Of a DNA stretch of 64,000 nt, positions 1-64,000 are shown piece by piece. Positions within the stretch are counted from its first letter, which is position 1; every line of letters begins with the position of its first letter. The notes beneath the pieces were generated by a model, which was not told the DNA's origin, did not search any database, and saw only the letters and a program-made list of their open reading frames with translations. Source of the stretch: Hysterangium stoloniferum (Eukaryota > Basidiomycota > Agaricomycetes > Hysterangiales > Hysterangiaceae); the NCBI GenBank assembly GCA_015178975.1, contig WHVD01000120.1, positions 124,001-188,000 on the forward strand, written 5' to 3'. Position numbers and translations under genes: made by a program.

Positions 1-435
1 ACGTCTGTTGGATTACAAATGACAGGTGTGCACCACCCATTCATGGCTTCTCTCTCAATGTCAGACATTCCTTGCCCAATTCCTGATGAATCCAGCAAGC
101 CTTGTGGCGGCTCCAGGCAAGTTGCAAAACCACAGCACTCAATGAAAAATCAGTCCAACACATTGCAGTCAATTCTTGAAACAAAAGCTTACAATCCCAG
201 TTGCTGAACCCATGAATCAAATCCGTCCTTGGTGATCGATACATGCTCGTAACCTGGTCTGTGGAAACAGAGGCCGTGACCCTCTCTATTACATGCCCAT
301 CGTCTCTGAAGTATATTCTGACAATGACTTTCAAAGGCCTGCGATCCGTTGAGATTGGAGGGCAGCAGGCGAGATCGCTGGGGGTAGCACTTCGACCTGG
401 TCGGGGTGACTCAGTACTACCTCATGGTCGGACAT
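1..435 (-). pseudogene. Module A gene, truncated copy 0 (first exons)
   Basis: The start of an A-family gene read on the minus strand. Exon 1 begins at 435 with the family start MSDHEVV and runs into stop codons after about 35 residues, unlike the open exon 1 of the copies at 51315 and 56917. Exon 2 (family motif QGMSD-ERDAM, here GQGMSDIEREAM) begins near 117 and leaves the window at base 1. The family function is unknown to me. Judged a decayed copy because of stops in exon 1; the missing 3' part lies outside the window. Confidence 0.6.
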
Positions 436-559
436 GGGGAGCGTGAGGTATAGACAAGAGGCGTGTCACGAGAATGGAAAGAAAACCATCGATAAGGTTC
501 ATCAGGCTCTTTCTATGTTTGTGAGACACCGCTTTGAATGTTGTTCGAATTGCCCATTA

Positions 560-1260
560 ACACTGGTCTACTAAGTCACTGGAAGCCTCCAAAGATGACC
601 TTTAAACACTGAGTGCCATAAATATTATCTGATAGCATTATGACTGTAAATATGGCAAAGAATATATTAGTTATCATAAATAAACTGAAAAAGAGAAAAG
701 CTGTGACATATGTACAAAACTGGCTTGGTCAATTTATCTGAAGATTTTTGTGCATATTGACAAAGGACTTTGTACTTCGTTTTCAGGCAAACATCAGTGA
801 GAGAACCTTTTCTTTCTATCCTTCTGCCAACGTATCGACTGGTGCAGCTGAGTTGGGCTCCACCATCCTCGGCTTTCACTCTTCATTCTTTTGATTAAAA
901 AAGAAAGAGATTGGGCTACACTTCCATTAAGAGTGGAAAAGGAGGAGTAAACACGTTTATGATGAAGCCAGATGAAAAAAGTAATTCCACCAGCTTCTCT
1001 TTCCTGCCAATGTGCATTTGCCTGGCAGCTCATCGTGTGTTGTTTATAAAATTTGACCTTGTCAGAACTTGTTCACCCATTTAATTTGCATGGACACCAT
1101 GATCTGAGCGACTTAAATGATGTCATGTTTTCCCTGTTCTTCCATATTCATCACTATCCTTATTTTCCATATTTCCACACCCCACACATATTTTCACTAC
1201 CTATATCTCTCACATTATCACTATTCCTATCCCCTATGACAATCGGCCCACATATGGGCA
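560..1260 (-). repeat. Module B copy 1
   Basis: Repeated segment lying just upstream (minus-strand sense) of an A gene; related copies are at about 17.0, 22.6, 35.1/48.1, 51.4, 57.0 and 62.0 kb. It contains a small minus ORF, 1033 to 794, with the shared stretch FFIWLHHKR. Its far end (1060-1255) is an AT/pyrimidine-rich tract with many CACTAT and CCATAT steps, also present at 17.5, 48.3 and 51.95 kb. It could be the promoter and leader of the A genes or a small gene of its own; the sequence alone does not decide. Confidence 0.55.
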
Positions 1261-1299
1261 GAAGGAAATTTGAAGAATACTGTCATAATCCGAACACGT

Positions 1300-1816
1300 T
1301 CAATTGAGTTCCTTGACATAACAACATATAGAGTTTTTCAACATTTATTTCCAATTCCTCGTACAGCATCGCGTGCAAATTGTGGGGACTTGAATGCATA
1401 CCTACCTCTCCTTGCAGCAAATGCTGAACCTTCTGAGAATGTGGAGCTACCCTCTTTTCTTATTTCAATTTGTCCCAATTCATTTATGATTTCCTCGATT
1501 GTGTCCAATTCATAGTCAATCGTAATGTCAAACTCCTCCAGCAGCACACTCATAAACAGGCTGAGATAGTCCATGTCTTCTATAACATGATTCACTTCTA
1601 ATAGTTTCAATCTGATTGAATACATTTGGACTTTCTATTCAATAATACCTGTTTAGTCATAGTGCATTCAAACAAGTGCTGACAATAACATTGTTCGACC
1701 ATTGGTTAAATGCATTCTGTACATTGTTTTTTAGTTGTCCCATGTGTCCCTTGGATCGTCATTCACCATATTTACTACCCTTGGTTCATCTTCAATGTGC
1801 AACATAATTCAGCTAT
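1300..1816 (-). pseudogene. Ty1/copia gag remnant (UBN2-type)
   Basis: Minus-strand fragment of a copia-type Gag. The open block 1625 to 1338 carries SIRLKLLEVNHVIEDMDYL and ELDTIEEIINELGQIEIRKE, matching the better copy at 18.70-19.42 kb. Upstream, near 1790-1735, the frame-broken sequence still reads EDEPRVVNMVNDDPRD-like. The N-terminal part of gag and all of pol are missing. It abuts module B exactly as the copia remnant at 17.7 kb does, so the retroelement piece was duplicated with the unit. Confidence 0.6.
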
Positions 1817-1923
1817 AGTGTAAGACTAGTATCTGCTGCAGGTGCAGACAGACACTAGAATGAGTGATGAGGAATAAACCACTATTGTATTAAAATCCAC
1901 ATGTACATAATATATACCAGTGG

Positions 1924-2016
1924 AGAACAATGGGATGTGAGCAACAATGGGATGTGGACTACAATGGGATGTGGACTACAATGGGATGTGGACTACAATG
2001 GGATGTGGACAACAAT
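1924..2016. repeat. 17-bp tandem repeat
   Basis: About five tandem copies of a 17-bp unit TACAATGGGATGTGGAC, with the first and last copies diverged. The near identity of the middle copies suggests recent slippage. It lies between a copia remnant and a gene-free stretch, so no coding role is likely. Confidence 0.8.
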
Positions 2017-3106
2017 AGAACTAATTATTACCAAATCACAGTGTAGGGAGTCTCACTCCCTTACACCTCCCGGGGACTTGAATGTTGACCATCCCTGGTC
2101 AACCTACTCATTAGAATTTGAAGGGGAGTAAGGTGAAGCATGGTGTAATGTTGCATGTGTACAGAAGTGAAGGGTGGCGGCAGTGATTAATGAATGGCAG
2201 GCCCAACGAGTTGTGTCGAGGGGTCGACAGCGGTAAGTTGCTGCATTGCGGACAGATGTGATGAATGCATTGCAGTGTTGCAGACAGACACAATGACACA
2301 CTGAGGCGCCAAAGTGGAGAGCCAGATGTTGTCACGCTGAGGATGTTGAGTGACGCGGCAGCACTCAAACAATGGAATAGACGCGATGAGTATGCTGAGG
2401 GATGGACGGACGCAATCACGACCAGTAGCCGAGGTGGACAGATACGAACAGAGGCGATCACGCGTCAAAGTGGACAGACACGATGCTGAAAGGGATGTCC
2501 GAAGGGTGGCAAAAGGCGGGACGCAGTGCATCTGGTACCGTAGAAAATAGTGATGCGATAGCTGTCAAGAAGATGAATTCTATGTGAAAGACGTTGAAAT
2601 TGCCTGGAAGCAGGTGCGACGAATCGATCGATGGGATTTCCTTCATTGTGGGCTTTCATTGGGTTCATTAATGCGTCCCTTTGCTTCGTTTCCTTAATAG
2701 GACCATCAAAGAGCGCATGAACAGTCTCTTGTTTAGAGTTGAGGTCGAGATAAACGCAAAAAAAAAGACAATACGAAAAGCCTGTACAACAACGTAAAAA
2801 TAACCCGTTATCCACCATTTCCAATTCCCGCCGTACTTACCACTGTAACTTTGCGGCGGCCTAATGGACCTGTGCCATTGCCCTCCGTCCTATCAGCTCT
2901 TCTGGGAACCGAAAACATGCACCGTGTATGCCCAAATGACGGCTCTTAGTGGGTAGGAACGCGTATGATCAGGAGACTAGGTGGAACTGCGAGTCATGTT
3001 CCCTGTTAGGCTGCTGGAAAATGAACCACGCTCTGCTCAGATCATACTAGGCATGATAAATTAAGTTTTATAGCTCACATGGATTACTCGTCCCCATGGA
3101 TCACGC
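2017..3106. other. Gene-free stretch
   Basis: No ORF here looks like a gene. Short overlapping ORFs on both strands at 2.1-2.6 kb are low-complexity, built on repeated GACAGA and GATGC steps. The stretch near 2640-2710 resembles 7615-7680 (both contain a GGGTT-xxx-TAATGC segment followed by TTAATAGGACCAT or TTTACCGGACCAT), so it is probably another decayed piece of the repeat units. Confidence 0.5.
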
Positions 3107-4100
3107 TGGTAAAAGCTCCCAAGGCTGTGTCTTTCACCACCTTGTGATGAATAATCCACCCAATTAATATACAAAGCGCGTATACCCAACAAATCCGCGG
3201 ATGGGTGGAAGCTACCCAATAATAATCGAGCGCATGTTTGACTAGGAATATAATCTTTTAATGTATCAGTTAATATAGCGAAGGGCTTCAGCCGGGATCG
3301 CCCCCCACCATGCTATTTGATCGCATGCAACGTCCGCCAATATTTAGCCCCACCTGATGTCGTGTCACAGGTTTAATGTATACCAAGTCAATGCACTACC
3401 GATGCCATAGACCCTACGACCACGCCAGTCAAGAAGGAAGGAAGGTAGGTAGTCAACGAATTTACTCGGCCTCCCAGATATAAACACCAATACATGTTTC
3501 TCGTCATTATACCTGAGCCATGTATTTCGGTTGTTTCAGCCCTCCTGGAGATCCTCCACCATTTGATGGGTGCTCCAAGCCTCGTGTGATTGTGACCAGT
3601 GTGACCACTCGTTGTGGAAAAAGAAGCCAACCTAAAAGTAGAGACGATGTTTCCATATTAAAACCACAATTAAAAAAGCAGGGGTAAATACAGAATTTGA
3701 TTCCCAAGACGTCCGAAAATCGGCTCAAATACTAGACACGAGTCACGTACCACAGCCCACGGCCTCCCATGACCGACACTGAGGATTAGCGACTTGCCTA
3801 TCGTGGGTCCCCAGGGCATCCATGTCAGATTAAGTCCCATTAAGAAGCATCCTTCCAACGCTTAAAACAGGCGATCCCGATGATTCGTTTCTCAACCGTC
3901 TGGTCTTTCTGTGTCTTTGGCCAAATAGAGGTTGTGTAGGGTATCGGCCGATATAGTTTCATTACATCTAAAACAATGAAGATAAATACTATTATTTTTT
4001 TCCATAAATAATTCAGAATTATCATCATTCCGCTGATGTCAAAATGAAAAAAGAATTTGCCAATTTGTCCTTTGACCATGCTCAGTGGGCTGATGCCTGG
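3107..4100. repeat. Direct repeat D, copy 1 (~990 bp)
   Basis: Direct duplicate of 8411-9384. Similarity starts in both copies at CGCTGGTAAAA and ends at GGGCTGATGCCTG. This copy is interrupted by small indels, so the 216-residue minus ORF seen in copy 2 is broken here into pieces of about 60-80 residues. No TG/CA ends or inverted ends were seen, so it is not an obvious LTR. Confidence 0.8.
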
Positions 4101-4104
4101 CTTA

Positions 4105-4250
4105 ACCCATGTACACCCAACCTATCATGTCAGAAGGTGATTCACTGAATGACACATACAAGTACTTCATTACAAGCTTATTGAGCCAGTGTAGTTTTCG
4201 CATTGACATTAAGCCAACCCATACTATTTTTTAATACAAAGGAAATAGAA
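4105..4250. repeat. Short dispersed repeat, shared with 32.59-32.76 kb
   Basis: Sequence around CATGTCAGAAGGTGATTCAC and the following AT-rich 100 bp recur at 32,590-32,762 with scattered substitutions. It directly follows repeat D. No coding content is visible. Confidence 0.5.
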
Positions 4251-4641
4251 TTTTATAGCTTGATATATCTTAACAAACGCGTGCGGCTGTGCGGGACACG
4301 TGACAATCAGTATGCATCGCCTGAATAATTCCAAATTCGGCTGCATGGCTCCTAATGCAATCAATGATATTTTTGGTGCTATAATATCATAACCTCGTTC
4401 CTTACCACTCCAGATTTATTCTGAACTACCACTGAATCTAAGCACTTGAATAAAATCATCACTTTAAGACAGCCTTGCGACAGTGTTGATGAGCAAGCCA
4501 TTCGGAAACAGACCCAGCTGCATCGCGCACTTCCCACATGCGCTGCATGTACACATCAAGGAGATTATCTGTCGTGAGCTCAAGCAACGGTGAGGGTTAT
4601 GTGCAGCGACGAATAGCTATATACTTGACAATGAGTTTCTA

Positions 4642-5551
4642 GACATGCTGTGGTGATCGGCGGTGCGTGTATTGCCTTGATACACATCGCTCTGGTATTC
4701 ACGCTGCTCGGCGCGATCGTTTATTTGGCACACTCTCGTCTTCAAAAACGCACATCAAGGACGCCGACGCGGCTGATCAGGCACTGGCTGTGGATGACGG
4801 GAACGTCAAGTGCGCCGACGCGGCTGATCACGCACCCGCTGCTGATCACGGTAACCTCAAGGGCGCCGAGGCGGCCACGCACCCGCTGTGGATGACGGGA
4901 ACATCGGGGGCATCGACGTCGCTGATCATCCACCCACTGTGGATGGTGGTCACGTCGTGGGCACCGACGCGGCTGATCACGCACCCGCTGTGGATGACGG
5001 TAACATCAAGGGCACTAATGCGGCTGATCGCCCACCCGTTGTGGATGACGGTAGCCTTGGGGGCACCGACACAGATCCCGACTCTACCCCACGTATCTCG
5101 TGGGAAGACAAGGGAAAGGGAGTCGACCTTAGAGAGTATGGCCCCCTCATGCTGGGTGGATCGCTATTGACGGATCATTCGACCAGCGCATTGTGCAAGG
5201 TTTTTCCAAAATCATTTAATTAATGTCATCAGATAGTTACTGGACTTAATTTGAGCAGGACCCAACAATGAGACGTTCCATCCCCACATCAGTCCCAAAA
5301 CAAATACCACCATCCACCCCAAGTCACAAACTGTTAGTGATGATGGATCTGACTATACAGTACCGGGTTCGTGTCGGTTATTTTTATTTTTCATCATCTA
5401 TTACTCAACCATCCTACTATTTACAGAATTTTCCTTCATGGACGACGACGATGAAGTCACTGATCAGAAAGTGTTGGCCGGTACGAGCACACAGACAGAC
5501 CTGTCTCCAGCATTTGGTTCGTACACTTCATGCCTTTGCGCGGATCTATAA
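4642..5551 (+). CDS. Candidate membrane protein with acidic 17-residue tandem repeats
   Basis: Best candidate for a non-repeat host gene. After a possible acceptor TTTCTAG at 4642, the frame encodes a strongly hydrophobic stretch (GGACIALIHIALVFTLLGAI, then VYLAHSR) that reads as one membrane helix followed by basic residues. Next come about six copies of a 51-bp unit coding a 17-residue acidic repeat of the form ADAADHAPAVDDGNIKG. Unit 3 lacks four bases, so the repeat frame changes near 4880. A 60-nt intron, 5367-5426 (GTTCGT to TTACAG), joins the exon ending SDYTVP in frame to an exon with MDDDDEVTDQKVLA that stops at 5549-5551. Earlier exon joins, and the start, are not resolved. The two frame changes may be introns, assembly errors or decay. 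Function unknown. Confidence 0.4.
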
Positions 5552-5676
5552 AAACTAATAAAAATCAGCGATACTTGCAGATATTCATGTGACACCGTTC
5601 CTCCCGGTTGTCCCATTCGTTCACCATATTGTGTCTTGCCAACTCAACCCCCGACACGCTAGCGCTACCACCACCG

Positions 5677-6261
5677 CAATGGACAGTGAATGGATCAATA
5701 ATAATGGCTCCGGAAAAGGTAGTGACTCCTTTATCCTAATGTGGTATTGGGGGAATTAATATTTTGTGCAAATATAGAAGTCTATGCAGAGACGTCGTAT
5801 AGGGGCACCTGGGGGGGTTCATCATCTAGTACTCAGTACGTTACACCACTTGTTCTCTCATACATCCTTGCCCTCACACGACGGTACTGGGCACGGTGCG
5901 CTTGCCGGACGAGCTTATGAGCAGTCCGGATCCTGTGCCGAGGCCAAAGTCTTCACCTCCTGACTTCCCTGAATTCAAATATCAAGAAATACCTCGTTAA
6001 TTGTGACTTATTTTAATACCACAAGAAACACAAAACTGACGACCGCGGATGCAGCCCCTAAAGTAACACCAAGCACAAGGTCTCCAACCGATGGCCATCC
6101 CAGACGTCCTTACCGGGACGAAGCCGAATCCGACGGGTCGTCCGCATCAATGCCCAACCCTAAGAACCAGCACCAGTACGAAGGACATGGTGATGGCTTG
6201 CATGTCTCAAAAAGTCCGTCCTCCGGGACGGGAACGTCTTCAGGTTGCAGGTGAGTCCCGT
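5677..6261 (+). other. Possible further exons, serine/proline-rich
   Basis: Open pieces continue on the + strand: MDSEWINNNGSGK from 5677, ending before a GTAGTG donor with an AAATATAG acceptor at about 5776, then an exon with SYRGTWGGSSSS, a block MSSPDPVPRPKSSPPDFPEF, and a 6003-6254 block rich in S, P and T. They are low-complexity and could be the cytoplasmic tail of the gene upstream or a separate gene. No domain is recognised and the exon joins are uncertain. Confidence 0.25.
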
Positions 6262-6300
6262 CGGCGATATTTCTTACACCAACTAACATTGACTTCTTAG

Positions 6301-6690
6301 AAGGACAAAGAAGCGAAGATCGGCAGAGTCTTAGTAGTGCTGGCGCATGTAATCGATCTCATGGTGTTTATTGAGGATTCGCCAGCTAAAATGGTTTCCC
6401 GCAACTTCTTGGTGACTGCTATGCTGTCGCCTCGATATTCCTATCAACCTTGGCGGATACCTCTAAGCACCCTTAGACAATCGACCATTCCTTTGGGGAA
6501 TGAACTCTTCAAATTCAGAAAGGATTATAAGGTTCTATCACTTGAGGGTAAATCCATACTCATAATGTTTGCATGGGGAGACGTGTTAGTATGGGGAGAA
6601 ATTGGAGGCACGGTTTGGTAAAAGTATCGGAAGAAAACGAATATCATTATCAGCCGTGTCGGCCTGAATAGGTGCCAGCTTTCCTGATCC
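6301..6690 (+). pseudogene. Module A fragment, inverted
   Basis: Part of A exon 3 read on the + strand (motifs EAKIGRVLVVLAHVIDLMVF and IEDSPAKMV), running after a short deletion into the sequence that normally lies 3' of the gene (the stretch with TATGAGTATGGATTT reversed). All other sizeable A copies are on the minus strand, so this piece belongs to an inverted block of roughly 6.3-8.3 kb. Not functional. Confidence 0.6.
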
Positions 6691-6959
6691 CCACTGCCTA
6701 AGTCCTGAACCAGTCGACTGATCGTGTCTGAGACATCCAGGCATCAGGCTGACGGCTTTGCATAGAATTCCACAGCAAGGGTCATACAGCCTGCCACCAG
6801 GGTCACGCGGCATGGGTAAGTCTTCTTGCGTGTCACCTTCGATAAGGTATGTTGACGAGTTCGAGGCCATGCCCAAACTCTAAGCCTTGCCAGACACTGC
6901 ACTATGACGGCCGAACAAGAAAATTCCCAACAGTCCCGTCACAGTTACAGCCCCTGCTC

Positions 6960-7640
6960 ATAGTTGACAAAGTCCCAGAAGCTCTTTCGTTTGCCCACTT
7001 GTCTTGTTGAAACCAACGCAAGGTCTAGAGAAGGAGACTAAGAAAGAGATGCAACAGATGCAACAAGACAAGAGGGTACGGGCATGCCATTTACTTTGAA
7101 TATTTAGAGGAAGCATCACAGCTGCCGCAACTGTCCATGGTTGTCGACAACCAGAAGCTCTCTCGTTCGTCACTTCCACTGAAGGGGATCATAAGCCTCG
7201 TCAACAGGATCCTGCACCCTGTCCTCAAACGCCAAAGCAATCAGTCCCAGCGAGATTTGAAGCGTTGTTGACGACTCACCAAGTACGCCGTTACCACCGA
7301 TGCAGTCTGTTGTAATGCCTCGACGTACAAGTTCGAAAGCAACACCGGGTCAGTGATTTCTCGACGATGTTCGTGGAAATAGACATCGTCGCGGACTTTG
7401 AAGGGACAGGTTTGGGTTTGGGTTTGGGGAGGTTGGGAGGTTGGGAGAGTAGGAGGACGTTGTCCAAGATGGAGCCTATCTACAATGCGAGGAGCGTGAG
7501 AACAGAGTGGGAATTGAATGTGGATGGAAAGGAAATGAAATAAAAGTGGAAGAGGCCGAGCTTGATTTGGGAGCTCCCAAGTTGTTGCGTCAGGTCGATG
7601 GATGCTGCATGGTTTGGCTTTGATTGGGTTGGCTAATGCT
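6960..7640 (+). pseudogene. Module C joined to PEX13 5' region, inverted
   Basis: On the + strand the module C frame reads SQLPQLSMVVDNQKLSRSSL and NRILHPVLKRQSNQS (7110-7260), followed after about 110 bp by the conserved segment FVEIDIVADFEGT and LGRLGGWESRRT (7370-7460) and a truncated VDGKEMK stretch near 7520. The same order, C then PEX13 upstream part, is found on the minus strand at 58.9-58.2 kb, so this is an inverted, truncated copy of the collinear form. The membrane and SH3 parts are absent. Confidence 0.5.
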
Positions 7641-7904
7641 TCACTTCTTCTCCCCGTTTTATTTACCGGACCATGAAAGATGGCACAACTGACAAAATTG
7701 GACTGAGCTAGAATAGAAGAGGGGAAGCGGATGCCCAAGACTCAGCCGCTGTCCAGCGGGGCTGTAGGGAAACGACTAAGGTTGCATTTCATACCATCGC
7801 ATACATATATACACGTGCGGGTGAAAAATGCGCTCGTACGATGAAAGGGAAAATATAAGTGGGTTGTCTAGTCCGATATACGATCTGGCAGTGTTCCCGC
7901 CTTT

Positions 7905-8262
7905 TGGGGTATGAGCATTGCCAGTTTTTGTCACAACAACATTGTTCCTGTCGTCTCAAAATTATTCGGTTAACAGAATACTAGTTCAGACCCCAAAATC
8001 AGCCCATTTATTGTTTTATGGCCCCTCCAGGGTAATACGGGGGTTATCGTCGTTAATTTCACAATCTCCAGAACCTGAAATTGCGTGCACGGTAGTGCGA
8101 TCGAATAGCCCAATCCCTGCTCTCCACGACTTCCTGGACTTTGCTGCGATGCATGGAGAGGAGAGTTGGACGACGACCTTGGGTATTTTGATGCAGGACG
8201 TACATTCACTCGTCTTTCTGCTTGCGACTCTAATTGTCGGGGCGAGAGAATGGTGACAAGTG
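7905..8262 (+). pseudogene. Module A exon 5 fragment, inverted
   Basis: The + strand ORF contains the family exon 5 motifs SLISQSPEPEIACTVVRSNS and PIPALHDFLDF, and ends LMQDVHSLVFLLATLIVG, where other copies have MDEVHSLLCLLATPFVG. The conserved serine-rich tail of the exon is lost. It is the second A piece in the inverted block. Confidence 0.65.
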
Positions 8263-8410
8263 ACGAGTCAGCATCCATTTCGGAGTCGCCTAAAATTGAA
8301 CTATACAAACGTAGGCAGCGTTACTACAGAAACAGCGCCGTCGCTACCAGCCTACCTTTCCCTTTCGCATTCTCGTACACACTTGCCTATCTCGTCTCGA
8401 TATCGATAAA

Positions 8411-9384
8411 TACCGCTGGTAAAACCTCCCAAGGCCGTGTCTTTGACCACCTTGTTATGAATAATTCATGCAATTAATATACAAAGCGCATATACCCACC
8501 AAATCCGCTGATGGATTGAAGCTACCCAATAATCATCAAGCGCATGTTTGACTAGGAATACAATCTTTTCATGTACCAGTTAATATATCTCCTAACGAAG
8601 GGCTTCCGCCGGGATCGCCCTCCCACCATACCATTTGATCGCATGCAACGTCCGCCAATCTTTAGCCCCACCTGATGTCATGGAACAGGTTCAATGTATA
8701 CCAAGTCAATGTACTACCGATGCCATAGACCCTACGAAGGAATTTACTCGGCTTCCCAGATATAAACACCAATACATGTTTCTCGTCATTATACAGTCTC
8801 CACACTTGAGCCATGTATTTCGGCTGTTTCAGCCCTCCTGGTGATCCTCCACCATTTGATTGGTGCTCCAAGCCTCGTGTAATTGCGACCAGTGTGACCA
8901 CTGGAGAAAGAAGCGACGCTAAAAGTAGAGACGGTGTCTCCATATTAAAACCACAATTCAAAAGCTGGGGCAAATAAAGAATTTGATCACCGAGACGTCC
9001 GAAAATCGGCTCAAATACCATACACGAGTCACGAACCACAGCCCACGGCCCCCCATGACCGACACTGAGCATTAGCGACTTGCCTATCATGGGTCCCCAG
9101 GGCACCCATGTCATATTAAGCCCCATTAAGAAGCATCCTTCCAACCTAAAACTGGCGATACCGATGCTTCGTTTCTCAACCGTCTGGTCTTTCTGTGTCT
9201 TTGGCCGGATAGAGGTTGTGTAGGGTATCGGCCGATATGGTTTCATTACATCTAACACAATAAAGATAAATACTCTTATTTTTGTCCATAAATAATTCAG
9301 AATTATGGTCATTCCGCTGATGTCAAAATGAAAAAAAGAATTTACCGATTTGTCCTTTGACCATGCTCAGTGGGCTGATGCCTG
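8411..9384. repeat. Direct repeat D, copy 2 (~975 bp)
   Basis: Second copy of repeat D, same orientation as 3107-4100 and about 4.3 kb downstream. The two copies bracket the only plausible unique host gene and the inverted A/C block. Copy 2 keeps one long minus ORF. The end near 9385 runs directly into a scrap of copia gag (SIRLKLLEVN). Confidence 0.8.
8662..9312 (-). CDS. Hypothetical 216-residue ORF in repeat D
   Basis: Longest open frame of repeat D, broken by frameshifts in the other copy. It has no recognised domain. Visible features are a hydrophobic N-terminus (TIILNYLWTKIRVFIFIVLD) and a glycine-rich segment GLEHQSNGGGSPGGLKQ. The start codon assignment is uncertain because the ORF may begin inside a longer frame. 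It could be chance coding in a noncoding repeat; the fact that the other copy is broken argues against strong selection. Confidence 0.25.
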   Translation of the reverse strand: MTIILNYLWTKIRVFIFIVLDVMKPYRPIPYTTSIRPKTQKDQTVEKRSIGIASFRLEGCFLMGLNMTWVPWGPMIGKSLMLSVGHGGPWAVVRDSCMVFEPIFGRLGDQILYLPQLLNCGFNMETPSLLLASLLSPVVTLVAITRGLEHQSNGGGSPGGLKQPKYMAQVWRLYNDEKHVLVFISGKPSKFLRRVYGIGSTLTWYTLNLFHDIRWG

Positions 9385-9388
9385 AGAC

Positions 9389-9800
9389 AGTCCGTGTCCT
9401 CTCTAACATAATTTACTTCCAATAGTTTCAATCTGATCGAATCCATCATCTTGCATCTCTTTCTCATTCTGCTTCTGTGGACTGTACGTGGGTTTCGACG
9501 AGACACCCTGGTTAAATGACAGAGCTTCCGGTACGTTGGCAACTATGAGCAGATGCTGTGACTGCGACAGGACTTTTGGATATTCGAGTTGAACGGTATG
9601 CTTCGGCCTTCCTCCTTTTTTTCTCCTTCTCTGGGCATTTCGTGGATATCTGCCACCATAGCAGTGAACTCGAAACCTTCCCTGAGGCTCTTCCGATAGA
9701 CATGTTAGAAATATTAGGAAAACCAATGTATCCCACGAGCTTGTGCGTCTGGCTGTGTCGGCGCTGTTGGACATGTTGAGCGATCACCGTAGGATTATTT
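9389..9800 (-). pseudogene. Module C copy fused to copia gag scrap
   Basis: A 123-residue minus ORF (9774 to 9403) joins module C sequence (SSWDTLVFLIFLTCLSEEPQ, HSQ/SQHLLIV-like parts, EALSFNQGVSSKPTYS) to a copia gag scrap (FDQIETI in this frame; SIRLKLLEVNYV in the neighbouring frame at 9439-9400). The chimera shows that C and copia pieces recombined. Whether C is coding at all is unsure. Confidence 0.45.
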
Positions 9801-10600
9801 AGTTTGACCGTAAGAAAGATCCAGGAAGACGTCTTCAGAAACATTCACAATACTCTTGCTTGGCCGTAATGCTGAAGTGTTTAGCAAGGCTTAGGCTTTG
9901 GGCATGCCCTCAACTCGTCAACATACCTTATCGAAGGGGACACGCGACAAGACTTGGGTAACTACAGAATTAAAAAAAAAATGCTAGTCAGTTTCAATAG
10001 AATGCATTAAACCCGTCAACAAACATGCAAATCCTACGGTTCTGTGACTGTTTTTTCTGCAGGGAACTGCAGGCTGCCCCACAGCTTGCCGCGGGCTCCA
10101 GGTGCCAGCATCTGCGCAGATATTGGCTGACAACCATCTGAACAGGCTTGAGCATGTTTCGTGACCCTGGGTGAGAGATGTTTTACTGCGGGATTGCATG
10201 CAGAGTGCCATCAGCCTGATGCCTGGGTGCACCAGACACGATCAGTCGGCTGGCTCAAGACTTGAACGTTTGAACAGCGATCGGGTACCTGATCCCTGTT
10301 GCCCTGATCAGGATTTTCCTATTTTTTCGACACTTCTACCTAGCCCCACCTTCAACTTTGTCCACATAGCAGGCCAGTTCTCCATACAGACCTTTTGGGT
10401 ATGTAGTCATTTTCTTTCAGTCATAGATCGTTATATAATATTTTTTGAATTTAAGTGTGCTGTTGGAAACAAGTGCAAGAATGCAATCCTTGAAGTTATA
10501 GGAGCAGCAATCTCTGTCTTAAATCATCGTTTGAGAACTTGGAGGACTGAGGAGGCCATCCTTGGGATATCATACTTTGTGTTGCTCTTCGAAGAATCTT
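9801..10600. other. Link between modules C and A
   Basis: Repeated link region with no clear gene. Marker stretches include TAGGCTTTGGGCAT (about 9891), CAGTTTCAATAG (about 9988) and GCCTGATGCCTGGGTGCACC (about 10215), which recur at 14.3, 20.8, 24.8, 48.9, 54.5 and 59.0 kb. Because it lies 3' of A genes it may contain their terminators and untranslated tails. Confidence 0.5.
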
Positions 10601-10619
10601 GAGCTAGGTCGAACATCTT

Positions 10620-11930
10620 TCAGGTAATAAGGAAATACGTTGGTTGTATGGAACAGTCGAGTCACACCCCCGTCCATGCTTCTTCAAGATGGATATGTAG
10701 TTTGTGTTCGAACTTGTTGAGACCCCGATAAATGGAGTCGCAAGCAGACATAGGAGTGAATGTACTTCGTCCATCAAATCATTCAACCCCCTCTCCTCCC
10801 CAGGCATATAGACAATCCTCTCAGAAAGGTCCAGGAAGTCGTGGAGAGCAGGGATTGGCCTATCCTCTCGCACTGCCGTGCACGCAATTTCGGGTTCTGG
10901 AGACTGTGAAATTACGACGATGACCCCCTTATTAGCATCGAGGAGCCATCAAACAATGAAGTGGTCGGTTTTGGGTTCTGAATTAGCATTCTGATTGCCG
11001 AATAATTTTGAGACTCCAGGTTCGCGAGGGTGTAACCATGGACTCACTGCAGCATATTAACCCCGATGGAAACGATGATATTAATCCGATCAATGTTTTC
11101 TGCCAGCAATGTGACATCCTTAAATAATTCCTCGAGTCCATTTATAAGCGGTGTAGCGAGAAGAGTCGGCACATGCAAATGAATCGATCTTGGTCTGTAA
11201 AATGTCAAGCGCGATATTCAATAGAGTTCCATAAATGCTGCGGAACCAAGGATCCCATGTGAAACAGCAGGAGAATATCGATATTTGCTGGCGAATCAAT
11301 TACATGTGTCCAGGTTGGTTTCGATCGTATCTGCATATTTCTCATTTAGGTCATTCTCTAAAAACAGCAACCGTAAAACCTACGACCTCAACCAGAATTT
11401 GAAATAGTTTTTAATCACATTGAAGTCCTCATGTGACAGGCGCTGTGCATCATGCACCTCCTTAATAATGGAGGAGAAACAGTCAGCAATAAGAGAATAT
11501 TCTAAAGTGGTGAGGGTGGTAGCCGACGGGCTACAGAGATATTCGCCAAGGTGTGATATGAATATCGAGGCGACAGCATAGCATTTCCCAGGGAGTTGAG
11601 AGCCGACCAGGGCAGTGTAAAGCATTGGAACAATTTTAGCTGGCGTAACCTCAATATACGTCATGAAATCGATTACATATTTATCGTTTCGGCGATTCTC
11701 CAAAAAACAGCAACGGTTTTTAATCACATTTGAGGTCCTCATGTGACAGGCGCCGTGCATTATGCACCTCCGCATACTAGCCCGGTTCTCCATGCAGAGC
11801 TTGGATACGTATTCAATTTTTATCAAGTGATGGACCTCGGTATAATATTTTATGCATTTGCAAAGTATATTCCCCAATGGTCGATTATCTAAGTGTGCCA
11901 TTGGAGACCAAGTGCAAAAAGGCAAGACTT
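10620..11930 (-). pseudogene. Module A gene, copy 1 (3' exons, rearranged 5' part)
   Basis: Exon 5 (10.65-10.97 kb, LMDEVHSLLCLLATPFIGVS), exon 4 region (11.04-11.3 kb) and exon 3 (11.38-11.7 kb, SQLPGKCYAVASIFISHLGE) are recognisable on the minus strand. The 181-residue ORF 11925 to 11380 is odd: its first 50 residues come from a gene 3' end and a second scrap of exon 3, so a partial duplication has been spliced in front of exon 3. Exons 1 and 2 are missing. Probably non-functional. Confidence 0.55.
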
Positions 11931-12530
11931 GAAGTTATAGGAGTAGCAATCTATCTCTTAAATATCATTTGAGCCCTTTAAAGACTGAGGAAATCATCCT
12001 TCATATATTGTACTTTGCGTGAACTCTTCGATGAATCTTAAGCCACGTCAAACATTATTTGGGTAATGAGTAAATACATTACTCATATGGAACAATCTAG
12101 TCACCCATGCTTCTTCAAGGAGGGATAAGTAGTTTGTGTTAAAACTTGGTGAGACCCCGACAAATGGAATCACAAGCAGACAGAAAAGCGAATGCACTGC
12201 ATAGAATTCATCTTCTTGATTGTCCCCATACTAGCACGGCTCCCCATGGAAAAATTATGAGTATGGATTTAGCCTAAAGTGATAGAGCCTCATAATCCTT
12301 TATGAATGTGAAGAGTTTATTCACCAACGGAATGGTCGATTGTCTAAGGGCGCTTTCGGTTAAAGAACAGGTGTAAGAAGGGAAAGTTCCAAGTCATAGG
12401 GGTAGCAATCTCAAACCATCGTTTGAGCACTTTAAGGACTGAGTAAACCATCTTTCGGATATCATACTTTGCGTTACTCCTCGAAGAATCTTAAAATAGG
12501 TCGAACATCATTCAGGCAATGAGTGAATGC
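11931..12530 (-). pseudogene. Module A 3'-end fragments, two tandem pieces
   Basis: Two short 3' ends of the A gene lie in tandem: about 11,931-12,215 and 12,240-12,530. Both contain the stretch around TTGCGTxACTCxTCGAxGAATCTTA that lies downstream of exon 5 elsewhere; the first also has the exon 5 terminal sequence GTTTGTGTTxxAACTTGGTGAGACCCCGACAAATGG. Stepwise truncated tandem copies of one end suggest unequal crossing-over. Confidence 0.5.
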
Positions 12531-13750
12531 GCTAGTTATATGGAACAGTCTAGTCACACGTCCGTCCATGCTTCTTCAAGAGGGATAAGTAGTTTGTGTT
12601 GGAACTGGGTGAGACCCCTACAGATGGAGTTGCAAGTAGACATAAGAGTAAATGCACCTCGTCCCTCAAACCATTCAAGCTCCTCGCCAAACTCTCCTCC
12701 TCGGGCATATAAAAAACCGTCTCAGAAATGGTCGGAGAGCAGGGATTGGGCTATCCTCTCGCACTGCCGTACAAACAATTTCGGATTCTGGAGATCGTGA
12801 AATAAACGAGGATGAGCCCCTTATTAGCTTCGAGGCGCCATTAAACACTAAAGTGTCTGATTTCGGGTTCCGAATTACTATTCTGATAGCCGAATAATTT
12901 GAGAAGATAGGTCCGCGATGGTGTAACTGTGGACTCACGGCGGCATTTTAACCCCGATGGAAACGATGATTTTATTTCGATCAATGTTTTCTGCCAGCAA
13001 TGTGATATCCTTAAATAATCTATCGAGTTCATCTATGATGATTATATAAGTGATGTAGCGATAATAGTCCGCACACTCAAATGAATCGATGTTGGTCTGT
13101 AAAACGTCAAGCGCGATATCCAATAGAGTTCCATAAATGCTGCGGAGCCAAGGATCCTGTGCGAAGCAGCAGTAAAAATCCATATTCGCGCGTGATCCAG
13201 TCCCATGTGCCCATATTGGGTTCGATCGTATCTACATATAGCCCATTTCAGCCATTCTCCAAAAATGACAACGGTAAAACCTACGACATCATCCAGGCAT
13301 ATTTCTCATTTCGGCCATTTTCCACAAACAGTAACAGTAAAACTTACGACATCATCCAGAATTTAAAATAGTTTTTAATCACCTTGAGGTCCTCATGTGC
13401 TGTGCGTCATGCACCTCTTTAATAAAGGTGGAGAAACAGTCAGTAATAACAGTATATCGTGAAGTGGTGCGGGTGGCAGCCGACGGGCTACAGAGGTATT
13501 CTCCAAGGTGTGATATGAATATCAAGGCGACATTATAGCAGTCCCCAGGAAGTTGCGACCCGACCAGGGCACTGTAGAGCATAGGAACCATTTTAGATGG
13601 CTCATCCTCGATAAACGTCATGAAGTCGATTACATACGCCATCACTGCTATGACTCTGCCGATCTTCGCTTCTTCGCTAGTGCGAAGCCGGGATGTATAC
13701 GCATCCATGAGAAGCCTTTTCTCCCGGTCTCGGATTTTACACGGGTAAGA
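12531..13750 (-). pseudogene. Module A gene, copy 3 (exons 3-5)
   Basis: Exon 5 is at about 12.56-12.94 kb (SSFISRSPESEIVCTAVRED), exon 4 at 13183-12935 (CCFAQDPWLRSIYGTLLDIA), exon 3 at 13708-13379 (SQLPGDCYNVALIFISHLGE). All three are open. Exons 1 and 2 are replaced by a PEX13 fragment directly upstream. The chimera could be transcribed as one unit but nothing proves it. Confidence 0.55.
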
Positions 13751-13751
13751 T

Positions 13752-14060
13752 GGTCTTCATTAAACGAGCTTACTCATGTCAGTGACTTGCGCGCTCGGCA
13801 GGTGCATGAGGAAGGGAATACCAAACAGTGCGAGGAGGAAGATGATGAGCAGCCTTTTGGAGGGTTTCGGGGCAGTAGGTTTTGAAGGGGCTGCCTGGTG
13901 GACGGGCAAGGTACGAGCTGAATTCATCGGATATCCCGCCGTCATTCGCCGGCGGGCCCGTAATGAGCCCATTCAACGACCGTATCATCCCAAACAGCGC
14001 CAATGCGCCATCCAGTGCATTCCGCAGCTGCACAGGCTGCTCCGCCACTTAGGAAGATTA
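13752..14060 (-). pseudogene. PEX13 fragment (core and membrane segment) joined to module A
   Basis: Minus-strand PEX13 pieces in two frames: AEQPVQLRNALDGALALFGM with IRSLNGLITG (14048 downward), then, after a frame change, KPSKRLLIIFLLALFGIPFL and VTDMSKLV (to 13760). In fungal PEX13 the first block is the core near the first membrane segment and the second is the membrane segment before the SH3 domain. The sequence stops at the first residues of the SH3 region and passes straight into the acceptor-side sequence of A exon 3 (AATGAAGACCATCTTACCC). This is a fusion fragment, not a working peroxin. Confidence 0.7.
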
Positions 14061-14640
14061 GGCAAAGCAATGTATCCTACCAGTGTATGCGCCTGGCTGT
14101 GTCAGCACTGTTGGACATGTTGGGGCTTGATATCTCACCGTAGGATGCTTTAAGTTGACGGGAAGGAGATGAATTTTAATCTCTCAACATAAGGATTGAG
14201 GAAGACGTCTCCAGAAGAATCACGATAGTCCTGTTCGGCCATCATGATGCAGTGTGTGGAAAAGCTTAATATTTGGGCATAGCCTCAACTCGTCAAAATG
14301 GCATGTCGAATGTGAGGCGCGAGAAGACATCCCCAACTACAGAAATAAAGAAAAGATGCTTAGTCAGTTTCAATTCCGTGAATTCAACGTGTCAACCAAC
14401 ACGGAAATCCTTCGAGTCGGTGACTACCCGCAGGGAAATGTAGGCTACCTGCCCAGGCTGGATCTGGATGTGTTGTAACAGTGTGTAACCTTGTGGCAGG
14501 CTGTGCGGGATGATAGGCAGAGCGCCGCAAGCCTGACGCCTGGGTACACCAGGATCCTGGACGCCACCTCGGGACTTGAGCAGCCGGGATCGGTAAGCGG
14601 GGACCTAGCGGACAGGCCTGATCAGGATTTTCGGATTTAT
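14061..14640. repeat. Module C scrap and link region
   Basis: A short piece of module C (14,061-14,160, around GTGTATGCGCCTGGCTGTGTCAG, the stretch that reads CVWLCRRCWTC at 9750) followed by the C-to-A link (14,260-14,640). No gene is evident. Confidence 0.45.
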
Positions 14641-14649
14641 CCGACACTT

Positions 14650-16875
14650 CTACCCCCACTTTCTCCGCATCTTAGCACGGTTCTCTATGCAGACCTTATC
14701 AGTATGGATTTACTCTTAGGTGATTGATCGGTATATGATTTTTAGTGAATTTGAAAAGTTTATTCCCTTGCTCAATTATCTAAGAGTGCTTGCTGTCTGT
14801 CCAAGAACAGGTGTAAGAAGGCAAAGTTCTAAGTCATAGGGGTAGCAATCTTAAACAATCGTTTGAGCCCTTACCGGATTGACAAAGCATCCTTCGGATA
14901 TGATGTATTGCGTTACTCTTCAAATAATCTTACAATAGATCTAACATCATTCAGGCAATGAGTAAGTAAATACGCTAGTCGCATAGAACAGTCTAGTCAC
15001 ATGCCCGTCCCTGCCTCTCCAAAAGGGAAGAATAGTCTGTGTTGGAACTTGGAGAGACCCCGACAAATGGAGTTGCAAGCAGACAGAGGAGGGAATGTAC
15101 GTCGTTCATCAAACCACTCAAGCTCCGCGCCAAACTCTCCTCCTCGGGCATATATACAATCCTCTTGTCCAGAAAGTCGTGAAGAGCAGGGAGTGGGGTA
15201 CCCGCTCTCACTGCGGTGCACACAATTTCTGGTTCTGACGATTGTGAAATTAACGACGATGAGCCCCTTATTAGTATCGAGGCGCCATCAAACACTAAAG
15301 TGTCTGATTTCGGGTGCTGAATCAGTATTCTGATAGCCGAATCATTGTGAGACGACAGGTCGGCGATGGTGTAACTGTGGACCCACTGCAGCATTTTAAC
15401 CCCGATGGAAAGAATGACATTAATTCGATCAATGTTTTCTGCCAGCAATGTGCCATCCTTCAGACGCAGCCGAAATAGAATTAGTAGATAAGCGATGTAG
15501 CGAGAAGAGTCGGCACACGCAAATTAATCGATCTTGGTCTGTAAAACGTCGAGAGCGATATCCAATAGAGTTCCATAAATGCTGCGGAGCCAAGTATCCT
15601 GTGTGAAACAGCAGGAGAAAATTGCTAGTTGCGGGCGAATCAGTTTCATGTGTCCAGGCTGCTTTCTATGATAGCTGCATATTTCTCATTTCGGTCATGC
15701 TCCAAACACAGCAACGGTAAACTTACGACATCATCCAGAATTTGAAATAGTTTTTGATGACAATGACGTCATCATGTGACAGGCGCTGTGCGTCACGCAC
15801 CTCCTCAATAATGGCGGAGAAATAGCCAATAATGATAGAATATCGTAAAGTGGTGAGGGTGGCAGCCGACGGGCTACAGAGATATTTTTCAAAGGTGTGA
15901 TATGAACATCGAGGCGACAGCATAGCAGTCACGAGGAAGTTGCGACTCGACCAGGGCAGTGTAGAGCATAGGAACCATTTTAGCTGGCGCATCCATGAAA
16001 CTGACTACATCCACCATCACTACTATGACACTCCCGATCTTCGCTTCTTCGCTAGTCCCAAGCCGGGATCTAAAGGCGGTATACGTAAGCACGAGAAGCC
16101 AACTCGCCCGATATCGGATTTTACGCGGGTAAGATGGTCTTCATTAAAATGCCTTCAGTATGCAATGAATGGCTATCATCAGAAGCGAAAATGCCTCAAG
16201 AGATCCACCCCCTCTTTAACAATTCTGCTCAATTGCCGCACAGTTAGCTGTTTGTTAAACAGTCTAGTCGTCATTTCCTTGCTTGCGTACCCGAGCGTTT
16301 CGGCAACTCTTTTGTACTCCTCCACACGCCGCGCGTAGTACAAGCACTTTCCAATCACAATGGACATCTTGGTGCTGTACAGTAACTTCGTCCCGATCCA
16401 CTCTAATGCCAGACCGCAAAAGTAACCGGGGCCGACTTCGACGTCCGTTGGATTACGAATTACAGGTGCGAACCACCTAGTCATGCCGTCTCTCTCAATG
16501 TCGGACATTCCTTCCTCAATCCCTGCTGATTCCAGCAACCCGGGTGGCGGCTCTACGCAAGTTGCAAAATCAGGGAACTAAGCGGAAAAAACGGTCCGAC
16601 ACATGGAAGTAGATCCTCGAAACAAAATATCAACATACCCGCTGCTGAACCCATGAATCAAGTGCATCCCTGCTTATCGATATATGGTCGTCATGACCTG
16701 GTCTGTGGTAACAGAGGCCGTGACCCTCTACATTACATGCCAATTGTCTCTGGAGTATGCCCCGAAACTGACTTTCGAGGAATTGTATTTGAGATTCCAA
16801 GGAAGCAGGTGATATCAATCGGGGTACCTGTTCGACACTCTCAGGGCGACTGGGTACTACCTCGTGGTCAGACAT
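14650..16875 (-). CDS. Module A gene, copy 4 (near full length), function unknown
   Basis: One of the more complete A copies. Exon 1 starts at 16875 (MSDHEVVPSRPESVEQVPRL), exon 2 at 16538-16179 (QGMSD-like EEGMSDIERDGMTRWFAPVI, and RRVEEYKRVAETLGYASKEM), exon 3 at 16092-15723 (EEAKIGSVIVVMVDVVSF), exon 4 around 15.65-15.4 kb and exon 5 at 15.45-14.99 kb (ASILIRGSSSLISQSSEPEI). An exon 1 donor CGG|GTATGT and an acceptor GCGTAG are present, but exact joins do not give one clean frame. Exon 4 contains a deletion near 15,460-15,480, and exon 3 is shifted in frame after about 15,950. The product would be a soluble, probably helical protein of about 500 residues. I recognise no domain. Likely decayed but potentially transcribed. 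Confidence 0.5.
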
Positions 16876-16989
16876 AAGGAACGTGAGATATGGACATGAG
16901 GATGTCACAAAGCCTTCTTCAGGCTTCTTCTATTTTGGTATGACACCGCTTTTAATGTAGTTCAAATTGCCAATTAACACTGGTCTGCT

Positions 16990-17690
16990 AAGTCACTGGA
17001 AAAGGCCCCGCCTCCAAAGATGGCCTTTGACCGCCTAGTGCCATAAATATTATATGGTAGCGTTGTGACTGTAAATACGGAAAATAATAGATTAATTATA
17101 ATAAATAAATTAAAAAAGCAAAAGGCTGTGAAGTATGTATAAAATGGGTTTGTTCTCTTTATCTCAAGATTTCCGTACGTATCGACAAGGGACTTTTGTA
17201 CTTCGTGTTCATGCAAACATCAGTGAGATGAGAGAACCTTTTCTGTCTCTCCTTCTGCCGACGTATCGACTGGTGAGGCCGAGTTGGGCTCCGCCATCCT
17301 CGGCTTCACTTTTCTTCTTATTAAAAAAAGAAATAGATTGGGCCACACTTCCATTAAGAGTAATGACAGAAAAGAAGGAGCAAGCACGCTGATGATGAAG
17401 CCAGATGAAAAAGGTAATTACGCCAGTTTCTTGTTCCTGCCAATGTACATTTGGCTGGCAGCTCATCCTGTCTTGTTTATAAGATTGGAACCTGTCAGAA
17501 CTTGTCGACGTATTTCATTTACACGGACGCAATGATCTGAACGACTTCAATGATGTCATGTTTTCCCTCTTCTTCCATATTAATCACTATCCTCATTTTC
17601 CATATTTTCACAACCCATACATACTATCGCTACCCATATTTCTCACATTATCACTATTTCTATTCCCCGTGACAATAGGCCCACAGTTGG
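16990..17690 (-). repeat. Module B copy 2
   Basis: Copy of module B upstream of A copy 4. The minus ORF 17466 to 17209 (85 residues) starts MSCQPNVHWQEQETGVITFF and continues IWLHHQRAC; the same reading frame is open in the 0.8-1.0 kb copy. The outer part (17,510-17,690) is the AT/pyrimidine-rich tract ending before GACAATAGGCCCACA. Confidence 0.55.
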
Positions 17691-17699
17691 GAGAAGGAA

Positions 17700-18470
17700 A
17701 TAGGCCAAGACGATGCGCATAATACATGTGTGTCGATGTGGATAATGGTTTTGCAAGTATGTCGACGATCATTTCTTTTGTGGAGCGGTAATGGAGTTGT
17801 ATGGTGCAGTTTTAAATTAACTGTGGAATAAAGTGGTATTTGACTTCAATGTCTTTCATTCGGCGCCGTGGAAATTGATTAGAAGTGCACTATCATTCCT
17901 TGATTGTCTCCCAAAGCAGCCGTCGGTTCTTCATGTATGATATTGAGTTCTTCTAAGAAGTGTCTTATCCACATGACTTCGCGGGCGGCTTCTGAAAGTG
18001 CCACGGTAGTCTATTGTCTGGATGATGTCACAATACAAGAAAGATTGTGTATCCTCCCGTCAATCGGCTATCCTCCGTCTCCCCTGCAAACTCGCGAACT
18101 GGATATCTATGTAAGCATAAATATCCTACTCCTAAACGTACTTCCTGCTCTCTAGTCATAACCAGATATTAATTTGGCGAGATTCCAATGGGTAAGAGCA
18201 GGATTAGATGGATACTGAGATAGTCAATTAACCGAATAAGGGATGTTAGGACACAATACGACAGCTGCGAACATGGGACTTCCAATAAGCTCTCGATAGG
18301 GCAGGTTGGTTGTTTCTTCGTTTTTGTCACTAGTTCCTGGCTGTGTGATAGAAATTTAGTCGATTCCAAGTGGGATATGACATCACGTTGGTTAGAATTC
18401 AGTATGTTGCATTTTCCTGCGATATTTTCGATATAGGGAGATATAAACCGATTTAGGTTACGCGTCATAC
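17700..18470 (-). pseudogene. Ty1/copia reverse transcriptase/RNase H remnant
   Basis: Frame-broken minus-strand fragment of the C-terminal half of a copia polyprotein. Reading frames patched by eye give motifs typical of the family: a YRELIGSPMFAAV-like start of the block before RNase H, THWNLAK, STGGY-like RIHN, ALGDNQGMIV, and near the end HxxTKxIDIKYHFI-like and TKEMIADxLTKP-like sequence. Many stops. It is the partner of the gag fragment at 18.7 kb; the integrase and most of the RT are deleted between them. Confidence 0.6.
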
Positions 18471-18694
18471 CAGATACTTGTTCCTAGAATCCAGTGCGCT
18501 TCACGTTCTCTCGAACTTCCCAATCGTTCATTAAATACCTTGTCGAGCTCTAGTTGATCTTTATCTTCCACTGATGTGGCATCGTCGACCCAGAAACCCA
18601 CTACAGCCCAAATTCAATCTTCCCACATCTTGAAAATACTGCCCTGTGACAGTTCCCATGGAGTTCCTTGACCATATGATCATATAAATGTTTT

Positions 18695-19425
18695 CGCCAT
18701 TTATTCCCATTCCTCGTGCAGCATGGCGTGCACACTGTGGGGGCCTGAATTCATACTGCCCCTTCTTGCAGCAAGTGCTGAACCTTCTGAGAACGTGGGG
18801 GACACCTCTTTTCTAATTTCCATTTGACCCAATTCATTGACGATTTCTTCGACTGTGTCCAATTCACAGTCAATCGTAACGTCAAATTCTTCCGGCAGTA
18901 TACTCATACACAGGCTGAGATAGTCCGTGTTCTCTATAACATTATTCACTTCCAATACTTTCAATCTGATCGACTTCATTTGGGCTTTATATTCGATAAT
19001 ACCCGTTTCGTCATAGCGCATTCGAAGTGCTGACAATAACATTGTTCCACTATTGGTTAAATAAATTCTGTACGTTGTTTTTCAGCTTTCCCACACGCCC
19101 CTTGGATCGTCATTCACCATATTTACTACCCTTGGTTCATCTTCAATGCGCAACATAATTTAGCTATAGGCTCTTTTATTTCGACGCTGCTAGGCCCCTT
19201 TAATTTGTAGCTTCTCCGGTTTAGCGGCTCCGAAATCTGCACGTAGCAGGCAGGTAAGTTCCCCGATACCTATTTGCCATTGATTTAATGATTCGAGTAT
19301 GGTCTTCATATTCACAGTCCATGTGAGATAATTATATTTTCTCAGCTTGGGAAAAACTTGATAAACACTCCTACTGCTAATTTCTTAAATTTGATTTTCT
19401 TGAGAGTAACCGTAATGTATATACA
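18695..19425 (-). pseudogene. Ty1/copia gag remnant, longest copy
   Basis: The minus strand holds the N-terminal part FPKLRKYNYLTWTVNMKTIL (about 19,350) followed by EDEPRVVNMVNDDPRG, then the 113-residue ORF 19042 to 18701 with SALRMRYDETGIIEYKAQMK, LEVNNVIENTDYL and EELGQ-like NELGQMEIRKE. This is the layout of UBN2-type copia Gag. At least one frame change lies near 19,160. The zinc knuckle and protease are not found. Confidence 0.65.
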
Positions 19426-19509
19426 GATTGAACTGAGTAACTAGAACTCTGCCATCAGTGATAAATAGGGCCAGGGGCCATTCCCTTAAGACAATTTAAA
19501 TATCGCGGC

Positions 19510-19960
19510 GGTGAAATAGTGCTGAGACTCGTTGGACTAAACAATACAAGTATACGAGGCATTACAACAGGCTGCATCGGTTGGAACAGCATACATGGCA
19601 GCAGCTCGAACAATGCGTCAAATGTCCACGGGACTTATTGTCTGGTATGTGAGGACAGGGTGCAGAATCCTATTGTGGAGGTTTACGATAATGTTCAGTG
19701 GAAGTGGCAAGTGAGAGAGCTTCTGGTTTTCAACATCCATGGGCGGTTGTTGTAGCTGTGATGCTTCCTCTAGATATTCAAGGAAACTGGCACCAATATC
19801 AATTTTCCATTTATTTAATGATTCAATTATGGTCTTCATGCTCGCGCTCCATGTGAAATGATTAACTTTTCTCAGCTTGGGAAAAAGTTGATAAACACTC
19901 TTAGTGCTAATTTCATAATCTTTAATTTTCTCGAGAGTAACCAAAGTGAATTTACAAATT
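19510..19960 (-). pseudogene. Copia gag N-terminus fused to module C
   Basis: One open 108-residue minus frame (19944 to 19618) begins with the copia gag N-terminus (VYQLFPKLRKVNHFTWSASM, SLNKWKIDIG) and passes without a stop into module C (EYLEEASQLQQPPMDVENQK, NRILHPVL). The gag half is a duplicate of 19,420-19,260. Either chance or an exon-like fusion; the unbroken frame makes it worth noting. Confidence 0.5.
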
Positions 19961-20079
19961 GAAATGCTTGACTAAAACTCGAGGTCAGTGAGAAATAGGG
20001 CCGGGGCCTATAACCTGAAGAGAATTCAAATATCGCACTGGTGAAATAATGCTGAGACTCGTTGGACTAAAAAATACAA

Positions 20080-20760
20080 GTATATGAGGCAATACAACAG
20101 GCTCCATCGGTTGTAACAGCATACATGTCAGCAGCGTGAACAACACCTCGAATGTCGATGCGACTTATTGCTTTGGTATGTGAGGACAAGGTGCAGGATC
20201 CTGTTGTGGAGGCTTACGATCACGTTCAGTGGAAGTGGCAAGTGAGAGAGCTTCTGGTTTTCAACATCCATGGGCGGCTCTTAACTGCGATGCTTCGTTT
20301 AGATATTCAAGGTGAATGGCACGACGGTACCCTCTTTTCTTGTTGCATCTCTTACATCTCATTCTCATTCTCCTTCCCTGGCATTTACGCGGTTTTCTAC
20401 GAGACACGCTGGTTAAACGAAAGAGCGTCTGGTACGTGGTCAACTATCAGGTGCTGTGACTGCGACGGGACCTTTGGATATTCGAGTGAAACGTTATGCG
20501 GGCACCTTTCGGCTTCCTTTTTCTCCTTCTCTGGGCTTTTCGCGGATGTCTGCCACAAGGGCGGGTGGTTAGACACCTTTCATGACACTCCTCCTGTGGA
20601 CATGGTAGGAATATTAGCAAACCCAACGTATCACATGAGTTTTTGCGTATGAGTGTGTTGGCGCTGTTGGACATGTTGGGCTTTGAGAGATCACCATAGG
20701 ACAAAGATGACCTTTAGCCCGCCAACGTAAGGATTGAGGAAGACGTCTTAAGAAGAATCA
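20080..20760 (-). repeat. Module C copy (long)
   Basis: Longest module C copy. Minus frames show CDTLGLLIFLPCPQEE (20,670-20,590), HPRKAQRRRKRK, and SVSRRKPRK to HLEYLNEASQL (20,400-20,270). The other strand also has a 166-residue ORF (20152-20652), which is not kept open in other copies. In the collinear unit at 58 kb C lies immediately upstream of PEX13 on the same strand, so C may be 5' sequence of that gene. Coding status undecided. Confidence 0.4.
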
Positions 20761-21400
20761 CAATTGTCTTGTTCGGCCGTCATGGTGCAGTGGTGGGCAA
20801 GGCTTGCGCTTTGGGCATTCTCTCAACTCGTGCGTGAACATACCATATCGAAGGTGACGCGCGATAAGATTTGCCGAATTACAGAAATAAAGAAAAAATG
20901 CTAGTCAGTTTCAATAGTGTGAATTCAACGTGTTAACCAAAATGCAAATTCTATGGGTCGGTGACTACCTCGGCAAGGAACTGGAGGCTGGTGGGGTCTG
21001 CGCAGATCCTACGACAGCCATTTGCACAGGCTTGATCATGCTGCGTAATCCTGGTGGCAGGCTGTGTGACCCTTGCTATGCAGAGCGCCGTAAGCCTATG
21101 CCTGGGTGCACCAGACACAGGCTGGATCTGACTGTGTGACGTTGGGGCTGTCTATGTAAGGCTGTGGGGGATGATAGGTGGAGCGCCGCAAGCCTCACGC
21201 CTGGGTACACCAGGGACGACGAGTCGACTGGACGCCACCTCAGGACTTGAGCAGCCGGGATCGGGTACCCGGGGACCTAGCGGACAGGCCTAATCAGGAT
21301 TTTCAGATTTATCTGACACTTCTACCTCCACTTTCTCCGCATCCCAGCGCGCTTCTCTATGCAGACCTTATGAGTGTGGATTTACCCTTAAGTGACAGAT
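20761..21400. other. Link between modules C and A
   Basis: Same link as at 9.8-10.6 kb, with an internal partial duplication: the stretch GCCGCAAGCCTxACGCCTGGGTxCACC appears twice (about 21,090 and 21,186). No gene seen. Confidence 0.45.
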
Positions 21401-21409
21401 CGTTAGATG

Positions 21410-22471
21410 ATCCTTAATGAAGTTAAGGGGTTTATTCCCCAACGGAACGCTCAATGTTCTAAGAGTGCTTGCTGTCCGAGAACAGGTGTAAGAAGGCAAA
21501 GTTCCAAGTCATAAGGGTAGCAATCTTAAATCATCGTTTGAGCACTTCAAGGACTGAGAAAACCAGCCTGCGGATATCATACCTTGCGTTACTCTTCTAA
21601 GAATCTCAACATGTGTCGAACATCATTTAAATAATGAGTAAATACGTTGGGCGTATGGAACAGTCTATTCATACGCCGGTCGGTGTTTCTGAAAGAGGGA
21701 TAAGTAGTTTGTGTTAGAACTTGGTGAGACCCCGACAAATGGAGTCACAAGCAGACAGAGGAGCGAATGTACGTCGTCCATCAATTCAGCCATGAATATC
21801 TCCTCCCCGGGGATGTATCCAGCCGTCTCAAAAAAGGCTAGGAAGTCGTTAAGGACACATATTAGACTATCCGCTCGCACGGTCACGCACGCAATTTCGG
21901 GGTCTGGAGATTGTGAAATTAAAGACGATGAGCCCCTTATTAGCTTCGAGGCAACATTAAACACTAAAGTGAGTGATTTCGGGCGCTGAATTAGTATTCT
22001 GATAGCCGAAGGATTTTGAGACGGCAGGTCCGCGACTTCCGTCGGATTACGAATAACGGGTGCGAACCACCTAGTCATGGCATCTCTTTCCAAGTCGGAC
22101 ATGCCTTGTTCAATACCTGATGAATCCAGCAAACCTTGCGGCGGCTCTAGGCAAGTTGGAAAACCAAGGCACTAAACGAAAAAAAAGTCCAACACATTTC
22201 AGTCGATGCTCGAAACAAAAGATTAATATACAAGTTGCAGAACTGATTAAGCAAGCGCGTCCTTGTTGATCGGTACATGCTCGTCACGACCTAGTCTGTG
22301 GTAACAGAGGCCGTGACCCTCTCTATTACACGTCCATAGTCTCTGGAGTATATCTTGAAAATGACTTTGTAGTACTCCGATCCGTTGAGATTCGAGGGCA
22401 GCAGGCGAGCTCAATCGGGGTAGCTCTTCGACATGGTCAGGGTGACTAGGTACTACCTCGTGGTCAGACAT
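21410..22471 (-). pseudogene. Module A gene, copy 5, with in-frame exon 2-exon 5 fusion
   Basis: Exon 1 starts at 22471 (MSDHEVVPSHPDHVEELPRL, 74 residues open). The 155-residue ORF 22132 to 21665 starts in exon 2 (LDSSGIEQGMSDLERDAMTR) and after RNPTEV jumps directly to exon 5 (SAIRILIQRPKSLTLVFNVA). The rest of exon 2 and all of exons 3 and 4 are deleted, yet the reading frame is kept. This could yield a short protein of about 230 residues if exon 1 is spliced on. More likely a deletion product. Confidence 0.6.
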
Positions 22472-22569
22472 GGGAAACGTGAGATATAGACAAGAGGGGT
22501 GTCACAAGAATGAAAGGAGAATCGTTGACAAGGTTCATCAAGCTTTTTCTATGTGTGTGAGACACCGTT

Positions 22570-23100
22570 TTGAATGTAGTTCAAATTGCCAAATAACACT
22601 GGTCTACTAAGTCACTGACAAACTGTTAGCCGAGATGAGAGCTTTAAACGCCGAGAGTCAAAACATAGTATTATGACAACTGTAAATGCAGAAAATAATA
22701 CAATAATTATAATAAATAACTGATAAAGAAAAAGGTTGTTTTGGTATGTACAACATGGGTCTGTTCTCTTCATCTGAATATTTCCGTGTATATCGACAAA
22801 GGACTTTGAACTTCGCGTTCGTGCAAACATCAGTAAGAGAACCTTTTCTTTCCATCCTCCTGCCGACGTACCAGTCGTGCGGCCGAGTTGGGTCCCGCCA
22901 TCCTCCAGCTCTTTCACGTTTCATTCTTTTTATGAAAAAAGAAATGGAATGGGCTATACTTCCATTAAAAGTCATGACAGAAAAGGAGGAGCAAGAACGC
23001 TTATGATGAACCCACATGAAAAGGTAATTACGCCAGTATCTTGGCTGGAAGACCAGCCTCTGTTGTTTATTAACTTGACCTTTGTTCCCCCGCCTGAAAG
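22570..23100 (-). repeat. Module B copy 3
   Basis: The minus ORF 23017 to 22658 (119 residues) is one of the longest open B frames: MWVHHKRSCSSFSVMTFNGS, IKRMKRER, RYVGRR-like WYVGRRMERKGSLTDVC. The copy at 51.87 kb keeps the same frame over more than 100 residues. The far end is shortened compared with copies 1 and 2. Confidence 0.5.
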
Positions 23101-23330
23101 TGGAAGTTGAGGGAAAGCACCCAATTTGTGCAACTTGAACATCATTAGTCCTCTTAGTGATACATTTTAAATCGATTCCAATGTTTTAAAGTGATGAATA
23201 ACCTTACAGGATCATAATAATATAACGGAATTCGGGAGAAATATGAGACGCAAAAGCGACGGATGACACAAGGATATAATACATGGCACATAGTCCATTG
23301 CTATATCACTCAACCCTTTTCGTCTCGGCC
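23101..23330. repeat. Spacer between modules B and PEX13, copy 1
   Basis: About 220 bp including GACGCAAAAGCGACGGATGA and ACACAAGGATATAATACA, repeated almost exactly at 52,400-52,620 and 57,400-57,630. It lies downstream of the PEX13 SH3 part in the collinear unit, so it may contain the original 3' end of that gene. No ORF. Confidence 0.6.
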
Positions 23331-23565
23331 CCCTCCGCAGTTAGCACTTGTACATGATCTCTGGGGAACCAACCCTCCCTCCCATCCCTTGTTATCGTCT
23401 CCACCACACACCCTCAACGCCAGAACAGGTTCGTCAGTCCCAAAAATAACAACAATCTCCCTTTCACGCAACGCCCAATTCCACGTGGTCTTTCGTATTG
23501 AATGCAAAACCAGCCCTTGCAAACACGAGCTTACTAGGGGCAATGACTTGCTCGTGCGGAAGTTG
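23331..23565 (-). pseudogene. PEX13 SH3 fragment
   Basis: The minus strand from about 23,560 carries a decayed SH3 region: the SKLVFARA-like start is shifted in frame (AGTAAGCTCGTGTTTGCAAG), followed by NWALREREIVVIFGTDEP and GWEGGLVPQ. In PEX13 the SH3 domain is C-terminal and binds PEX14 or PEX5. Here the N-terminal part of the gene lies next to it on the opposite strand, so the gene is split by an inversion. Confidence 0.65.
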
Positions 23566-23639
23566 ATTGGATGAGGCGTTGTTCATGCCGTCACCACATA
23601 CACCGTTACAATCGATCCAGCCTGTTGTAATGACTCGAC

Positions 23640-24430
23640 GTACAGCTCGATCAGTTAGCTCGCAAGCAACACGGGGTCAGCGATTGCTCGACAAAGTTTG
23701 TGGCAATAGACATCGTCGCAGACTTTGAACGGACAAGTTTGGGTTTGGCGAGATTGGGAGTGGGAGAGTAGAACGAACGACGTCATCCGATATAGAGTCT
23801 CTCAATAATGCGATGGGTGTGAAAAGCGCAACTATTACCGTGGATGGTGGTTGTACCAAGACTGTTGAGAAGAAAGGGAAGCCCGACAGATTATAATGAC
23901 TGTGGATGGGAAGGAAATGAAAGTGGAAGATGCCGAGCTTGATTTGGAGCCCACCAGCACGTACGTCAAGTGGATGCAGCCACCCTTCAATCGGAATAAC
24001 CAACCCTACAATCACACATCAGTTGTATGCAACGACAGACATTCGTGCTCATTCCGAACATAGTGCAGACGTTCGGACGCTTTTCCCAGATGCTCGAAAG
24101 CATGTATATGGCTACACATTCGTCGTTCTTCGCTATGGTCGGTGTGGCTGAGCAGCTTGGGCAGTTGGCGGAATGCACTGGGCAGCGTTTTGGGGCTGTT
24201 TGAGATGATTCGGGGGCTGCGTGGGCTCATTACGGGCCGGCCAATGAATGGCGGCGGAATATCAGATGAATCCAGTTAGTACCTCGCCCGTCCACCGGGC
24301 AGCCCCCCACCAAACCCTAACGTACCAATACCCTCCAACAAGCCGGTCATCATCATCCTCCTCGCACTGTGTAGCATTCCCTTCCTCATGCATCGTCTCA
24401 TTCGCAGCCTCGCCGCCCGCTTGCCCCCGA
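23640..24430 (+). pseudogene. PEX13 N-terminal and membrane part, inverted relative to its SH3
   Basis: On the + strand: IDIVADFERTSLGLARLG (about 23,710), VDGKEMKVEDAELDLEPTST and YVKWMQPPFNR (23,900-23,995), then FSQMLESMYMATHSSFFAMV and GVAEQLGQL (24,080-24,170), and a membrane-segment stretch near 24,350-24,420. The MATHSSFFAMV core is characteristic of PEX13. Several frameshifts. The piece ends at CTTGCCCCC followed by module C, exactly as at 53.7 kb; compare 57.9 kb, where the same end adjoins the SH3 part. Confidence 0.7.
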
Positions 24431-24840
24431 ATGTCGATGGGACTGATTTCCTTGGCGTTTGAGGGCAAGGTGCAGAAACTGTTGCGGAGGCTTACGATCC
24501 CGTTCAGTGGAAGAGATTCTGGTTTTCAACACCCGTAGGCGGTTGTGGAAGCTGTGATGCTTCCCCTAGATATTAAAGGCAAATGGCATGCCTGTACCTC
24601 TGTCGGATCTGTTCCATCTCTCTCTTATTCTCCTTCTCTGGACTTTACGCGAGTTTCGACGAGACACGCTGATTGAACGAAAGAGCATCTGGCTGTCCAC
24701 TATGAGCAGGTGCTGTGACTGCGACGGGACTTTCAGATAATGACTTGCTCGGCCGTCCTGGTGCAGTGTTTGGGAAGGCTTAGGCTTTGGGCATAGCCTC
24801 AACAAGTTATCGAAGGCAATGTGCGATAAGACTTGCCGAA
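24431..24840 (+). repeat. Module C copy
   Basis: Copy of module C starting AATGTCGATGGGACTGATT. The minus frame shows ESLTSVSRR-like SISVSRRNSRKVQRRRIRER. Near-identical to 53,700-54,140. Its orientation relative to the link and A is the same as in other units; only the PEX13 part is flipped. Confidence 0.5.
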
Positions 24841-25023
24841 GTACAGAAATAAAGAAAAAATGTTATTCAGTTTCAATAGCATAAATTAAACGCGTCAACC
24901 AAAACGCAAATCCTATGAGTCGGTGGCTCTATCGCAGGGAACTGTAGGCTGCCATCGTCTGAGATATTAGCGGAGAACCCATCTGCGCAGGCTTGGTCAT
25001 GCTGCGTGGTGACCCTTGTAGGC
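24841..25023. other. Link sequence interrupted by the KDZ element
   Basis: Link sequence (CAGTTTCAATAGCATAAATT at about 24,867; CTTGGTCATGCTGCGTGGTGACCC) that stops abruptly at about 25,024, where the foreign AT-rich block with KDZ similarity starts. Confidence 0.5.
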
Positions 25024-25024
25024 C

Positions 25025-25755
25025 ACCAATCACACCTGAATTTACAAGCATATTAGCCCTGGTGTACATATGTGTACCCCCGGGCTAATTTGCCCCCTTA
25101 TTGCGTTGGGCCTCTTCCACGGATAATACTGTGGATCTGGGGGAGGTTGAGAAACAAAATCAATAAAAGTTAATAAAAATCAATACAACTAAGATAACAA
25201 AATGTTCCTTACTTTTATTAGGATGCTTTGTAGTCTCAAGACCGTGGGAGTCCTCTCCTCAATCCTTCACTTGCCATCACCTTCATCCGCTTACCGGCAA
25301 CATCACCTCCCGTCATCACGGCACTGCCCTTGGGCAACGTTCCTGTGCACCATACTGCTGCACTCAGTGACGATGAGCTCACTCCTTGCCTTCCTGGCCT
25401 CTCCAGAATGGCATGCTCAGCGTATTTCCTGTTGCTATATATTAACTATCATTTTAGACATAATATATACTTGACAACTAAACAAAATAAATGAAATAAT
25501 GTGTTGTTTAAGCACTTATTATATTATTTGAATTAAACTAGGTCATTAAAATGCAAAACGTGTTTTTTTTTGTAGGTATCATATTGCAAAGGTATGTATT
25601 CAAGAGGCCAGCAAGAGGCCAGCACAGTATCAGCTGTGAGCTCTTGGTGTTAGATGTCACATGAGCTCCTCAGTGTGTCGCATCTCGAATTTTATCACGC
25701 TGCAGACTTTACCACTGTAAGTACATACCTGACACTTTATTTGGTGCTATTATAG
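25025..25755. other. 5' non-coding part of the KDZ element
   Basis: Contains a short palindrome-like stretch GTGTACATATGTGTAC (25,052-25,070) and, further on, AT-rich sequence with a T9 run (about 25,563). No convincing exon. The + ORF 25202-25474 has no recognisable features. Confidence 0.3.
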
Positions 25756-25759
25756 GAAT

Positions 25760-27700
25760 ATGGTGACTCATGGTAAGGTCCGTACTGGCAGCAATCAAGG
25801 CGTTGTAGCCGTTCAGCTCGGTCACCGTCATCATGACATTGAAGATGGATCTGTGGGTAGAGTAGTAAAGCAATTTATAAAGGGTAATGGGCTACTAGAT
25901 GAGCATCAGAAGGTTATTGAATTCAGACAAGCAGAAATTGCTAGTGAGTTCCTCCCCTTTCTTGCTACATTCTGGTATTGACCTCCACTCTAGAACTCCC
26001 TCCTGAAACCCGCCGATTAACTCAATATATGCATAATTCACAATTGCCATGTAGTTTTGAATCCGATATCCATGGTTTGAATAGTGATGATTGGGAGGAC
26101 ATCACACAATCGGGAGTTTACCGTCGCTCAACTCCAGGGTCTTGAGCTCAGTCACGAAGGAGGCGAATTTGAACACCTTTTTTCCAACTGGAAGAATGTT
26201 GCAAAAGGGTAATATTATTTTTGAAAAACATGTTTATTTTCTGATTTCATAAACAGCCACCATCACTGCAAGTACACTCCCGGTAACACCACACACTCAC
26301 AAATCGAAGCCTCTAAACACTGCCAGGATTGGGAGATCCAGCTGACACTTCTTTTTGAAGCTTACATGGAGTTCAAGTATGGTGGTGATAGGATCATGAC
26401 AGACATCAGTTATGCCAGCAACACAGCAGGAGAAATCCGAATGGAACAAGCTCAAGATGAATTCACAATTACAGTGTTTGGGTTAGAAGGTATGTGGTAA
26501 GTAGTTAATATACTTATTGTAGCTGCTTCATTCAATCATGCCACTTCACAGGATGGTTGCTGATCAAGCTATGGAAAGGGAGGCAAAGCAGCCTACAGCT
26601 AAGATACGGCTCATACATATTGTTCGGGAGGCATGGGAGGTTGTCCTTGTACTATAGAAGGAGGTACAGAATATGGAGGAGCACCTCGATATCAGTGAAA
26701 GATGGACAATTACATCTGCACAATATCAAGATGTTTTGAAATACATGGATCAGTGAGAGTTCCAGCTTGCTATTGACAAGTTAGAGAGGCTTGTAGTTCA
26801 GCATCTTTTTGAGCTGACCAAGGCCAATGTATCTGAGACAGGTATGTGATGACTTCTCTGTCAAGCTATAACTAACAGCAACTTTTGAAGGGTATAAATT
26901 GAGGGTACAGATTGCCAAAGCAATTAAAACTAGATCAAAAGCCATCTAGGAGGCATTAATCACATACAATGATCTTGCTGTCAAAATGATTCCTCCCCAT
27001 CCCAAGCTTACTTGGGCTGAAATTGTTGAGTACAGCACTATAGCTGAATTCGAGTTGTTGCGAATTGGTGCTCAGGAGAATATTCAGAACTTGGAATGGG
27101 CAAAGGCCTATAATCGCAAGGCAACCAGATGCCATCTCAAGATCCTCCATGCAAAAGAGGAAATACAATGACTTGATATTGAGGTCAGATGTCTTGCCAC
27201 ATGGATTGATGATGAGATTGGGTTATATTCCTCCACTCTGGAACAACTCAAACATACAGATATCCTGCTATTTGGTGCAGTGAAAGAGTGTGCATTACCG
27301 CAAGAGAGAGTTAATAATCATATCAGGTTGACTCTTCACAAGATATACATGCTGGAAGGATTTTCTGGTAACACTGAAATAGGGAGGAAGGTTGATAAAC
27401 TTGTTCATTGTATTCCTGGCCAAGAACTATGCACAAGGATGGTGGAGGGTGAGAAGTCAGACTGTGATTATTCCTCTGAAGATGAGGAATTGCAGCATGT
27501 AGATCAATTATATGTACAAAGCAATGGCACAAATTATATTACAGGACAAATAAATAAATATTTGTAAAGCTTTGTAAAGAGTATTGAATCAGTGTGTTTG
27601 AGACAGGGAAGAACTTCCAAGACCACCAGAACCATTATGGACTACAGTGTGTGAATGGCTCACTGAAGAGATCCTGCAAGATGAGCAAAGCTCTGGTAAA
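25760..27700 (+). pseudogene. KDZ transposase, multi-exon, decayed
   Basis: Exons of a KDZ-type transposase on the + strand. The conserved C-terminal part is clear: KLERLVVQHLFELTKANVSE, a 49-nt intron 26842-26890 (GTATGTG to TTGAAG, with CTAAC before the acceptor) joining ETG to YKLRVQIAKAIKTRSKAI, then PPHPKLTWAEIVEYSTIAEF, AKEEIQ and DEIGLYSSTLEQLKH. Upstream are a block LLFEAYMEFKYGGD (26,350), resembling the cysteine-cluster-linked regions of these elements, and a possible intron from about 26,491 to 26,549. In-frame stops occur (near 26,660, 26,755, 26,948 and 27,169). The catalytic cysteine-cluster region is not recognisable, so it is probably inactive. Confidence 0.65.
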
Positions 27701-28590
27701 AGTCTCTAAAAAATCTCATATATGGATAATCCCAGAAATGAACTAAAATATGTATGTATATCATGTAACACTGCAAATTGACCTTTCAGATCTTAAGATT
27801 CCTGTTATACATACATATACATACAGTATGTACCTTGTTCAACCATTTCACAGAATGTTCACAGTCTGGATGGACCCAACGTTTCCAAATTATTTCCTAG
27901 ATATAAAAATTAAATATTATTTCACAGAAGTTAGAACAATAAATATGATGCTCTTGTATATACAAACTTCAAATCCTTAATCAGTCTAAATCATCTAAAC
28001 CCATCCTTATTGTTAAATCATATTATATCTTTCACTGCCATCATCCCTTGAGAATGAATTTCTACCTGCATATATTGTTCGACAATTTGCTCAAAGCAGT
28101 GTGACAGATCTGTCACACTCACCTTGCATTTTCATCGCATCCACCAATATCTATACCACACCAAGTTTGGGCACTGCTTTCCATAACTGTATCTTGTTGT
28201 TGCAAAAGTGCATCACTGAATAGAAGATATTCATGTCTGACAAATGATATCGTGACCTCACATCTCTATGACACTGGCATGGCTAACAGCTCTGTTCAAT
28301 TTCTCTAATGATGTTCGTAAGTTATAGTATTTTGTTTGTGTTTAATAGTCACCTACCCAATTCCACAATGGATTGCCACCATTATTGATGAGGCTGAAGA
28401 GATTGAAGCCAGTGGCAGTGGATGTCATTCAATCTGTTAAAAGTAAGTAAAGTGATTATGCTTTCTAACTTCTGATTCAAATTAATTAGTGCCTTACACG
28501 TCACCTGTAGATTGTGTATTGGTAATGCTATGATGCACTGTGCTAGTAGACTTGAAGATGCTGCATGTGTGGCTTGATTCGCAGTCATCC
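27701..28590. other. KDZ element 3' region, no clear gene
   Basis: AT-rich sequence with short ORFs. A possible coding scrap on the + strand near 28,345-28,435 reads PIPQWIATIIDEAEEIEASG. Nothing else is supported. Confidence 0.3.
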
Positions 28591-28872
28591 TGATTGCTGT
28601 ATACCCAGCACAGAGGAGGCAAGTCAAGAGAGGGGGAGAGGGAGAAGGTTGATCAGGGGGTTATGATGGATGATGGAGCCACCGTACTATTGACATCAGG
28701 AGCAATGCACATGACACCTCCAATGCCAAATAGCCTGCTGCGTGCTGCGACAGCATTGAGGTCGGCTGCATCCGATTCAAAGTGAGTGGGGGATGGGTTC
28801 GTGTTGTTGCACCTTCCCTCCTTCATATTTCAGTCAGAGCACGTGTCCCAAATATAACCTTCCATACTACAG

Positions 28873-28962
28873 CCACAACCACAACCACAACCACAACCAC
28901 AACCACAACCACAACCACAACCACAACCACAACCACAACCACAACCACAACCACAACCACAG
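28873..28962. repeat. Hexanucleotide microsatellite (CCACAA)14
   Basis: Fourteen perfect CCACAA units (28,873-28,956) followed by one CCACAG. All six frames stay open through it, which creates spurious ORFs of 70-80 residues on both strands (runs of HN, TTT or VVV). Confidence 0.95.
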
Positions 28963-30070
28963 TCCTCTCAGACAGCCGTGTCGCCCCTCTGTTCACAGCA
29001 CACTGCCCCTCTGACCTTTGAGGCCCTCCACAGGCCGACACCCCCCTCTGTACCCTCTTGCACCCCTGCAAGCCCCAGAACTGCCGTGCTCATACAGCGT
29101 GGCCAACGCATGGGCTCACCTGCATATCCATCACCTTCCTTGCATGCTAGCCAGGTGCACGACATGGCTGTGCCTGTTGGATGTCCGTCGGGTGGGCATG
29201 TGAGTGCCATTGATGGCTGTGCATGTTGGCACGATGTGGAGATGTCATTTGAGATTGGCCCTGATTCAAGTGTGGATGTGGTGGAGTAACAGCTTACGAG
29301 TGGGAGTGGGAGTGGCACCGAGAGTGAAGATGACGGTGGTCATGGTGGTGTCATGCATATGGAGGTGGATGTGGGTGGAATGGAAGTGTGTCAGGGTCAC
29401 AGTGAGACTGGAGTCGCAGCTGCTGTTTGCTATTGATCCGAGTCAGTTGCAGATACAAGATGCGCGGGCTGTTCTATCACTGCCTATGAGGACACCAACA
29501 CAGAATCAGGTTCAGAAAGTGATGTTGTCCGCAGCCACTTCAAGCCCGAAGCCAGGATGTCTGCACTTTCAACCCAATCTGCCAGGGAGTCCCTCAAAGT
29601 TGAATATATCAAACTTAACAAGTTCATGCTCGCCAGAGGTCATGTTTGCTGGTACAGGTAGCAGGCATGGGGCTGATGATGTTATGGCTAATGTGGGTCA
29701 AGGATCAGATATGAGCATCAGCCAGGGGGATCCATCATCAGATTCTGGCTTTATGTATGAGGATGGTGGTGTGGGAGGGGGTCAGAGCTGCAAATGCAGG
29801 TGATGGGGGTGGGAGCGTTTGGGGCGAGTTGGGGCAGCCAAGGGTAAAGTGAAGAGGCGTGTGTGTGTGTTCTTCATTAGACAAACCTCTCACAACAATG
29901 CCATGTTTGTAGTTGTAGTTAGTTGTGTAATAATTATACTATATTGAATTTATTTGTGTGTTTTGAGTATTCACGTTTATTGGACCACTGTGACATTGTG
30001 ACTACTACATCAACTTTACATTTATCAATATCTACATTTTATCTGTCAAAATTCAATCAAATTTAGGACA
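28963..30070. other. KDZ element, low-complexity flank
   Basis: Contains overlapping + ORFs (28978-29289, 29204-29803) without recognisable motifs and a GT-rich 3' part. They may be exons of a second KDZ-associated gene, but no domain or clear splice structure supports this. Confidence 0.3.
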
Positions 30071-30286
30071 ATGCCCAAGAAAGGAAACAAGAGTCTTACT
30101 TACAGTATGCACAAAAATGCAAGAGTCATTGCCAGAGGACAACAAGAGGGCTTCAATGAAGATATTAATATCATCCTTGACATGATTGAAAAACATTGTG
30201 AAGAAGTCAGTGCCAAATGGAAGAAGAGCAAGCAAACAGTCATGCATGCAGTGTATGCTCCGGGTTGTATAGCAAAACAGAAGTGA
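30071..30286 (+). CDS. Small hypothetical ORF at the KDZ right end
   Basis: A 71-residue ORF, MPKKGNKSLTYSMHKNARVI and onwards, lysine-rich with GFNEDINIILDMIEKHCEEV predicted helical. It has no recognised homologue and lies about 50 bp inside the candidate right end. It may be the first exon of a longer lost gene or chance. Confidence 0.25.
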   Translation: MPKKGNKSLTYSMHKNARVIARGQQEGFNEDINIILDMIEKHCEEVSAKWKKSKQTVMHAVYAPGCIAKQK

Positions 30287-30429
30287 CATGTAAATTTAGC
30301 TAATGCTGCTTGTGCTATCACAGCATGGTTAAGGGGTGACAAATTAGGTGTGGATTGATACATAGCTGTTATAACAAAATGACTAATATCAGCCTGCCTG
30401 TGTAGATCTTACTAAAGAAGAGAAGATGA

Positions 30430-32228
30430 AGTATGAAGAGATCCCTTTGTCCATCAAAACATTCAACCTCCTCACCAAACTCTCCTCCTCAGGCATATAG
30501 ACAACCCTCTCAGAAAATGCCAGGAAGCCGTGGAGGACAGGGATTGGGGTTTTATCTCACACTGCCTCGCACACAATTTCTGGTTCTGGAGATTGTGAAA
30601 TTAAATTAATGATGATGAGCCCCTTATTAGCCTCAAGGTGCCATGAAACACGAAAATGTCTGATTTCGGGCATTGAATTAGTATTCTGATAGCCGAATCA
30701 TTTGAGACAACCGGTCCGCGATGGTGTAACTGTGAACTCACTGCAGCCTTTTAACCCAGATGGAAACAATGATATTAATTCGATCAATGTTTTCTGCCAG
30801 CAATGTGACATCCTTAAATAATGCATCGAGTTCATCTAAGATGATTGAATAAGTGATGGACCGAGAAGAGTAGGCACACACAAATTAATCGATGTTGGTC
30901 TGTAAAACATCAAGCGCGATATCCAATAGAGTTCCATAAATGCTGTGGAGCCAAGGATCCCGTGTGAAACAGCAGGAGAAAATCGATATTTGCTGGCAAA
31001 TCCATTCCATGTGTTCAGGTTGGTTTCGATCGTATCTGCATATTTCTCATTTAGGCCATTCTCCAAAAACAGCAACGGTAAAACCTACGACCTCAACCAG
31101 AATTTGAAACAGTTTCTAATCACATTGAGATCCTGATGTGACAGGCGCTGTGAATCATACACCTCCTTAATAATGGAGGTGAAACAGTAAGTAATAAGCA
31201 AATGTTCTGAAGTGGTGAGAGTGGCAGCTGACGGGCTACAGAGATATTTGCCAAGGTGTGATATGAATATCGAGGCAACAGCATAGCATTCCCCAGCAAG
31301 TTGCGACCTGACCAGGGCAGTGTAGAGCATAGGAACCATTTTAGCTGGCTCTTCCTTGATAAACACCATGAGCGTAATTACATATGCCATCTCTACTATG
31401 ACTTTTCCGATCTTCGCTTCTTCACTAGTGCGAAACCGGTATATAAAGGTGACATACGTATTCATGAGAAGCCACCTCCCCAGATATCAGATTTTACGTG
31501 GGTAAGATGGTCTTCATTAAAGTAATTTCACATCATCAGAAGCGAACATGCCTCAAGAGATCTACCCCCTCTTTAACTATTATGATCATTTGCCGGACAG
31601 TTAGCTGTTTGTTAAGCAGTCTAGTCGTGGTCATTTCCTCGTGTGTGTACCTGAGCCTGAGGGCAATTCTTCGGTACTCCTCCACACGTCACGTGTTGAA
31701 CAAGTACCTTCCCACCACAATGGATATATTGGTGCCGTACAGTAGATTTGTCCCGATCCACTCCATTTCCAGACCACAAATATAACCGGGCTCGGCTTCC
31801 ACTTCCACAGGATTATGAATAACGGGTTCCATCCATGCCGCTATGGCATCGCTCTCAACGTCGGACATGCCTTGATTAATTCTTGGTGATTCCAAAAAGC
31901 ATCGTGGCAATTCTACACAAACTGCAAAATCAGGACACTAAGCCGGAAAAAAAGTCCGATACCTGGAAGTCAATTCTCGAAACAAAAGATTAACATACCC
32001 GCTGTTGAACCCATGAATCAAGTGCGTCCTTGCTGATCGATATATGGTCGTCATGACCTGGTGTGTGGTACCAGAAGCCATGACTCTACATTACACGCCC
32101 ATTGTCTCTGGAGTATGCCCCGAAATTGACTTTCGAGGACCGTGATCCATTGAGATTCCAGGGCAACAAAATGGGGGTAGTTCTTCAACATGGTCAGGGT
32201 GACTGGGTACTACCTCGTGGTCAGACAT
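30430..32228 (-). pseudogene. Module A gene, copy 6
   Basis: Minus-strand A copy truncated at its 3' end by the KDZ element. Exon 1 starts at 32228 and is shortened by an in-exon deletion near 32,170; exon 2 is at about 31,900-31,540 (RINQGMSDVESDAIAAWMEP), exon 3 at 31465-31085 (TSEEAKIGKVIVEMAYVITL, open for 126 residues), exon 4 near 31,000-30,750 and exon 5 near 30,740-30,450. Exon 4 has frame damage (GATTGAATAAGTGATGGACCG). It is closest to copy 9 at 55-57 kb: the two share details in exon 3 (YRFRTSEEAKIG/YRFGTSEEAKIG, RLSHQDLNVIRNCFKFWLRS). Confidence 0.55.
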
Positions 32229-32469
32229 GGGGAACATGAGATATAGACAAGAGGCGTGTCACAAGAACAGAAAAGAGAATGGTTGACAAGGTTCATCTGG
32301 CATTTTCTATGTTTGTGAGACACCGCTTTGAATGCAGTCCAAATTGCCAAATAACAGTGGTCTACTAAGTCACTGCCCTGCATCCGCAAGTACTATTAGC
32401 CGAGATAAGCTTTAAACGCCGGGAGTTATAACATAGTGTTATGACAACGGTAAATACAGAAAATAATGT

Positions 32470-32765
32470 TGGAATTGGTGATGAAACCACCCTTTTCTTA
32501 GGGGCAGTTCACCTATTTCTTCACTTTTCATGGGAGGATGATAGTTGTGGACCATGTTTTTGGAGGTTAATGCATGCCAGAACCAGTATACACCTAAACT
32601 AGCATCCTACCTACTATGTCAGAAGGTGATTCACTAACTGACACATTGATTAAGACATAAATACTTATATTACAAGACTATTACCACCTTGTTGATTGGT
32701 ATTACAATAAGTCAACTCATACTATTTTTAATAAATAAGACATTAATTATGAGGATAAACTGAAA
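32470..32765. repeat. Insertion shared with 4.1 kb region
   Basis: About 290 bp inserted in a module B copy. The part 32,590-32,762 matches 4105-4250. The inner edge TGTTGGAATTGGTGATGAAACC resembles an LTR or MITE end but no partner end is seen. Confidence 0.4.
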
Positions 32766-33756
32766 AAGACAAAAGCTGTCAACTATGTACAAAACTGGTT
32801 TGTTCTTTTATCTGAATATGTCTGTGCATATCTACAAGGGACTTTGTACTTGGTGTTCATCCAAACATCAGTGAAGGAACCATTTCTTTCTATCCTTCTG
32901 CCGATGTACCGAGTGGTGCAGCTGAGTTGTGGACCATCAGGATTCCCTCTTCTTCATTTCTTTGCTAGTACCCAAGTGGGTTGTAAAGGTGCAATAGGTC
33001 TTCATGAGAAGCCATTTCACCCAATATCGTATTTTACACAGGTAAGATGGTCTTCATTAAAATGATCTCAGCATGCAATAAATGGATTTTACCAGAAGAG
33101 GACAGGCCTCAATAGAAGCAGACCCTCTTGAGCTATTGTGCCCAATTGCCGGACAGTTAGCTGTTTGTCAAGCAGTCTAGTCACCATCGTCATTTCTTCA
33201 AGCGTGTACACCAGCCTTCATGCAATTCTTTGGTACTCCCCGACATCTTGGTACCATACAATAGCTTTGTCCCGATCCACTCTAATGCCAGACCACAAAA
33301 GTAACCGGGGCCAACTTCAACTTCCATTGGATTATGAATAATGCCGTCCACCCACCTATCCATGGCGTCTCTTTCAAAGTCGGACATGCCTTGCTCAATC
33401 CCTGATGAATCCAGCAACCCTCGCGGTGGTTCTAGGGAAGTTGGAAAACCACGGCACTAGACAAAAGAAAAGTGCAACATATTGTAGTAGATGCTCGAAA
33501 TGAAAGATTAATATACCAGTTGCTGAACCCATGAATCAAGAGCATCCTTGTTGATTGGTGCATGCTCATCACGACCTGGACTGTGATAACAGAGGCCGTG
33601 GCCCTGCCTATTACATGCCCATAGTCACTGGAGTATGCCCCGAAAGTGACTTTGGAGGACTTTGATCCTTCAAGATTCCAAGGAAGCATGTGAGATCAAT
33701 GGGGGTACCTCTTCGATTTCATCAGGGTGACTGGGTACTACCTGGTGGTCAGACAT
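32766..33756 (-). pseudogene. Module B remnant plus module A copy 7 (exons 1-2 only)
   Basis: From 32,766 to about 32,950 the sequence is module B. It joins a scrap of A exon 3 (33,000-33,060), then exon 2 (33417 to about 33,110, GIEQGMSDFERDAMDRWVDG, with an internal deletion removing the RRVEEY helix region at 33,235-33,240) and exon 1 from 33756. Exons 3-5 are missing. Non-functional fragment. Confidence 0.5.
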
Positions 33757-33789
33757 GGGGAATGTGAGATATAGAGAAGAGGTGTGTGG

Positions 33790-35061
33790 CACCGGAAAAA
33801 CCCCTCTCTCCAAAATATTTTAGGATCCATTGTAGAGCCTTATCTTATATAAACTTTAATAATCTCTATTGGATCCTTGTAAGATTTAAAATTGGTTAAG
33901 GATCCAAAAGGTAGGTGGAGGGTGATCAGGTGTACATAGGATCTTTTAAGTATCAACCATATCATTAAATATAAACTCCTTCAAATTTGTATAGTCCAGT
34001 GGGATTCTGTATCCCTTTATATTTCCTGTGACTTGTCAGAGGGTGATCCAATTAAAAATCCACAAAACTCCTGGATGTGGTTGCAGGATTTAACATCACA
34101 TAGAACATGTGCATAATCAATCAACTTAAAATCCCATTCACATCCCTGAATTTGATGGAATTACAAAATGATATAGAATCTGTTAGATGGTCCACAATTG
34201 AGTTAAACACTCCTTTGTTCCAACATGCAGAGAACAAAGGGAGTTTATATTGGAACACAGCACCAGGAAAAACCCTTGCTCCAAACCTTTTTAGGATCCT
34301 CAGTAGAAGCGTATTTTATGTAAACTCTGCCAATCACTCATCGGCTCCTTAAATGATTTAAAGTTGGTTAAGGATCCAACATGTGATTGGCAGGTTTAGA
34401 ATCCAATGAACTTTTCCATCCTTAAAAGGTCCATAATGGAGTTAAAATTGGTTAAGGATCTAACATGTGATTGCAGGGTTTAGAATCCAATAAACCTTAT
34501 GATCCTAAAAAGATCCCTAATCAATTTGAACTCTTATAAGGATTCAATGGATGACTATTGGAGTTTAGATAAAATACAGCTCTACTAAGGATCCTAAATT
34601 TTTTTGGAGAGGGAGGTTATCCCAGTGAACAGAGAGTTTAACTCAATTGTGGACCATCTAACAGATTCTATATCATTTTGTAATTCCATCAAATTCAGGG
34701 ATGTGAATGGGATTTTAAATTGATTGATTATGCACATGTTCTATGTGATGTTAAATCCTGAAACCACATCCAGGAGTTTTGTGGATTTTTAATTGGATCA
34801 CCCTCTGACAAGTCACAGGAAATATAAAGGGATACAGAAGCCCACTGGACTATACAAATTTGGAGGAGTTTATATTTAATGATATGGGTGATGCTTAAAG
34901 ATCCTTTGTACACCTGATCACCCTCCACCTACCTTTTGGATCCTTAACTAATTTTAAATCTTATAAGTATCCAATAGAGACTATTGGAGTCTATATAAGA
35001 TAAGGCTCTACTATGGATCCTAGAATCTTTTGGAGAGAGGGGGAGAGGGGTTTCCCCAGTG
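33790..35061. mobile_element. Foldback DNA element with long inverted arms
   Basis: Ends CACCGGAAAAACCCCTCTCTCC and, reversed, CACTGGGGAAACCCCTCTC; the arms stay complementary for about 350-450 bp inward (for instance the stretch around TCCACAATTGAGTTAAAC at 34,192 and its complement at 34,637). Many GGATCC hexamers lie in both arms. It is inserted between A copy 7 and the following module B, whose sequence resumes with TCACAAGAATGGAAAGAG. No clear target duplication. Non-coding, so mobilised in trans if at all. Confidence 0.7.
34261..34627. mobile_element. Nested smaller copy of the foldback element
   Basis: Begins CACCAGGAAAAACCCTTGCTCC and ends GGTTATCCCAGTG, the same terminal pattern as the outer element, and lies in its loop. 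Flanks AACACAG and AACAGAG are similar but not a clean duplication. Confidence 0.6.
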
Positions 35062-35631
35062 TCACAAGAATGGAAAGAGAACTGTTGACAAGGTTCATCA
35101 GGATTCTTCTACTTCTGTGAGACACCACTTTGTATGTAGTTCAAATTTCCAATTAATAATGGTCTATGAAGTCACTGGAAATGGCCTGGGATCCAAAGTA
35201 CTGATAGCCGAGATGAGCTTTAAACACCAAGAGTCTTGAATATTATATGATAAACTGTAAATACATAAACTGAAAAAGAAAAAAGCTGTGATGTAAATAT
35301 ATACAAAACTGATCTGATCTCTGGATCTGAAGATCGACAATGGACTTTGAAACAATACTTCATGGTCATACAAACATCAGTGAGAGAACATTTTCTTTCT
35401 ATTCTTCTGGTGATGCAACACAAAGTTCCCAACTGGTGTGCCCCAGTTCTGGACCCTCTGGATTTCTCCTCCATCTCATGTATGGTATTTTCCAATAAAA
35501 TGGACATCTTACTGTCATCCATGCAGTAGCTTCATCCCGGTCTGATCTAATGTAACCAGTAAACATTGTTGTGAGAACCATGTATATTGGACAAGCTTGA
35601 AACTCAGACTTTCTCCCTAATGATCTTGTAG
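35062..35631 (-). repeat. Module B copy, first half (interrupted)
   Basis: Module B sequence (minus frame VCMTMKYCFKVHCR, RRIERKCSLTDVC) that breaks at the TA in front of the pogo element and continues at 48,131 with CCTGAACAATTTTTG and then the B outer part (GAAAAAAGAATTTTCTGCCAGCTTCTC). The pogo insertion therefore hit an existing unit of the array. Confidence 0.6.
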
Positions 35632-35633
35632 TA

Positions 35634-35659
35634 CAGTTGAACCCCTCTTAACCCATACC
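35634..35659. repeat. pogo left terminal inverted repeat
   Basis: 26 bp, identical to the reverse complement of 48,103-48,128. Preceded by TA. The following 60 bp contain three more copies of a TATGGGTTAT/GGGGTTATGGG motif. Confidence 0.9.
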
Positions 35660-35827
35660 CCTTGGTGGATGGCCCAAGGTATGGGTTATGAGGGGTTATG
35701 GGTTTGGAGAGGTATGCTAAAAATAGTCTCAAAAATGGTGGAAAATTTGTAAAAAATCTTTGAAAGGATTATAGAATTATGTTAAACTACGTTACTGCAA
35801 CAAGTTAGACTAAGGTGTGTGATCCAT

Positions 35828-38531
35828 CTATGATTTCTGAAAGAAGTCAGTTATAACAGTTTCTTTCAGACTCGTCGTTGCTTCGAGGTGGAGCTGCCAT
35901 TTGAATGTGCCCAGAATTGCTTCGAATTTGCGTGTGATGGGGTCATTCCTGTCATCAATGTACCTGTTGATGGTGGATACTGCCTTGAGAACATCACACC
36001 AGGTGGGGTGAGGTTCAATGGGTATATCCTCATCAACATTGTCTCCACCATTTATCTCGATTTTCTCGTGTGCCACAATTGAATCAATAACAGACTGATA
36101 GATTTCCTTGTCCGATGCCTCCATCAAGGCATGAGATTCACCAGCTGGGTTGAGAAGAGATTCAACATCCATTCGATTCTTCATCTGGAGTGCCCCTGTA
36201 GCAACCAAATCATTGAGTGCAGCCTCAACTTGCTTTTCAGTGTGGGCAACTGGATACATTTGGGACTTGGAGGAAGGATCATTGAGGAGTGAAGTAATTG
36301 GAATTAAAGGGTGAGACAAAGTGGGATTTATTTCAGGCAAGATTCCTGCTTTGCACCAGCAATTGCAAATGGTCGTTGTGTCGACATCATGCCAAGAAGC
36401 ATCTGCTATTTGCATTGCTTGCAACTGATTGATGTCATAGATTTGAGCCAGTGTTATACCTTCGTCATAACGATCAACAGCCTGTTGAATGAACCTGGTA
36501 CGGTAGTGGGCTTTAAAGCATCTGATGATACCTTGGTCATTTGGTTGGACATGTGCAGTGAGGTTTGGCTCGAAGTTTTCAACTCGGATATTTTGAAGGT
36601 TGGTAGGAACAATGTGGCCAGAAAATTTATCTTGAAAAAGAAGTATTTTTCGATTTTTGTCTCCAAGTTCGTGATCCCACTGCTGAATCCAGTCTTGATA
36701 GAGTTGTGCAGTCATCCAAGCTTTTGCATTATTTTGGTAGTAAAACCCCAATTGGATTCCGGTCTTCTTGTTGAAAGCTCGTAGCTCTGCTGCTTCCCCA
36801 ACGATGAAAGCTGGGAGTTTCTCAGACCTGTCGGCATTTGTTGTGAATGTGTATGTCAACCTGAACTTTTTGCTTTTGACTCCTGATTGTTTATGATCTG
36901 ACAGGCCTCTGTCTGGTACAAGTCTATGCATTGGAGTCAGATATGGAGGTAGAAATAAGGAAATAGGTATGTACCCATAAACAAGACCTGTTTCATCCAT
37001 GTCATCCATGTTAAAGATATCACGACGCTCATATTTGTACTTTATAATAAGCTCTTGAATCCATTTTCGCTCCCTCTCCTCCAGTGTCAGCATGTGCTGA
37101 TGCGGCTTCCCCATGTCTCTTCATCTCCTTCAAGCCATTCCTGTCCTTGAAATGTGCCAACCAACCATTGCTCAATGTCAGTCTCTCATCTTCAGGAATA
37201 CCCACCAAGTCTGCAAACTGGTTCCATTTCTGGCGAAGGACTTCCCCAGTAAGCAGAATTTCATCACCCATGGCCTTCAAAACCCATAAATACATCATTT
37301 CAAAAACCTCTGGATTGGTACGACCTGTTCCCGGATGTTTCAATATCCGACTTCCAATCTCCGACTACAGAACATCAAAGTTACCGTATCATCTGCATTC
37401 TTCTCTTGTTCCACATTTGGTAATTTGTCCATTGACAAGTATTCACTCATTTGTTGTTATATTCCCATTTCGGAATATTGTCTCCCTAATATGTCTTATT
37501 GTATTTCTGTTTTAAGAACACTTCCGTTTCCGTCTTATTATGGTCTTAGTTTGTAGTACAATAACGAGTAGACTTATATTAGTTTCCGTGAATTTGTACT
37601 TTACCTTAGATCTGATATCGACTTAGTTTCTTATTCCTCCTCCCGTCTTTCTGTATGCTCGATATTCGGAACTCTTCGGAACTCTGAATATCCGTATCTT
37701 CCATCGTAAGCCTTAGCCTTACTTCCGAAATTAAGGACTTTGAGCGTTTGCGTAGAGGCGCAGCACATAAGCTGAAGCCGACGTCCTGACCCTATCCACT
37801 AGTTTCCGACTTCCTGGTGACTTTCCAATAGTTCCAGAATAAGTTCCCGACACGGCACTTAACACGGATGCTCAGTCTGTTGAGCTCATTTCATCATCTG
37901 GTCACTTTGGTGGTTTGCCTGTTCCCAAAGCCCATGCCATTTTGTTTCTTCTTTGATCCATGCTGAGACTAATGGCTGTTTGATCTTAAGGTTTGGGTAG
38001 ATTGGATTGAAATGCTGAGCCATCTTTGATTGGTTTTGGCCATTTTTGTGGTGCCAATCAAGGATTTCTATGCGCTGAGCCAATGTAGCATTTTCTTTCT
38101 TTGTAAAAGTATGAGCAGTGACTGGCTTATCAGATTTCTTCTTAGGTGCTTTAGGTCCTTTCTCGTATATGGAATCTTCACAGAGTTATTAGTAATTTGC
38201 TTTTCTCAGGCATTAAAAAAGTTGTACATTTCTGTTTGTTTCCTGCAACCTTCACCAAGTCACCAGCCCACTCCCTCAGCTTCCTCACAATTGCCTTTCC
38301 ATTTTCATCCAAGCATTCAAGCCCTCACTCATAGTCTGAGGCTGACTCCAAGGTGTCAAGAACACATTGCTTATCAATAGTGTTTGCTTCATTGTCCAAC
38401 CAGTGCCCATCTGATGACGAAATGGTTTCTGCCCTAGCTAGCTTTGCACCAAGTTCCTTCTTGTGAGTCTTGATTGTGTCTGTAAATTTAGAAAGCCCTT
38501 TCTTAAGAATTTCAAGTGGTCTAGGAGCCAT
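35828..38531 (-). pseudogene. pogo-type transposase (CENPB HTH plus DDE_1)
   Basis: Reads on the minus strand from ATG 38531. N-terminal region to a TGA at 38,325, where relatives have arginine (SDYE-stop-GLE). A probable 52-nt intron (GTACAAC to GTGAAG, with TACTAAT inside, near 38,215-38,165) restores the frame into KKKSDKPVTAHTFTKKENAT and the first HTH (LAQRIEILDWHHKNGQNQSK). A solo LTR then splits the gene; beyond it comes the second HTH (GWLAHFKDRNGLK). A one-base shift near 37,085 and a 51-nt intron (36,924-36,974) follow, then the DDE domain: NMD-DMDETG (a six-base duplication), LLFQDKFSGH and HVQPNDQGIIRCFKAHY, so three aspartates remain. Ends ITDFFQKS. Two in-frame stops, a frameshift and an insertion make it inactive. 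Confidence 0.85.
37336..37864 (-). mobile_element. Solo LTR inside the pogo transposase
   Basis: A 529-bp segment bounded by TG and CA (minus strand starts TGTTAAGTGCCGTGTCGGGA and ends ATATTGAAACA) and by a 4-bp direct repeat CGGA. Removing it with one repeat joins QQTEHPG to TGRTNPEVFEMM in one frame, the expected continuity of the transposase. A 4-bp rather than 5-bp duplication leaves slight doubt on the exact class. Confidence 0.75.
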
Positions 38532-39436
38532 ACTATCCTTGGATATGGATAATAAAAGCTCAGTAGGTTCAATCAACAAAAAACTATAGATGTGACACAT
38601 TCTATCAGCCATGGACACATATTTCAAACTCAGCTCAATAGGGTTGTCATATTAATATTTTTGAGGGGAAAAAAAATTGTATAAACATTTACTTGGGGGC
38701 TATTCAGTAGGTGCAGTGGTGCATCATTGTGATGAGCTAACAATGATTGATTATTTGACAATAAAATTAAGGGACTACATCTAATTCAGTATGGGTTTTG
38801 TTATGTATTTTTAGCTTTTTTCTGATTTTTAAACAATTTCCCCTAACAAATTGCGAAAACAAATATTCAAATGTAATTATATTGCAACAATTAAATTGTA
38901 CAATATTTGTTTGATTTATCCTGAATTTATACAATTTATTTTGTATTTTTATCTAATAAATTGAGCAAGTTATTGAATTTCTACTTTTTATTCTTTTTTG
39001 ATTAATATGTCGGCGACTCAGCACTTATTCACAACACGTGAGTAATCATGTGATATTCACATGACATTTCAAACTCCAACGCTGACAAAACGCGATGCGA
39101 AATAATCATGCATAATCAAGGTAATATATATATATATTTATATCATTATAATAAAATATTATATTTATAACTAACTAAAAATAAATATAGTAATTATAAT
39201 AATATAAAGACGGCCACCTGTGTTTATTACATGGCACGCTGGAAACTCCTTACAACGAGTGATAGCCGTCACAGCAAGTGACAGTTGTCACAAGGGCGCG
39301 CGACTGTCACAACATGTGACAGTCACAAGATGCGAAGAATGTCATGTGCACCCACAGGTGCAAGAGCATTATATAATCATATATGCTATTACAGCAAAAA
39401 CCGGAAATCTCTGGAACATTCCAGTGGCTGCCAAAG
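38532..39436. other. Internal pogo sequence left of the gypsy insertion
   Basis: AT-rich, with no gene. It includes TATATATATATTTATATCATTATA (about 39,126) and a cluster of GTCAC/GTGAC motifs at 39,257-39,328. Confidence 0.5.
39257..39328. promoter_or_regulatory. Cluster of six GTCAC/GTGAC motifs
   Basis: Within 72 bp the pentamer GTCAC or its complement GTGAC occurs six times (or with one mismatch), in both orientations, partly as palindromes (GTGACAGTTGTCAC, CTGTCACAACATGTGACAG). Such spacing is typical of multi-site protein binding; the binder is unknown. Confidence 0.4.
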
Positions 39437-40156
39437 TGTTAAGAACTAGAAACTGACTAATATCGGTGGCTGACAGGGACCGATCGGAAGGACTTGGCTT
39501 CAGCTTATGTGCTGCGCCCTCGCAAATATCCGTAGGATGTCCTTAAATTTCGGGCGGGTGAAGACTAATCCTAGTGAGTACCTTTCGGCGTGATACCGAT
39601 CGGAATCGAAGGACAAGTCGAGCGTCGGGCCAAGGGGTCGGGGCCAGGAGTCGGCGAGCGCACGCGAAGGTGGATGGGGGGATTCTTAGTATGAGACTGA
39701 TACAGGTGTATGGGGGTATTCTGAGTCGATATTCTGATTGCCTAGTAACTACAATTACAGCGGGTTCATATACAAGTAACAGGCGTCTGGAAAATACTAA
39801 TGGGGAGAAGGGCGGAACACGGTATTAACAATAAGCTTGACTAGGAACGGGAAGTTTATGATTAGTTCGGAAGCCGATGATAACCGAGAGCGGGATTACG
39901 GTAAAAGGAAATGGTTCGAGGACTACAAATATAGATAGACATATGCGAAACATAAGATTGAACGGATCAACATAATAAAGGGGACGTATCAAAGTTTGAC
40001 CAGACAATAAGAGTTATTTGACGTGGGCGTAAATGGAGTTTGATCTTCGCGAAACATTCGTCAGCTTCGGGGCCGATGGTTTCCGAGAGGATGACTTGAA
40101 ACGTTGACAAGTGGCGATAACCTCGGGGCCGATAGGGTTGTGACACGGTCGTAACA
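39437..40156 (-). repeat. gypsy 3' LTR
   Basis: 720 bp, starting (minus sense) TGTTACGACC and ending CTTAACA. Seven differences from the other LTR, all transitions, five in CpG/TpG/CpA context. Confidence 0.95.
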
Positions 40157-40160
40157 GTAT

Positions 40161-40170
40161 CTCCCCTTTT
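40161..40170 (-). promoter_or_regulatory. gypsy polypurine tract
   Basis: Minus-strand AAAAGGGGAG, four bases from the 3' LTR, in the position of the plus-strand primer site of LTR retrotransposons. Confidence 0.75.
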
Positions 40171-40270
40171 GGCCGAAATCCCAAGGAGGCCGAAAATCTA
40201 GATCCCGTACGTAAAAACTTGTCGGGTACGGCTGGGTGTGTCAAACATCATGTGACTCGGCAAAAGTTTG

Positions 40271-40280
40271 CATATAAAAG
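40271..40280 (+). promoter_or_regulatory. TATA box of the antisense gene
   Basis: CATATAAAAG ends 50 bp before the ATG at 40,330, on the strand opposite to the retrotransposon genes. A pyrimidine-rich stretch (CCACTTCCCTTCCTTTAACC) follows, a common fungal start-site context. Confidence 0.6.
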
Positions 40281-40329
40281 TTTGAGAGTTCCTGGCGCTT
40301 GAAATTCCACTTCCCTTCCTTTAACCATC

Positions 40330-41269
40330 ATGACCATAGGCTCGGGGTCAAAGCCCTTCCCGGTTAGGTTAACAGTTGCGCCCATGTCGGCGCCGAGTGG
40401 TACGGCGAACGCGAAGGAGCGTCGGCGTATACTCGAGCAGAAGAAAAAGGCGCGTGAAGAGGAGGAGCAGAAAGAGAAGGAGGAATTGGCGGCCATCGAG
40501 GCCGAGGAAAAGAAACAGGCGGCAGAAGAGGCCGCGCGCAAGCACTGGGAAGCAGTGCTTGCAAAGAACAAGCAGCAGGAGGCCGATCGGGCGCGGGAGG
40601 AGGCGGCGAAAAAGAAGCGGGAGGGAAAAGTGAGTCGGCTCTGGTGTCTTTTGCGAACCTTACTGACAATATCTGTCAGCGCAAGGCTGCAACGCCTTTG
40701 GAGTCCGATGACGAAGAGGGAGAGGAGGACGAGGAGGATGCACCGGGGCCGTCGAGCCCCAAGGTGGGTTCGGTTTCCTAAAAAAAACTTCCTAAATAAT
40801 TTTTTTTCTATAGAAACAAAAGCAGGTCCCCAAGGTGGGGCCTGAAAATGACCCCAAGTGCAATCGGTGCACGAAACGGGGTCGAACCTGTCATCCCCGG
40901 ACCAATGGTCGGGGCCGCACTTGTCAAGAGTGCGCTGATCAGAAGCTTGGGTGTGTTTTCCCGGGGGCCGATGGCTCATTCCAGGAGCGACAGGCCGATG
41001 CTCTAGAAGAGCAAAACCGCCTCATGCGGACCTACTTCTCGGAGATGAGTCGGTACCGATATGAGATGTTGCAACAACAAGGGCTCATAACTGAGCAATT
41101 GCGACTCTTGGGCATCAGGCTGGAGAAACAAACCAGTGTTATCGAGTCTCTCGGTGGTCAACTTGAGCAGTATTTGGAAGTCTCGAGTTGCGGTGGGCAT
41201 GAAATTGGGGTTTCGGAGAAGGTCGGTGGTGTGGTATCGGTGGCTGTATGTGATCCGGTATATTGTTAG
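40330..41269 (+). CDS. Antisense three-exon Zn2Cys6 cluster protein carried by the gypsy element
   Basis: Exons 40330-40629, 40680-40763 and 40814-41269 join in one frame across two 50-nt introns (GTGAGT to TGTCAG; GTGGGT to CTATAG), giving 279 residues. Residues about 28-100 form a highly charged E/K/R-rich coiled coil; exon 2 is acidic (SDDEEGEEDEED); exon 3 has six cysteines spaced C-x2-C-x6-C-x10-C-x2-C-x6-C, the exact pattern of fungal Zn2Cys6 DNA-binding clusters, followed by a second coiled coil (QADALEEQNRLMRTYFSEMS). It has its own TATA box and ends tail-to-tail with pol, overlapping its last 131 bp. No stops or shifts, unlike pol. Possible roles: regulator of element transcription, Gag-like nucleic acid binder or self-limiting factor. 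Function is not known from the sequence. Confidence 0.8.
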
Positions 41270-42213
41270 GAACACAAGGTTCTAACATAGATACATGAAA
41301 TACCGGGTGCACTGCACGCATGTTGTCGGGGAGCCGAAGCGTCCATGAAAGCGTGCCGGCTTGTGCTATAACTTCAAAAGGACCTAAATATTTTTCAGAG
41401 AGCTTCTTAGAAGGTCTAGTAGTTCGGAAAAACTCGGCTTTAACGAATACTCGGTCTCCGATCTTGAAATCAGGAGGTGGAAGTCGGTTTTTATCCGCAG
41501 ACCGTTGGTATCGTTCTTGAGCCATTGCGATAGTTTTACGAAGTTCTTGATGTAGCTCGTCGAGGTTTGTAACAAAGTCTTGAGCACGGGCGGATGCGAG
41601 ATCGCGTTCCGGGTGGATTGCGATGTTGGGGTTGTAGCCTTTATTTGTGAAGAAAGGCGAAATGCCAGTAGTGGCATTTGGTGCGTTGTTGTATGCGAAT
41701 TCGGCCAGCGGTAGTAGTGATTTCCAATTGTCTTGTTGATAGTTGCAATAGACACGGATGTATTGCTCCAAGGTTTGATTCATGCGTTCGGTTTGTCCAT
41801 CGCCTTCCGGGTGATAGCCCAAAGTGAAATGTAACTTCATGTCTAGTGCTTTTCCGAGTGACCTAAAGAAGTGAGAGACAAACTCGGATCCGCGATCGGA
41901 TGTGACATGCGACGGAACGCCATGCTTGGAGAATACGTGGGTAACGAATAATTCAGCTAACTGTACAGATGTTATCGTGTCATATGTTGGAATGAAAATA
42001 CTTTGCTTTGAGAGCCGATCCACAACAACTAGGATTGCTGTGTGACCTTCGGATGCCGGTAGGTGCTCGATAAAATCCATAGAAATCGAGTTCCAAGGTT
42101 TTTCCGGTATCGGTAATTGTTTGAGTAGGCCATATGGTTTGTGTCGCTGTGATTTAGAGCGTAAACACGTAGTACAGGATTTACAATAGTGCTTAACAAA
42201 ATCTCGGATGCCC

Positions 42214-42307
42214 AATTAGCTCTTTTGAAAAGAAAGCATCAGCAGAATCCTTCAAGAAAGATGCAGATTTTAAGGAAAATTGGGTTATTTTTTTATTTCT
42301 ATTTTTG
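42214..42307. mobile_element. 94-bp AT-rich insertion in pol
   Basis: Splits the family sequence TWP|GIRDFV of pol. Minus-strand borders GCCCAAAAATAG and CTAATTGGGC form an imperfect inverted repeat (GCCCAA/TTGGGC). It lacks GT-AG borders, so it is not a normal intron, and 94 is not a multiple of three, so it shifts the frame. Possibly a very small MITE-like insertion; no second copy was spotted in the window. Confidence 0.6.
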
Positions 42308-44777
42308 GGCCATGTATATTCTCTTCTAATGAGTGAGAGGGTCTTATTGAGGCCGAAATGTCCTGAGATTGGGTGGTCGTGCTTATGTTGTAGGATTCGC
42401 AGCCGAAGGGTGTCGGAATCCGGTACATAAATGCGATTGTCAAGTCGAATGAAACCTTGTGAGTCTAATGACCATCGGGGTTGATCGGGGTCGGACGGGT
42501 TATCGAGGTGTGCTTTGGTGACTGGGTCTAATGGAATTGCCGATAGTATGTCTTGATGTAACTTTTCGGTATCCATAAGGATAACACTTCGCAAGACTGG
42601 ATGAATGAGGTAAGTGGCTCTGATAGACGCGGACAGTTGTTCCGATGAAAACATAGGTTTGAAATTATGCGGGTTAACTGTGGCGTAGTCGCTACTCCCC
42701 TCTTTAGGATAGACGTCCCATCGTCTAGTCATAGCGTCGGGTTTTCCACCAAGGCGGCCGGGACGGAAACGAATTACCATGTTGAAAGCGGAGAGGTATT
42801 CGGACCATCGAGCTTGTCGACGGGTGAGAAGTTTTGTGGTTGAAAAGTAAACTAAATTTTTGTGGTCTGTAATAACATCTACCGGGTGGGTTGAGCCTTC
42901 CAAATAATGTCGCCATGTCTTGAAAGCTTCAAATATTGCGAGTAGTTCCTTATCGTGAACATCATAGTTGAGTTCGGGCGCCGAAAATGTGCGAGACAGA
43001 AAAGCTACTGGGTGTACTTCACCATCGGTGTCCAGAATGGACAATATCGCAGCAAGCGCATAGTCCGAGGCATCGGTTTCCACAATGAGTTGAACGTCGG
43101 GTTTCCAGTGCGACAAAATAGGGGCAGATGTAAAGGCACTTTTCAATTCCTGAAATGCCAATCGGCATTCTTCGGAGAAATTCCACGGGGTGTCTTTGCG
43201 AGTAAGACGAGTGAGCGGAACGGTAATTTTTGAGTAATTGTGAATGAAACGACGATAAAAATTGGCAAAGCCTAAAAAGGACTGAATATCTTTAACCTTT
43301 CGGGGTTCCGGCCAATCTTGAATGACTTGAATTTTAGAGTCATCCATGCGGAGACCGTCGGGTTCCATCATGAAGCCTAAGTATTCAACCGTGTCGACAT
43401 CAAAAGAACATTTTTTACCATTCGCAAAAAGACCATGTTTTCGGAGTCTTCGGAGGACTTCACGGACGTGTTCATCATGAAGTGTAGGGTCTTCGGAGAA
43501 GATGAGGATGTCGTCTAGGTACACAATGACAAAGACGTCAAGTAGGTCGGAAAAGACGTCGTTGATAAAACGTTGAAAGACCGACGGAGCGTTGGTGAGG
43601 CCGAAAGGCATCACTAACCATTCAAAGGAACCATAGCGAGTGCGAAAAGCTGTTTTCCATTCGTTACCTTCAGCGATCCGAACCAAATGATAGGCGTGTT
43701 TGAGATCTATCTTTGTATAAATTCGGGCCTTCCAAGGGGCGTCGAGTAAATCGGAGATTAATGGTAATGGGTACTTGTCTTTTCGAGTAATCGCGTTTAG
43801 TCCTCGAAAGTCAATGCAAAGTCGAAGGGAACCGTCTTTTTTCCGAACGAATAGGACAGGGGCTCCATAGGGAGACTTTGAGGGTCGGATAAAACCTATA
43901 GCCAAATGTTCATCCAAGAAATCTCGGATAGCCGATAATTCGGACTGCGAGAGAGGATAAACCGGGCCTAGGGGCGGATGTGAACCATCTTCAATATCAA
44001 TTTTCAAATCGTAAGGCCTGTGAGGGGCGAGTCGATCGGCTTTTTGTTTACTGAAGACATCTGCAAATTCATGGTATTTTTTAGGAACACCTTCTAAATC
44101 TGCGATCGGTTCAGTCACCGGGGATGCGAAGCGACCAGTGACTTCGTCAACTTTAAGATTGACTGTAAATGCTCAGGAGCCGTCCAACTTGATGGCTCTC
44201 ATAAAAGCTGCGGCGTTTATTAGAGAGATGGGCGGCGGAGAGCTCGGATTTGCCACGGGGGCCGGAGGTGCTGTAGAAGCCATATTTGCCGAAACAGGCG
44301 GAAACGGACCAGTCGTATCGGGTGCCGACGGGGTTCGGAAATGGATACTGCCCAATACCCAATCAATCAACGGATTATAGCGGGTGAGCCAGTTATGTCC
44401 TAGAACCACGGAGCAGCTCGAGTCCAACTGTGTTACAAAAAACGTAACTGTCTGAAAGGTTCCACATGGGAACCGAAGTCGGAGTTCGCAGGCTTGCGAG
44501 ATTACGGAGTTTGAGGTACCATCAAAAAGTCGGAGCGGAATCGGATCTATTGCATAGGTTTTCAACTGATTTTTTCTGGAAAAACTTGTATCTATAAAAC
44601 AATGGGTTGAACCTGAATCTATGAGAGCTCGAAAAGTGAAACTCCCGAGAGGTTCCGAAGTAAGATTTATGAACAAAGAATTAGGATCATACAATGCGGA
44701 TGCGTTAAGATGACAATTTTCCGGTGTGCGAGGAGATTCAACGCAACTCTCCAACCGCACAGAATCCAGAGAGTTGC

Positions 44778-46076
44778 TTAATCTTTTTTCGACTCGGCAG
44801 CCGGCTTGGCCGGTTGTGAGGTCGTGGCCGTATTGGCCGATCGGGCTTTTGTGGCTTTTGGGCATGCAGCGACTCGGTGTCCGGGATCTGCACACAACAA
44901 ACAAAGGTTGTTGTCCATTCGGCGTTGCTTTTCCTGTGGTAGGAGCTTGCCATCGGAGCCGAGTTTGCCAGTTAAGTCGGGTTTGTCTTTGTCTTGAGAC
45001 TTATTCGACTGTTTGCCCTTGCCTTTTTTGTCGTTAGACCCTTTGTTTTCGGACTTCTTATCGGAAGTCGAGTTGCCAGTTATATTGGTGTTTTGGTTAC
45101 CAGACTTGTTGGCATTCTTGTTGTCCGATGATTTTTTGTCCGACGGGTTTTCGCGACTGATTTCCGAACGTCGTTCCCAGTATCGAGCGTCTGCGTTTTG
45201 GGCTTTCAGGCGCATGAGAGGGAGGGTTTTCGGCTTGCCGGTCTCTCCTTTGGAAACTTCGTCTTTGAGGCGAGACGGAAGGCCGGAGTAAAACTGGGAT
45301 CGGAGGGCCGAATCGCCCCAGTCGCAACGCGCGGCGAGGTTGTTGAACTGGACGATATAATCGGTGATGCGCTGAGTGTCTTTCATTTTGAGATTAGAAA
45401 GCGTGGTTTCTGCATCGCCGGTTTGGTCGTAGGGGCCGAAGTTGGTTTCGAGTTCCTCGACAAAGGCATCCCAATCGTGGAGCCAATCGGGGTCTTCAGA
45501 GGTGAGGCCAGAAAATGCGGGTTCGAACCAGGCTGCTGCGGAATCCTTAAGGTATGAGAGTGCGAAGTTTACCTTTCGGTCATCCGTTGCGAATGCAGCC
45601 GGGCGGTCCCGAAAGTTGAATCGACATTGCATAAGAAATGTCGGCAATTTCTTCGGGTTTGAGCCAGTAAATGGCTCGGGTTTGTTGACTCGGGTTTGCC
45701 CAGGTTCCTTTTCCTTGATATTGCTTTTAAGGAATTCATTAAGGGATCCTAGTGTACCTGAAAACAATTCCCATGTTTCTTCAGGGTCGAGAGCCGGTTT
45801 CTTCTTTGCAGACTTCTTGGAGCCACTAGCCTGAGGTTGGTCGCCATCCTCGGGTTCGTGTTCCGAAACTGGTTGATTGTTAATCTCCTCAGTTGCTTCG
45901 GGATCGGTTGCTTCAGTTACTTCTTCAGCATCGCCGGTAATCTCCACAAAGCGAGATTCTTCGGAGGTTTCTGGTAGCGGGGTTCTCTGAGTAGCTCGGG
46001 CTGTATACAGGAAAGGAGACTTGAGAGTGGAAGATTCTGCTTCGCCGCTAGGCTTGGCATTTTTCCTCGGAGGCAT
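44778..46076 (-). CDS. gypsy Gag
   Basis: 432 residues, intact. Begins MPPRKNAKPSGEAESSTLKS; residues about 30-120 are an acidic low-complexity region; the retrotransposon Gag core contains the FALSYLKDSAAAWFEPAF stretch and the later MKDTQRITDYIVQFNNLAAR; a basic lysine/asparagine-rich tail precedes the CCHC zinc knuckle C-LL-C-ADPG-H-RVAA-C (C-x2-C-x4-H-x4-C). It ends SKKD at a TAA directly after an A6 run, where a -1 shift would lead into pol. Its intact state contrasts with the broken pol. Confidence 0.92.
   Translation of the reverse strand: MPPRKNAKPSGEAESSTLKSPFLYTARATQRTPLPETSEESRFVEITGDAEEVTEATDPEATEEINNQPVSEHEPEDGDQPQASGSKKSAKKKPALDPEETWELFSGTLGSLNEFLKSNIKEKEPGQTRVNKPEPFTGSNPKKLPTFLMQCRFNFRDRPAAFATDDRKVNFALSYLKDSAAAWFEPAFSGLTSEDPDWLHDWDAFVEELETNFGPYDQTGDAETTLSNLKMKDTQRITDYIVQFNNLAARCDWGDSALRSQFYSGLPSRLKDEVSKGETGKPKTLPLMRLKAQNADARYWERRSEISRENPSDKKSSDNKNANKSGNQNTNITGNSTSDKKSENKGSNDKKGKGKQSNKSQDKDKPDLTGKLGSDGKLLPQEKQRRMDNNLCLLCADPGHRVAACPKATKARSANTATTSQPAKPAAESKKD
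44784..44789 (-). promoter_or_regulatory. Putative -1 frameshift site
   Basis: Minus-strand TCG AAA AAA GAT TAA: six A's directly before the gag stop, with pol continuing in the -1 frame (GTC GAA AAA AGA TTA). Slippage on the A run would give Gag-Pol. It is not a textbook X-XXY-YYZ heptamer in the gag frame. Confidence 0.4.
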
Positions 46077-46114
46077 GTTTAGACGGAAAATGCGAGTGTG
46101 AAATCAGAATATAC

Positions 46115-46834
46115 TGTTAAGAACTAGAAACTGACTAATATCGGTGGCCGACAGGGACCGATCGGAAGGACTTGGCTTCAGCTTATGTGCTGCACCCTCG
46201 CAAATATCCGTAGGATGTCCTTAAATTTCGGGCGGGCGAAGACTAATCCTAGTGAGTACCTTTCGGCGTGATACCGATCGGAATCGAAGGACAAGTCGAG
46301 CGTCGGGCCAAGGGGTCGGGGCCAGGAGTCGGCGAGCGCACGCGAAGGTGGATGGGGGGATTCTTAGTATGAGACTGATACAGGTGTATGAGGGTATTCT
46401 GAGTCGATATTCTGATTGCCTAGTAACTACAATTACAGCGGGTTCATATACAAGTAACAGGCGTCTGGAAAATACTAATGGGGAGAAGGGCGGAACATGG
46501 TATTAACAATAAGCTTGACTAGGAACGGGAAGTTTATGATTAGTTCGGAGGCCGATGATAACCGAGAGCGGGATTACGGTAAAAGGAAATGGTTCGAGGA
46601 CTACAAATATAGATAGACATATGCGAAACATAAGATTGAACGGATCAACATAATAAAGGGGACGTATCAAAGTTTGACCAGACAATAAGAGTTATTTGAC
46701 GTGGGCGTAAATGGAGTTTGATCTTCGCGAAACATTCGTCAGCTTCGGGGCCGATGGTTTCCGAGAGGATGACTTGAAACGTTGACAAGTGGCGATAACC
46801 TCGGGGCCGATAGGGTTGCGACACGGTCGTAACA
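46115..46834 (-). repeat. gypsy 5' LTR
   Basis: 720-bp LTR, upstream of gag in the minus sense; followed on the right by the target duplication CAAAG. Confidence 0.95.
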
Positions 46835-46870
46835 CAAAGTAATAGTAGTTAGTAGATACTAATAATAGAT

Positions 46871-47020
46871 AGAATATTGTAGAATATTCTATAAGATTCC
46901 AAACTTTCCACTATGCTCTAGAAAATTCTAGAAAATTCTAAATGACATCATTCCTTCCAGAATGACATCATTCAATCTTCTAGAATCTTCTAAATGTCTC
47001 AGACCAAAATGTATATAAGG
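46871..47020 (+). promoter_or_regulatory. Heat-shock-like element cluster and TATA box in pogo interior
   Basis: Overlapping inverted GAA/TTC arrays (AGAATATTCTATAAG; CTAGAAAATTCTAGAAAATTC; CTTCTAGAATCTTC) resemble heat-shock elements. A TATA box GTATATAAGG follows at 47,011-47,020. No ORF follows, so this may be an old LTR promoter that the gypsy element interrupted (its left part would be near 39.2-39.43 kb). Confidence 0.4.
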
Positions 47021-47114
47021 AGCTCAGCTCCAGCCTTGAATCAAAAAATCAATCAATCTTACTACATTTTATCAGCCACATCAGTGTGCCACTGCAGCAA
47101 GCAGTTTATTCCAC

Positions 47115-47403
47115 CCCTTGTTGGGCTGTTGGACAAATAAATACAAATACTTAGTCACCTCTAGTTGAGCTGCTGACCTAAGCTATCTCAGGATCCCTTT
47201 GTCACCTCTTGTTGAGCTTCTGACAATAATCCTACCCCCTGGTCACTCTTCTGACCAATCAGGATTCCCTGCCACCTCTTGTTGAGCTTCTGGTATTAAT
47301 CCTTTATACTATAGTCATCTCTTAATTGAGTACCAATTATTAGTTTTCCTTACATTGTTATTTGTAGTCTAAAACTTCAGTCACCTCTAGTTGAGTAATT
47401 TGA
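47115..47403. repeat. Degenerate ~55-bp tandem repeat
   Basis: Five to six degenerate units sharing GTCACCTCTTGTTGAGCTTCTGA (for example at 47,153, 47,201, 47,272 and 47,379), spaced roughly 45-60 bp, mixed with AATCCT/ATCAGGAT steps. Non-coding. Confidence 0.6.
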
Positions 47404-48102
47404 CTGTTTATTACATTGCAAATACTCCCGTTCCTTTGTTCATTTATTGTGAATCAGTAAAGCATATTCACATAAACAAATACTGAGAATATCCTTGCAG
47501 AATCCTTAAGACTACATTAAGATCCTGATAAGTTAGTATCACAGTAGACCCTGTAGGTTAGTGTAAATAAAGCATATATTAGCCAAATAGTGTTTTATTC
47601 TATATCTAATCTTTTGACCTGTTTATAAATATTTTTACTGTTTGATAAATAGTATAAAATATATATAAACTAGCTAGAATCGAAGTTGAATCTAGATTCT
47701 GAATCAGTGAATTGTTATTCATATTTTAGTAGTGTTTTTACAGAAAAAGAACAAGCTTGCACAAGCAGCTCTCAAAACCTTCTTTGCGAAGTAGGGTGCA
47801 TATATTCAAGTAAAGTCTTGACTTCAGGGGTTCTAAGTCTATTTAGGCTGCCACTGATTAATATCAAATACTTAAATTATTTTACCTTGCAGTGAATTGA
47901 GTATTTGCACATTTTGATAGAGCATTGGACTCCTTTTTCGGAAAATAGTATTAAAATAAGACTAATACATCACAGGTTTTGCCTTCTGAGGGGTATGGGT
48001 TATGGGTTATTGCGGACCTATGGGTTATGGTATGCAATTTCCTGCGAACCAAGTTGGTAGACAGCTCAAACTATGGGATATAAGGGGTTATGGGTTATCA
48101 GA

Positions 48103-48128
48103 GGTATGGGTTAAGAGGGGTTCAACTG
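48103..48128. repeat. pogo right terminal inverted repeat
   Basis: 26 bp complementary to 35,634-35,659, followed by TA. Preceded by several ATGGGTTAT copies (47,990-48,100). Confidence 0.9.
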
Positions 48129-48130
48129 TA

Positions 48131-48760
48131 TACCTGAACAATTTTTGAACCATGACAGTGCAAGGTTGGACCCTGATAGCTTATGATTGAGTCACATGAA
48201 AAAAGAATTTTCTGCCAGCTTCTCTTTCCAGCCAATATGCATTTGCCTGAAGCCCACTTTCTGTTATTTATTAAATTGGACCATGTTAGAACTTGACAAC
48301 CAATTTCATTTACATGGACCCCATGATCTGAATGACTTCAATTACATCATATTGTCAGGACAATCCTTATACCCCTTTTCTTGCATATTTATCCCTCTCC
48401 CTATTTTCTAGATTCTCACAACCCATACATATTATCACTACCCATCCCTCTCACATTATCACTATTCCTATCTCCCATGACAATAGGTCCACACATGGGC
48501 AAAAGAAATAGACCAAGATAATGATGTATAATACATGTGTGTTGATGGGGATAATGATTTTCTCAAGTATGTCGACAATCATTTCTTTTGTCAAGCAATA
48601 ATGGAGTTGTATGGTGCCATTTTCAATTAAATGTCAAATAAAGTGATATTTGGCTTTGATGTATTTCATTCAATACAATGGACACTGATTAGAAGTGAAC
48701 ACTACCATTCCTTCATTGTCATTGAAAACATCCATCAGTTCTTCTAGAGGATTCAGTGTG
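48131..48760 (-). repeat. Module B copy, second half, and copia RNase H scrap
   Basis: Continuation of the module B split by pogo: outer tract of CATATT/ATCACTA steps to about 48,490, then about 250 bp of decayed copia RNase H, matching 17,700-17,960 (TACATGTGTGTTGATGGGGATAATG and ATTTCTTTTGT). The same B-copia junction at 17.7 kb shows it predates duplication. Confidence 0.55.
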
Positions 48761-48869
48761 ATTCACAAATATTCAAGAGGATACAGTGCAATTCATTGCA
48801 ATTCACATTTGTTTGGGAGGATTCAGTGTGATTCGCAAATATTCGAAAGGATACTTCAGTCATCTGCAC

Positions 48870-51315
48870 AGGCTTGATCATGCTGCATGACCCTGGTGGC
48901 AGGCAATCTGACCCTTGTCTTGCTGTGGGATTCTATGGAGAGCTGTCAGCCTGATGCCTGGATGCCGCCCAGACACGCTTAGTTGGCTGCCTCGGGAATT
49001 GAGCAGTGGGGATCGGACTCAGGCCGCCACGGCTGATCAAGGTTTTCGGATTTTTCCGACACTTCTACCGAACCGTACGTCCAATTTCTCCGCATACTTA
49101 CACGGTTCTCTATGCAGACCTTATGAGTATGGATTTACCCTTAAGTGATAGATCGTTAGATAATCCTTTTGAAAAGTTTATTCCCGAAGGGAACACTCGA
49201 TTGTCTAAGGGTGCTCGCTGTTAAAGAACAGGTGTAAGAAGGCAAAGTTCCAAGTCATGGGGGTAGCTATCTTAAACCATCGTTTGAGCCCTTTGAGGAC
49301 TGAGAAAACCATCCTTCGGATATCATACTTTGCGTTACTCTTCGAAGAATCTTACAATAGGTCGAACATCATTCAGGCAATGAGTAAATACGTTTGTTCA
49401 TATAGAACAGCCTAGTCACACGCCCGTCCGTAGTTCTTCAAGAGGGATAAGTACTCTGTGTTGGAACTGGATGAGTCCCTACAAACGGTGTCGCAAGTAG
49501 ACAGAGGAGCGATTGTACTTCGTACATCAAGCCAGTCACAAATATCTCCTCCCCGGGGATGTATACAACCGTCTCAAAAAAGGCCAGGAAGTCGTGAAGG
49601 GCACAGATTGGGTTATTCACTCGCACTGCCGTGCACGCAATTTCGGATTCTGGAAATTGTGAAATTAACGACGATGAACCCCTTATTAGCATCGAGGCGC
49701 CATCAAACACTGAAGTGTCTGATGTCGGGCGCTGAATTAGTATTCTGATAGCCGAATCATTTTGAGACGGCAGGTCGGCGATGGGGTAACTGTGGACTCA
49801 CTGCAGCATTTTAACCCCGATGGAAACAATGAGATTAATTCGATCAATGTTTTCTGCCAGCAATGTGACATCCTCAAATAATGCATCGAGTTTATTTATA
49901 ATGCACTTATAAGCGATGTAGCGAGAAGAGTCGGCACACCCAAATGAATCGATCTTGGTGTGTAAAAGGTCAAGCGCGATATCCAACAGAGTTCCATAAA
50001 TGCTGCGGAGCCAAGGATCCTGTGTGAAACAGAAGGAGAAAATCGATATTTGGGGGAGAATCAGTTCCACGTGTCCAGGTTGGTTTCGATCGTATCTGCA
50101 TATATCTCATTTCGGTCATTCTCCAAAACGCGCAATGGTAAAACTTACGACCTCATCCAGAATCTGAAATAGTTTATAATGATATTGAGGTCTTCGTGGG
50201 ACAAGCCCCGTGCATTATGGACCTCCTCAATAATGCGAGAGAAATGATTAAAAATAATAGAATATTGTGAAGTGGTGAGGGTGGCAGCCGACGCGCCAAA
50301 GAGATATTCACCAAGGTGTGATATAAATTTCGAGGCGACAGCATAGCAGTCACGAGGAAGTTGCGACCCGACCAGGGCAGTGAAGAGTAGAGGAACCATT
50401 TTAGCTGGCGCCTTCTCGAGATACGCCATCCAATAGAATACTTGTGCCATCGCTACTATGACTCTGCCGATATTTATGTCTTCACTCGTATAAAACTGGG
50501 CCATAAAGGGGAGGGTCTTCATGAGAAGCAAAAAGGCCCTATATCGGATTTTATGCGGGTAAGAGGGTCTTCATTAAAGTGATTTCAGCACGCGACGAAT
50601 TGTCTTCATCAGAAGCGAACATGCCTCAAGAGATCCACCCCCTCCTGAACGATTCTGCTCAATTCCCGCACAGGTAGCTGTTTGGTAAGCAATCTAGTCG
50701 TCGTCCTTTCCCCCTCGCCTGTGTACATGAGCCTTTGGGCAACCCTTTGGTACTCCTCCACACGTCGCGTGTCGAAAAAGCACTTTACAACCAAAATGGA
50801 TATCTTGGTGCCGTACAGTAGCTTCGTCCCGATCCGCTCCATTGCCAGACCACAAAGGTAACCGGGGCCGATTTCGACTTCCGTTGGATTACGAATAACA
50901 GGTTCCACCCACCTAGCCATGGACTCTCTCTCACTATCGGACATGCCTTGCTCTATCCCTGATAAATCCAGTAAGCCTCGCGGCGGGTCTATGCAAGCTG
51001 CAAAACCACGGCACTAAACGAAAAAAAAAAGTTCGACACATTGGAGTCGATCCTCGAAACAAAAGATTAAGATACAATGTGCAGAACCCATGAATCAAGC
51101 GCATCCTTGTTTATCGGTACATGCTCGTCACGACCTGGTCTGTGGTAACAGAGGCGGTGACCCTCTCTATTACACGCCCATAGTCTCTGGAGTATATCCT
51201 GAAAATGACTTTCGAGGACTGCGATCCGTTGAGATTCGAGGCCAGCAGGCGAGATCAATCGGGAGAACTCTTCGACATGGTCAGGGTGACTAGGTACTAC
51301 CTCGTGGTCAGACAT
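48870..51315 (-). CDS. Module A gene, copy 8 (most complete), function unknown
   Basis: Open exon blocks on the minus strand in family order. Exon 1 at 51315-51067 (MSDHEVVPSHPDHVEEFSRL, FQDILQRLWACNREGHRLC); exon 2 at 50990-50609 (GIEQGMSDSERESMARWVEP, GPGYLCGLAMERIGTKLLYG); exon 3 at 50531-50145 (SQLPRDCYAVASKFISHLGE); exon 4 at 50070-49798 (CFTQDPWLRSIYGTLLDIAL, TLLAENIDRI); exon 5 at about 49,790-49,438 (GASMLIRGSSSLISQFPESE, PGEEIFVTGLMYEVQSLLCL). GTATCT and other donors fit the gaps, but I could not fix all joins in one frame. The predicted product of about 500 residues is leucine/isoleucine-rich and probably all-helical, without signal peptide or membrane helix. No known domain recognised. 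The open state of all five exons argues for recent function. Confidence 0.5.
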
Positions 51316-51419
51316 GGGGAACGTGAGATATAGACAAGAGGCGTGTCACAAGAATGGAAAGAGAACCCACCGTTGACAAGGTTCATCAGGCCTCTTCTAT
51401 TTTTGTGAGACACCGCTTT

Positions 51420-52110
51420 CAAATTACGAATTAACACTGCTCTACTAAGTCACTGCCCGGCATCCAAAGGTACTGTTAGCCGAGATGAGCTTTAAACGCC
51501 GAGTGTCAAAACATAGCGTTGTAAAACTATAAATGCAGAAAATAACACAATAATTATAATAGGCCAACTGAAAAAGAAAAAGGTTGTTTAAGTATGTACA
51601 ACACGGGTCTGTTCTCTTCATCTGAATATTTCCGTGTATATCGACAAGGGACTTTGAACTTCGCGTGCATGTAAACATCAGTAAGACAACCTTTTCTTTC
51701 GGTCCTTCGGCCGACGTACCGAGTCGTCGTCCGAGTTGGGCTCCGCCATCCTCCGGCTATTTCACATTTCATTCCTTTTAAGAAAAAAGCAATAGAATTG
51801 GCTATACTTCGATTAAAAGTCATGACAGAAAAGCAGGAGTAAGAACGCTTATGATGAACCCACATGAAAAACAACTACCCCAGGCTCTTGGCTGGAAGCC
51901 CACCCTCTGTTGTTTATTAAATTTACCTTATTTTATTCACACGGACATCATTATATGAGCAACTTCAACACTATGTCATATTTTCGGGAAAATCCTTATA
52001 CCCTTTTCCTCCATATTTATCACTATCCATATTTTCCATATTATCACGACCCATATTATTCACATTAACACTACCCATATCTCTCACGTTATCGCTATTC
52101 CTATGCCCCG
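51420..52110 (-). repeat. Module B copy 5
   Basis: The minus ORF 51874 to 51554 (106 residues) keeps the frame of the 23.0-kb copy: MWVHHKRSYSCFSVMTFNRS, YVGRRTERKGCLTDVYMHAK, RKYSDEENRPVLYI. The outer pyrimidine tract is 51,950-52,110. Confidence 0.5.
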
Positions 52111-52639
52111 TCACAATCTGCAACCTCCCCGTTCTGTCTAGTAGTCTAACGACAGATTATTCCCTGGAATATCTTTCATCATTCGCGCAAGTACTGTTGG
52201 ATGCTTATATGCGTAACATTGGCAATGAGCGAAGCAACAACTCAATACTAATGAGAGATGATAATGACTTCTTCAGGAAAAATCTATTGTCGGTAAGAGT
52301 CCATTGATCGCACTCAGTACAATGTACATGAACCATAAAACTCAATTTATCACGGCTTGTATGATCCAAGTGGGGTGTGATCCATTGTTGAGCAGCCTGA
52401 AAGCGAGCGTTGAGGGAGCACCCAGTGTGTGCAACTTCAACATCATTAGTCCTCTGAGTGATACAATTTTCCGTCGATTCCAATGCTTCAGAGTGATGAA
52501 TAAGCTTACAGGATCATAATAATATAATGGAATTCGGCAGAGATATAAGACGCAAAAGCGACGGATGACACAAGGATATAATACACGGCACACAGTACAT
52601 TGCTATATCACTCAACCTTCTTCGTCTCGGCCTCCTCCG
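52111..52639. repeat. Spacer between B and PEX13, copy 2
   Basis: 52,400-52,620 matches 23,101-23,330 and 57,400-57,630. The part 52,111-52,400 is unique within the window and holds no convincing gene. Confidence 0.5.
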
Positions 52640-52870
52640 CAGTCAACACTTGTACATAATCTCTCGGGAACCAACCCTCTCCATCCCTTGCTCTCCCTCT
52701 CCACCACGCACTCTCTAACAGGATCATCAGTCCCCAAAATAGCAACAATCTCCCCTTCACGCAACGCCCACCACGTGGTCCTTCAGATTGAATGAAAAAC
52801 CAGCCCTTGAAAACACGAGCTTACTCGGGTCAATGACATGCTCGTCCGGAGGTTGATTGGGTGAGGCGTT
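52640..52870 (-). pseudogene. PEX13 SH3 fragment
   Basis: The minus strand reads SKLVF near 52,830, then frame-broken SH3 sequence (VKGRLLLFWG in one frame; the EGEIVAIL core shifted). Like the 23-kb copy, the rest of PEX13 is next to it on the opposite strand. Confidence 0.6.
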
Positions 52871-52964
52871 GTTCACGACATACACCGTTACAATCGATCC
52901 AGCCTGTTGTAATGCCTCGACGTACAGCTTGATCAGTTAGCTCGCAAGTAACACCGGGTCAGCG

Positions 52965-53705
52965 ATTACTCGACGGGATTCGTGGACTAGAAATCGTCGC
53001 GGGGTTTGAACGGACATGTTTGGGTTTGGCGAGAGTGGGAGAGTTGGAGAGTTGGACGACGTCATCCGATATGGAGCCTATCAATAATGCGATGGGTGTG
53101 AAAGCGCAACTACTCCCGTGGATGGTGGTTGTACGAAGACTGTTGAGAAGAAATGGAAGCCCGACAGATGATAATGACTGTGGATGGGAAGGAACTGAAG
53201 TGAAAGACGCCGAACTTGATTTGGAGCGCACAAGCACGTACGTCGAGCGGATGCAGCCACCCTTCAATCGGAATAACCCTACACTCACACATCAGTTAGA
53301 CGCAACGACACACATTCGCGCTCATTCCGACCATAGTGCAGACATTCGGATGTTTTTCCCAGATGCTCGAAAGGATGTATATGGCTACACATTCGTCGTT
53401 CTTCGCCATGGTCGGTGTGGCGGAGCAGTTTGGGCAGTTGCGGAATGCACTGGGTAGCGTTTTGGGGGCGTTTGAGATGATTCGGGGGCTGCGTGGGCTC
53501 ATTACGGGCCAGCCAGTGAATGACGGCGGAATATGAGATGAATCCAGTTAGTACCTCGCCCGTCCACCGGGCAGCCCCCCTCCAAACACTACGTACCAAT
53601 TCCCTCCAACAAGCCGGTCATCATCCTCCTCCTCGCACTGTGTAGCATTCCCTTCCTCATGCATCGTCTCATTCGCAGCCTCGCCGCCCGCTTGCCCCCG
53701 AATGT
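52965..53705 (+). pseudogene. PEX13 N-terminal and membrane part, inverted relative to its SH3
   Basis: The + strand 145-residue ORF from 53,020 holds the upstream part (AELDLERTSTYVERMQPPFN, then NPTLTHQLDATTHI). After a frame change the PEX13 core is open at 53,336-53,536 (FSQMLERMYMATHSSFFAMV, then GVAEQFGQLRNALGSVL and IRGLRGLITG). A further shift leads to the second membrane segment (KPVIILLLALCSIPFLMHRL) to about 53,700. It ends CTTGCCCCC|GAATGTCGATGGG, with module C beyond. Family knowledge: PEX13 sits in the peroxisome membrane and forms part of the protein import pore. This copy cannot encode a whole protein. Confidence 0.8.
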
Positions 53706-54147
53706 CGATGGGACTGATTGCTTTGGCGTTTGAGGGCAAGGTGCAGAATCCTGGGGCGGAGGCTTACGATCCCGTTCAGTGGAAGAGCTTCTGGTTTTCA
53801 ACACCCGTAGATGGTTGTGGCAACTGTGATGCTTCCCCTAGATATTAAAGGCAAATGGCATGCCTGTACCTCTGTCGGATCTGTTCCATCTCTCTCTTAT
53901 TCTCCTTCTCTGGACTTTACGCGGGTTTCGACGAGACACGCTGGTTGAACGAAAGAGCATCTGGCTGTCCACTATGAGCAGGTGCTGTGACTGCGACGGG
54001 ACTTTCAGATATTGACTTGCTCGGCCGTCCTGGTGCAGTGTTTGGGAAGGCCTAGGCTTTGGGCATAGCCTCAACTCGTTATCGAAGGCAATGTGCGATA
54101 AGACTTGCCGAAGTACAGAAATAAAGAAAAAATGTTATTCAGTTTCA
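53706..54147 (+). repeat. Module C copy
   Basis: Almost identical to 24,431-24,870 (minus frame STSVSRRNPRKVQRRRIRER). Interrupted at 54,148 by the 320-bp LTR-like element. Confidence 0.5.
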
Positions 54148-54467
54148 TGTTAGATTGAGTAATGCTAGCAGTGCTTCCCAGGGTCAGGTGGTGTAATGGT
54201 TAACACCCCTGCTATATATGCAGAAGCCCTGGGTTCAATCCCCAGTCTGGCCATTCATTTTCTACACTTTTAACAGGTTATGGGCCCCGCTGTGTGCTAT
54301 AGGGCATGGTTCCTGTGTGTAGAGTGAACAGCTATATTTGTGTGTGGTATAGTGGACAAGTCTGGACAAAAGAGCCAGAGAGGACCTATATCTGCTTATA
54401 GTATAGTTGAGTGCTAGCATTAAGGGAGTGTCCCCAGTCTGGCCATTCATTATCTACACTTTTAACA
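54148..54467. mobile_element. 320-bp LTR-like element carrying a tRNA-like unit
   Basis: Bounded by TGTTA and TAACA and by a 5-bp target duplication TTTCA (54,143-54,147; 54,468-54,472); the undisturbed site is visible at 24,865 (CAGTTTCAATAGCA). The first 128 bp (54,148-54,275) and the last ~66 bp (about 54,402-54,467) are related: both contain TTGAG-TGCTAGCA and end CCCCAGTCTGGCCATTCATT followed by TCTACACTTTTAACA. The first copy additionally contains a tRNA-like sequence. The layout resembles a TRIM (small non-autonomous LTR element) more than a plain SINE, since there is no A tail. No coding capacity. Confidence 0.7.
54182..54253 (+). ncRNA. tRNA-like cloverleaf (probable pseudo-tRNA)
   Basis: 72 nt. 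The acceptor stem GGTCAGG/TCTGGCC pairs over seven positions with two G-T pairs; D stem GTGT/ACAC; T arm CTGGG-TTCAATC-CCCAG perfect. A box TGGTGTAATGG and B box GGTTCAATCCC fit the Pol III consensus. The anticodon arm (CCTGC-TATATAT-GCAGA) has one mismatch and the loop lacks the invariant U at position 33, so a working tRNA is unlikely. It is part of the LTR-like repeat. Confidence 0.6.
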
Positions 54468-54472
54468 TTTCA

Positions 54473-54950
54473 ATAGCATAAATTAAACGCGTTAACCAAA
54501 ACGCAAATCCAATGAGTCGGTGGCTCTATCGCAGGGAACTGTAGGCTGTTAGCGTCTGAGATATTAGGCAGTGTGAGGCAGTGTGACCCGTGTGACAGGC
54601 AGTGCGATTTGTGGTGTGTGAGCGCCGTCAGCCTGATGCCTGGGTGCTCCATACACGCACGACCCGTCGGCTGTCAGGACTTCAAATTTGTAAACATACA
54701 CTTCTTAACCAGGATCGATTTAAATCCGTAAGAGTTCGATGAGCAGCGCGGATCGAGAAAACCGGCACCTAGTCTGGCCCGTAGGCCTGGTCAGGATTTT
54801 CGGTTTTTCCGACACTTCTAACAAACCGCACCTTCCAAATTTCTCTGGGTAATAGCCCGGGTCTCCGCGGAGACCTTGTGAGTATGTATTCATTTTTGGC
54901 AAGTGATAGATTGTTGTATAATTATATTTTATGAATTTGAAGAGTTTATT
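54473..54950. other. Link between modules C and A
   Basis: Standard link sequence (GCCTGATGCCTGGGTGC at about 54,630; CTGGTCAGGATTTTCGG). No gene seen. Confidence 0.45.
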
Positions 54951-54959
54951 CCCCATGGG

Positions 54960-56917
54960 GGGATTATCTCTAGGTCTAATATCATTTCAACGCGTATATA
55001 CGTTAGTCGTATGGAACAGTCTAGTCACACGCCCGTCCGTGCTTCTTCAAGAGGGATAAGTAGTTTGTGTTGGAACTTGGTGAGACCCCTACAAATGGAG
55101 TTGCAAGCAGACAGAGGAGTGAATGGACTTCGTCCATCAAAACATTCAAGCTCCTCGCCAAACTCTCCTCCTCGGGCATATAGACAACCCTCTCAGAAGA
55201 TGCCAGGAAGCCGTGGAGGACAGGGATTGGGGTATTATCTCGCACTGCCTCGCACGCAATTTCTGGTTCTGGAGATTGTGAAATTAATGACGATGAGCCC
55301 CTTATCAGCGTCGAGGCGCCATAAAACACGGAAATGTCTGATTTCGGGCGTTGAATTAGTATTCTGATAGCCGAATCATTTGAGACAACCGGTCCGCGAT
55401 GGTGTAACTGTGAACTCACTGCAGCATTTTAACCCAGATGGAAACAATGATATTAATTCGATCAATGTTTTCTGCCAGCAATATGACATCCGTACATAAT
55501 GCATCGAGTTCATCTAATCTGATTGAATAAATGTAGCGAGAACACGCAAAATCGATGTTGGTCTGTAAAACGTCAAGCGCGATATCCAATAGAGTTCCAT
55601 AATTGCTGCGGAGCCAAGGATCCAGTGTGAAACAGCAGGAGAAAATCGATATTTGCTGGCGAATCAATTCCATGTGTCCAGGTTGGTTTCGATCGTATCT
55701 GAATATTTCTCATTCAGGCCATTCTCCAAAAACAGCAACGGTAAAACCTACGACCTCACCCAGAATTTGAAACAGTTTCTAATCACATTGAGGTCCTGAT
55801 GTGACAGGCGCTGTGAATCATGCACCTCCCTAATAATGGAGGAGAAACAGTAAGTAATAAGGAAATGTTTTGAAGTGGTGAGGGTGGCAGCCGACGCGCT
55901 ACAGAGATATTTGCCAAGGTGTGATATGAATATCGAGGCGACAGCATAGCATTCCCGAGGAAGTTGCGACCCGACCAGGGCAGTGTAGAGCATAGGAACT
56001 ATTTTAGCTGGCTCATCTTCGATAAACGCCATGAACTCAATTACATACGCCATCTGTACTATGACTCTGCCGATCTTCGCTTCTTCGCTAGTGCCAAACC
56101 GGTATCTAAAGGCGGTATACGTATTACGAAGAAGCCATCTCCCCAGATGTCGGATTTTACGCGGGTAAGATGGTCTTCATTAAAGTAATTTCAGCATGCA
56201 ATGAATGGTCATCATCAGAAGCGAACATGCCTCAGCAGATCTACCCCCTCTTTAACTATTATGCTCATTTGCCGGACAGTTAGCTGTTTGTTAAGCAGTC
56301 TAGCCGTTGTCATTTCCTCGCCTGTGTCCTGGAGCCTGAGGGCCATTCTTTGGTACTCCTCCACACGTCGCGTGTTGAACAAGCACTTTCCCACCAAAAT
56401 GGATATCTTGGTGCAGTACAGTAGCTTCGTCCCGAACCGCTCTAGTCCCATACCACAAAAGTAACCGGGGCCAACTTCGACTTCCGTTGTGTTACGAATT
56501 ATGGGTGCGAACCACCTAGTCATGGCATCTCTTTCAAAGTCGGATATGCCTTGTTCAATCCTTGATGAATCCAGCAAACCTTGCGGCGGCTCTATGCAAG
56601 TTGGAAAACCATCGCACTAAACGAAAAAATAAGTCCAACACATTTCAGTCAATGCTCGAAACAACAGATTAACATACCAGTTGCAGAACCCATGAATCAA
56701 GCGCGTCCTTGTTGATCGGTACATGGTCGTCACGACCTGATCTGTGGAAACAGAGGTTGTGACCTTCTCTATTACACGCCCATAGTCTCTGGAGTGTTTC
56801 CCGAAAATGACTTTTGAGAACTCCGATCCGTTGAGATTCGAGGGCAGCAGGCGAGATCAATGGGGGTAGCCCTTCGGTATCGTCAGGATGACTAGGTACT
56901 ACTTCGTGTTCAGACAT
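54960..56917 (-). CDS. Module A gene, copy 9 (near full length), function unknown
   Basis: Exon 1 56917-56678 (MSEHEVVPSHPDDTEGLPPL) with donor GTATGT; intron to an acceptor TTGCATAG at about 56,592; exon 2 to 56215 (RRVEEYQRMALRLQDTGEEM); exon 3 from about 56,130 to 55748 (YTALVGSQLPRECYAVASIF); exon 4 55673-55416 (CCFTLDPWLRSNYGTLLDIA), which has lost some residues near 55,530; exon 5 55419-55021 (GASTLIRGSSSLISQSPEPE, open 132 residues). The phase at the exon 1-2 join differs from that of exon 2 by two bases unless a downstream AG is used, so the join needs transcript data. Product class unknown. Confidence 0.5.
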
Positions 56918-56979
56918 GGGAAACGTGAGATATAGAGAAGAGGCGTGGCACCAGAATGGAAAGAGAGCCGTTCATAAGG

Positions 56980-57370
56980 TTCATCAAGCTTTTTCTATGT
57001 TTGTGAGACACCGCTTTGGAACAGCACTGGTCTACTAAGTCACTGCTCCGCATCCACAAGCACTGTTAGCCGAGAAGAGCTTTAAACGCCGAGAGTTATA
57101 ACATAGCGTTACGACAACTGTAAATACAGAAAATAATACATTAATTATGAGAAATAAACTGAAAAAGAAAAAAGCTGTGAAGTATGTACAAAACTGGTTT
57201 GGTCACTTTATCTGAAGATTTCCATGCATATCGACAAGGGACTTTGTACTTGGTGTTCATGCAAACATCAGTGAGAGAACCTTTTCTTTCTATCTTTCTG
57301 CCGACATACCGAGTGGTGTGGCCGAGTTGTACACCATCCTGATGCCCCCTATATATCGTGTATGGCACTT
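56980..57370 (-). repeat. Module B copy 6 (short)
   Basis: Minus ORF 57368-57141 with TRYVGRKIERKGSLTDVCMN and CRYAWKSSDKVTKPVLYI. The upstream MSCQ-WLHHKR part and the pyrimidine tract are deleted. Confidence 0.5.
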
Positions 57371-57399
57371 TCCGACTTGTACGATCTAAGTGGGGCGTG

Positions 57400-57631
57400 G
57401 TTCATCTTTGAGCAGCTAAATGGGGAAGTTGAGGGTAAGCACCCAATGTGTGCAGCTTCAACATCATCAGACCTCTGAGTGGTACAATTTTAAGTAGATT
57501 GCAATGCTTGAAATGATGAATAAGCTTAGAGGATCACAATAATCTAATGGAATTCGGGAGAGATATAAGACGCAAAAGCGACGGATGACACAAGGATATA
57601 ATACACGGCACACAATCCAATGCTATATCAC
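57400..57631. repeat. Spacer between B and PEX13, copy 3
   Basis: Matches 23,101-23,330 and 52,400-52,620. It follows the SH3 coding end of the collinear PEX13 copy. Confidence 0.6.
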
Positions 57632-58395
57632 TCAACCTTTTTCGCCTCGGCCCTCTCCGGAGTCAATACCTATACATAATCTCTCGGGAACCAACCCTCC
57701 TTCCCATCTCTCGTCCTCCCTCTCCACCAGGCGCCCTCGACGCCAGCCCAAAATAGCAACAATCTCCCCTTCACGCAACACCAGCTCAACGGAGTCCTTC
57801 GTATCGAATGCAAATTCAGCCCTTGCAAAGACGAGCTTACTCGGGTCAATGATTTGTTCGTTCAGAAGTTGATTGGGTGGGGGCAAGCGGGCGGAAGAGA
57901 CTGCGAATGAAACAGTGCGTGAGGAAGGGAATTCCGAATAGGGCGAGGAGGAAGAACGACGAATCTGTAGTCATATATATCCTTTCAAGCATCTGGGCAA
58001 AGCCTCCGAACATCTGCACTATGCCTTGCATGAGCGCGAATGTGTTGTGTGTCGTTGCTTCCAGCTGTTGTGTGAGTGTAGGGATATTTGGATTGAAGGG
58101 TGGCTGCATGCACTTGACGTGCGTGCTTGTGGGTCCCGAAATCAAACTCGTCTTCCACTTTGACTTCATTTCCTTCCCATCCACATTCATTGTCATCTCT
58201 CGGGATGTCCTTTCTCCTCAACAGTCTTCATACAACCATCGTCCACGGTAGTAGTGGCCCTTTTCACACTCGTCGAATTATTGATAGGTACCATATCGGA
58301 CGATGTCATCCTACTCGCCCACTCTCCCAATCTCGCCAAACCCAAACTTGTCCATTCAAATTCCGTGACGATGTCTATTTCCATGAACCTCATCG
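57632..58395 (-). pseudogene. PEX13: PEX13-like gene, collinear but decayed copy
   Basis: The only copy with all parts on one strand. From 58,395: upstream segment with TSLGLARLGEWASR and TVEEKGHPERDDNE; then in another frame VDGKEMK, NPNIPTLTQQLEATTHNTFA and MQGIVQMFGGFAQMLERIYM (58,196-57,980). The sequence then jumps from TTDSSFF straight to the membrane segment LLALFGIPFLTH, deleting the FAMVGVAEQFG core, and after a further shift enters an open SH3 domain (57886-57632: IDPSKLVFARAEFAFDTKDS, ELVLREGEIVAILG, GWRRGR). The SH3 frame ends before the usual WWKGR/GWFP strands are complete. PEX13 docks cargo receptors at the peroxisome. The core deletion and shifts mean no functional peroxin here. 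Confidence 0.8.
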
Positions 58396-58980
58396 AGCGA
58401 TTGCTGACCCAGCTAACAGATCGAGCTTGTACGTCGAGACACTACAACGGGCTTGATTGGTTGTAATGGCATACATGGTGGTGGCATGAACAACGCCTGG
58501 AATGTCGATGGGACTGATTTCTTTGGCGTTTGAGGACAGGGTACAGGATCTTGTTGGGGAGGCTTACGGTCCTGTTAAATAGAAGTGGGGAGTGAGAGAG
58601 TTTCTGCTTCTCGACATCCATGTGCGGTTGTGGCAACTGTGGTGCTTCCTCTGGATATTCAGGGTAAATTGTATACCTGTACCCTCTTGTCATGCTGCAT
58701 TTGTTCCATCTTCCACCTTCCTGCTTCTTTTTCTCCCTCTCTGGGCTTTTCGCGTATGTCTGCCACCATGGCAGTGAGCTAGAAACCTTTCCGGGCGGTC
58801 TTCCTGTGGACATGTTAGGAAGATTGGGAAAACCAATGTATCCCATGAGTTTGTGCGTATGGCTGTCTTGGCGCTGTTGAACATGTTGGACTTTGAGAGA
58901 TTACTGGGGGATGATTTAGGTTTACCGTAAGAAGATGACTTTTAGTCCGTCGATAAAAGGATTCGGCCGTCATGGTGCAG
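58396..58980 (-). repeat. Module C copy, upstream of PEX13
   Basis: The minus ORF 58846-58442 (134 residues) gives the longest C reading frame: MGYIGFPNLPNMSTGRPPGK, RGYRYTIYPEYPEEAPQLPQ, MDVEKQKLSHSPLLF, NKILYPVLKRQRNQS. It sits directly upstream of the PEX13 copy on the same strand, so it may represent 5' exons or leader of the duplicated gene. No domain recognised. Confidence 0.45.
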
Positions 58981-59400
58981 TGTTTGGAAAGGCTTAGGAT
59001 TTGGGCATAGCCAACTCGTCAACATACCATGTCGAATGTGAGGCGCGATAAGACGTAGCCAACTACAGAAATAGATGATAGCCAGTTTCAATAGCGTGAA
59101 TTTAATACGCAAAGCCTGCGAGTCGCTGTCGGCAGGGAAATGTAGGCTGTCAGCGTCTGCACAGATCTTAGTCAGGCTGGGTTTGGCTGTGTGACGTTGT
59201 GGCTGGCTGCGTGAGCCTTGTGGCAGGCGGCTATGTGACCGTCTGGCAGGCTATGTAACCTTGTGGGAGGCTGTGCGGGATTATACAGAGCGCCGCCAGT
59301 CTGACACCTGGGTACACCAGGATCGACCAGTCGACTGGAGGCCCGATCAGGATTTTCAGATCTATCCGACACTTCTACCTCCACTTTCTCCGCATCCTGG
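58981..59400. other. Link between modules C and A
   Basis: Link sequence with an internal run of short repeats GTGGCAGGC/CTGGCAGGCTATGT (59,215-59,270). No gene seen. Confidence 0.45.
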
Positions 59401-59449
59401 CACGGTCCTCTATGCAGACCTTATCAGTATGGATTTACACTTAAGTGAT

Positions 59450-61970
59450 TGATCGGAATATGATTTTTAATGAGTTTGAAAAGTTTATTCCCTTGCTCAA
59501 TTATCTAAGGGTGCTCGCTGTCCAAGAACAGGTGTAAGAAGGGAAAGTTCCAAGTCATATGTAGCAATATTAAACCATCGTTTCAGCACTTTAAGGACTG
59601 AGAAAATCATGCTGCGGATATCAAATTTTGCGTTGCTCTTCTAAGGATTTTAACACAGGTCGAACAGCATTGATATAATAAGGTAATACGTTGGTCGTAT
59701 GGAACAGTCTGGTCATACACCCCCGTCTGGGGTTCTCCAAGAAGGATAAGTAGTTTGTGTTAGAACTTGGTGAGACCCCGACAAATGGAGTCGCAAGCAG
59801 ACAGAGGAGTGAATGCACTTCGTGCATCAAAAACCACAAGCTCCACGGCGAACTCTCATCCCCAGGCATATAGACAATCCTCTCAAAAAAGTCCAGGACG
59901 TTGTGGAGAGCAGGGATTGGGCTATCCGCTCGCACTGCCGTACACGCAATTTCGGGTTCTGGAGATTGTGAAATTAACGACGATGAGCCCCTTATTAGCC
60001 TCGAGGCGCCATCAAACACTGCATGCTTTTGCGTGGCTCTTCAAAGAAGTTTAAAATAGGTCGAACATCATTCACGCAATGAGTAAATACGTTAGTTATA
60101 TGGAACAATCTAGTCACACGCCCGTCCGTAATTCTTCAAGAGTGATAAGTAGTTTGTGTTGGAACTTGGTGAGACCCCGACAAATGGAGTCGCAAGCAGA
60201 CAGAGGAGTGAACGGACTTCGTACCTCAAATCATTCAAGTCCCTCGCCAATCATATAGACACCCCTCTTAGAAAAGGCCAGGAAGCCGTGGAGGACAGGG
60301 ATTGGGTTGTCCTGTCGTACTGCCGTACACGTAATTTCCGGTTCTGGAGATTGTGAAATTAACGACAGCCCCTTATTAGCTCCGAGGCGCCATCAAACAC
60401 TGAAGTGTCTGATTTATGGCGCTGAATTAGTATTCTGATAGGCGAATCATTTTGAGACGACAGGGCCGCGATGGAGTAACTGTGGACTCACTGCAGCATT
60501 TTCACCCCGATGGAAACAATGATATTAATTCGATCAATGTTTTCTGCCAGAAATGTGCCATCCTTAAATAATCCATCGAGTTCATTTATAATGCATTTAT
60601 AAGTCATGTAGCGACAAAAGTCGGCAGACGCAAATGAATTGATCTTGGTCTGTAAAAGGTCAAGGGCGATATCCAATAGAGTTCCATAAATGCTGTGGAG
60701 CCAAGGATCCTGTGTGAAACAGCAGGAGAAAATCGCTAGTTGCGGGCGAATCAGTTTCATGTGTCCAGGTTGGTTTCGATCGTATCTGCATATTTCTCGT
60801 TTCGACCGTTCTGCCAAAACAGTAACGGTAAAAATTACGACGTCATCCAAAATTTGGAATAGTTTTAATGACATTGAGGTCCTCATGTGACAGACCCCGT
60901 GCACCATGGACTTCTTGATTAATGGTGGAGAAACAGTCGGTAATAACAGAACACCTTGAAGTGGTGAGGGTTGCAGGCGACGGGCTACAGAGATATTCGC
61001 CAAGGTGTGATATGAATATCGAGGCGACAGCATAGCAGTCACCAGGAAGTTGCGACCGGGCCAGGGCAGTGAAAAGCACAGGACCCATTTTACCTGACGC
61101 ATCCTCAATATCGGCCATGAATTTGATCACATACGCCATCTCTACTATGATTCTACTGATCTTCATTTCTTCCACTAGTAAGAAACCGTAATCTAAAAGC
61201 GGTATGGGTGTTCAGAAGAAGCCAACGAGCCCGAAGTCGAATTTTACGCGAGTAAGATGGTCTTCATTAAATTAATTTCAGCATGCAATGAATGGCTTTC
61301 ATCAGAAGCGAACATGCCTGAAGAGATCGACCCCCTCTTGAACAATTCTGCTCAATTGCCGCACAGTTAGCTGTTTGTTAAGCCGTCTAGTCAATTCCTC
61401 GCGTGTGTACATAAGCCTTTGGGCAACTCTTTGGTACTCCTCCATACGGCGCGTGTTGAAGAAGCACCTTAAAACCAAAATTGATATGGTGATGCCGTGC
61501 AGCACCTCCGTCCCGAGCCGCTCCATTGCTAGACCACAAAGGTAACCGGGGCCGATTTCGACTCCCGTTGTATTACGAATAACGGGTTCCACCCAACTAT
61601 TCATAGCGTCTCTCTCAATCTCGGACATTCCTTCCTGAATCCCTGCTGATTCCAACAAGCCTCGCGGCGGTTCTACGCCAGCTGCAACATCAGGGCACTA
61701 AGCGGGAAAAAAAGTCCGACACATGGGAGTCAATCCTCGGAACAAAAGATTGACATACCAGTTGCTGAAACCATGAATCAAAGGCGTCCTTGGTGATCGA
61801 TACATGCTCGTCACGACCTGGTCTATGGAAACAGTGACCCTCTACATAACACCCCCATTGTCTGTGGAGTATGCTCCGAAATTGAGTTTCGAAGACTGCG
61901 ATCCGTTGAGATTGCAGGGCAGCAGGCGACATCAATGGGAGTAGCTCTTGGGTACTACGTTGTCAGACAT
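59450..61970 (-). CDS. Module A gene, copy 10, with duplicated exon 5, function unknown
   Basis: Exon 1 from 61970 is damaged (a deletion near 61,955 shortens its start), then FRSILHRQWGCYVEGHCFHR; exon 2 61,680-61302 (GIQEGMSEIERDAMNSWVEP); exon 3 61175-60843 (KMGPVLFTALARSQLPGDCY); exon 4 about 60,760-60,500 (CCFTQDPWLHSIYGTLLDIA); exon 5 60,480-60,080 with a deletion, and a second, better exon 5 at 60019-59621 (RLIRGSSSLISQSPEPEIAC). The exon 5 duplication is tandem. Exons 2-4 are open. Overall likely a decaying copy. Confidence 0.45.
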
Positions 61971-61984
61971 GGGGAACGTGAGAT

Positions 61985-62411
61985 ATAGACAAGAGGTGTT
62001 TCACAAGAATGGAAAGAGAATCGTTGACAAGGTTCATCTGGTTTCTTCTATGCTGTGAGACACCGCTTTTAATGTAGTTCAAATTGCCAATGAACACTGC
62101 TCTACTAAGTCACTGCCCCGTATCGTCAAGAGTCATAACATAGCATTATGACAACTGTAAATACAGAAAATAATACATTCATTATAATAAATAAAGTGAA
62201 AAAGAAACAAGCTGTGAAGTACAAAGCTGTTCTCTATATCTGAAGATTATCGACAAGGGACCTTGTACTTCGTGTTCATGCAAACATCAGTGAGAGAACC
62301 TTTTCTTTCTATCCTTCTGGGGACGTACCGAGCGGTGTAGCGGAGTTGGGCTTCGCCATCTCCACTTTTCATCCTTTTTATTAAACAAGAAATAGAATGG
62401 GCTATACTTCC
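61985..62411 (-). repeat. Module B copy 7 (truncated)
   Basis: Module B sequence (AACATCAGTGAGAGAACC at about 62,284) up to GGGCTATACTTCCACTAAG, where Tc1 sequence starts. No open frame of note. Confidence 0.5.
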
Positions 62412-62627
62412 ACTAAGCACTGTAGGTCATCACACTACCACCACCAAACTTCAATGATCCCTTCAGCTGCCTATCGGTCAACCCCTCCCCCACCTTTTTC
62501 TACAACCACTTCCTTCCATCTGACCCAGGACAATTGATTTTGGTCTCATCAGAGAATACAACACTCTCCCAGACCTCCAGAGTGTACTCCTGATGTCTCT
62601 CTGCCCACTGTAGCCTCTCCCTCCTGT
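62412..62627 (-). pseudogene. Tc1/mariner transposase fragment, middle part
   Basis: The minus frame reads RLQWAERHQEYTLEVWESVV, then FSDETKIN (first catalytic aspartate), GSDGRKWL, a stop, KKVGEGLTDR, and KFGGGSVM, ending near 62,412. It is head-to-head with the next fragment and overlaps it in content at the KFGGGSVM motif, so these are two copies, not one inverted copy. Confidence 0.75.
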
Positions 62628-63094
62628 GAGGTGGAGGGAACATTGAAGTTTGATGGTGGTAGTGTGATGATGTGGGGTTGCATCCATTGGGAAGGCATTG
62701 GATATGTCACTAGTATTGAAGGGAAGATGGATTCCCAGCTTTATTGCTCCATCTTGGAGGATGAACTTCAGCAATCCCTTGAGTTTTACAAAGAAACTCC
62801 ATCTGATACCATCTTCCAGCAGGATAATGGCCCAAAGCATACCAGAAAACTGCTTAAAAGTGGTTTGATGACCATGGATATACTGTTTTGCAATGACCAG
62901 CACAGTCTCCAGATCTAAACCCTTGAAAAGGAGGCTAACTGAGTACAACACACTACCTAGTGGAGTGGAGGAGCTTTGGGAACACTGTCAAGTGGAATGG
63001 GAGAAGATACCAAAAGAGTCAGAACTTGATAAAAAGTATGCCTAGAAGAGTTGAAGCTGTAATTAAGGCCAAGGGAGGGTATACCAAGTACTAG
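62628..63094 (+). pseudogene. Tc1/mariner transposase fragment, C-terminal part
   Basis: The + frame reads VEGTLKFDGGSVMMWGCIHW, YCSILEDELQQSLEFY and IFQQDNGPKHT (second catalytic aspartate), then after stops and shifts PAQSPDLNP, LKRRLTEY, WEKIPKES and RRVEAVIKAKGGYTKY before TAG at 63,092. The residues that follow DLNP in relatives, including the third acidic catalytic residue, are deleted. Inactive. Confidence 0.8.
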
Positions 63095-63119
63095 TTTAGT
63101 ATATAGGGTTTATAAAATA

Positions 63120-63330
63120 CAGGCAACAAAACTGTTCGGATGTACAAGCTTCATTAATCCTATTATACATTGCTATAAATAGACATATGACATAATGGTT
63201 ATGTAATCAACATCTTGTGATATTAGAGGATTTATCATAGTTTATTCAGAATTTTTAGAATTTATTTTGGGCTAATGCTAAAGGGTCTTTCCAAAACAAA
63301 GAAACATCTGAACAGTTTTGTTGCCTACTG
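63120..63330. mobile_element. 211-bp MITE with Tc1-type inverted ends
   Basis: Ends CAGGCAACAAAACTGTTCGG at 63,120 and its complement at 63,330 (CCGA/CTGAACAGTTTTGTTGCCTACTG), about 27 bp with one mismatch and a 2-base gap, flanked by TA on both sides. It interrupts the tnp2 frame at its right side. The left neighbour is the Tc1 fragment, so the ends may instead be one Tc1 right end plus a captured left end. Confidence 0.6.
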
Positions 63331-63940
63331 TATACCTGAAAGCCATCCATTGAGACACCAAGTGCAATGTCTCTTTGTCCCTCAAATAATTTGAACCCCA
63401 TTCTTACTCCCTTGACAATTATATATTTCCTCACATAATGCCCAGTAATTTTTACTGTCCAACACATCATTAACCTGTCCACCTATAAAGGTGTAGTTGT
63501 GTTGATAGTTCATCCATTGGGCCATATCTGTGTACTCGCAATATCCTTGTAGATATGGAATCAGGGGCAGATATGAGAAGCAAGTAATTGGTTTCCCATT
63601 GTTGTGAAAGTGGTATGCATCACAAAAGTCACATGTATCACAATCAGCCCATTCACCACTGAATAAACAGCAAGAGTTAATACACATATCTATCAAAATT
63701 GGCTTGACATTGGACAGAAGTCTATGTGTCATTGTGTGAGATATTCTGTGTTGAGATTGAGCTTATAATGAAAGAATTGTCTCAATTTATAGAATGTTTG
63801 TCTTGAAATGCCTGATCTGTCCACACGAAGTGCAAACACACTGATGTTGTCTAAATCCTCATTTGTGATCTCTTCTGATCCTGTGGCAGGTGTGCATAAG
63901 CTAAATATTATGATTAAATCTGGGCTTACACAGGTCATAG
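63255..63940 (-). pseudogene. Plavaka/tnp2-type (CACTA) transposase, partial
   Basis: Minus-strand fragment entering from beyond the window. It reads NISVFALRVDRSGISRQTFY, then MTHRLLSNVKPILIDMCINS, CCLFSGEWADCDTCDFCDAY (cysteine-rich), GKPITCFSYLPLIPYLQGYC, QVNDVLDSKNYWALCEE, and, after a frame change near 63,385, FEGQRDIALGVSMDGFQVY. These match the conserved block of basidiomycete tnp2 transposases (VKPIxxDMC, SYLPLIPRLQ, DIALGxSxDGFQ). It is cut at about 63,331 by the Tc1-type MITE. The 5' part lies outside the window. Confidence 0.75.
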
Positions 63941-64000
63941 ATTAGCTGCTACCATTCATCTCCAAAATGTTACTCAAGTACTTTCACCAATCATCCATTG

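Follow-up and report, generated by a model that had tools for sequence, protein, structure and literature searches.

The window analysed here, a 64,000-nt stretch of a Hysterangium stoloniferum contig (assembly of 111 Mb in 554 contigs), contains on its minus strand a Gypsy element that spans positions 39437-46834 and that we assign to family 1. Its two LTRs are 99.0% identical over 720 bp, and the element is flanked on both sides by the 5-bp target duplication CAAAG (39432-39436 and 46835-46839). With its LTRs, its gag and its pol of PR-RT-RH-IN order ending in a chromodomain, the family belongs to the Ty3/Gypsy chromoviruses, the chromodomain being absent from the window copy itself. The Chromo profile (PF00385) scored above the cut-off in the pol of family 3 (E 8.2e-7) and narrowly missed it in that of family 2 (E 3.8e-5, 24.0 bits for a cut-off of 25.1), and chromodomain-like residues are found in the pol of L009, another family 1 copy. 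The features of the window element are listed in Table 1.

Table 1. Features of the family 1 Gypsy element and of its antisense gene (positions in the window)
Feature	Position	Strand	Remarks
3′ LTR	39437-40156	-	U3 adjoins polypurine tract, ~40157-40170
Antisense-gene leader/promoter	40157-40329	+	TATAAA at 40273
Antisense exon 1	40330-40629	+	E/K-rich; same length in 20/21 other copies
Antisense intron 1	40630-40679	+	50 nt; GT-AG in 22/22 copies
Antisense exon 2	40680-40763	+	KRKA ... GPSSPK; basic clusters flanking an acidic run
Antisense intron 2	40764-40813	+	50 nt in the window, 47-59 nt in other copies
Antisense exon 3	40814-41269	+	six-cysteine zinc-cluster-like domain, linker, long helix; acidic tail missing in the window copy
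Deletion junction	41239-41247		9-bp repeat at both edges; private to the window copy among 22
Integrase ORF of pol	41139-42215	-	rve, SH3_Tf2-1 (Pfam)
pol: RT, RNase H, integrase start	42193-44118	-	Pfam
gag with capsid domain	44778-46076	-	Pfam
5′ LTR	46115-46834	-	LTR pair comparison

Elsewhere in the window, a solo LTR of family 2 (37316-37865), about 90% identical to the LTRs of the family 2 element L033, adjoins a pogo-like DDE_1 ORF (35828-37114, minus strand). A MITE-like long inverted repeat lies at 33801-35042, with arms of 268 nt (97%) and 146 nt (92%) and a CpG observed/expected ratio of 0.05, and within 31411-33787 a segment of about 0.85 kb (31411-32259) recurs at 32951-33787 with 74-87% identity and a spacing of 1518-1556.

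Between pol and the 3′ LTR, on the opposite strand, lies a small spliced gene. The sequence-only reading of this DNA had proposed it, and its antisense position, its TATA box and start codon (ATG at 40330), its two 50-nt GT-AG introns and a frame that stays open once they are spliced out were all borne out. The spliced product of the window copy has 279 amino acids, with the stop codon at 41267-41269, and the exact cluster CNRCTKRGRTCHPRTNGRGRTCQECADQKLGC (C-x2-C-x6-C-x10-C-x2-C-x6-C) begins at residue 144. The segment encoded by exon 1 likely forms a coiled coil, judging from its composition alone, and the basic clusters of exon 2 may act as a nuclear signal, which they resemble. Transcription would start at the gene's own TATA promoter beside the polypurine tract and run towards pol, and the transcript would undergo two splicing events. 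Pol is broken in the window, as had been noted, by 94 bp of extra sequence at 42213-42306 that have no counterpart in L009, and by a deletion.

This deletion also bears on the antisense gene itself. A genome search with the gene region, in which 40 of 631 candidates were scored, found it in at least 39 other places, one of them partial, and with the coding constraint described below this places the antisense gene above chance. We compared the window copy with 21 other copies of family 1, and all 21 carry 405-411 additional bp at window position 41247. The full 292-aa product is encoded by 15 of them and is broken in the remaining six. Because of the deletion, the window copy has lost the pol chromodomain and the final 19 acidic residues of the antisense product, for which 6 others are substituted; hence the window gene was wrongly taken to be complete and intact, since the deletion has truncated it. 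Its 279-aa length has the same origin, as has the fact that the 3′ part of the integrase ORF runs antisense to exon 3. The 131-bp overlap with pol does exist in the window copy, but the deletion alone created it there; where the gene is intact (15 copies), 95-100 bp separate its stop from that of pol, and we therefore rejected the overlap as a functional feature. The window feature is a truncated copy of a conserved accessory gene of this fungus's chromodomain Gypsy elements.

Several observations indicate that the protein is under selection. The GT-AG splice sites are retained in all 22 copies, window included, which agrees with the proposal that the introns persist since the sense genomic RNA cannot splice them. 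Intron 2 differs in length from that of the window in 18/21 copies and the exons (806 bp compared) in 2/21 (Fisher p 1.1e-6, a value that is only nominal because the copies are related). Among the 15 intact young copies of family 1 the mean dN/dS is 0.40. Two lineages of the family, A and B, represented by L019 and L029, differ by a dN of 0.227 and a dS of about 2.1, giving a dN/dS of about 0.11 by two methods, and the differences at codon positions 1, 2 and 3 number 57, 64 and 154 (154/275 at third positions). Of 12 pairs compared, ten were computable with NG86 and gave a dN/dS of 0.11-0.29, and nine gave 0.11-0.41 with YN00, dS being saturated in both pairs between families 1 and 2. These tests drew on gene models made for 17 of 25 places (those without a model being L039, L044, L047, L049-L052 and the family 1 place of L031). 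Nine of the 17 models were omitted (L030, L031b, L032, L034, L040-L043 and L046), the majority showing plain decay, a wrong assignment or truncation; among the eight copies used, L035-L038 are older, so that their dN/dS mixes element evolution with decay. Two outcomes that would speak against a stable antisense gene were looked for, namely copies that lack the ORF or are full of stops, and a dN/dS near 1. The gene is present in 21/21 other copies and intact in 15, and dN/dS is 0.11 between the lineages, in line with stable evolution inside the Gypsy element. In the decayed copies, the stops seem by eye to be mostly TGA, as CpG deamination of CGA would give.

The gene is not confined to family 1. 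Family 2 was detected beside L031, a family 1 copy, and its 8-kb element L033 has LTRs, gag, pol with a chromodomain and an antisense gene between pol and the 3′ LTR. Family 3 (L061) was chosen by its reverse transcriptase as a presumed control, not by an antisense gene, and likewise carries one at the same location, so that the gene is present in 3/3 Gypsy families sampled. Searches of the genome with exon 3 of families 1, 2 and 3, in which 150 of 412, 150 of 880 and 150 of 1341 candidates were scored, matched at all 450 scored places, that is, at least 450. For family 3, at least 19 places have a 100% identical exon-3 product, several of them a few kb from a contig start; this recent burst may limit the assembly.

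The products measure 292-300 aa in family 1, 339-347 aa in family 2 and 294 aa in family 3, and those of families 2 and 3 are 30-31% identical to that of family 1. Both intron positions are common to the three families, with intron sequences that are unlike. In five aligned products of the three families, the six cysteines, GKRKA and P-x-SP are invariant; the acidic tail is poorly conserved across families. TATAWA stands 56-57 bp upstream of the ATG in 13 of the 17 gene models (60 bp in family 3) and is absent upstream of the gene in L029, L036, L042 and L046. In reverse transcriptase and integrase, families 2 and 3 share 79-81% identity with the window element, and the antisense gene therefore evolves much faster than pol. 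Protein database searches, by a method that needs shared 5-residue words, returned two proteins only, both from Hysterangium stoloniferum; one of these searches scored only the candidates with most shared words, and all of them are blind to fast-evolving relatives. Altogether, our data establish the position of the gene, the retention of its splice sites, purifying selection on the protein and homologues in three element families.

The products of the window copy and of the three families match the Zn2Cys6 cysteine pattern, C-x2-C-x6-C-x(5-16)-C-x2-C-x6(-8)-C, with 9-10 residues between the third and fourth cysteines. Zn_clus (PF00172) gave no match in the products of families 1 and 2 and stayed below the cut-off in that of family 3 (E 0.95, 10.1 bits for a cut-off of 21), and we therefore call the product Zn2Cys6-like and do not place it as a member. 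TRP28 (PF04195) was without match in the Pfam scans of the three products, and sequence searches of the PDB and of NCBIfam returned nothing relevant. The structures predicted for the family 1 and 2 products have mean pLDDT values of 68 and 58, a low to medium confidence. When compared with the PDB by Foldseek, Zn2Cys6 domains made up 15 of 16 matches for family 1 and 9 of 9 for family 2, with individual E-values that are weak (0.11 and up). These data strongly suggest a Zn2Cys6-like DNA-binding protein with a long dimerisation helix and an acidic tail. Among fungal Zn2Cys6 factors, Gal4, Ppr1, Put3, Hap1 and Leu3 bind CGG triplets. Our product resembles them by the spacing of its six cysteines, the long helix that follows, the weak fold-level match and the CGG words described below, and differs by a Zn_clus score below the cut-off, a spacer of 9-10 residues between the third and fourth cysteines and its location in a retrotransposon.

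Comparison of lineages A and B revealed a distinct block at the 3′ end of the element. Between L019 and L029, pol is 97.5-100% identical at the nucleotide level over 16 successive 200-column alignment intervals, followed by one at 89.5%; identity is 63-75% in the eight intervals that cover the antisense gene and the adjoining U3, and 87.5-90.5% in the remaining LTR. In an identity matrix of 13 elements, including five copies of lineage A and six of lineage B, identity between the two lineages is 93.8-98.6% for pol as against 67.9-70.1% for the exons, 64.7-72.5% for the antisense promoter and 53.7-67.9% for the 177 bp of U3 proximal to the polypurine tract, and their proteins are only 67% identical. 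Inside the lineages, exon identity is 97.6-98.8% (A) and 88.6-99.5% (B). Pol of L029 is 94.8 and 94.6% identical to that of the older B copies L055 and L056 and thus no closer to them than pol of the A copies, for which identity to these two is 93.8-95.0%. As pol does not separate A from B, the 3′ block has a history distinct from that of pol, a result that template switching of the retroviral type can produce.

U3 and promoter evolve fast. Inside lineage B, U3 identity to the other B copies is 50.9-54.6% for L055 and, with L055 set aside, 72.2-74.7% for L056; in the promoter, L054-L056 share only 78.4-84.3% with L029, L057 and L058. Such differences speak against a strict unit. Co-adaptation of protein and U3 could maintain the block; linkage alone could account for a U3 that varies with the gene. 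From these alignments, we infer that gene, promoter and neighbouring U3 act rather like a single block of specificity set on a common pol. That the product might regulate the element's own LTR, as the sequence-only reading suggested, is plausible and gains circumstantial support, because gene, promoter and U3 differ together and CGG-type words occur over the element.

These words emerged when all 136 4-mers, counted on both strands, were compared with 400 dinucleotide-preserving shuffles, in one copy of family 2 and one partial copy of family 3 as well as in both lineages of family 1, with two copia elements and host DNA as controls. The top word is TCGG/CCGA in lineage A (158 vs 72.6 expected, z 12.1) and in lineage B (119 vs 58.2, z 8.7), and CGGA/TCCG in family 2 (142 vs 65.4, z 10.3) and family 3 (89 vs 38.6, z 9.1); across all words and shuffles, z peaked at 5.0. 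Both copia elements and three host stretches of 7 kb lack a comparable excess, their top words reaching z 3.0-4.1. The longer words are CGGAA in family 2 (77 vs 22.9) and CGGAC in family 3 (30 vs 8.9), and TCGG shows no excess in family 3 (28 vs 38.8). Among the sixteen 4-kb bins of the window, TCGG exceeds z 6 only in the pair in which most of the element lies, and the next-highest bin (z 2.8) takes in a piece of its 3′ LTR. Once trinucleotide content is taken into account, the excess shrinks to 158 vs 105 in family 1 and to only 142 vs 116 in family 2 and 89 vs 75 in family 3.

The excess in pol persists when codons are shuffled synonymously, with protein and codon usage preserved. For TCGG in family 1 we obtained 71 vs 40.8 in L019 (z 6.2), 73 vs 43.8 in L029 (z 6.0), 67 vs 42.0 in L011 (z 5.1) and 84 vs 46.4 in L016 (z 7.2), and for CGGA 75 vs 46.7 in family 2 (z 5.7) and 38 vs 21.7 in family 3 (z 4.3). 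The same test gave no excess for the pogo-like ORF or for two copia ORFs. Some counts point the other way: the pol of family 2 is also enriched in TCGG (56 vs 36.9, z 3.9) and that of family 1 has a smaller CGGA excess (z 2.6-3.2). In the gag of family 2 there is no clear excess of CGGA (23 vs 18.8, z 1.4), with CGGAA at z 2.9. In the antisense gene, z is 2.9 (L019) and 3.7 (L029) for TCGG, and for CGGA 2.2 (L033) and 1.4 (L045) in family 2 and 3.1 in family 3. At neighbouring codons that encode identical amino acids in two families, TCGG occurs 12 times in family 1 only and twice in family 3 only, as opposed to 5 and 14 for CGGA; the corresponding counts are 22 and 14 (TCGG) and 16 and 30 (CGGA) for families 1 and 2, and 10 and 2 (TCGG) and 11 and 13 (CGGA) for families 2 and 3. 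The words are spread through LTR, gag, pol and antisense gene with no concentration in the LTR. A reading as operators of the LTR only, to which an initial test on LTR and U3 had been favourable, was abandoned since gag, pol and the antisense gene are equally enriched. TCGG is common to lineages A and B despite their diverged proteins, and the difference in its flank (GTCGG vs ATCGG) is weak and was set aside.

The Gypsy elements are also rich in CpG, with observed/expected ratios of 1.15-1.22 in three family 1 copies, 1.15 in family 2 and 1.14 in family 3, whereas two copia elements have 0.32 and 0.31, and 30 kb of DNA from the window 0.77. In the same genome, Gypsy (L019, L033, L061) and copia (L059, L060) elements are thus separated by an almost fourfold gap, as if they pursued contrary strategies with respect to methylation. 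Three older copies have ratios of 0.81-0.97 over their whole loci, and 13 old copies have decayed strongly, CpG being lost to TpG/CpA. In these 13 copies, protection of the CpGs inside motifs is not clear (213/523 lost vs 471/1037 elsewhere, p 0.084), and in 11 copies 40% of TCGG/CCGA sites are lost, the third lowest of 10 contexts that range from 36 to 57%. Motif and other CpGs being lost about equally fast, dead copies decay at CpG either way and young copies are CpG-rich. This richness fits anti-silencing by the living element, but also any other cause, such as selection for CGG words.

On balance, we lean towards reading the window feature as a truncated copy of a conserved antisense gene whose product would be a self-recognising DNA-binding regulator, possibly with an anti-silencing role. 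The product would bind DNA as a zinc-cluster dimer and recognise CGG-type words whose flanks depend on the family: TCGG (family 1), CGGA/CGGAA (family 2) and CGGA/CGGAC (family 3). These would be the words over its own element, U3 included, through which it would control the transcription of the element or shield it from silencing. The antisense position may let the introns outlast reverse transcription and provide a promoter outside the sense programme. A more far-reaching proposal, which we put forward as tentative and rather unlikely, is that these chromoviruses carry an exchangeable self-recognition block, made of the gene and its cognate U3, and that each is filled with its own CGG-type word, the protein coating the whole length of the element against CpG methylation. 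The filling with TCGG, CGGAA or CGGAC would then have been achieved in pol partly via synonymous changes, and the coating would be the cause of a CpG ratio of about 1.15-1.2 as against 0.3 in copia.

Several alternatives have to be weighed against the regulator that we favour. Anti-silencing in the manner of VANC, in which the protein would coat its own element via dispersed words and keep CpG methylation or heterochromatin away for as long as the lineage remains active, is possible, if somewhat doubtful: the CpG ratios of the three families (1.14-1.22) agree with it, as do words in LTR, gag, pol and antisense gene, whose dispersal and family specificity recall the motif enrichment described for VANDAL elements (PMC5735166), but motif CpGs of old copies are without clear protection, the CpG comparison rests on two copia controls and the VANC motifs lie in non-coding tandem repeats, elsewhere than the words here. 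The enrichment may instead be a mutational by-product unrelated to the protein, stemming from CpG decay that spares TCGG or from the mutation bias of a former host. Such an origin would fit the strong CpG decay of old copies, families that could stem from different hosts, the word that A and B share despite their diverged proteins and the small excess beyond trinucleotides in families 2 and 3; yet TCGG/CCGA is not clearly spared, families of one genome prefer different words and the pol excess outlasts synonymous shuffles, and we consider it unlikely, though still to be reckoned with. We judge it fairly improbable that the protein is an activator of its own LTR comparable to Tat or Tax. An acidic tail after zinc cluster and helix is the layout of many Zn2Cys6 activators, and U3 varies with the gene, but the words are not concentrated in the LTR and the tail is poorly conserved across families.

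Lineages A and B, which share pol and differ in exons, antisense promoter and U3 next to the polypurine tract, also recall heteroimmune phages that escape each other's repression. By this analogy, the protein would repress its element via the cognate U3 and limit its copy number, and an element with a differing gene/U3 block would escape; a gene convergent on pol would suit such a role. For a repressor, however, a few operators would do, whereas the words extend over all of the element; the co-variation is explained by linkage, U3 differs inside lineage B too and, with at least 450 matching places in three families, copy number is hardly limited, so that we give self-repression no better a chance than activation. 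It is highly improbable that the antisense RNA is the functional product and the frame incidental. The transcript would indeed run from the U3 border and converge on pol, but copy-number control through antisense RNA alone, as once envisaged for this locus, leaves the protein constraint unexplained: dN/dS is 0.11, third positions are in excess, indels fall mostly in intron 2 and six cysteines are invariant at about 30% identity, all of which disfavours it. Just as little can be said for a host gene captured once that rides along as a passenger and does nothing for the element; its introns look host-like, but it is found in all three Gypsy families sampled at about 30% identity, with intron positions kept and constraint between lineages.

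Antisense genes of LTR elements have precedents. HBZ of HTLV-1 is spliced and has its promoter in the 3′ LTR; like our gene it is an antisense regulatory gene of an LTR element, but it encodes a bZIP protein of a retrovirus. HBZ and the antisense genes of HTLV are cited in a paper on the plant Gypsy elements Retand, Grande and RIRE2, which have antisense additional ORFs between pol and the 3′ LTR with a TRP28 domain (PMC11963269). The Retand-type genes are similar in location, in cross-family conservation, in a putative DNA-binding product and in the regulatory role suggested for them. They differ in that they belong to plant non-chromoviruses and encode TRP28 (PF04195), whereas here a fungal chromovirus carries a gene with two conserved introns and a six-cysteine zinc-cluster-like domain; the word "intron" was not found in the available part of their description (PMC11963269), nor was "antisense" in that of two fungal surveys (PMC3248453, PMC3411680). 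Our literature search brought up no earlier description of a zinc-cluster gene lying antisense in a Gypsy element of a fungus.

VANDAL elements are DNA transposons of a plant. The VANC proteins that they encode in Arabidopsis have their own enriched words, with binding and demethylation shown (PMC5735166). In both systems, short family-specific words are enriched in the protein's own element and protein and words diverge rapidly; the VANC motifs lie in non-coding tandem repeats (PMC5735166), whereas our words lie in LTR, gag, pol and antisense gene and are known from sequence alone. Closer in host range, TET/JBP genes of agaricomycete DNA transposons are thought to counter methylation-based silencing (PMC12730594). 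These too would be agaricomycete transposons equipped with a gene against silencing, but TET/JBP is an enzyme, its carriers are DNA transposons and the abstract claims no sequence specificity (PMC12730594).

Plant Gypsy elements have long been known to carry antisense accessory genes whose function has stayed unexplained. The three families of Hysterangium stoloniferum amount to a natural experiment within one genome, with diverged DNA-binding-like proteins, an enriched word of its own for each and a well-conserved pol, and the function of such genes becomes testable through binding assays. If the proposal of an exchangeable self-recognition block is true, these elements would be an LTR-retrotransposon counterpart of VANC, with a specificity that recombination can swap. 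If the product is indeed a self-recognising regulator, LTR retrotransposons too would be able to evolve sequence-specific self-recognition, which would offer a fresh perspective on the escape of fungal elements from methylation.
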